Shown in pieces: positions 1-34,017 of a stretch of DNA of 34,017 nt; the first letter of the stretch is position 1; every line of letters starts with the position of its first letter. The notes beneath the pieces are model-generated. The model was not told the DNA's origin. It did not search any database and was given only the letters and a program-made list of their open reading frames with translations. Position numbers and translations under genes: made by a program. The DNA is from SAR86 cluster bacterium (GTDB lineage Bacteria > Pseudomonadota > Gammaproteobacteria > Pseudomonadales > Pseudohongiellaceae), in contig NVUL01000005.1 in assembly GCA_002401885.1 (NCBI GenBank), positions 27,718 through 61,734 on the forward strand, written 5' to 3'.

Positions 1-1562
1 AACAGATCGGACTCTTCACCGGGTATCAGTCGCAGAGCAAAACAAGCCTTGTGCGAAGAGATATACATCTTGCCTGTCTCAGGATCTGCCACAGCGGGTG
101 CGGTGATATTTGCACCACCGGCGCCGCCAGGACAGTTCATCGCGGCGTATTTGCCCATTGGATTGTCGGCATGAATGGGTGGGTTAAACAAAGGCCCCAT
201 TACATAGTCTTCCATTACCTCCAAGGCCTCCGCTCGCAGTGCTGGAGTGAAGTCGATCAGATCGTCTTCGGTAATTCCCTGCATATCGAATGGTGCCGGA
301 CGTGTCACGTGCGGCTGAGTAGGTGAAAGTACTTCGCCTGGCACGATCGAAGGAGGCACGGGGCGATCCACGATTGGCCAGATTGGTTCGCCGGTCACGC
401 GATTGAAGGCGTAGACCCATGACTGCTTCGTTGCCTGCATAACTGCCGGCACTAGTCCCTGACCTGGCACATTTAGATCGAGAAGAACCGGCGCAGTTGG
501 GTTGTCGAAGTTCCAAATTTCATGTTTTACCATTTGGAAATGCCAAGCACGCTCGCCAGTTCGCGTATCTAATGCTATCAAGGCGGCACCGTACAGATTG
601 TCACCCGGGCGGAAGCCACCGTAGTAATCGATAGTGGCGCTATTCGTTGGGATGTACACCAGATTATTTTCTGGGTCAGCTGAAAGTGGAGCCCAGGAAG
701 AGACATCACCGGTCCACTCCCACGCATCATTTTCCCAGGTTTCGTGACCGTACTCGCCCGGCTTGGGAATCACATTGAATTTCCATTTGAAGGCACCGGT
801 GCGGGCATCGTAGGCCAAGATATCGCCCGGTACATTTTCGATGCGTGCCTGATGATAGCCCTGCTCAGCCGAGTTACCGACTATGATTGTGTCATTCACA
901 ACAATCGGTGGCGAAGACGAAGTGATATAACCTGTTTCCAGAGGAATGCCTTCATAGGGATCGTAGGGATGGCCTAGGTCAGCTAAAAGATCGACAATAC
1001 CAGACTGGGGGAATCCGTCGATCGGTACTGGTTTACCAAAGCCTTCGAGAGGAATACCCGTATTGGCATCTAGCGCTGTCAGGAAGAAACCAGGAGAGAC
1101 TATATAGACTACATCTCTTCCGTCAATGTTGGCATAGCCCACACCCTTGCCGTAATCTCCGCGCATCGAATACTCGGCGCGAGGTGTATCAGGCTCACGG
1201 TAGGACCAGATTGTTTCACCGGTTTTAGGATCTAAAGCAACAACATAGCGCTTGTTGCCTGCTACTGTAATCAGCTTGCCACCGATCAGTGATGGTGTTG
1301 AACGACCGCTGATAGCGCCGAAGCTCGCGCCGTCCCATTCCCAAGCCACTTCAAGGTCTGTGAAATTCTCAGGCGTGATCTCTGCGGCAGGCGTATAGCG
1401 TGTATGTCCAAAGTCGCCACCCAATGTGTACCACTCAGTCGGATCCTCATTGAACAAAGGAATATCCTGAGCGTTTAGAAAACTTGAAGAACACAGCAAC
1501 AGACCCACGGTAGCGCAAGTGCGCCAGGTCAGATTTGGTCTCCTCGTAGTTGGAGCTAGCAT
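1..1562 (-). CDS. PQQ-dependent dehydrogenase, glucose dehydrogenase-like, 3' end missing
   Basis: An open frame runs from an ATG at 1562 to the left window edge, giving 520 residues without a stop. Residues 1-31 look like a signal peptide ending FLNAQ, so the enzyme should be periplasmic. The rest shows beta-propeller blades of the quinoprotein type, with repeated A.DP.TGE..W motifs, for example [11 protein letters not shown] near 109-119 and [11 protein letters not shown] near 250-260. The stretch [20 protein letters not shown] (391-410) is typical of the membrane glucose dehydrogenase/quinate dehydrogenase branch. Such enzymes oxidise sugars or polyols and pass electrons to quinone or cytochrome. 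There is no N-terminal five-helix membrane domain, unlike E. coli Gcd. The motif that carries the catalytic Asp in relatives reads HEIWNFD here, with Asn351 at that place and Asp at 353. Substrate cannot be named. It is divergent from the gntR-ABC operon. Confidence 0.85.
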
Positions 1563-1768
1563 AGTTATCTCTCTCTAATTATGAAGTGCTTCGCACCAAA
1601 CCATTTGACCCGCTTTTAGCAGCGGCTAGGCCAGCACCAAGATTGGTAAAACTGAATTTAACCGACTAAAGCTAGCAAGAAATCAGCTCCCGAACCACGG
1701 TTTTTTAGCGGATCACGTCGAATCTAAAGGGCTTTGCGGTCAATCGCGGAAGAATTGCTTGTGATTGC

Positions 1769-1796
1769 TTGACATTTTTTCATATTGTATCAGAAT
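1769..1796 (+). promoter_or_regulatory. Probable sigma-70 promoter of the gntR-ABC operon
   Basis: A perfect TTGACA at 1769-1774 is followed after 16 bp by CAGAAT at 1791-1796, which matches four of six bases of the -10 consensus. Transcription would start near 1803, leaving a short leader before the ATG at 1833. Assigned by eye from spacing and consensus. Confidence 0.5.
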
Positions 1797-1805
1797 ACCC
1801 GTACA
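1786..1805. promoter_or_regulatory. Candidate operator for the YtrA-type regulator
   Basis: TGTA at 1786-1789 and TACA at 1802-1805 form an inverted pair 12 bp apart. Inside lies a second pair, GTAT at 1787-1790 and ATAC at 1795-1798. The site covers the proposed -10 box, so binding would block the promoter. YtrA-type GntR proteins usually repress their own ABC operon from such spaced dyads. The half sites are short, so chance is possible. Confidence 0.35.
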
Positions 1806-1832
1806 GTTTTAGAGGAAGTCCATCGCTACATC

Positions 1833-2255
1833 ATGAATATAACGATCAATACCAAAGATGGCGTCCCGATCTACCGGCAGATAGCGAATCAGATTCGCTA
1901 CATGGTGGCGTCAAACCTGCTGCGCTCTGGCGACGAGATTTCACCAGTGCGGACACTCGCGCTGGCAATAAATGTAACGCCAAACACCGTTGTTAAGGCC
2001 TACGACGAACTGCAAGCAGCTGGCGTGATATTCAAGCGCCGCGGTGCAGGCACTTATATTTCCGATGAGCAATCGCCTCTTGCGGACCGCGAGCGCAGAC
2101 GCATCATCGAAGCCAGAATCGACACCCTTCTGGCAGAGGCTCATCAACTCGATTTCAACGCCCAAGACCTGCTTGAATTAGTAAGAGACAGACAAACGCA
2201 ACTTGGCGAGAGAAAACAGGCGCAGAACACCGTATCGGAGAAGATTGATGACTGA
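1833..2255 (+). CDS. GntR family transcriptional regulator, YtrA type
   Basis: This 140-residue protein has an N-terminal winged helix (about residues 5-75). It contains PIYRQIANQIRYMVAS, then a recognition helix region with the family motif S.VRTLA...NVTPNTV.KAYDEL, and ends in a short helical tail. The small C-terminal part without a ligand-binding FadR or HutC domain fits the YtrA subfamily, which normally controls neighbouring ABC transporter genes. The ATG at 1833 was chosen because family members start a few residues before the PIYRQI motif and AGAGGAAG lies upstream at 1811-1818. A TTG at 1785 in the same frame falls inside the promoter. The last bases overlap the start of the ABC ATPase gene (ATGACTGA), so the two are translationally coupled. 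Effector is unknown; cell-envelope stress or antibiotics are typical for the subfamily. Confidence 0.88.
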   Translation: MNITINTKDGVPIYRQIANQIRYMVASNLLRSGDEISPVRTLALAINVTPNTVVKAYDELQAAGVIFKRRGAGTYISDEQSPLADRERRRIIEARIDTLLAEAHQLDFNAQDLLELVRDRQTQLGERKQAQNTVSEKIDD

Positions 2256-3171
2256 ATTAGTAGTCGAAGTTAATAATTTATCACGCAACTTTGGCAAGAC
2301 CGACGCCCTAGACTGCGTCGACTTTAAGGCAAGCAGAGGCAAGGTCTATGGACTAGTAGGTGCCAACGGTGCTGGCAAGACCACTCTCATCAAACATTTG
2401 TTAGGGCTGTTACGTGCGAAATCGGGAAGCGTGAGAATCTTTGGCGAAGATCCGGTACGCAATCCGGAGGGAGTATTAAAGCGAATAGGCTATCTATCCG
2501 AGGACCGCGACATTCCAGAGTGGATGTCAATCGATGAGTTAATGCGCTACACCAGCGCTTACCATTCTACTTGGGATCAGAGCTATGCCGCCGAACTACT
2601 ACGCACGTTTTCCCTGGATCCAGCCAAAAAAATTAAGACACTTTCTCGAGGTATGCGGGCACAAGTTGCGCTTATAAGTGCAGTTGCGCACCGACCCGAC
2701 TTACTTATTCTCGATGAACCCTCCAGCGGTCTGGATGCTGTCGTTAGAAAAGATATTCTCAATGCAGTCGTACGCACCATTTCCGAAGAAGGCCGAACTG
2801 TGATTTTTTCCTCCCATCTGTTGGAGGAGGTGGAAAGGCTTTCAGACCATGTGACAATGATTCACGAGGGGAAAATAACCCTAGATAGTTCCTTAGAACT
2901 TATCAATAACAATCATCATTGTTCCTCGATTAGTTTTGCAGACCTACAAAATTCGCCACCGATACTAGAAGGCGTGGTGGAAATCTCAGGTGAGGGAAGA
3001 TCCTTCAGCGTTGTCCATCAAGGCTCTATTGATGCTTTTCAAGATGCCGTTAGAAAAATAGGCGGCGAAATCCTCAAATCACGTCACGCAACTTTGGAAG
3101 AAGTTTTCGTCTCGAGGGTAGGTCGCCCAGACATTGCTGAATTGGGTCAGGTCAAGGAAAATACAAAATGA
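2248..3171 (+). CDS. ABC transporter ATP-binding protein
   Basis: The product (307 residues) is a cytoplasmic ABC ATPase that should energise the permease encoded next. Visible motifs are Walker A GANGAGKTT (38-46), signature LSRGM (132-136, a variant of LSGGQ), Walker B LLILDE (152-157) followed by the D-loop SSGLD, and the switch histidine at 190. A tail of about 100 residues after the nucleotide-binding domain ends with LEEVFVSRVGR, common in the DrrA/CcmA-type exporters of the ABC-2 class. The ATG at 2248 has GGAG at 2237-2240 and overlaps the stop of the gntR gene by 8 bp. A longer frame opening at 2203 would add 15 arginine-rich residues lying inside gntR and is less likely. The substrate cannot be inferred. 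Confidence 0.9.
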   Translation: MTELVVEVNNLSRNFGKTDALDCVDFKASRGKVYGLVGANGAGKTTLIKHLLGLLRAKSGSVRIFGEDPVRNPEGVLKRIGYLSEDRDIPEWMSIDELMRYTSAYHSTWDQSYAAELLRTFSLDPAKKIKTLSRGMRAQVALISAVAHRPDLLILDEPSSGLDAVVRKDILNAVVRTISEEGRTVIFSSHLLEEVERLSDHVTMIHEGKITLDSSLELINNNHHCSSISFADLQNSPPILEGVVEISGEGRSFSVVHQGSIDAFQDAVRKIGGEILKSRHATLEEVFVSRVGRPDIAELGQVKENTK

Positions 3172-4883
3172 GAAACCCCAGCCAAGCGCTCGCATGGAGC
3201 GCATTTAGTCTGAGCTGGCCTGCATTGCTCACGCAGATTGCGGGCGTGGTTAGCGTTATATTCCTAATTGATCTTGCATTGGATTCAGGCGAAGACACGC
3301 TTGGTCTATTCAAAGCAGCTGACTTTGTTCTTCTAGTCGGTTTAGTGTTTATTTACTCAGTAACCATACACAAGAGCCACAGCGTCGCTCGCACTCGGTC
3401 CTCACTCGGCTTTCCTTATCGAACAGAGTTCTCGCTACCTGTGTCGACGCAGACTCTTTTGCTGACGCCCCTTTTGTTCTTCTGCGTGCTTACACAGATA
3501 GCAGTATTCGTCCCCGGAATTATCGTTAACCTTTTCTATTTCAACACCGAAATATCCGTCATTTCCATCAGTTTCATGATTTTTCAATTCACTATTCTGA
3601 CTCTGATGTTGAGCTGGTGGACGGAAAATGGGATCGCCAGCGTAGCAGGCTGGCTGCTCGTACTTACTCTCTACCTAAATGGACTGTTAATGCCTGAGTT
3701 TGGTCGAGTTGAAGATACTTGGGTCTTCATTGCCGCAAACCCCTCTGATTATTTTGTCGCTTTATTTTTTACCGCAGCCCTTTTGCTAGTCACTTATTTT
3801 GGCGTCAAGCAGCAGCGCAGCGGTGAGACTCTTATCGAATTTGGTAAGAGCGTGTTCAACACCACAGAACAAGGCGCCATCAGAGAAAGCCTGCCCCTGC
3901 CTATAACTGACTGCCCGACTCACTCCTCCATAGCGGCTGAGTTTTGGAAGGAACGTCAACTCCACGGAGGATATAGCGCATTGTTTGCTGGGCTAATAGG
4001 CACGGCCATTACTATAGCTATCTTAGCTATTATCAATTTCACCCTGCCAGAGGAGGCCAATCCTAACATCGAGAATGCTTGGTTTTTCCCTTTAGCTATC
4101 TACGGGTCTATGTGTGTTGGCTTAACCATTTACATGTATGGAGTACGCTATAAGAATGGCGCGATGAATGTGAGCCTGCACGATAGGACCACTCCACTTA
4201 GCACGGCCTGGCTCGCGCTCATTCGTACTGGAGTTTCTCTTTGCAGCTCGCTGCTCGCCGGCATGGTCATGGTAATAGCCATTTGGATACTAGGGCCCTT
4301 TTTGATCAGTAATTTCGAAATTATGCAAAACCACTTCTTGGAGTCTGTCAGTATCTTTTCCGGATTGAGTATCCTAGGCATGCTGTTCAGAGTTTGTATA
4401 TTACTTGTGGTCTTTCTTACAGCCCTGCTGCTGCTCGCCACATTCTTCACGTGGTCAATGTTGTACAGCAGACCCACAGCAATTGTAGTAGCGATAGTTC
4501 CTGCCTATATTTTCCTATGGGCTATCGTACTTATGGTGATCTACGGTGACGGAGACGCAGCTGCACATAGCCATGCTGTTAGCAGGGTATTCGCTAATCA
4601 TCTTTGGATACTGGTCTTGTTAATTCCAGTCTCTCTGGTAATCATGATGAGACACCTACTGCACAACTGCGTGCTTACACAAACACAGATGATCACCTTA
4701 TCGGGAATAGGAGTCGTGTTCGTGGGATTGAATTTCGCGTGGCTGTTTGGTGCGAACAATTATGACTTGCTGGCTCGCGACATCTGGATAGTACAACTGA
4801 GCTACTTGGTCATGCAGGGACTACTACCGCTGCTTGCCGCAGTGCTAGCTCTGTGGACCAGCAATAGAATTCGACATGGCTAG
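3168..4883 (+). CDS. ABC-2 type permease, large multi-pass membrane protein
   Basis: This 571-residue protein is almost entirely hydrophobic, with roughly thirteen or fourteen membrane segments by eye. Examples are near 13-38, 96-125, 130-150, 195-213 and 272-292, followed by a dense series to the C-terminus. A hydrophilic stretch near 214-265 separates two halves. A segment RTRSSLGFPYRTEFSLPVST (76-95) resembles the loop after the second helix in permeases that pair with YtrA-regulated ATPases. It overlaps the ATPase gene by four bases (ATGA), so it is the obvious membrane partner. It is larger than the usual ABC-2 permease of 250-400 residues and may hold two permease-like halves in one chain. 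The function is inferred mainly from position and hydrophobicity. Confidence 0.75.
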   Translation: MRNPSQALAWSAFSLSWPALLTQIAGVVSVIFLIDLALDSGEDTLGLFKAADFVLLVGLVFIYSVTIHKSHSVARTRSSLGFPYRTEFSLPVSTQTLLLTPLLFFCVLTQIAVFVPGIIVNLFYFNTEISVISISFMIFQFTILTLMLSWWTENGIASVAGWLLVLTLYLNGLLMPEFGRVEDTWVFIAANPSDYFVALFFTAALLLVTYFGVKQQRSGETLIEFGKSVFNTTEQGAIRESLPLPITDCPTHSSIAAEFWKERQLHGGYSALFAGLIGTAITIAILAIINFTLPEEANPNIENAWFFPLAIYGSMCVGLTIYMYGVRYKNGAMNVSLHDRTTPLSTAWLALIRTGVSLCSSLLAGMVMVIAIWILGPFLISNFEIMQNHFLESVSIFSGLSILGMLFRVCILLVVFLTALLLLATFFTWSMLYSRPTAIVVAIVPAYIFLWAIVLMVIYGDGDAAAHSHAVSRVFANHLWILVLLIPVSLVIMMRHLLHNCVLTQTQMITLSGIGVVFVGLNFAWLFGANNYDLLARDIWIVQLSYLVMQGLLPLLAAVLALWTSNRIRHG

Positions 4884-4964
4884 CCGTATTCCTGTACCAA
4901 TCGCGTATCAGCATCCTATAAACGGTGAGGAAAGTATCCAGTTAAATGCTTCTGGACAACGCGC

Positions 4965-5894
4965 CTAATAGGCTAACCACTCAATAAAATCGATTGTCGA
5001 TTTTATTAACTTCGCCCTAGGCGTTTCTAAGAGTGCAGCATGATCGCCACCGGGCAAGATCACCCATTGTTTGTTGGGGTTCGAAATCTTCGTGAAAAAG
5101 CGCGCGTGTGCATCGGTATCTGCCAATGGATCAAACTCTGCCTGAAGCAGCAGCGTCGGCAGGATAAGCGCCTCACCATCGAGCGCATTCCACTGATGCT
5201 GCTGATTCCAATCCGCTCTAATAGGGTCTGCCTTGAGGGCAGCGGCTACATAGGTATCTATCGCATGCTGAGAAATAGAACCGGGCACGATGAAATCAGA
5301 TGCAGCTGCCGCTCTAGTAGTCGGCCTGGCTGAAGGCTCAGTCTGACTATTGCTGTGAGGAATTTCCGCATCGGGATCCGTTGGATAACCGAACAGAGTT
5401 ACGCTCACGATAGCCTCTGGATATCTTTGAGCCGTGAGTTGCGCAATCATAGAGCCGTAGGACCAGCCCCAGACGTGGGTAGCTTCGCCGTTTCTTGCGC
5501 GCAACCAGTCTAGGACTATCGATAGATCCTGCGCGGCCCGATCTGGTGTGTTCCAGCCGCTGCTATCTCTGGGAGTCTCACCATAGCCCCTAGCATCGAG
5601 AGCCCAGACGCTGTAGCCCATGTCATTAAAGCCATCCATCAGGGAAAGGTCTTCTCCTGATACCTGCAGATCGAAGTCAGGAATAGAGCTCCAGGTACGG
5701 CCGTGATGCAGGAGAATATGACCCTTCGGCTGTGCAACCGATTTCTCCCATAGCGCCATTGGGTGACCATCTGCCAAGACAGTGTGCTGAATTGCGCTGG
5801 TCTGTGCTAGCGTCGACGACATTAACAACGACAAGGCAGCAAGAACCGCGAATTGGGAAATCAGATACTTGGCAGGACTGGCTTTTAATTCCAC
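4965..5894 (-). CDS. Exported alpha/beta hydrolase
   Basis: The 309-residue product carries a signal peptide (about 1-30, ending STLAQ). An alpha/beta hydrolase fold follows, with oxyanion region HHGRTWSS (63-70), nucleophile elbow GWSYGS (Ser145), probable acid Asp255 in QAEFDPLAD, and base His285 in GGDHAALL. The full triad suggests an active esterase, lactonase or lipase-like enzyme in the periplasm. The start is a GTG at 5894. An AGGA overlapping the stop codon of the PQQ dehydrogenase gene (TAGGA) serves as ribosome binding site, and the gap between the two genes is only 9 bp. This makes it the third gene of the cytochrome-dehydrogenase operon. A role in releasing the alcohol substrate from an ester, or opening a lactone product, is possible but only inferred from position. 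Confidence 0.85.
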   Translation of the reverse strand: MELKASPAKYLISQFAVLAALSLLMSSTLAQTSAIQHTVLADGHPMALWEKSVAQPKGHILLHHGRTWSSIPDFDLQVSGEDLSLMDGFNDMGYSVWALDARGYGETPRDSSGWNTPDRAAQDLSIVLDWLRARNGEATHVWGWSYGSMIAQLTAQRYPEAIVSVTLFGYPTDPDAEIPHSNSQTEPSARPTTRAAAASDFIVPGSISQHAIDTYVAAALKADPIRADWNQQHQWNALDGEALILPTLLLQAEFDPLADTDAHARFFTKISNPNKQWVILPGGDHAALLETPRAKLIKSTIDFIEWLAY

Positions 5895-5903
5895 AGGAGC
5901 TTC

Positions 5904-7562
5904 CTAGTTGGGCAATGCGAAAGTAGACAAGGCATGTCCAGAAATTACAGAGACATATTGAACGCCATCGACACTGAAAGTCACCGGTGCCATAACGATC
6001 TGACCGCCCAGGTTGACGTTCCAAAGCAAATCGCCGCTACGCGCATCGATCGCATGAAAATAGCCTTCGCGCCCGCCAGTGAACAATAAATCTGACGCAG
6101 TCGTTAGCATGCCACTGTCACTCACATCGAACTGATCATAGGACCAGACCTCTTCACCGGTCTGCGGATCCATCGCCTTCAAGGAGGCGAAGCCAACTTC
6201 GTTGGTCCAGTTGTTAATAGGATTAGTTCTCCCGATGCCGATAGTCGGTGCTCCCGGCGCCGGTGCCAATACCGAAAAACCTCCGCCGAGGAATGCCCTG
6301 CCCGGCTGGTATTCAGATTCTTCCGGACGATAGATCGTCGCATAGTCCTGCCACGCACTAAAATAGAAGAGGCCCGTTCTTGGGCTGAATGACGGCGGGT
6401 ACCAGTTAGTACCACCCTGATTTCCAGGGAAGGTAGGCATGCCTTCCGGTTGCGGTGTTGGAATCGGCCGTCCGTTCTCATCGAGCCCACTAGACCAGTT
6501 CACCGTTACGTAGGGTTTGCCTTCGAGAAATTCGCCCGTCACTCTATCTAGCACATAGAAATAGCCGTTCCGATTTGCCCACATCATGATTTTTCTTGGT
6601 GTGCCGCGCCAGACAATATCAGCCAATACCGGCACCTGCACCGCATCATAGTCGTAGGCGTCGTTCGGCGTGAACTGGAAATACCATTTCAACTCGCCGC
6701 TATCGGCATCCAAGGCGATCACAGAGTCCGAGTAGAGATTGTCACCGGGGCGCTGGCCCGCGTTCCAATCTGGTCCGGGATTACCGACACCCCAATAAGT
6801 AAGATTCAGTTTCGGATCAAAAGAGCCGGTAATCCACACGGGTGCGCCTCCGTGCTCCCAGTCGTCTCCTTCCCAGCTGTCATGGTTCGGCTCGCCAGGT
6901 CCAGGGATAGTGTAGGTCTTCCAGGCCTCTTCGCCGGTTTCAGCGTCGTAGGCCGCAACGTATCCGCGTATGCCGAACTCGCCCCCACCTACGCCGACGA
7001 TGACTTTGTCTTTTATCACTAGCGGCGCCATCGTTACCGAATAGGCGAGATCAACATCACCCACCTCTACATCCCATAATGCGTTGCCAGTTATTCGGTC
7101 GAGCGCGATGAGGCGCGCATCTAGCGTGCCCATGAAAACTTTGTCATCTAATACAGCTACGCCACGATTATTTGCCCCACAACAAATCAGGGCATTCTCT
7201 GCAGGAACGTGCCGATATTTCCAGAAGACTCGCCCGGTTATTGCATCGACCGCCATGACGCTGTTTGGGCGTTCGGTGATATACATGATGCCGTCGACCA
7301 CTATCGGATTCGATTGCCATGCGCCAAAGACCTGATTCTGCAGGGTCCATTGCAATTTAAGGTCAGATACATTCTCCGGCGTAATCTGATCTAGTTGACT
7401 ATAACGTTGGCTCTTATAACCGCCATTATAGGTAAGCCAATTTTCCGGCTCGTCTGCCGCATTTAGAATTCGTTCGTAGGGAACTTGCGCGGATGTATTT
7501 GTCGCCGCGAGGCATATACAGAGTGCAATGCCAATTGTTCCAAATTTGTTTACTAATTTCAT
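5904..7562 (-). CDS. PQQ-dependent alcohol dehydrogenase, probably lanthanide type
   Basis: The product (552 residues) is an exported eight-bladed quinoprotein that would oxidise an alcohol in the periplasm. Residues 1-25 form a signal peptide ending NTSAQ. Key sites align with methanol/ethanol dehydrogenases: the vicinal disulfide pair Cys127-Cys128 (LICCGANNRG), metal ligands Glu195 and Asn261 (GVGNPGPDWN), catalytic Asp304, and Arg331 (ANRNGYFYVLDR). Two residues after the catalytic Asp stands Asp306 (TPNDAYDYDAV). Calcium enzymes have Ala, Ser or Thr here, while XoxF/PedH-type lanthanide enzymes have Asp. There is no fused cytochrome domain; a separate cytochrome gene lies directly upstream and overlaps by four bases (ATGA). 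The substrate is not certain. The PQQ synthesis genes must lie elsewhere, as none are in this window. Confidence 0.92.
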   Translation of the reverse strand: MKLVNKFGTIGIALCICLAATNTSAQVPYERILNAADEPENWLTYNGGYKSQRYSQLDQITPENVSDLKLQWTLQNQVFGAWQSNPIVVDGIMYITERPNSVMAVDAITGRVFWKYRHVPAENALICCGANNRGVAVLDDKVFMGTLDARLIALDRITGNALWDVEVGDVDLAYSVTMAPLVIKDKVIVGVGGGEFGIRGYVAAYDAETGEEAWKTYTIPGPGEPNHDSWEGDDWEHGGAPVWITGSFDPKLNLTYWGVGNPGPDWNAGQRPGDNLYSDSVIALDADSGELKWYFQFTPNDAYDYDAVQVPVLADIVWRGTPRKIMMWANRNGYFYVLDRVTGEFLEGKPYVTVNWSSGLDENGRPIPTPQPEGMPTFPGNQGGTNWYPPSFSPRTGLFYFSAWQDYATIYRPEESEYQPGRAFLGGGFSVLAPAPGAPTIGIGRTNPINNWTNEVGFASLKAMDPQTGEEVWSYDQFDVSDSGMLTTASDLLFTGGREGYFHAIDARSGDLLWNVNLGGQIVMAPVTFSVDGVQYVSVISGHALSTFALPN

Positions 7563-8368
7563 TCTAAACCTCGCAGGGTAAGCAGGTAGCCAATGACATC
7601 TGCCACTTCATCACTGGACATCGTCGTCGGCTGTTTACTTGGTTCGTCGCTGATCTCGTAGGAAACCAGGTCGGTTTTTTTCAATGACCGGAGCCGTTCC
7701 TGGGAATCAATTATCTGAACGGTATAGGTATCCTCATTGAGTCGTCTGCCAACGATAGTCTCTTCGTTTCGGGTTACGAGCCGAACTGGTCGATTGATCG
7801 GGAGCAGCGCAGTCGCTGGATCAAGTATGTTTCGCTGCAAGGATGCCGGCGTACGAATTGCACCGATGTTACTCAAGTCGGGAGCTGTACGCGGACCTAC
7901 CCCCCTCACTCTATGACAGTCTGCGCATTGACCTTCGCCTTCGAATAACGTCTTCCCGCGAATTGGGTCGCCAATTTTAACTGCCTCTCCCTCGGGATCG
8001 AAGCCGGCGCGAATAAAGGCAATTACTCCATTTAGTTCCTCGGCGCGCAGACTAAAGGCCGGCATACGTCCTTCTCCCGCCCCTTCACCAATAACCTGTC
8101 TTAGGTCGGTGTCGGATTGTACGGTGCGAAATTGTCCGATGCTGAGGTTAATGCCATCCACGAGCGCACCTTGTGGTCCATGGCAGAGTGCACACTGCTG
8201 GGTATACACCTGAGAGCCCGCTTCGACCGCCTCACTCGTATATTGATGGTCGCCAGCCTCCTGCGCCTGTGCCTGATGTGCAGACATCGCGATCAATACG
8301 GAGAAGGCTAGAGCGGGGAGGGTCGAGAGAGTACAGAGACGAGTAATTCTCCAAATTCGAATTTTCAT
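7559..8368 (-). CDS. Exported cytochrome c with two haem-binding motifs
   Basis: This 269-residue protein has a signal peptide (about 1-36, ending AQAQ) and two CxxCH haem sites: CALCH at 59-63 and CADCH at 148-152. The first domain (about 45-125) is a class I cytochrome with a likely axial Met in RMPAF (Met102). The second (about 135-269) contains LVTRNEETIVGRRLNEDTY and ends with EVADVIGYLLTLRG. This resembles the haem-binding domains seen in planctomycete-type dehydrogenase fusions. It is the first gene of the operon and overlaps the PQQ alcohol dehydrogenase, so it is almost certainly the electron acceptor of that enzyme, delivering electrons towards a terminal oxidase. Haem would be attached covalently in the periplasm by the Ccm system. 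Confidence 0.9.
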   Translation of the reverse strand: MKIRIWRITRLCTLSTLPALAFSVLIAMSAHQAQAQEAGDHQYTSEAVEAGSQVYTQQCALCHGPQGALVDGINLSIGQFRTVQSDTDLRQVIGEGAGEGRMPAFSLRAEELNGVIAFIRAGFDPEGEAVKIGDPIRGKTLFEGEGQCADCHRVRGVGPRTAPDLSNIGAIRTPASLQRNILDPATALLPINRPVRLVTRNEETIVGRRLNEDTYTVQIIDSQERLRSLKKTDLVSYEISDEPSKQPTTMSSDEVADVIGYLLTLRGLE

Positions 8369-8590
8369 AGTAGCTTCATCATTATTTTTATCAGAAAGTA
8401 GAGAATAATCTGAATGGCACTGAAGGTCTATGCGAGACTCTTTCGTGGTAACTTCAGCAATTCTACTGGCAGCCAGTCCCGGCCTGCTCAGCTGCGTATC
8501 GATACAACTTATGCCAGTACCGAAACCCTAGTAATGTGTTTGAACCGGTACGGTCGCTATTTGGCTACAAGTCTACTTTTCAGTAACGCT
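8369..8590. other. Gene-free stretch between cytochrome and aminopeptidase genes
   Basis: These 222 bp lie upstream of the cytochrome operon and downstream of the M18 peptidase gene, both read leftwards. They must hold the promoter of the cytochrome operon, and AT-rich sequence is present just before 8369, but no convincing -35/-10 pair or terminator could be assigned by eye. No credible small gene was seen. Confidence 0.4.
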
Positions 8591-10063
8591 CTAATCAGTA
8601 TAGGAATAGAACGCTAAGGCTGCTTGATAGAGACTATAGACATCGACCTTAGAACTAACCGCGTATGGCGTATGAATCGAGAGTAGGGGAACACCGAAAT
8701 CGATAACTTCGATGTTTTGTGCGGAAAACTCTCCACCGATAGTCCCGCCACCACCAACCCCGACTTTATATGTCACTGTCTGCCATGGGACATCGTTGCT
8801 ATCCAGCAGCTGTCGAGTCCACGCGATAAACTCGCTATTGGCGGTATTACCCCGCCCATAGAGCTTGAGATTCACTCCATAGCCTAGCTTGGGAGCATTG
8901 CCTGACTCCCATACACCTGGGTTCATAGGATTGATGCCCGGGTTTACGTCTATGGATATAAATTTGGTCTGACGCAGCGCACCACGAAATAGGGGTTCAC
9001 GATAGTCTCCCCCCAGTTGCGCATACAAAAGTCTAGAAAGCAGGTCGGCAAAATAATCGGAGTGTGCGCCGGTATTATTTCTATTGCCTACTTCCTCGTT
9101 ATCAACCAAGAAGGCCATAGTGGTCTTCTCTGGGTGGTCGATCTCGGCCACCGCGCGCATGGCTGCATAGGACGCAAGCCGGTCATCCTGACCGTATGCA
9201 GCGATTAACCCTCTATCGAATCCCATGTCCCGTGGCGCACCTGCGGGTACCAAGGAGAGTTCGGCCGAGACCAAATCTGCTCGAGTAACGCCGTACTCCT
9301 GACTTAGATAGGCTAGAACCTGATCGGCTACATCGCCGCCGTCTTCATCTGGGATATGCCCTATGACCGGGTCGAGATCTTCCGGGGTAATGAAATCAGC
9401 TAGAGTCTGAGAATTCCTGCTGCGATCAACATGCGGGGACAACTCAGGAATCATAAAAATAGGATCGTCGGCATCCAGGCCTACTGATATCTGAACACTG
9501 GTTCCATCTTTTTTGTCGATGCGGCCCATCAGAGCTAGCGGCAGGTTGGTCCATTGATGGTATTTGATGCCACCGTGATAATTAGTCTGGAAGAGTGCAA
9601 ATTCGCTGTCTGCGTACAACGGCCTTCCCTTTAGCTCTAGACGCGGTGAATCAATATGCGAACCGATAATATGGAATCCATCTTGTATCGCATCTTCGCC
9701 AATCACCAAAAGACTTATTGTGCGGTCTCGATTGACTTCATAGATCTTCTTTCCCGGAACGATATCGGTAGAATCTGTTAACTCTTCGAAGCCGTTCTGC
9801 TCTGCGAAGGCGACTGCCTCTGCAACGAAGCTGAGCTCTGTGCGCGCCTGATGAATGAACGCCTTGTAATCTTCGGCAAACGCAAATACCGCCTCGCGCT
9901 CGCTGTCTGACATGCCTATCCAGGAAGATTCGCATTGCAGGGAATCAACGCAGTCATCTGTCGATTGCGCGCTCGACGTTGCAACCGAAAAAGACACTGC
10001 TGTCAGTAGTAGCGCTGCTACCCAGCCAAGCAAGCTAGATGAATTCGATAAAGAGATTTTCAT
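8591..10063 (-). CDS. M18 family aminopeptidase with signal peptide
   Basis: The 490-residue product matches M18 zinc aminopeptidases (aspartyl aminopeptidase/aminopeptidase I). The metal-site residues are visible: His136 in GSHIDSPRLELK, Asp in GQDDRLAS (293/294), the Glu pair 323/324 in VDNEEVGN, Asp372 in SIDVNPG, and His464 in LSIHTPYA. It would remove N-terminal, often acidic, residues from peptides. Unlike usual family members, which are cytosolic and about 430 residues, it opens with a signal peptide (about 1-33, hydrophobic core WVAALLLTAVSFSVA, then SSAQS) and a Cys-containing linker. It is therefore predicted to be periplasmic or outer-membrane associated. It lies on the same strand as the dehydratase and der but is separated by 60 bp, so operon membership is uncertain. 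Confidence 0.92.
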   Translation of the reverse strand: MKISLSNSSSLLGWVAALLLTAVSFSVATSSAQSTDDCVDSLQCESSWIGMSDSEREAVFAFAEDYKAFIHQARTELSFVAEAVAFAEQNGFEELTDSTDIVPGKKIYEVNRDRTISLLVIGEDAIQDGFHIIGSHIDSPRLELKGRPLYADSEFALFQTNYHGGIKYHQWTNLPLALMGRIDKKDGTSVQISVGLDADDPIFMIPELSPHVDRSRNSQTLADFITPEDLDPVIGHIPDEDGGDVADQVLAYLSQEYGVTRADLVSAELSLVPAGAPRDMGFDRGLIAAYGQDDRLASYAAMRAVAEIDHPEKTTMAFLVDNEEVGNRNNTGAHSDYFADLLSRLLYAQLGGDYREPLFRGALRQTKFISIDVNPGINPMNPGVWESGNAPKLGYGVNLKLYGRGNTANSEFIAWTRQLLDSNDVPWQTVTYKVGVGGGGTIGGEFSAQNIEVIDFGVPLLSIHTPYAVSSKVDVYSLYQAALAFYSYTD

Positions 10064-10123
10064 AGTTCTTCCTCTAGATTTTTACTAGTTCGATGCCGAT
10101 ATTAATCTACAAACAGCCTTGGT

Positions 10124-11107
10124 TTACGGCGAAGGATAATTCTGCAAACAGGTGGAAAATGTCGCGCTATCAATATTACCACCAGAAAGAACAATCGCGG
10201 CAGAGCCACCACTGATATCCAATTTATTATGCAACAAGGCTGCTAAGGCGACTGCACCACCAGGCTCAACCACGAGCTTAAGGTAGCGAAACGCAAAACT
10301 AATCGCGTGAGCTACCTCATCCTCACTAACCACCAGAAAATCATCTACTAATTTGCTATTGATCGACCAGGTAATCTCGCCCGGTTGCGTGGCCATTAGC
10401 GCATCGCAGCTAGTCCCTTGCGGCGGATTAATCTTGGTGCGCTCGCCGACAGCCTTCGAGAGACTATGATCGTCGTAGTGCTCGGGCTCCACGCCATAAA
10501 CCCTTGTCGTACTATTCGTTTCTTTGACCGCCGTCGAGAGGCCAGCCAGTAGACCGCCTCCACCACAGGGACTCAGCACGGCGTCCGGCACACAATTTTT
10601 AGCCGCCAACTGCTGCATTATCTCGAGACCACAGGTGCCCTGCCCAGCGATCACATCCACATCATCGAAGGCAGGAACAAGAGTCGCTCCACTAGACGCC
10701 GCTATGTCTGCCGCAATTTCTTCTCGAGACTCGGTAGCACGATCATAGAGACGAATGCTTGCGCCCAGTCGCTCGGTACCTTCTTTCTTGATGGATGGCG
10801 CGTCGGAGGGCATGACGATGGTCACATTCATGCCCAGTAATTTGGCTGCGTAGGCCATACCTTGCGCATGATTACCTGAGGAGAATGCGACGGCGCCTTT
10901 CGCTCGCTCGGCTTCACTTAATTGGCAGAGTCTATTGTAGGCACCACGGAATTTAAACGCGCCGATATGTTGCAGGCATTCTGGTTTGATAAAGACTCTA
11001 GCGTTTAGTCTTTCATTTAAGACTGCGGATGTATGAATTGGCGTCTCGATTGCTATGCCTCGAAGTCGATCTGCGGCTTGTCTAATATCTTCGAGGTGAA
11101 CAGTCAT
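10124..11107 (-). CDS. Threonine/serine dehydratase, PLP fold type II
   Basis: The product (327 residues) is a cytosolic PLP enzyme of the threonine dehydratase/serine racemase family. It deaminates threonine to 2-oxobutanoate or serine to pyruvate. The PLP lysine is Lys52 in [10 protein letters not shown], the substrate loop is SSGNHAQG (76-83), and the phosphate-binding glycine loop is CGGGG (181-185). It ends without the C-terminal ACT regulatory domains of biosynthetic IlvA (about 510 residues). A catabolic or serine-racemase-like role is therefore more likely than isoleucine synthesis. The start codon overlaps the der stop by four bases (ATGA), so it is translated as the tail of the bamB-der transcript. 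Which substrate it prefers cannot be decided from motifs. Confidence 0.9.
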
Positions 11108-12540
11108 AGCTTTTTCTTACCGAGTTTCTTACCCAGGCCTTTATTCTTCTTGATCCGCCTCTTCTGTGAAATCTGTTGTTGCGTCAGGCCCTCCTCTCCC
11201 TTAACGAAAGGATTATCCCCGCTGCGCAATTCGATTCTCACCGGAGTCCCCTCCAGCTTTAGCACCTTCCGAAAAGTTTTCTCCAGATAACGACTGTAGT
11301 TCCCAGGAAGTTTATCCGTCTGCTTACCGTGTATAACAATTATTGGCGGGTTATGTCCGCCGGCATGGGCGTAGCGCAGTTTGATGCGTCGACCATTCAC
11401 CATAGGCGGCGCGTGATCGGTAACCGCATCTTGAAGCAGCTCAGTGAGCCGATGGGTTGTCAAAACCTTAGTCGCCGACTCGTAGGCCGTGTGTATTGAC
11501 TTATAGAGATCACCCACGCCGCTACCATAGAGCGCGGAGATGAAATGTATTTTGGCGAAATCCACAAAGACAAAGCGGCGACGAATATCATCTTTAACCT
11601 GATCTTTGTCTTCGGAGTGCATGCCATCCCATTTGTTGATAGCGATAACGAGCGCACGCCCCGTCTCGATAACATAGCCAAGCAGATGTAGATCCTGCTC
11701 TACGATTCCGGTGCGGGCATCGATGATCAACACCACCACATGCGCGTCTTGGATGGCCTGCAGCGACTTAACCACCGAGAATTTTTCTACCGTTTGTTTG
11801 GTCTGACCCCTCTTCTTTATCCCCGCCGTATCGATAAGCGTATAGCGCCTTCCGCGCCTCTCATAGGGTATATAAATACTATCTCTAGTGGTACCGGGTT
11901 GATCGAACACGACCACTCTCTCTTCACCCAGCATTCGATTAACCAGCGTCGACTTACCGACATTTGGCCTGCCGGCAATCGCAATCTTTATGCCTGTGGC
12001 TTCGACATCCAGAGATTCGGCTTCGCCTTCACCCCCATCAATTGCCGCCTGTTCGAAGTCGGCCAACACCTTAACCAGCATGCTCTTCACGCCGCGACCC
12101 TGAGTCGCAGTGATGGGGAAGATTTCCGATAGGCCTAGGCTATAGAAATCTACTAACGCCGCATCGGGATCACGACCATCGATCTTGTTTACGACGAGAT
12201 AGGTATTCTTGCTGCGCTTGCGTAGATGATCGAGGATACGGTTGTCATCTGGCAGGAGGCCATCCTTCGCATCCACCATAAACAGACAGATATTGGCCTC
12301 TTCGATAGCTTGGAGTGATTGCGAAGCCATCTCCAGATCGATACCTTCTTCATCACCACTGATACCGCCCGTGTCGATAGCAATGAATGAATGACCCTCA
12401 ATCTCCCCGTCGCCATATTTCCTATCGCGAGTGAGACCGGGAATATTTGCGACCAGCGCCTCCCGCGATCGCGTGAGTCGATTGAAGAGAGTAGATTTTC
12501 CGACGTTGGGACGGCCAACAAGGGCTAGGACTGGCCTCAT
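11104..12540 (-). CDS. der: Ribosome-associated GTPase Der
   Basis: This 478-residue protein has the double GTPase layout unique to Der/EngA. The first G domain has GRPNVGKST at 9-17, DTGG at 57-60 and NKID at 118-121. The second has GRPNVGKST at 190-198, DTAG at 237-240 and NKWD at 302-305. A KH-like domain follows (about 360-440). It ends in a lysine-rich tail GKKLGKKK. Der is essential for maturation of the 50S ribosomal subunit. An acidic linker (about 165-182) separates the two G domains, as is usual. It follows bamB with a gap of 42 bp, the normal gammaproteobacterial order. Confidence 0.98.
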
Positions 12541-12582
12541 GGTAATAACCTGGATAAGTTTGTAAACAGTTTGCGGCGAATG

Positions 12583-13812
12583 CTATTGCAGTTGATAAGC
12601 GGTCAGTCGACCGCTATTGCCGAAAACATAAAGACGGCCATTGTCGGCTAAAAGATTAGCTCTGACCCCATCATTGTCATGCTGGATTCGACCTACTATG
12701 CGCCCATCAATCTGCGATAGTAAGTGAACATAGCCATCAGAGTCAGCTACCGCGATATAGTTGCCAACCGCGGTTGGTGCTGTAATTTGTCTATTGAGTA
12801 GATCAGAGTTGTCCCAAACGATATCTTCGCTATTGTCTCTGATAGCGAATACCTGGCTCTTGTCATCGCAGTAGTAGATATTACCGAAGCCTCGTTCCAT
12901 GCCATGATAGCTAGAAGCCTCCATACCCCAGACGATTCGCCCAGTAGTGACCTCGAACGCCATCAAGTTGCCCTGATAGCTTGCTGCCAGAATTCGACCA
13001 CCGTCTAGCAATAAATCGCCATCCACATCAATGACTCGGTCGATATCGTACTCGCCTTCAGGGACGGCTACCCGTTCCTCCCAAAGGTATACTCCATCTT
13101 CCGCCGAAACTGCGACGAGCGTGCCATTGCTAAATCCTGCGATCACAGCATCTGCAGTAATAACAGGCTTGCTGCTACCGCGCAGTGTCAGTGCTGGCTG
13201 TGTAGTCTCGTAAATCCAACGCTGCTCACCGTCGTCGACATCGAGTGCGACCAGCTTGTCGTCTACCGTCTGCGCGACAACGACATCGCCATTCGTTTGT
13301 GGCGCAGACAACACTTCACTGGAGACCGCGTGCCGCCATTTAACCGTTCCATCTGCTTGATTGAGGACTACGAGTTCAGCACTCTCTGTAGCAATCATTA
13401 CCAGGCCCTCGCCAGATCCAACGCCGCCAGTGATCACTCCCTCGACTCGAGTTCTCCAGAGCGTGTTCCCTGTGCTTATTTCTATTGCAGCTACGGTACC
13501 GTTTTCGCTGCCAGCATAAATTACACCACCATCGATGGAGGGGGTAATCTCTGTGTAATTGTCGCCCTGTCCATTCCCAATATTCACACTCCACTGACGA
13601 CGCAGTGTAGCCTCAACAGGAATGTCGACTAGAGGTGTAGGTGGGTTGACTTCATCATCGGAAAACCAAGTCATTGGATTTAGGCTGGCGGCGCTAAACC
13701 CTGCACAGGCAGTTAACGCAGAAGCTAATGCAAGCAGCGCTAGTAGGCGAACCCCAGAGGTCACGAAATTTTGTATTGATACGGTGCTACTGGGGCTCAT
13801 CTTGGAACTCAT
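12583..13812 (-). CDS. bamB: Outer membrane assembly lipoprotein BamB
   Basis: The product (409 residues) is the beta-propeller lipoprotein of the BAM complex, which inserts beta-barrel proteins into the outer membrane. A signal peptide with lipobox LTAC places the lipidated cysteine at residue 36. Repeated blades follow with tryptophan motifs such as GNTLWRTRVEG, GTVKWRHAVSS and GEQRWIYETT. The N-terminus before the hydrophobic core is long (about 20 residues), and a second Met at residue 5 is an alternative start. It lies 31 bp after yfgM and 42 bp before der, the standard context. The repeats resemble those of the PQQ dehydrogenases in this window, but the PQQ site residues are absent, so it is not an enzyme. 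Confidence 0.97.
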   Translation of the reverse strand: MSSKMSPSSTVSIQNFVTSGVRLLALLALASALTACAGFSAASLNPMTWFSDDEVNPPTPLVDIPVEATLRRQWSVNIGNGQGDNYTEITPSIDGGVIYAGSENGTVAAIEISTGNTLWRTRVEGVITGGVGSGEGLVMIATESAELVVLNQADGTVKWRHAVSSEVLSAPQTNGDVVVAQTVDDKLVALDVDDGEQRWIYETTQPALTLRGSSKPVITADAVIAGFSNGTLVAVSAEDGVYLWEERVAVPEGEYDIDRVIDVDGDLLLDGGRILAASYQGNLMAFEVTTGRIVWGMEASSYHGMERGFGNIYYCDDKSQVFAIRDNSEDIVWDNSDLLNRQITAPTAVGNYIAVADSDGYVHLLSQIDGRIVGRIQHDNDGVRANLLADNGRLYVFGNSGRLTAYQLQ

Positions 13813-13843
13813 CTGGCTATCTGTAAAAGTCTAACTATTGAGA

Positions 13844-14521
13844 CTAGCTTTCGTTGGACAGCTCGTCCAGCTTCATGCGCAGGCCATCGCTATTCGATCC
13901 TGCCTGCTGGGCGGCGATGTAAGCATCACGCGCGTCCACCTCTCGGCCCATCGCTATATAAATATCGCCACGCAATTCCGAATAGCCCGCTTCAAAGGTT
14001 TTTGGGTCTAGATTGTTCACGAGAGCGAGTGCACGTTCCGCTTCGCCCTTCGCCAAAATAATGCGGCCGAGCCGCAAGTTCGCAGTCAGTAACAGGCCTT
14101 CATCGGCTTCGCTTAATAGACCACCCTGCTCGTTATCTAGAATCCATTGTAGGGAGGCTTCCGCCGCATCCAGATCATCGTTCTGCACAGACTGTTGCGC
14201 AGCGAATAGGGAGCCCAATTTAGCGTAGGCAGAACCGCCATGCTCACCGCGAAGTATCTCACCTAGCTCGACTATTCGTTCCGAATCTTGCGGAATGAGC
14301 AGCGTGCCCGGCTGTCCAGCGTCGCTTATCGCCAATGATAGAATCTCCTCGTACATATCGGAGGCACTATCTATGCTGGCGTTTTGGGAATTAGTCCAAA
14401 CCAACCATGCCGTGTAGGCCGCGAAACCTACAACAATGAGGATGACTAGCTGTTTGCCGTTTTCTTCCCACCACCTCTTAAGCGATTCTATTGTTTCTTC
14501 TTCTGCCGCGTTTATCGCCAC
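13844..14521 (-). CDS. yfgM: YfgM family inner-membrane TPR protein
   Basis: A 225-residue protein with a short cytoplasmic N-terminus (AAEEETIESLKRWWEENGK), one membrane helix (about 24-43) and a periplasmic part made of TPR-like helices. This is the YfgM/UPF0070 layout. In E. coli YfgM associates with the SecYEG translocon and periplasmic chaperones such as PpiD. The second half contains paired helices rich in Ala, Leu and Gly (AEASLQWILDNEQGGLLSEA, RLGRIILAKGEAERALALV). Its position between hisS and bamB is conserved and supports the name. The start at 14521 is the only Met before the typical acidic N-terminus. Confidence 0.93.
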   Translation of the reverse strand: MAINAAEEETIESLKRWWEENGKQLVILIVVGFAAYTAWLVWTNSQNASIDSASDMYEEILSLAISDAGQPGTLLIPQDSERIVELGEILRGEHGGSAYAKLGSLFAAQQSVQNDDLDAAEASLQWILDNEQGGLLSEADEGLLLTANLRLGRIILAKGEAERALALVNNLDPKTFEAGYSELRGDIYIAMGREVDARDAYIAAQQAGSNSDGLRMKLDELSNES

Positions 14522-14660
14522 GACTTACTCCTTATTCATTCAATTATTCGAACGGTTTCGTCCTGCCCGGATTATCAGACCACCACATTCGGCAAACTAT
14601 CCCTGACCAACCGCTAATTCTACCTGTTTAAGGCACGGCTGACACGAATCAATGCTGCTA
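14522..14660. other. Spacer between hisS and yfgM
   Basis: This 139 bp gap is the longest inside the ispG-hisS-yfgM-bamB-der run. It could hold an internal promoter for yfgM-bamB-der, but no convincing hexamer pair or terminator hairpin with a U-run was seen. Confidence 0.3.
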
Positions 14661-15950
14661 TCACTCTGAAATACTAAGAATTTCGGCAAGTTTATCGCCG
14701 CAATTGGCCAGTTTGACGCTAACCGAGTCGCCGGAATCATCTAAATGGCGGATTCTAACTGTTTCGAGCGGCTGCTCCGATTCTGTTTCCAACACAATAG
14801 CCAGCCGCGCACCGCTATTGAACGCGCGTTTCATCTGATTACTGTATTTCCCCCCACCACAGTGCGCGATAAGGCCGATTTCGGGAAATCGCTGCCGCAG
14901 TTGCATGGCGAGTAGCTGAGCAGATCCGGCTAGCTGACCACCGATAACCACGATATACACGTCGATTACCTTCGCGGTGGCTTCGGGAATCTTGCCAAGC
15001 GAATCAAGCATCAGGACAAGCCTTTCGACACCCATCGCAAATCCAGCCGCAACCGTTGGTTTGCCCCCCAGTTGTTCAACGAGGCCATCGTAGCGACCTC
15101 CGCCGCAGACTGTGCCTTGCGCGCCCAAAGAATCGGTAGTCCACTCGAACACGCAATTATTGTAATAGTCCAAGCCTCTGACCAAACGAGGATTCTCAAT
15201 AAACTCAATCCCGCTTTGGGTAAGCAGGCTCTTTAGCTCGATATAGTGACCAACACTCTCATCACTGACGTAATCCGCTAAAGCAGGTGCGCCTTTTAGA
15301 ACTTCTTGAACATCCGGATTCTTGCTATCCAACACCCGCACCGGATTGCTGTGCGTGCGATTGCGCGCATCATCATCTAGTTCTTCCGCATGGGAAACCA
15401 AGAATGCCGTTAAGGCGGCGGCATAGCGTTTCCTATCTTCAGCTGCGCCAATATTGTTAATCTCTAGAGTGAGATATTCCTCAAGGCACAAGTCTTGCCA
15501 GAGCGAGGCCGAAAGTTGAATTACTTCGGAGTCGATGTCTGGCCCCACCATACCAAAGGCCTCGACACCAAACTGTTGAAACTGTCGGTAGCGGCCCTTC
15601 TGCGGCCTTTCATGGCGAAACATTGGGCCCTGATACCAGAGGCGTTGCTGCTGATTGAATAGTAAACCGTGCTGATCGGCAGCACGAACGCAACCCGCCG
15701 TGCCTTCTGGCCGCAAACTCAAGTTATCGCCATTGCGATCGTCGAAACTGTACATCTCCTTCTCGACGATGTCAGTGACCTCGCCGATTGAACGTTTAAA
15801 CAGCTGTGTCTGCTCGAGAATGGGGAAACGAATTTCCCGATAGCCATAGCGGCGCACTACCTGTTGGAAACACTTCTCAACATATTGCCAGATAGGAGTT
15901 TGGTCGGGAAGTATGTCATTCATACCTCGAATTGCTTGTAGTTTCGCCAT
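14661..15950 (-). CDS. hisS: Histidyl-tRNA synthetase
   Basis: The product (429 residues, family length about 424) charges tRNA-His. Class II synthetase signatures are present: the start MAKLQAIRGMNDILPDQTPI, motif 2 RHERPQKGRYRQFQQFGVE (about 114-132), the histidine-specific loop LVRGLDYYNNCVFEW, and motif 3 region GGGRYDGLVEQLGG. The C-terminal anticodon-binding domain (about 330-429) includes AMQLRQRFPEIG and the stretch GGGKYSNQMKRAFNSGARLA. It follows ispG with a 17 bp gap, as in other gammaproteobacteria, and is likely cotranscribed with it. Confidence 0.98.
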   Translation of the reverse strand: MAKLQAIRGMNDILPDQTPIWQYVEKCFQQVVRRYGYREIRFPILEQTQLFKRSIGEVTDIVEKEMYSFDDRNGDNLSLRPEGTAGCVRAADQHGLLFNQQQRLWYQGPMFRHERPQKGRYRQFQQFGVEAFGMVGPDIDSEVIQLSASLWQDLCLEEYLTLEINNIGAAEDRKRYAAALTAFLVSHAEELDDDARNRTHSNPVRVLDSKNPDVQEVLKGAPALADYVSDESVGHYIELKSLLTQSGIEFIENPRLVRGLDYYNNCVFEWTTDSLGAQGTVCGGGRYDGLVEQLGGKPTVAAGFAMGVERLVLMLDSLGKIPEATAKVIDVYIVVIGGQLAGSAQLLAMQLRQRFPEIGLIAHCGGGKYSNQMKRAFNSGARLAIVLETESEQPLETVRIRHLDDSGDSVSVKLANCGDKLAEILSISE

Positions 15951-15967
15951 AGGTTTGTGACTGATCG

Positions 15968-17080
15968 CTAGCTTGTCGCGATTAGATTTTCATCCATTTT
16001 TTTCTTATCGGCAACGCGCTGCCGCACCATCGCCTCCAATTCATCCACAAGATTTTCGTTATCTATCTTGTGATCGGGAACGCCTTCTTTATAGACGAGG
16101 TTGCTTGGACTCGCACCGGTCAAACCGATCTCAGCAACCTTCGCCTCGCCCGGACCATTCACGATGCAGCCGATGACCGCGACATCAATCGGTGTCGTTA
16201 TGTCTTCTAATCGGGACTCTAATTCATTAACCACGGAGATTACATCGAAGTTCTGCCGGCTACAGCTAGGGCAAGCCACTAAATTGACGCCCTTATGACG
16301 AAGACCCAAGCTCTTCAGTATATCGAATCCAACTTTGACCTCTTCGACTGGGTCAGCTGCGAGGGAGACTCGGATCGTATCGCCAATCCCATCCATCAAC
16401 AGTGCTCCGAGTCCGACGGCTGATTTAACCGTGCCAGATCGAAGACCGCCTGCCTCGGTGATGCCGAGATGGAATGGCTGATCGATCTGCGTTGCTAGAC
16501 TGCGATAGGCCGCCAGTGTCATGAATATCTCTGAGGCTTTCAGGCTAATTTTGAAATTTTGAAAATCGAGCTTGTCGAGTATATCTATTTGCGTAAGTGC
16601 AGACTCAACCATGGCCTCGGAATTCGGCTCCTTGTATTTTCGCAGCAAGTTCTTCCCTAGGGAGCCTGCATTCACGCCAATTCGAAGCGGTATATTCTTG
16701 TCTTTGGCACTATCGACGACGGCGCGGACGCGCTCCTCACTGCCGATATTACCCGGATTGATGCGCAGGCAATCAACCCCATTCTCTAATACTTTCAAGG
16801 CAATGCGATAGTCGAAATGTATGTCTGCGACTAGGGGTACTTCCACTTGGGAGCGAATCTTCCTGAAGGCCTCAGCCGCATCCATGCTCGGAACGGAGAC
16901 CCGGACAATATCAACGCCCGCATTTACCATGCGACTGATCTGGCCTAGTGTCGCATCCACATCGCAGGTCTCGGTGTTGGTCATGGTCTGGACGGAAATG
17001 GGGGCATCGCCACCCACGGCAACATTGCCGACCATAATCTGGCGTGTCTTGCGACGAGTTATCAACGGATTAGTTACCAT
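15968..17080 (-). CDS. ispG: 4-hydroxy-3-methylbut-2-enyl diphosphate synthase (flavodoxin)
   Basis: A 370-residue IspG/GcpE, the [4Fe-4S] enzyme that reduces methylerythritol cyclodiphosphate to HMBPP in the MEP isoprenoid pathway. The TIM-barrel part holds the motifs [10 protein letters not shown] and [12 protein letters not shown]. The cluster ligands are Cys270 and Cys273 ([11 protein letters not shown]), Cys305 ([11 protein letters not shown]) and Glu312, the same numbering as the E. coli enzyme. It ends only 2 bp before the rodZ stop region, so rodZ, ispG and hisS are read as one unit. It depends on clusters made by the ISC system encoded about 4 kb upstream. Confidence 0.98.
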
Positions 17081-17082
17081 GG

Positions 17083-18141
17083 TTATAAGCCTACAGTGAG
17101 GCGTGCTGAGTTGTCGATTCGAATATCAGCAGAGAGGTCAATTTCATCGCCATTAAGGCTCATACGAGTAAAGGGAGCATCACCTAGCAGGATATTGAAT
17201 GGCGCACTGCCAGTAATTTCTAGAACATCGCCCGCTGCGCGGATGTCGCGATAGATCTGTTGAGATTCACTGTCATTCACTTCAATCCAACTCTCCCCAG
17301 TAAAACTGATTCGTAGAATATCGTTCCCGATCGCTTCTATGCTGATTACACGAGACTGGTCGGCATCGACGGTCGGCTCTGCGTCCGCTGCTTGTTCAGT
17401 TCTCAAAACTTGTAACGCAGCAGTTAAGTCCTCCAGACTAGCTGCCTCTTCGGTCCCGCCACTCTCCATTCTCTCCGCAATCTCTGCATCCACAATTGAT
17501 CCCGAATCTACTTCGAGCAACGGCTCAGGAGCATCGACTGACACTGACGAGGGGACACTCGTCGACTGACGAGCAGGTGCGGAAATTTCTTCAGGCTCGA
17601 CTTCCAGAGTAAGTTGCGGCTGTGTCGTTACTTGCTGTTCTACCACCTGGGACAAAGCGGGTCTAATGCTCTCCGCATTACCAATAGATTCCGCATTACT
17701 AGGCACATCAGAAACCGACTCCTCTGAAAAATAGCTATTCGCAAGCCACAACCCCAAAAATCCGGCGACAAAAATTATCAGGGAAACAACTACAAAAGGC
17801 TTGTTGCGGTCTTTTTTCCGACGCGCCTTTAGACGACTCTCTTCCTCTATATCGGCTTTCTGCTGATGCGTAAACTCATCGTATCGAGACAGCAGATCTT
17901 CAACATCCAATCCCAGCAATAAGGCGTAGTTCTTCAGATATCCCTTCGCGAAAACAGCGCCAGGTAGCTTTTCATAGCTGCTGGATTCCAATGCCTTAAC
18001 GTAGTGCATGGTGATATGCAGTTGATCGGCGACCTCTTTCTCATTGAGACCCAGACGCTTCCGCTCCTGCCGGAGGATATCGCCTGCTGTCAGGGCGCCA
18101 TCGGTCTCGGCTACCGCCTCCATCAGGGGCTCAGTTGGCAT
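17083..18141 (-). CDS. rodZ: Cytoskeletal regulator RodZ
   Basis: The product (352 residues) has the RodZ order: an N-terminal Cro/Xre-type helix-turn-helix (about 17-90; [20 protein letters not shown]), a basic juxtamembrane segment ([10 protein letters not shown]), one membrane helix (about 114-136), a long Ser/Glu/Val-rich periplasmic linker, and a C-terminal beta domain of the DUF4115 type (about 265-352). RodZ binds MreB and links the cytoskeleton to the cell-wall elongation machinery, so the cell is probably rod-shaped. Its start overlaps the end of pilF by 11 bp, indicating translational coupling. The gene order pilF-rodZ-ispG fits Pseudomonas relatives. Confidence 0.95.
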
Positions 18142-18952
18142 CGCTCAGCCTTTGGAACGTCTGATATTCAGGTGAGGTGGGATAAAGGGTGGAAAGAACC
18201 AAAGAAAAATTTTCTACAAACTCATCGTTCTCGAAGTAACCTTCAATTTGAATGCCCGCCAACAGCGCCCGTGGCGTATGCGGTAATTGCAGAAACTGGA
18301 TGGTAGTCAAATAGTTTCGATAGTATTGACGAGCGCCTAGGTAGTCTTGTTGATCGAAATATATCAATGCTAACTCGAGTGGTGCTATAAAAAGATTTTC
18401 ATTGAGTTGCAGCGCACGTTGAAACGCGGCCTTTGCGACTTCCTGCCTACCCAATCGCAAAGCGCTTCGCCCCAGTCCTTCGAAGGCAAGCGACCGTCCT
18501 TCATAGCTGGTGTCACTCGCTACTTTTTCCAATTGCTCGTAGGATTCGCGAAAGCGCTCCTCCGCGAACAACATCGCCGCGTAATTATTTCGCGCGCTGG
18601 AATTGTCCCCATCAAGACTGATTGCTCTTTGAAAATTCGAATCGGCCAAATCTAAATCGCCCTCGCGCTCAAAGATCATCGCAAACACCATATAGGCATC
18701 AGAGATTCGATCATCGATATCGAGAGCATTATTCACATGTCGTCGCGCACCCGGCATGTCGCCATTATCGAAATAAGCTAGCGCGAGTTGGATGTAGTCG
18801 GTAGCGGCTCGTTCTTCCGAGGCATCCACCATGAAGCCCCCAGTCGTCGTAGTCACGCAGTTTGACAACGTGCTTGATACCAGCAATACGGCGAGGACAG
18901 AGCCTAGCCTTTTGCGGAGTAATTTTCCAAATCCAAACTCGAGAAATAACAT
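18131..18952 (-). CDS. pilF: Type IV pilus assembly lipoprotein PilF/PilW
   Basis: This 273-residue protein is a lipoprotein (lipobox LSNC, Cys32) composed of TPR repeats from about 50 to 225, for example YIQLALAYFDNGDMPGARRH, AYMVFAMIFEREGDLDLADS and ALELALIYFDQQDYLGARQY-like units. This is the architecture of PilF (PilW), the pilotin that brings the PilQ secretin to the outer membrane. Its position between rlmN and rodZ is the conserved one. It implies that the organism makes type IV pili, though no other pil gene is in the window. The start at 18952 gives a basic n-region (KLLRKR) before the hydrophobic core, which is consistent. Confidence 0.92.
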   Translation of the reverse strand: MLFLEFGFGKLLRKRLGSVLAVLLVSSTLSNCVTTTTGGFMVDASEERAATDYIQLALAYFDNGDMPGARRHVNNALDIDDRISDAYMVFAMIFEREGDLDLADSNFQRAISLDGDNSSARNNYAAMLFAEERFRESYEQLEKVASDTSYEGRSLAFEGLGRSALRLGRQEVAKAAFQRALQLNENLFIAPLELALIYFDQQDYLGARQYYRNYLTTIQFLQLPHTPRALLAGIQIEGYFENDEFVENFSLVLSTLYPTSPEYQTFQRLSDAN

Positions 18953-19004
18953 GACTTGCTACCGTATACCTAGTTGTTCAGAACCATCTAGTTTATTCAA
19001 GGCT

Positions 19005-20192
19005 TTATAGTCTGTCGGCAGCTACCGCTAGATTATCAGTGCTACCGAACACTTTAGAGTCCTCTTTTCTGGCTAATTCTCTCTCTTCGTGACGACGCTT
19101 GTGCCTCTCGCTACGACGGGTCTGGTCCTCAACATCGCCTACTAGCTGGCCGCAGGCTGCCCCAATATCATCCCCGCGCGTGGTGCGGACGGTTACCGTG
19201 TATCCAGCCTTCTGCAATATCTGCCTAAAATTGGTAACCGAAGAGGAGCTAGGCCTTTGATAATCGCTCAGCGAGAATGGGTTGAAAGGTATTATGTTTA
19301 TTTTGCAGGGAAATTGTTCCAGCAATATCGCGAGATCACGAGCGTGCTGACGATGATCGTTCACGCCCGCGATCATCGTATACTCGATTACCGGAACTCG
19401 CTTATCCGACAGGCTATCCATATAGCCCTGCACAGATCGAAGCACTTCCTTGATCGGGTACTTGTTGTTGATCGGCATGATCTGACTGCGCAGTTCATCA
19501 TTAGGCGCATGCAAGGAGATCGCCAGCGATGCATCCGTGTAGTCCTTCAATCTATCGATCGCCGGGACAACACCGGATGTGCTAATTGTCACCTTGCGTT
19601 TCGATAAGCCGTAGGCGCAATCTTCCATCATGATACTTAGCGCCTCCATGACATTCTCGAAGTTCAGCAGCGGCTCGCCCATTCCCATCATCACCACGTT
19701 GCTGACACGCTGTTCCGCTTTATCCTCGAAAATGCCTAGGTGGTAATTTGCCCACCACAGCTGACCGGCAATTTCTGCTACCGTCAGGTTGCTATTGAAG
19801 CCTTGCTTGCCTGTGGCGCAGAATGAACAATCCAATGAACAGCCTGCCTGAGACGATATGCAGAGAGTGCCACGCCCCGCCTCGGGAATAAAAACCATTT
19901 CGACATGACTACCGCTGGCGACTTCTACAATCCACTTACGAGTGCCATCTTCAGACTTGAAGTCTTCTAGGACTTTAGGGAGAGAGATTTCCGTAGTTTG
20001 CTTGAGCTTCTCGCGAAGGTCCTTGCTGATATCGGTCATGACATCGATATCAAGCACTCCGCGCTGATGAATCCACTTCAGAATTTGCTCAGCACGAAAG
20101 GGCTTCTCGCCCATGTCGACGAACAACGCCCGCAGTTTTGCCCGACTTAGGCCAGCCAAATTGGGTTTGTGTGTCGCCGTCATGCTCAACAT
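19005..20192 (-). CDS. rlmN: 23S rRNA/tRNA adenine-C2 methyltransferase RlmN
   Basis: A 395-residue radical SAM enzyme that methylates A2503 of 23S rRNA and A37 of some tRNAs. The [4Fe-4S] motif is CSLDCSFC with Cys118, Cys122 and Cys125, preceded by the family sequence GRGTLCISSQAG. The second methyl-carrying cysteine is Cys347 in DDIGAACGQL. Further motifs are VVMMGMGEPLLNFENV and SLHAPNDELR. An ATG three codons downstream (20183) is an equally possible start. The tail after about 355 (RRSERHKRRHEERELARKED) is longer and more charged than usual. The gap to ndk is 26 bp. It is another consumer of ISC-made clusters. Confidence 0.97.
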   Translation of the reverse strand: MLSMTATHKPNLAGLSRAKLRALFVDMGEKPFRAEQILKWIHQRGVLDIDVMTDISKDLREKLKQTTEISLPKVLEDFKSEDGTRKWIVEVASGSHVEMVFIPEAGRGTLCISSQAGCSLDCSFCATGKQGFNSNLTVAEIAGQLWWANYHLGIFEDKAEQRVSNVVMMGMGEPLLNFENVMEALSIMMEDCAYGLSKRKVTISTSGVVPAIDRLKDYTDASLAISLHAPNDELRSQIMPINNKYPIKEVLRSVQGYMDSLSDKRVPVIEYTMIAGVNDHRQHARDLAILLEQFPCKINIIPFNPFSLSDYQRPSSSSVTNFRQILQKAGYTVTVRTTRGDDIGAACGQLVGDVEDQTRRSERHKRRHEERELARKEDSKVFGSTDNLAVAADRL

Positions 20193-20218
20193 CTCCGAAC
20201 AGGAGTTTTGCTTCAGGA

Positions 20219-20635
20219 TCAGATTTCGTTATCGTTGAAGAAATAACTGACTTCACGTTCTGCCGACGTTGTCGAATCGGACCCGTGAACTGCATTGGCA
20301 TCGATAGAGTTTGCGAAATCGGCGCGAATCGTGCAGGCCGCCGCATCTGCCGGGTTTGTGGCACCCATCAAGTCGCGATTCATCATTACCGCGCCCTCAC
20401 CTTCCAGAACCGTTACCATTACCAGTCCAGACGTCATGAATTCGATAAGATCTTTGTAAAAGGGTCTTTCCTTGTGTTCGGCATAGAAGCCGCCTGCTGA
20501 TTCGTCGTCTAATTGCAGCATCTTTGCAGCAACAATCTTCAACCCAGCTTTCTCGAAGCGGGTATAGATTTCGCCGATAACGTTCTTCGCTACGGCATCA
20601 GGCTTGATAATGGATAAAGTACGTTCGATCGCCAT
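20219..20635 (-). CDS. ndk: Nucleoside diphosphate kinase
   Basis: The product (138 residues) transfers the gamma phosphate between nucleoside tri- and diphosphates. The start [15 protein letters not shown] is nearly the same as in E. coli. Active-site motifs are [13 protein letters not shown] (86-98), TIRADFA and NAVHGSDS with the phosphohistidine His117. The ATG at 20635 was chosen because it gives the family N-terminus and has GGAG a few bases upstream; the open frame continues 39 bp further but is not conserved there. It is transcribed from its own promoter after the isc operon and is followed by rlmN. Confidence 0.97.
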
Positions 20636-20672
20636 CTTAACTCCAATGTAGGGTGAATTCGTGAGAGCGCGC

Positions 20673-20678
20673 ATTATA
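20673..20678 (-). promoter_or_regulatory. Probable -10 element for ndk
   Basis: The minus strand reads TATAAT exactly at this place, about 40 bp before the ndk start codon. A matching -35 is weak (TACAAA at 17 bp spacing). The element is placed between the stem-loop after iscX and ndk, as expected for a fresh promoter. Confidence 0.45.
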
Positions 20679-20701
20679 CGCGGTAAACTTAGGCTTTTGT
20701 A

Positions 20702-20722
20702 CGCTTTTAATGAATAAAAGCG
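20702..20722. terminator. Stem-loop after iscX, end of isc operon
   Basis: CGCTTTTA at 20702-20709 and TAAAAGCG at 20715-20722 form a perfect 8 bp stem with a 5-base loop, 16 bp after the iscX stop. A clean U-run follows only in the rightward direction (CTGTTTTT). In the leftward, operon direction it is followed by TACAAAA, so termination there may be partial, or the element may be a 3' processing stop. Confidence 0.4.
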
Positions 20723-20737
20723 CTGTTTTTCAGGGGC

Positions 20738-20935
20738 TTAATCGGCAACTTCTTCCATCCAGGCAGCCTGTATTGCCTCTAGAATTTTCTCGCCGCAGTG
20801 CTCGGGGTCATCGTCGAACTCATCTAAGGCTAGAACCCATTTCCTCAGGTCGACGAAACGGACATATTGAGGGTCGGTGTCGGGAAATTGATCACTGAGT
20901 TCTATGGCGATATCAAATACATCTGTCCACTTCAT
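20738..20935 (-). CDS. iscX: Fe-S assembly protein IscX
   Basis: The 65-residue acidic protein starts MKWTDVFDIAIELSDQFPD and contains VRFVDLRKWVLALDEFDDDP and a C-terminal ILEAIQAAWMEE, the full IscX/YfhJ pattern. IscX binds IscS and modulates cysteine desulfurase activity and possibly iron delivery. The ATG at 20935 was chosen from the conserved N-terminus; an upstream extension of 22 codons runs back into fdx and is not conserved. It starts 13 bp after the fdx stop and is the last gene of the isc operon. Confidence 0.96.
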   Translation of the reverse strand: MKWTDVFDIAIELSDQFPDTDPQYVRFVDLRKWVLALDEFDDDPEHCGEKILEAIQAAWMEEVAD

Positions 20936-20948
20936 ACGTCTCTCCCCT

Positions 20949-21287
20949 CTAGTGCTCTTCCGAAACCATGTTGATAGTGTACTTCGGTATTTCGATGACA
21001 AGATCGGTATCGCCGACCAGCGCCTGACAACTTAGTCTTGATTCGGGCTCTAAGCCCCAGGCCTTGTCCAGGTAGTCTTCTTCGTTTTCCTCGGCTTCTT
21101 CAAGCGAATCGAAGCCTTCACGAACAATTACATGGCAGGTAGTGCATGCACAGGATTTTTCACAGGCATGCTCGATCGATATTTTGTTTCGAAGGGCCGC
21201 ATTCAGAATAGTCTCGTCATGCTCAGCGTCGAAGGTTGCACCATCGGGACAGATTACTTCGTGTGGAAGAATGGTTAGCTTAGCCAT
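20949..21287 (-). CDS. fdx: ISC [2Fe-2S] ferredoxin
   Basis: A 112-residue adrenodoxin-type ferredoxin. The cluster ligands are Cys42, Cys48, Cys51 ([12 protein letters not shown]) and Cys87 (RLSCQALVG), with an extra Cys46, the same positions as in E. coli Fdx. An acidic helix ([16 protein letters not shown]) provides the partner-binding surface. It supplies electrons for cluster assembly on IscU. It lies after hscA in the standard order, with an 87 bp gap. Confidence 0.97.
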
Positions 21288-21374
21288 TGCGGTTGAATTT
21301 CCCTCTATCGGCTACCGCCGAATATTTACTCAGTGAATAGTAATTATTGAACCATTTCTTATCGAACTGCTTGT

Positions 21375-23246
21375 CTAATCGGCCTGCTTCTCTACTGCAT
21401 CGATGGACTCACCGCGCAAGGCATTCGCGATGTGCAGGTCCATTCTCTTAGCCGCAAATTCGCTGCTTACTTGATTCAACTCTTCGGTTGCTGCATGAAT
21501 CTGAACACTGCTGCCGTTAGCCATGATCGACTCGAGTTTTTTGATCGACTCGGCAAGCGTGCCTACCTCGGCTTCGGACAGTAGCTCTCCATCTACCCGT
21601 AGGGCATTGGCGATCGCATCGAGTAGTTGCGTAGCATCGAGCTGGGCTTCTTTAATGGATCGGGTTTCCATGTCGGATTGCGCATTGCTGTGCGAATCCT
21701 GCAGCATGCCTTCGATGATGCTGGACTCGAGACCGTAACTTGGCTTCACCTGAATCTCAGCCTTCTTTCCCGTGCTCAGCTCTTCGGCAGAAACGCTTAG
21801 CAGACCGTCCGCGTCAACTTGAAAAGTCACACGTATCTTAGCGGCGCCCGCCACCATCGATGGAATTTCGCGCAGTTCGAACTTAGCAAGGGAGCGGCAA
21901 TCGCTTACCAATTCTCTTTCGCCTTGGACAACATGCAACGTCATTACCGTCTGCCCATCTTTAAATGTGGTGAATTCTTGCGCCTTGGCAACAGGAATAG
22001 TCGTGTTGCGCGGAATTATTTTCTCAACGAGTTCGCCCATCGTCTCGATACCGAGCGAGAGCGGATTGACGTCTAGCAATAGAAAGCTATCGGCAGATTT
22101 GTTGCCGATCAAGACATCGGCCTGAATGCCGGCGCCGATCGCAACTACTTTATCTGGATCGATATTGGTCAGTGGCGCCTTGCCATAAAATTCGGCGACA
22201 GCATCGCGCACCAGTGGCATTCTCGTAGAACCACCAACCATGACGATATTATCGATATCTGAGACGGCGAGCTTTGCGTCACGTAGCACCCTACGACAGC
22301 TTGTAATGGTTCTGCGAACTAGGTCTGCCGTGAGTTCTTTAAGTGTGCTCTCTTCAAGCTTGACGGACCAAGCCTCACTGGAAATTGTAGCTACTTTTTG
22401 ATCGCTAAGTTGATGCTTGGCTTCATTCGCGAGCTGCAACAACCGCGCCTGCGAGGGAATTTCTATGCCTGTGCTCTCGCTCATCTGCGAAGCAATCCAA
22501 TCGGCTATCACGTGATCTACATCATCGCCGCCGAGGTTGGTATCACCACCAGTTGCCAATACTTCGAAAACACCTCGTTTCAAGCTGAGCAGCGAGACAT
22601 CGAAAGTGCCTCCACCCAGATCGAATACTATTACGTTGCCTTGATCTTCACTATCCAAGCCATAGGCTACCGCAGCTGCTGTTGGCTCATTCAACAAGCG
22701 CAGGACATTGAGCCCTGCTAGTTGCGCGGCATCCTTAGTCTGTTGCCTTTGTGCGTCGTTGAAATACGCCGGCACGGTGATGACCGCACCTTCTAATGCA
22801 CCCTTGAGACTTGCCTCGGCTCGTGACACGAGCGTGCTCAAAATATCAGCCGAGACTTGAATCGCATCTTTACTACCTGCGACTGTTAAAATTGCAGGAG
22901 CCCCATCATCACGGGAATTATCAAATTCAAATGGCAGATAGCCATGTTGCGACTTGAGCTCTGCAAGGCTCTTCCCGAGCAGGCGTTTAGCAGATGCGAT
23001 CGTGTTAAGGGGATCTTCGACTAGTAAAGCCTTGGCCTGAAAACCAACCAAAGGCGACTCGTCTTTTCGATAATGCACCACAGAAGGAAGCAAATGCTCG
23101 CCCTCGCTATCCGGCAGCGTTTCCACTCGCAAACCGCAACTGGTAGATACTAGCGAGTTAGTTGTTCCCAGGTCGATTCCCACGGCGAGGCGATGCAGTG
23201 GTTTCGCCTGTTTTCCGCCTGGTTCTTGAATCTGGAGTAATGCCAT
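21375..23246 (-). CDS. hscA: Fe-S cluster chaperone HscA
   Basis: The product (623 residues) is a specialised Hsp70. The nucleotide-binding domain starts with [15 protein letters not shown] (about 21-35) and includes [13 protein letters not shown] and [13 protein letters not shown]. The substrate-binding domain begins near 395 with [20 protein letters not shown]. It lacks the DnaK C-terminal glycine-rich EEVD-like tail and is shorter than DnaK, which fits HscA. It helps transfer clusters from IscU to acceptors by recognising the LPPVK motif of IscU, which is present here. The partner HscB is encoded directly upstream (gap 69 bp). Confidence 0.97.
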
Positions 23247-23315
23247 TGTCGTCTGCTGTCTCTGTACTCGATGTGATTCTTAGCGCTTTGCCGCAGCGCT
23301 TATCCGCATTCTAAA

Positions 23316-23849
23316 TCAATATCCGAGACGAAGTTCTTCGCCCGCATCAATTTCGTTCCGTAGCTTGTTGAGAAATTGCAGCTCATGATAGACCTTCTTC
23401 GCGTCCTCGTAATTTGCTACAACAAAAAACTCCGCGAACCTGTTTTCTTGTCTTTCCAATTTTGATATTACCTCAGCGCGCAGCATATCCAGATCGGCTA
23501 GAGCCGACTCATCCTTGGGGAGCTCATCTAGTTTCTCCCGCAGCTGAATCTGCTCCAGTAGAAGATCCATGCTTAGATCATTCTGATCTACCTTCTCCAC
23601 ATCGATATCATGAAGCGCTAGCAAGTAGGCGGCACGTCGTAGCGGGGATTTGATCGTCTCATAGGCTTCGTTGAGATAACTGCTGAGCTGAAGAGCACGG
23701 AGTTTCTCGTGCTCTTCAGCGTTGGCGAAACGATCGGGATGCACTTCGCCCTGCTGTTTTCGATACTCGTCATTCAGCGCCTCCTGGTCGATTTCACAGG
23801 ACTGCGGCAGATTAAATAGTTGGAAATAATTACTTTTAAGTGACTGCAC
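23316..23849 (-). CDS. hscB: Fe-S co-chaperone HscB
   Basis: A 177-residue J-protein. The J domain (about 7-75) carries HPD at 37-39 (GEVHPDRFANAEEHEKLRAL), followed by the three-helix IscU-binding domain (about 90-172). HscB brings IscU to HscA and stimulates its ATPase. Length and position between iscA and hscA are standard. The linker LALHDIDVEKVDQNDLSMD and the segment DLLLEQIQLREKL correspond to the conserved family regions. Confidence 0.96.
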   Translation of the reverse strand: MQSLKSNYFQLFNLPQSCEIDQEALNDEYRKQQGEVHPDRFANAEEHEKLRALQLSSYLNEAYETIKSPLRRAAYLLALHDIDVEKVDQNDLSMDLLLEQIQLREKLDELPKDESALADLDMLRAEVISKLERQENRFAEFFVVANYEDAKKVYHELQFLNKLRNEIDAGEELRLGY

Positions 23850-23908
23850 TTTGGGTAGGCTACGCTTGCAGGGTTAGTTCAATAAAGGCTAGTTCGAATA
23901 GAGTCGAG

Positions 23909-24232
23909 CTAGATGCTAAAGCTCTCGCCACATCCACACTCGCCCTTCGCGTTTGGATTCTTAAATTCAAAACCTTCATTCACACCCTGCTTCACGAAAT
24001 CCATTTCAGTGCCATCGATGTAGGCAAGGCTCTTCGGATCTACGATAATCTTTACGCCCTGCTCTTCGAATACTTGGTCGCCAACTTCGACTTTGTCGAC
24101 AAACTCGAGGACATAGGCCATTCCGGAACACCCGGTTGTCTTTACCCCAACACGGATTCCGATGCCATGACCGCGGTCCGCGAGTTGACCGGCCACATGC
24201 TGTGCAGCTGTACTTGAAATTGAGATTGCCAT
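23909..24232 (-). CDS. iscA: A-type Fe-S carrier IscA
   Basis: The 107-residue product has the three conserved cysteines of A-type carriers: Cys35 (TTGCSGMAY), Cys99 and Cys101 (GECGCGESF), numbered as in E. coli IscA. It binds iron or a [2Fe-2S] cluster and helps make [4Fe-4S] proteins such as IspG encoded downstream. It starts 32 bp after the iscU stop. Confidence 0.97.
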
Positions 24233-24264
24233 GAGTTGTTACTTTTCCCGTTAAGCTACTTCCG

Positions 24265-24648
24265 TTAACCCTTGCGCTTCTGCTTTACATCTTCGATCGC
24301 TGCCTTAATTGCATCTTCGGCAAGCACGGAACAGTGAATCTTCACTGGCGGCAGTCCTAATTCCTCGGCAATATCACTGTTCTTAATCTGTGTAGCCTCA
24401 TCCAGCGAACGACCCTTTACCCATTCCGTAAGCAATGAACTTGAGGCAATGGCTGAACCACAACCATAGGTCTTAAACTTCGCATCTTCGATGATGCCAT
24501 TATCGTCTACCTTAATTTGCAGACGCATCACGTCACCACACGCTGGAGCACCAACCATACCGGTGCCGACATTCACATCATCGTCATCCATCTTGCCAAC
24601 GTTGCGAGGATTTTCGTAGTGATCCAATACTTTTTCTGAATACGCCAT
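24265..24648 (-). CDS. iscU: Fe-S cluster scaffold IscU
   Basis: A 127-residue scaffold on which [2Fe-2S] clusters are built. Ligands are Cys37 and Asp39 (GAPACGDVM), Cys63 (TYGCGSA), His105 and Cys106 (KIHCSV). The HscA recognition motif LPPVK is at 99-103. All numbers agree with E. coli IscU. The ATG at 24648 gives the family start MAYSEKVLDHYENPRN; the 13 codons upstream overlap the iscS end and are not conserved. The gap to iscS is 23 bp. Confidence 0.98.
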   Translation of the reverse strand: MAYSEKVLDHYENPRNVGKMDDDDVNVGTGMVGAPACGDVMRLQIKVDDNGIIEDAKFKTYGCGSAIASSSLLTEWVKGRSLDEATQIKNSDIAEELGLPPVKIHCSVLAEDAIKAAIEDVKQKRKG

Positions 24649-24671
24649 TTTTAACTCTCCTGACGCTCGGT

Positions 24672-25886
24672 TTAGTGAGCTGCCCATTTAACTTGACTTA
24701 GGTCGATACCGTCTTTGTGCATGTCCCACAACGGCGATAATTCTCTTAATTTTCCTACGGCTTCGCGCACCTTTACGATCGAATAATCTATCTCTTCTTC
24801 GGTGGTAAAACGACCCATAGTCATCCTTAGTGAGCTATGCGCTAACTCGTCATTCAATCCAATCGCGCGCAACACATAGGAAGGTTCCAGGCTCGCAGAC
24901 GTGCAGGCCGAACCGGAAGAAACGGCAAGATCGCGAAGAGCCATCATTAATGACTCTCCTTCGACGAAGTTAAAGCTGATATTCAGGTTACCTGCAACGC
25001 GATGATCGGCATCACCATTCACGAACACCTCTTCCATATCCTTGAATCCATCAAGCAGGCGATTTCGCAGAGCCAATAAGCGGATATTTTCTGCGTGCAT
25101 CTCTTCTTTCGCGAGACGGTAAGCCTCACCCATCCCTACAATCTGATGCGTGGCTAATGTGCCGGAGCGCATACCACGCTCATGACCACCACCGTGCATC
25201 TGCGGCTCGATACGCACACGCGGCTTGCGGCGAACATACAATGCACCAATACCTTTGGGCCCATAAGTCTTATGTGCAGTCAATGACATAAGATCCACCT
25301 GCATTTCTTCTAGGTCGATGTCGAGCTTACCGGTACTCTGAGCTGCATCGACATGAAAAATAACCTTGTGCTCGCGGGTGACCTTGCCAATAGCGGCGAT
25401 ATCGTTGATCACCCCAATCTCATTGTTCACATGCATCAGTGAAACAAGTGTAGTGTCAGGACGAATTGCTGCGGCCACCGCTTCTGGGGAAATGATCCCT
25501 GCCGCGCTCGGATCGAGATAAGTTACTTCGAACCCTTCTCTCTCAAGTTGACGGCAGCTATCTAGCACTGCCTTGTGCTCAATCTTGGAGGTGATTATAT
25601 GCTTGCCCTTCTTTACATAGAAATGAGCGGCACCCTTGATAGCCAGATTGTCAGCCTCGGTTGCGCCCGAAGTCCAGACGATCTCTCGAGGATCACAATT
25701 GATCAAGTCAGCCACCTGGCGACGTGCCGTCTCTACAGCTTCCTCCGCCTTCCAGCCAAACATATGTGAACGCGACGCTGGATTGCCAAAATTTGCCTCT
25801 AAAGTTAGGCACTCTGCCATTTTTGCTGCTACTCGCGGGTCTACCGGAGTAGTTGCTGAATAATCTAAATAAATTGGGAATTGCAT
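24672..25886 (-). CDS. iscS: Cysteine desulfurase IscS
   Basis: The product (404 residues, as in E. coli) is the PLP enzyme that takes sulfur from cysteine for Fe-S clusters and tRNA thiolation. It begins [20 protein letters not shown]. The PLP lysine is Lys206 in [12 protein letters not shown], His104 (KIEHKAV) stacks on the cofactor, and the persulfide cysteine is Cys328 in [13 protein letters not shown]. The ATG at 25886 was chosen for the conserved N-terminus; the 24 codons upstream lie in the iscR-iscS gap. It follows iscR by 22 bp. Confidence 0.98.
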
Positions 25887-25908
25887 TGCTTTGCTCCACA
25901 CTACTGCT

Positions 25909-26400
25909 TTATAAGCTTGAGGCCAAAACCCGGCTGCCTTCGACGTTCTCGTTGGCAATTAGGTGTTTTTGGTCCTGCTTCTGCGAAATTCGTTTTACTT
26001 CATTCTTCGCCACCAGGTCCGCAAGGCTGATACCCTCCAGAAAGGCATGAATCTGTTCACTGAGATCTTCCCACAGATAGTGGGTCAGGCAAGTTTCACC
26101 GCCTTGGCAGTCACCGGCTCCCTTACACTTCGTCGTGTCGATCGACTCATTCACGGCATCCACAATCTCAGCGATGAAGATTGCCTCAGAACCGCGCTGC
26201 AGCTCATAGCCTCCACCCGGGCCACGCACACTGCTCACCAATGAGCCGCGGCGCAATTTGGCAAACAATTGCTCTAGATAGGAGAGTGAAATTGCCTGCC
26301 GCCGAGATATATCAGCAAGACTCACTGGCCCTTGATTCTTATGCAGAGCCAAGTCCAGCATTGCCGTAACCGCGTACCTACCCTTTGTCGTCAAGCGCAT
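25909..26400 (-). CDS. iscR: Fe-S sensing regulator IscR
   Basis: A 163-residue Rrf2-family regulator with an N-terminal winged helix ([27 protein letters not shown]) and the three cluster-ligating cysteines Cys92, Cys98 and Cys104 ([14 protein letters not shown]). Their spacing and numbering match E. coli IscR. With its [2Fe-2S] cluster it represses its own operon at type 1 sites; without it, it acts on type 2 sites. The box at 26442-26466 on its own promoter supports this circuit here. The C-terminus after about 125 is less conserved. Confidence 0.97.
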
Positions 26401-26433
26401 GGGAAGTCTTCTCGATGCCTAGTAAACGTGGTA

Positions 26434-26462
26434 ATTATCGAATACCTAAGTAAATTAGTCAA
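26434..26462 (-). promoter_or_regulatory. Promoter of the isc operon
   Basis: Read leftwards, TTGACT (26457-26462) and GATAAT (26434-26439) are separated by exactly 17 bp, each matching five of six consensus bases. Transcription would begin near 26427, about 27 bp before the iscR start codon. Confidence 0.75.
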
Positions 26463-26466
26463 GTAT
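26442..26466 (-). promoter_or_regulatory. Type 1 IscR binding site
   Basis: The 25 bp site reads, in halves, ATACTTGACTA then ATT then TACTTAGGTAT on the minus strand. It agrees with the E. coli type 1 consensus as I recall it (ATASYYGACTR www YAGTCRRSTAT) at 23 of 25 positions. It contains the -35 box and most of the spacer, so holo-IscR binding would block RNA polymerase. Confidence 0.8.
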
Positions 26467-26529
26467 AGTGACGTGCTATTGAACTAGCCAAAGAGCCGGC
26501 GCTCCTGGCACCCCATCAACCTCTAATTA

Positions 26530-26691
26530 GCGGGTTCAGTGAGTTTCTCCGTGTTCATGGCAAGGCACGTCTTGCCGGCAAGGGTAGTTTCCTTGGAAAA
26601 AGCCGTAATGCCGTCCATGGGTGCGGACAAACTCGCCCGTGGGGGCTATCCTGATGCTCGCCAATTCGAGGAGGAAGGAGTACTAAGCTAA
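26530..26691. repeat. Short GC-rich patch, possible dispersed repeat unit
   Basis: Between the iscR promoter and the DinB-like gene lies a patch clearly richer in GC than its flanks. It has GGCAAG (26559-26564), CTTGCC (26571-26576) and again GGCAAG (26577-26582), an inverted and a direct repeat. The plus strand has an open frame from ATG 26557 to TAA 26691 (44 codons, with GTG options upstream). The minus strand also has an open stretch of about 43 codons containing EFVRTHGRHYGFFQGNYPC. Open frames on both strands in a small intergenic GC-rich piece are typical of dispersed intergenic repeats that get annotated as tiny ORFs. No second copy is in the window. Confidence 0.35.
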
Positions 26692-27242
26692 GATCGCTCG
26701 TAGACGATTGTGGAAGGTGCCTTACCGAAATCGCTGTCCATTTGATGGCCGAAAGACCTCGCTAGCAGGGCAATTATGGCAAGATGGTGAATGCTGTGGG
26801 TAATCAATCCCATCATTTCTCGTTCTAGGGTACTGGAGATTTCAACAGCGGGACTGGAGGGTAGTACAGATTCCTTAACACAGATGATCTCATTGCTGAG
26901 TGGCGGCTCTCGTAACTTCCCAACTCTTCGAGCTATGCTCGCCAATGCGAACGTTGCGGCCTCCAAATTTTGCTCGATCTCTCGGTCGCGCTTTCGCGCA
27001 TCGTAATCGATTGAAGCATCTGCCAGCCCCGCAAAGAAACAATGGAATCTGTCTAGGATATGTCGAATATGCGCACCAATCGAAGAACTACCCTTGGAGT
27101 CATCGGTGAAATTTTCTTGGGATATGATGCTTAAAATTTGATCGCATTGTTCGATGCAGTTAATACATCCATCGATCAAAGGTGACTTAGAATTTTGATC
27201 TTCAAGTCCTGCGACTCGATGCTCTATTTCGGTGTACGTCAT
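26688..27242 (-). CDS. DinB-like protein of unknown role
   Basis: The 184-residue protein is all-helical and resembles the DinB/YfiT-like four-helix fold. Likely metal ligands are His58 or His61 in IGAHIRHILDRFHCF and His149/His153 in ITHSIHHLAIIALLAR, the usual spacing of a DinB metal site. Such proteins bind a divalent metal and often act as thiol-dependent transferases or damage-induced proteins, but no activity can be named here. The ATG at 27242 (MTYTEIEHRV) was preferred over a TTG 13 codons upstream. It stands alone between the isc operon and a divergent gene. Its stop overlaps the right end of the repeat-like patch. Confidence 0.7.
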   Translation of the reverse strand: MTYTEIEHRVAGLEDQNSKSPLIDGCINCIEQCDQILSIISQENFTDDSKGSSSIGAHIRHILDRFHCFFAGLADASIDYDARKRDREIEQNLEAATFALASIARRVGKLREPPLSNEIICVKESVLPSSPAVEISSTLEREMMGLITHSIHHLAIIALLARSFGHQMDSDFGKAPSTIVYERS

Positions 27243-27540
27243 TAGTTTACGATTACCACTTATTGAGAAGCCGCTGACCAAATCATTGGAAAAACATGTC
27301 GAGTCGAGTAGCTTCGTGAATATAGCATAGCAGCCAATTAGCTACCACGGAGTCGACCGCTATACCGACTTAGGTGAATCCTTTGATCACAGGCCTTAAG
27401 ACCTTGCTGGGCACGTTTTTATTGCATTTCCGTGATCTCTTTATCGGTATTCCTATAGAATACCGCAGCCTGCTTCGACTAGACTGAGCAGCCCTTGCCA
27501 ATGTATTGACAGAGATCATCGTAATCAGAGGCTCCTTAAA
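27243..27540. other. Divergent intergenic region
   Basis: This 298 bp region separates the DinB-like gene and the PHP-domain gene. It contains a perfect dyad at 27445-27465 and a TTGACA at 27506-27511 close to the PHP gene, but no good -10 at the right distance was seen. AGAGG near 27527-27531 is the likely ribosome binding site of the PHP gene. No credible gene. Confidence 0.4.
27445..27465. promoter_or_regulatory. Perfect dyad upstream of the PHP gene
   Basis: CGGTATTC (27445-27452) and GAATACCG (27458-27465) are perfect inverted arms around CTATA. No U-run follows in either direction, so an operator is more likely than a terminator. The binding protein is unknown. Confidence 0.4.
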
Positions 27541-28374
27541 ATGAAAGCCGATTTACACTGCCACAGCCATTTCTCAGATGGTAAAGAATCACCCTCTTTT
27601 CTACTACAACGCGCAACGGTAAATGGGCTTACCCATCTGGCACTCACCGATCACGACTGTATCGATGGATTAGAGCCTCTGCAGTCCGAAGCGAGGGATA
27701 TAACCATCATCAATGGCGTAGAACTCTCCTGCCTATGGAACACCATGGAGATTCACATCGTCGGGCTGTTCATTGACACTAAGAATAGCCACATAGAAAA
27801 ACTGTTAGCATCACAGCAGACGCAGCGAGAAAATCGCGCACAAGCGATCGATAAGAATTTGCAGAAGCTCGGCACGCATGGGCTAATGGCTTACTTACAA
27901 TCGCTGCCTTGCACCGCTTATACGCGCAGTCACATTGCAGACTTTCTTGTGCAAGAAAAAATCTGCAAAAATCGACAGAAGGCCTTTAAGACGCATCTCG
28001 GTAAGCGCGGCAGAGTCTATGCCGCCGCAAGCTGTTGCAGTCTGCAAGAGGGAGTCTCCACAATTCTTAAAGCCTCGGGCATCGCCGTAGTTGCGCATCC
28101 CGGCCGCTACTCGCTAAGCAAAACCAAGCTAAGCTCATTACTCGACGATTTCAAAGAATGTGGTGGAGAAGCAATAGAGGGAAGCTATTCGAATATAGAC
28201 CCAACTACGAAAGCCTATCTGAGCAAGTTAGCAGAGGAGAAGTCACTGTACTTGTCAGTTGGCTCGGATTTCCACGATGCTGCGGCTACTTGGACTGACA
28301 TAGGAAAGTTTCCTGCTCTAGACCAGCAGGCCATAAAAAATGCCATTTGGTTGCATCCCAAATGGCATTCTTAA
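27541..28374 (+). CDS. rnm: PHP-domain phosphoesterase, RNase AM-like
   Basis: A 277-residue PHP-family metal-dependent phosphoesterase. The metal site is seen in DLHCHSHFSDG (His6, His8, Asp13), LTDHDCIDG (36-44), Glu61 (NGVELSC), His72 (MEIHIVG), VVAHPGRYSLSK and the C-terminal VGSDFHDA. It matches the YciV/TrpH family. The E. coli member is Rnm, a 5'-3' exonuclease acting on short RNAs and 5S/16S/23S rRNA ends that also dephosphorylates 3',5'-nucleoside bisphosphates. The name rests on family resemblance; other PHP proteins share the motifs. In many gammaproteobacteria this gene lies beside a yciO gene, which is not present here. The last codons (PKWHS) form the right arm of a terminator hairpin used by the opposing gene. 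Confidence 0.85.
   Translation: MKADLHCHSHFSDGKESPSFLLQRATVNGLTHLALTDHDCIDGLEPLQSEARDITIINGVELSCLWNTMEIHIVGLFIDTKNSHIEKLLASQQTQRENRAQAIDKNLQKLGTHGLMAYLQSLPCTAYTRSHIADFLVQEKICKNRQKAFKTHLGKRGRVYAAASCCSLQEGVSTILKASGIAVVAHPGRYSLSKTKLSSLLDDFKECGGEAIEGSYSNIDPTTKAYLSKLAEEKSLYLSVGSDFHDAAATWTDIGKFPALDQQAIKNAIWLHPKWHS
28335..28369 (-). terminator. Rho-independent terminator for the zinc-ribbon gene, inside rnm
   Basis: AATGCCATTTGG (28339-28350) and CCAAATGGCATT (28358-28369) form a perfect 12 bp stem with a 7-base loop. Six A bases at 28335-28340 become a U-run in the leftward transcript. It therefore terminates the zinc-ribbon gene, whose stop is at 28433. In the rightward direction it is followed by CTTAATTGTCTT, so it may work both ways. 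Confidence 0.75.
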
Positions 28375-28432
28375 TTGTCTTAACTCTCGCGGAGCAATGA
28401 GCGAAAAAGCATCACTCATTAACTGGCTCGAA

Positions 28433-28825
28433 TCACTTCTGCCTGCGCGTGATTTTTGCCACCACATCACGAAAAACATCCATCAAGGTTTCATGCTTGT
28501 AATCGGTGAATTCGCCAGCATCCATGAATACCCCGTGCTCTTCGCAAGCTTCATATTCCAAGTGTGATTGCTTAGGATCATTTAATTTGACCATCGTCTT
28601 ACCACAACGAGGACATTGAATATCGCGCACGGTATTGTAGGTCTTGCCAACTTCTCGATCGCCACTGTCGGCAAAGTCCGCCATCCAGTCACCCTTCAGC
28701 TGCTCTGCTTCGCCGTTGTCGAACCACAGACCCTTGCAGCTATTGCATTTATCTATTACTACTTGACCATGCAGCGTCTCAATCTTGAGCTCTTGCATCT
28801 CGGAATTACATTTCGGACAGTCCAT
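28433..28825 (-). CDS. Double zinc-ribbon protein (TFIIB-type zinc finger)
   Basis: The 130-residue protein has two similar halves. The first ribbon has Cys3, Cys6, Cys27 and Cys30 (MDCPKC, DKCNSCKGLWFDNGEAEQL). The second has Cys71, Cys74, Cys94 and His97 (IQCPRC, YEACEEHGVFMDAGEFTD). The phrase C..C.G.W.D.GE after each ribbon is typical of the zf-TFIIB family of small bacterial proteins with unknown function. The second ribbon replaces the last cysteine by histidine. No enzymatic motif is visible; nucleic acid or protein binding is possible. It is monocistronic, convergent with rnm. Confidence 0.8.
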   Translation of the reverse strand: MDCPKCNSEMQELKIETLHGQVVIDKCNSCKGLWFDNGEAEQLKGDWMADFADSGDREVGKTYNTVRDIQCPRCGKTMVKLNDPKQSHLEYEACEEHGVFMDAGEFTDYKHETLMDVFRDVVAKITRRQK

Positions 28826-29030
28826 CTGGTTCTCCTCAGATACAGCTTCTTATTTTTGGGACCTATCTCACCAAGTCATCTTGGCGCGTAGCAACCAACA
28901 TCCATGTAGAGACCGCATATTATAAGGAATTTTCAGCTCAGACCAAGCCAAAATTTCTTTTTGATGAGAATCTGCAAGGCATCGCGAGTATTAAGTCAGT
29001 GTTCACATTTGAGGCTGTACTATTTGAGAA

Positions 29031-29055
29031 CTTTCGAAACAAATCGTTTCGAAAG
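29031..29055. promoter_or_regulatory. Double TTTCGAAA palindrome in leader
   Basis: CTTTCGAAAC (29031-29040) and GTTTCGAAAG (29046-29055) are perfect inverted arms around AAATC. Each arm holds its own palindrome TTTCGAAA, so there are two identical sites 15 bp apart, one and a half helix turns. It lies 34 bp before the start codon of the secreted repeat protein and may be an operator or an mRNA hairpin. Confidence 0.5.
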
Positions 29056-29089
29056 CTCATCGCATAAGAACCGAAATAGGAGATGAACC

Positions 29090-29899
29090 ATGAGATATGC
29101 TCGAATTTTAGCCCTATCGCTGTTGCTGAGCTTTTCTCCTTCAGTATTGGCCCGAGAAGGCTCTGCAAACGTAAGTAGCGCCTGCGCAACCCTTGAATTC
29201 ATGGGTAAGATGTTGGCGCTGAATACCATGCTGCCTGCTGATTTCGACGATGTCGGCGAGATGAACGTCATGACTGACGCCCTCGCGGAGCTGAATTTAT
29301 TAGCCTGCCAACCAGTAATCTTAACAGGCTACCGTCGCGGTAATAGCTACTATGCGAATGGCTCACTAATCTCCAACGACCTTTACCATAAAGCCTGGTA
29401 TTTCCCAAATGGGCAGCTGTTTATGGCGGAACCGGGCCTGGACACGACGATCTACTACCCGAACGGTCGGATAATGGCCTACCACTGGATGCATGGTGAT
29501 CAAGCGCTGTTTTGGCCGAATGGAAGCCTGACGACGAATTACTTTCGCGCCTTCGATGAGACCTGGTACTACCCCGATGGCAATATCATCACCTATGAAG
29601 CCGGCTATGCCGGTGGGCGATGGTTCTATCCATTCCAACGCCTGGATGGAGGTATTGGGCAAGAGGTTATATCTAGCAACTGGGGAATAGAAGACGAAGA
29701 CTTTACGTTCTTAAATTTCACTGCGAGTGGAACCCTATTCACAGCGAGCGAGAGAATTCGTAGAAAGCTGATATTCGACGACATCGATCTATTGGATGTT
29801 CCAGGCGTACTCTTGCTGATTACGCGTCTGTATCAGGCTTCTGATTCAGCGAAACAATTCGCGCCGGCGGATGTAAACATCACCGGCGCTCCCTTCTAG
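29090..29899 (+). CDS. Secreted protein with aromatic-P-N-G repeats
   Basis: I do not recognise a named family for this 269-residue protein. Residues 1-21 are a signal peptide (ending SVLA). The middle holds six repeats every 16-19 residues: YYANGSLI (87-94), WYFPNGQLF (103-111), IYYPNGRIM (121-129), LFWPNGSLT (140-148), WYYPDGNII (159-167) and a worn copy WFYPFQRLD (178-186). Two or three aromatics, then P-N/D-G and a beta strand, resemble MORN-variant or YwqK-like beta-hairpin repeats. The N-terminal domain has two cysteines (Cys32, Cys73) that could pair. AGGAG lies about 8 bases before the ATG. It has its own leader with a palindrome and ends in a strong stem-loop. Cell surface or periplasmic binding is a guess. 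Confidence 0.75.
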   Translation: MRYARILALSLLLSFSPSVLAREGSANVSSACATLEFMGKMLALNTMLPADFDDVGEMNVMTDALAELNLLACQPVILTGYRRGNSYYANGSLISNDLYHKAWYFPNGQLFMAEPGLDTTIYYPNGRIMAYHWMHGDQALFWPNGSLTTNYFRAFDETWYYPDGNIITYEAGYAGGRWFYPFQRLDGGIGQEVISSNWGIEDEDFTFLNFTASGTLFTASERIRRKLIFDDIDLLDVPGVLLLITRLYQASDSAKQFAPADVNITGAPF

Positions 29900-29904
29900 G
29901 TCTC

Positions 29905-29941
29905 AGGGCTTAACTCAGAGTTAAACCCTGAGTTAAGCCCT
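29905..29941. terminator. Strong stem-loop between convergent genes
   Basis: AGGGCTTAACTCAG (29905-29918) and CTGAGTTAAGCCCT (29928-29941) are a perfect 14 bp stem with a 9-base loop. The loop contains another GAGTTAA-like copy (29918-29924), so an alternative TTAACTC-A-GAGTTAA hairpin can form. No proper U-run follows on either side. It lies directly between the stop codons of two convergent genes and probably marks both transcript ends. Confidence 0.55.
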
Positions 29942-29964
29942 AGGTAAAAATCGAGAGTCTGAGA

Positions 29965-31014
29965 CTAGTAGCTGTAATGATCGGATCGTTCTCGCAAAGT
30001 CGCCACCGAAATGTCATCGGCTTGGCATTCCTGCAAATCGGCTTTATTGAAGACATGAATCTTATCAGTGCGGCGCTGGTCTTCGCCCTGCTCGCCAAGC
30101 CCGGTAAGAATTATTGAGACGCGCTCATCATCAGGCAGCTCACGCAATGTCGATCCGTAGTCGCACATCGCCTGATAGAGCTTGTCCTCAAACGCTACAA
30201 CGTCTTGCTGCCACTGCGCAGTGTAGGCCTGTTCAGCCTGTTCCCTGCGCTGCCTAAGTTCCGCGGCCTTGGCAACAGCTTGCTCGCGGAGTGGCTCTAT
30301 CTGCGCCATAACCGTATCAAGCTTTAGGCGCATCTCTTCCTCGATGTTCGAATCCGCTATCGCCTGAGCGGTCGATTCTCTGATCTGTGCTTCAAGCTCT
30401 CGCAGGCCCTGCATCTTTTCTCCCATTTCTGCGCGTAGGCCTTCTATGTCAGCACGCAATTCTTGATAGTCACCATCATCGACAGAACCCAGTGAACGCA
30501 GAGATCGTGCTGACTCAGTCGCCTGTAGAATGGCATTGTTTATAGCGAGCGAATAGTCGACATTCGCTACTCGCTCCATCATTTGAGCATAGAAGCTAGC
30601 GGACTCCGCAGATTGACTCCTCAAAGCCATCACGGGGGACGCCTGCGTCGATGCAGATTGAGCTTGAGCCGTAGATTGAGATAGCGCGATCGATTCGAAT
30701 GGATTGCCACGCACCTGCAGTGTCTGCATTGCAGAATTCAAGGACGCGAGGCTCAATCGATTACGACTATTGGCCAGAGGTGTTCTCACTTCTAGCACCA
30801 CACCCTGCCCGAGGAGGTAAGTACTCTCGATGCCGCCAAGACTCAGACCGAACAGGCCCTTTGCCTCCTCGAAATCCAAGGCATCTTCCAGCACACCCGA
30901 GAATATATCAATATTCCTTTGCAAGCCTTCAAGCAGCGGGTCTTGAGCCGTCGCCGACGCCGCGCTTACTACCGCTGCAACACAAGCCAAGGTTTGTCTT
31001 AGAACTTTTCGCAT
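29965..31014 (-). CDS. Exported coiled-coil protein of the ECF sigma operon
   Basis: I do not recognise a family name for this 349-residue protein. It has a signal peptide (about 1-23, ending SATA). An N-terminal region with GLSLGGIESTYLLGQGVVLEVRTP (about 56-79) looks like a small beta domain. A Gln/Ser/Ala-rich low-complexity stretch follows (about 110-140), then a long charged coiled coil (about 183-265, many E, R, Q in heptads). A C-terminal domain contains Cys284 and Cys330 (YGSTLRELPDDERVSIILTG). It is the third gene of the sigma/anti-sigma operon, 12 bp after the anti-sigma gene. A periplasmic partner or sensor for the anti-sigma factor is plausible but inferred only from position and export. 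Confidence 0.75.
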   Translation of the reverse strand: MRKVLRQTLACVAAVVSAASATAQDPLLEGLQRNIDIFSGVLEDALDFEEAKGLFGLSLGGIESTYLLGQGVVLEVRTPLANSRNRLSLASLNSAMQTLQVRGNPFESIALSQSTAQAQSASTQASPVMALRSQSAESASFYAQMMERVANVDYSLAINNAILQATESARSLRSLGSVDDGDYQELRADIEGLRAEMGEKMQGLRELEAQIRESTAQAIADSNIEEEMRLKLDTVMAQIEPLREQAVAKAAELRQRREQAEQAYTAQWQQDVVAFEDKLYQAMCDYGSTLRELPDDERVSIILTGLGEQGEDQRRTDKIHVFNKADLQECQADDISVATLRERSDHYSY

Positions 31015-31026
31015 AGTCTAGCCCTC

Positions 31027-31707
31027 TTATCGAATGTCGCTCTGATAACCCACATAATTTACTAGCTGCTGCAAAGACCGAATCGTCTCATAGTCACTGT
31101 CTACCAATTGTTCATAGCCCGCTCGCATATCTTGTAGATCCAAGAGTCGCTGCTGCTCGAAATAGGCATACATCTGATCGAAACTATCTGCTGTTGATTG
31201 CTGGGCCTGCTCCATGACCGCCCGCAACAATTGTACATTGTTACTATCCTGCCTACTCTCTACTCGCGTTACGAGCTGCTGCATTTCCAAACTCTGCGCC
31301 TGCTCAAATTCGGCCAGTTGCGCATTTAGATTAGTGTCAACGGCAGAAGGTCCAGCGAAAGAAATAGAGAAGCCAGTGTCATTACTGACCACACTCACGT
31401 TGAATAGAAGCACACTCAACATGGCTAGCGATGCAGCCGTTGGCAGCCACTGCCAACTCAACCAGAATCGCGACACGGGGCGGTCGATACGATGCTCCTG
31501 CCGGAATAACTCAAGATGCCGATCCCAATGCGGGACTCTCTGTTCCTGCCATTGCTGCAGATCTTGCTGCGCATGCAACACCGACTCAAGTTCGGCATTA
31601 CAGTGCACACAATCAGTCAAATGCCTATCCAACTCATTGCGGGCGACCGCCGACAAGTCTTCAGAAAAATACTCTTGCAGTAAATAGTGTGTCTTAGGAC
31701 AGGACAT
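31027..31707 (-). CDS. Anti-sigma factor with zinc-finger domain and periplasmic coiled coil
   Basis: This 226-residue membrane protein begins with a zf-HC2 type anti-sigma domain. His29, Cys33 and Cys36 (DRHLTDCVHC) form the HxxxCxxC zinc site that holds ECF sigma factors. One membrane helix follows at about 88-107 (preceded by SWQWLPTAAS). The periplasmic part (110-226) is rich in Gln, Glu and Leu and looks like a coiled coil (LAEFEQAQSLEMQQLVTRV, MEQAQQSTADSFDQMYAYF). The start overlaps the sigma gene end by 14 bp. It should keep the sigma factor inactive until an envelope signal arrives. The coiled coil may bind the exported coiled-coil protein encoded next. Confidence 0.85.
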   Translation of the reverse strand: MSCPKTHYLLQEYFSEDLSAVARNELDRHLTDCVHCNAELESVLHAQQDLQQWQEQRVPHWDRHLELFRQEHRIDRPVSRFWLSWQWLPTAASLAMLSVLLFNVSVVSNDTGFSISFAGPSAVDTNLNAQLAEFEQAQSLEMQQLVTRVESRQDSNNVQLLRAVMEQAQQSTADSFDQMYAYFEQQRLLDLQDMRAGYEQLVDSDYETIRSLQQLVNYVGYQSDIR

Positions 31708-32275
31708 TTTGTTCCTCCGATACTACTTTCAATTTCTTCAGCGCACTGTAGAAACGTGTCTTGGCTGTATTTGCCGAAATATCTTGAAGCTCAGCGATTT
31801 CATGAAACGTTAAAGATTGAAAAATCTTAAGTTCCACTATCGATCGCTGATCCGAACTTAGCTCGTTCAGCATTTTGAGAACGCGAACATTTTGCTCGAT
31901 GTTACCTAATCTGTTTTCCGGTTCTAAATTCGTCTTACCAGGAAATTTTTCGAATTCGTCCCCCTCATCTTCCGCAGAAAATTTTGGCGACGACGTCATC
32001 AATCGTTTGCGACGATTCATGTCTACCGCCTTGTTGTGCGCTATACGGAAAATCCAACTGCTGAACTTCGCATCGCCTCTAAATCGGTGCAGGTTTCTGT
32101 ACACACCGAGAAAGACTTCCTGCATCAGGTCCATCGCATCGCTGGAATTACCGGTTAGACGCAAGCCATGGTTATAGATCTTCGATTCGTAGCGCTTGAC
32201 CAACTTTTCCCATGCATAGGCAGACCCTTTAAGAGCCGCCGCTATTAGCGCTTCGTCTTCGTCTATCAGACTCAT
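31694..32275 (-). CDS. ECF RNA polymerase sigma factor
   Basis: A 193-residue sigma-70 family factor of the extracytoplasmic function type. Region 2 spans about 24-92 (LVKRYESKIYNHGLRLTG, DLMQEVFLGVYRNLHRFRG, FSSWIFRIAHNKAVDMNRR). Region 4 spans about 128-183 (LNELSSDQRSIVELKIFQSL, FHEIAELQDISANTAKTRFY). The linker between them is acidic. The ATG at 32275 was chosen because GGGGA stands 5-9 bases before it; in-frame starts at 32299 or a TTG at 32317 would add 8 or 14 residues. The gene overlaps the anti-sigma gene, the typical coupled arrangement. No ECF-type -35 motif was found by eye upstream, so autoregulation cannot be shown. Confidence 0.92.
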   Translation of the reverse strand: MSLIDEDEALIAAALKGSAYAWEKLVKRYESKIYNHGLRLTGNSSDAMDLMQEVFLGVYRNLHRFRGDAKFSSWIFRIAHNKAVDMNRRKRLMTSSPKFSAEDEGDEFEKFPGKTNLEPENRLGNIEQNVRVLKMLNELSSDQRSIVELKIFQSLTFHEIAELQDISANTAKTRFYSALKKLKVVSEEQNVLS

Positions 32276-32383
32276 GGAATCCCCATCCTGTCGCTGCATA
32301 GCAGCTTCTTGCATCAAAAACAGGATACTGGTTTTAGAGAGTAAGTCGCAAGCTATGGAAGAATAGTTTGCACAGGCAGGAAA

Positions 32384-32902
32384 TTACTTATCGGGGTAGG
32401 CATGCAGAGAGTCGTCGACCAGAACACTCCACGCCCTATTGAATGGATGAACCTTGTCGGTGCTGCCACTCGCGTTGATCATGGGATAACCATTGCTGGC
32501 CCATTCGAACAATGAATGCTCTAAGTTGAGCACCTGAGTGAAGCCGCGCTCCTGAAGGTCAGCAGCTACAGAGGCCGACCGATAGCCCACAGAGCAGTAG
32601 ACAATGATCTCAGTGTCTTTACTGAGTCCTCTTTCGACAATCACTTCGGATATAGCCGCGGCGCTTTCCAAATGCAGCGCATTAATGAGATGACTGACTC
32701 GGAACTCACCGTCCTCGCGCACGTCTATAATAATGGGCAGATTCTCGTCTGATACCTCATAACGCGCTAGCAGCACATCTGTGGCAACCGACTCCACACC
32801 GGGAAACTCACGCTCTATCTTTTCGTCCACAGACTCCCAGCTGACTCCGAATAGACCGAAGAAGAATGACGAGACTGAGGCTGCCGCAATAAGCTCGAAC
32901 AT
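32384..32902 (-). CDS. Rhodanese-like domain protein
   Basis: The 172-residue product has one rhodanese domain (about 40-140): IIIDVREDGEFRVSHLINAL (57-76) and the active-site loop YCSVGYRSA with Cys103 as the likely persulfide cysteine. The final part of the domain, FTQVLNLEHSLFEWASNGYP, is family-typical. The N-terminus (MFELIAAASVSSFFFGLFG) is hydrophobic and may be a short membrane anchor. A C-terminal extension HPFNRAWSVLVDDSLHAYPD resembles that of a subgroup found in marine bacteria. Sulfur transfer or redox signalling is the family theme; the partner is unknown. It is 108 bp upstream of the sigma gene on the same strand and may be independent. Confidence 0.88.
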   Translation of the reverse strand: MFELIAAASVSSFFFGLFGVSWESVDEKIEREFPGVESVATDVLLARYEVSDENLPIIIDVREDGEFRVSHLINALHLESAAAISEVIVERGLSKDTEIIVYCSVGYRSASVAADLQERGFTQVLNLEHSLFEWASNGYPMINASGSTDKVHPFNRAWSVLVDDSLHAYPDK

Positions 32903-33150
32903 GAACTAATTCCACATGGGTGATGCTGTGATTTGTATTTGATTCTACCTACCAAGACCGGCAACAAAGGCAGTTTCATACAGTAGCGCAAAATGCGGCT
33001 AATGAGCAGAGCAAGAAGAGAAAGTATACGCAGGCAGCCAACTAATCTAGCCCGTTCCCACCCAGAGGGTATCGCCTTGTGAGCGATGTCGAGGAGCTCC
33101 TGAATAAGTCGGCTGCTTGTTCTGCGTTAGAGTTGGTCTCAGTGAGACCG
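32903..33150. other. Gene-free stretch between leuA and the rhodanese gene
   Basis: These 248 bp hold the leuA transcript end and the rhodanese promoter. A palindrome GGTCTCA-G-TGAGACC (33135-33149) stands one base after the leuA stop codon but has no U-run; a 5 bp stem (33071-33087) is weaker. No convincing promoter or small gene was seen. Confidence 0.4.
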
Positions 33151-34017
33151 TTAGGCGGCGACGCGCTGCTCGCTGAGCAGTTGGCTGGCCGCGCCCATAA
33201 AAGCGTTGAGTGATGAGGCGATGATGTCTTTGCTTATCGCGACTCCGCTGTAGCGCCGACCCTCACATTTCAATTGAATATAAGTAACCGCCTCGGCATC
33301 GGCACCTTGACCGAGTGCATGCTCGCCATATTCCATGATTTCAAAATCGATCTTGATGGCTTCTTTCAGGCCTGTCACGAAGGCATTCAATACACCATCG
33401 CCTTCGCCACTAATCGAGAGCTCCTTCCCGAAGTAATCGATCGTGGCATTGAACGTCTCGCGTCCTTCCGCTTTCTCGATACTAAAATCTTCAAGGCTAA
33501 TTACCTTGTCGCTATTTAAATAGTGTCGGTTGAACAGGTCCCAGATTTCTTCTGCCTTTATCTCCTGCCCGCTTAACTCAGTAACTTGCTGTACCACGCG
33601 GCTGAACTCTATCTGCAACCAGCGCGGCAGTTCGAATCCAAACTTATTAGCGAGCACGTAGGCGATGCCCCCTTTCCCAGATTGGCTGTTCACGCGAATT
33701 ACATCTTGATAGGTCCGACCCAAATCGCGCGGATCAATTGGAAGGTAGGCGATTTCCCAGGTCTCGCCCTCTGTATAGATATCGAGGCATTTCTTAATCG
33801 CATCCTGATGCGAGCCGGAGAAGGCGGTAAACACTAGGTCACCAGAATAAGGCTGGCGTGGGTGTACATCGATCTGCGTGCACTCGCGTACGACGGAAAC
33901 AATCTTGTCCATATCATGCAGATCCAGTTGAGGATCGACACCTTGGCTATACAGATTCATCGCCATCACGACGATGTCCATGTTACCGGTGCGCTCGCCG
34001 TTTCCTAGTAGAGTGCC
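33151..34017 (-). CDS. leuA: 2-isopropylmalate synthase, 5' part missing
   Basis: The last 288 residues of LeuA are present; the gene continues past the right edge. The visible part begins with GTLLGNGERTGNMDIVVMAM, the end of the catalytic TIM barrel where GNGERTGN is the family signature. It continues with YSQGVDPQLDLHDMDKIVSV, FTAFSGSHQDAIKKCL, and the C-terminal regulatory domain (ATIDYFGKELSISGEGDGVLNAFV...). This sequence matches the long LeuA type 2 class (about 560 residues) rather than the E. coli type. It condenses acetyl-CoA with 2-oxoisovalerate, the first step of leucine synthesis, and is normally inhibited by leucine through the C-terminal domain. No leader peptide or other leu gene is visible here. 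Confidence 0.96.
   Translation of the reverse strand, partial: GTLLGNGERTGNMDIVVMAMNLYSQGVDPQLDLHDMDKIVSVVRECTQIDVHPRQPYSGDLVFTAFSGSHQDAIKKCLDIYTEGETWEIAYLPIDPRDLGRTYQDVIRVNSQSGKGGIAYVLANKFGFELPRWLQIEFSRVVQQVTELSGQEIKAEEIWDLFNRHYLNSDKVISLEDFSIEKAEGRETFNATIDYFGKELSISGEGDGVLNAFVTGLKEAIKIDFEIMEYGEHALGQGADAEAVTYIQLKCEGRRYSGVAISKDIIASSLNAFMGAASQLLSEQRVAA

Follow-up and report, generated by a model that had tools for sequence, protein, structure and literature searches.

In the 34,017-nucleotide stretch of contig NVUL01000005.1 from a SAR86 cluster bacterium analysed here (the window), we find a gene whose product is probably a periplasmic PQQ-dependent alcohol dehydrogenase (ADH), most likely lanthanide-using, that would deliver its electrons to an adjoining diheme cytochrome c (Table 1). 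Lanthanide use is the best prediction under the rule accepted in the field. The predicted function is read from the fold (by homology), the residues of the cofactor site, their conservation, and a cytochrome gene that overlaps the ADH gene. The binding of PQQ, the native use of a lanthanide, the course of catalysis and the electron path can be outlined by analogy with the family: PQQ would be held on the beta-propeller of the periplasmic quinoprotein, and a light lanthanide(III) would most likely be held by Glu195, Asn261, Asp304 and Asp306. The metal would polarise a PQQ carbonyl, Asp304 would serve as the base in the conversion of alcohol to aldehyde, and the diheme cytochrome c of the gene immediately upstream would carry the electrons to an oxidase. 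As substrate we would guess an alcohol of several carbons, not methanol.

The open reading frame of the original prediction is genuine and lies on the minus strand, which had not been given. With 559.7 bits against a curated cut-off of 480.05, its product belongs to the PQQ methanol/ethanol dehydrogenase family TIGR03075; the vicinal Cys pair, the Glu/Asn/Asp metal ligands and Arg331 that mark the family are all there. The N-terminus, judged by eye, looks like a putative Sec signal peptide. A single scan of genome contigs yielded 95 confirmed relatives, and the 80 that were kept share 47-97% identity with the window ADH. They come from metagenome-assembled genomes (MAGs) of Pseudomonadales, Pseudohongiella, OM182, other Gammaproteobacteria, Gemmatimonadota, Acidobacteria and a few others, and the relatives of the host bacterium are mostly marine. 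Matches on plasmids (573 records) are all below 60% identity for the ADH, and for the cytochrome amount to two uninformative records with less than 30% identity over half the protein.

Table 1. Coordinates, within the window, of the ADH gene, its neighbours and the codons of its cofactor site
Feature	Position	Strand	Evidence or remark
PQQ-dependent alcohol dehydrogenase, 552 aa	5904..7562 (window 7562..5904)	minus	ORF, ATG start; TIGR03075; PF01011
Diheme cytochrome c, 269 aa, predicted electron acceptor	7559..8368	minus	PF13442, PF00034; CxxCH at residues 59, 148
Alpha/beta hydrolase, third gene of the run	4965..5894	minus	Matches in 10/80 loci, only close relatives
Vicinal Cys127-Cys128 codons	7179..7184	minus	Sequence; 33-row alignment
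Glu195 codon, predicted metal ligand	6978..6980	minus	Kept among relatives
Asn261 codon, predicted metal ligand	6780..6782	minus	Kept among relatives; invariant in 33 sequences
Asp265 codon, one-residue acidic insertion	6768..6770	minus	Invariant in 33/33 sequences
Asp304 codon, proposed catalytic base and metal ligand	6651..6653	minus	Invariant in 33 sequences
Asp306 codon, lanthanide-type Asp	6645..6647	minus	HMMER and MAFFT; invariant in 33 sequences
Arg331 codon	6570..6572	minus	Arg in XoxF, PedH, MxaF, ExaA; Lys in ADH-II, Gcd

Glu195, Asn261, Asp304, Asp306 and the Cys127-Cys128 pair all lie exactly where the original prediction placed them. Its assignment of Asp306 to the metal site is borne out by HMMER, with which MAFFT agrees: the residue stands opposite the Asp of PedH (6zcv, 6zcw) and XoxF (6dam), the motif being TPNDAYDYD in the window ADH, TPHDGWDFD in PedH, TPHDEWDYD in XoxF and TPGDAWDYT in ADH-IIG. 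The Ala, Ser or Thr that had been claimed for calcium enzymes was recovered as well, as Thr in ADH-IIG and ADH-IIB (HMMER) and as Ala in Paracoccus MxaF (TPHDEWDYA) and Ser in ExaA (TPNDAWDFS) by MAFFT. Since the Glu/Asn/Asp/Asp set (195/261/304/306) is kept in 78 of the 80 relatives across 47-97% identity, Asp306 is not a chance residue; the other two are unreadable for the set, one (L037) having an ambiguous residue at 306 and one (L110) being truncated before 304. In an alignment of 33 rows, namely the window ADH and 32 of the 80 relatives, this set, the Cys pair, Asn132, Arg133, Thr177, Asp265, Arg331 and Asn386 are invariant, and the residues flanking Asp306 vary (Tyr, Trp or Phe at 305, Ala or Ser at 307).

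Eleven of the twelve sites compared are identical between the window ADH and the XoxF methanol dehydrogenase 6dam (Cys127, Cys128, Asn132, Arg133, Thr177, Glu195, Asn261, Asp304, Asp306, Arg331 and Asn386), whereas Gly129 is Asp in 6dam; the XoxF copy of S. meliloti pSymB (L113) differs also at 386, where it has Asp. The lanthanide ethanol dehydrogenase PedH of Pseudomonas putida KT2440 resembles the window ADH in fold, in the Glu/Asn/Asp/Asp set, in the Cys pair and in Arg331, and it matches the same eleven sites with the sole exception of Thr177, which is replaced by Ser. Its identity to the window ADH is 36-37% in the structural alignment. Asp265 also sets the window ADH apart, as it sits between Asn261 and the loop Trp and is an insertion relative to XoxF, PedH, MxaF and ExaA. 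Because this insertion alters the loop beside Asn261, we count it against the lanthanide reading.

The AlphaFold2 model of the window ADH, computed from the 33-row alignment with no ligands, has a pLDDT of 77 and a pTM of 0.83. Ranked by Foldseek E-value, the PedH structures 6zcv and 6zcw come first and second (TM 0.84), and a Gluconobacter ADH (0.83) and XoxF (0.84) follow, XoxF standing fourth both here and in the PDB sequence list. The best PDB match by sequence is likewise PedH (357.5 bits, HMMER), but the Thr-type ADH-IIG is second with 354.4 bits, and the Ca-type ADH-IIG and ADH-IIB reach a TM of 0.85, above the 0.84 of PedH. This near-equality with ADH-II is also counted against lanthanide use. 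The fold is good, but the confidence of the metal loops, with a mean pLDDT of 47 for residues 261-270 and 71 for 301-310, is too low for metal distances or geometry to be read from the model.

Two trees, with root positions chosen for drawing only, were computed from 55 rows (two dropped from the 57 described below) and from 51 rows (four further long rows removed). In the 51-row tree the window clade, comprising 22 rows, is set apart by a branch with support 99/97 from nine reference alcohol dehydrogenases, i.e. XoxF, MxaF, PedH, ExaA, ADH-II and two plasmid proteins; in the 55-row tree the window group comprises 23 rows, including the long row own_L007, with support 82/99. The node joining the nine references has support 84/81 and 95/94 in the 51- and 55-row trees, respectively, and among them MxaF lies beside XoxF and ExaA groups with PedH. 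In both trees the window ADH falls neither inside the XoxF clade nor inside that of PedH and ExaA (ExaF was not among the rows). The trees place it in an apparently uncharacterised clade, which neighbours the XoxF/MxaF/ExaA/PedH/ADH-II group but is distinct from it, and the literature searched yielded no biochemical study of this clade.

It is accordingly extremely improbable that the window ADH is XoxF proper or an enzyme of the PedH/ExaF type. The rank of PedH as the top PDB match by both sequence and Foldseek E-value, and of XoxF as the fourth, would favour such an assignment, but the 99/97 branch argues against it, as does the type of the accompanying cytochrome, which scores far under the cut-offs of the two partner models, MoxG (19.5 bits, cut-off 147.8) and PedF (25.9 bits, cut-off 122). 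A xoxG-type cytochrome beside the ADH was rejected on the same grounds, the protein being diheme and below the MoxG cut-off.

Asp at the second position after the catalytic Asp (+2) discriminates less than the original prediction supposed. In a 57-row MAFFT alignment that includes 17 of the 80 relatives, it is found in two XoxF, in PedH, in a PedH-like Sphingobium protein, in plasmid proteins of Sinorhizobium fredii and Paraburkholderia, in all 17 relatives, in E. coli Gcd, and in all 28 rows from the own genome (one of which, L030, has it by MAFFT and is unaligned there in the pairwise alignment). The other references have Ala (MxaF), Ser (ExaA), Thr (both ADH-II) or Glu (4cvb) at this position. 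From the own genome the alignment takes ORFs of 450 aa or more; a truncated ORF of 452 aa and three shorter ones are excluded, and further matches lie outside the alignment, e.g. a 458-aa frame on contig C129. Such enzymes usually carry Asp at +2, and since Gcd and all 28 paralogs carry it, Asp306 alone is insufficient for a rare-earth call. Only 8 of the 28 rows keep Glu195 and Asn261 besides, and three the Cys pair; it is the full site, not the single Asp, that bears the lanthanide prediction. The claim that the enzyme "therefore" uses a rare earth element holds as the best prediction, its site residues being as in XoxF, but was too strong in view of Gcd and the paralogs, of a clade apart from the characterised enzymes, and of the lanthanide-handling genes that were tested for and not found.

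We consider it unlikely that the window ADH is promiscuous for metals or has Ca or Mg as its native metal, in which case Asp306 would simply be a residue that is common across the superfamily and perhaps ancestral to it, membrane glucose dehydrogenase being another bearer. Such an enzyme would fit the Asp of Gcd and of the 28 own-genome rows, the 51-row tree, in which only four rows are without Asp at +2 and the state changes three times, and the acidic residue at the 265 position, which is common to the window clade and Gcd. However, Gcd has Asp and Val at the places of Glu195 and Asn261, and Lys at that of Arg331. XoxF, which has the full Glu/Asn/Asp/Asp set, is lanthanide-dependent. So is PedH, which is reported to be active only with lanthanides and has Asp, whereas PedE, with Ser, uses Ca (PMC5487730). 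The m-GDH enzymes bear the D-x-D motif, yet complex Ca, Mg, Zn or Sr, and even these may use lanthanides, as the authors of PMC11996626 conclude that m-GDH is facultatively lanthanide-dependent. A more elaborate version of lanthanide use, to which we give little credence, is that of a deep lanthanide-enzyme clade in which the extra carboxylate of Asp265 beside Asn261 shifts metal selectivity (e.g. towards heavier lanthanides), with its own diheme cytochrome and with some hosts making no PQQ.

It is very improbable that the window ADH is an "empty quinoprotein", that is, a quinoprotein-like protein not using PQQ. Its second-best NCBIfam model is TIGR04528, acido-empty-quinoprotein group A, which stands for quinoprotein-like proteins not using PQQ; with 505.6 bits against a cut-off of 650, the window ADH is not a member. 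The supply of PQQ bears on the same point. Among 39 genomes of the family, PqqE was detected in 13 and PqqC in 12, and of the ten that hold an ADH ortholog of at least 65% identity, six, with stated completeness of 98-100%, have no PqqB, PqqC or PqqE above cut-off (two of them have PqqB-like matches of 105 and 111 bits, cut-off 245). At E 1e-30, PqqU-like matches were found in three of these ten genomes and in two of the six, so that four near-complete genomes (G012, G029, G019, G025; loci L166-L169) combine an intact ADH cofactor site with no PqqB/C/E above cut-off and no PqqU-like match. On the other hand, the own genome has PqqB, PqqC and PqqE above their cut-offs, all on contig C85, and the Cys pair, Asn132, Arg133, Thr177 and Arg331, invariant in the 33 rows, are retained in the six orthologs of Pqq-negative genomes, which keep every tested site residue and have the diheme cytochrome upstream. 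PQQ import is the simplest reading for these hosts, and PQQ scavenging is described as widespread (PMC12124388). As to PqqU itself, the three signature residues are F, K and R in all three matches, which thus fail the published R304 criterion.

The own genome, a 3.6 Mb MAG that is 84% complete, matches the window ADH in 44 stretches at E 0.001 or better. Some are pieces of one gene; judging from these matches we regard the genome as holding a large expansion of predicted PQQ dehydrogenases. For a lut-type ABC ATPase it gave 58 matches, none above cut-off (best 183.3 bits, cut-off 302.25). The sole lanmodulin match (E 0.0036) was rejected, as it is an EF-hand protein whose EF hands lack the Pro that is the mark of lanmodulin. 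Gene absences are weak evidence here because the MAG is incomplete.

The "compact operon with its own cytochrome" of the original prediction is seen in the layout of the predicted genes, as the cytochrome ORF overlaps the ADH ORF by 4 nt and encodes two CxxCH motifs. A homologous cytochrome lies immediately upstream of the ADH in 69 of the 80 relatives, 68 of these having two CxxCH, with a spacing from about 19 nt of overlap to a gap of 44 nt (the ADH starts are partly extrapolated from the alignment). The other 11 comprise three loci cut by a contig end at or near the ADH and eight in a group of about 50% identity, where a cytochrome homolog may have diverged too far to be caught at the E 1e-5 limit.

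Lanthanide use inferred from D-x-D was already in print in 2025 for marine Pseudomonadales and ocean bacteria (PMC11996626). As reported there, D-x-D occurs in 61% of 6,328 marine PQQ dehydrogenases, and unusually large repertoires, up to 70 per genome, occur in three Acidobacteria and fifteen Pseudomonadales UBA9145 genomes; the latter resemble the present host, at the level of the order, as Pseudomonadales with many D-x-D PQQ dehydrogenases. Given this pattern, the window ADH is a sound example of a known one, in a clade for which we found no biochemistry. Our analysis adds the conserved diheme partner, Asp265 as an invariant residue next to the metal loop, and the occurrence of orthologs in genomes that are near-complete and have no PqqB/C/E above cut-off. 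If lanthanide use is true, rare-earth enzymes gain a clade from Gammaproteobacteria, Gemmatimonadota and Acidobacteriota MAGs. The clade would also test, outside XoxF and PedH, the D-x-D rule that is used in print for most ocean PQQ enzymes; a Ca enzyme would weaken the ocean-wide estimates of lanthanide dependence.

Several observations concern the surroundings of the gene and its paralogs. Between the hydrolase and a further PQQ dehydrogenase gene, on the opposite strand (2203-4883, plus), stand genes for an ABC ATPase and for a protein of 571 aa that has no Pfam match and is probably its permease. The further gene (L025; 1 to about 1475, minus, extending past the window, open frame 689 aa) encodes a Gcd-like protein in which the catalytic Asp is replaced by Asn (HEIWNFD) and Asp at +2 is retained. 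This N-x-D form is present in 7 of the 28 aligned own-genome rows. In 20 of the 80 loci a homolog of 76-94% identity that bears the N-x-D motif stands downstream of the ADH, on the strand of the latter, and in one of them (L044) its open frame starts 4 nt past the end of the ADH frame. PDB 22vi, whose molecule one listing calls ADH-IIG and whose title reads PQQ-dependent alcohol dehydrogenase detoxifying DON, scores near 9m2c, 4mh1, 7wmd and 4cvb against an own-genome paralog.
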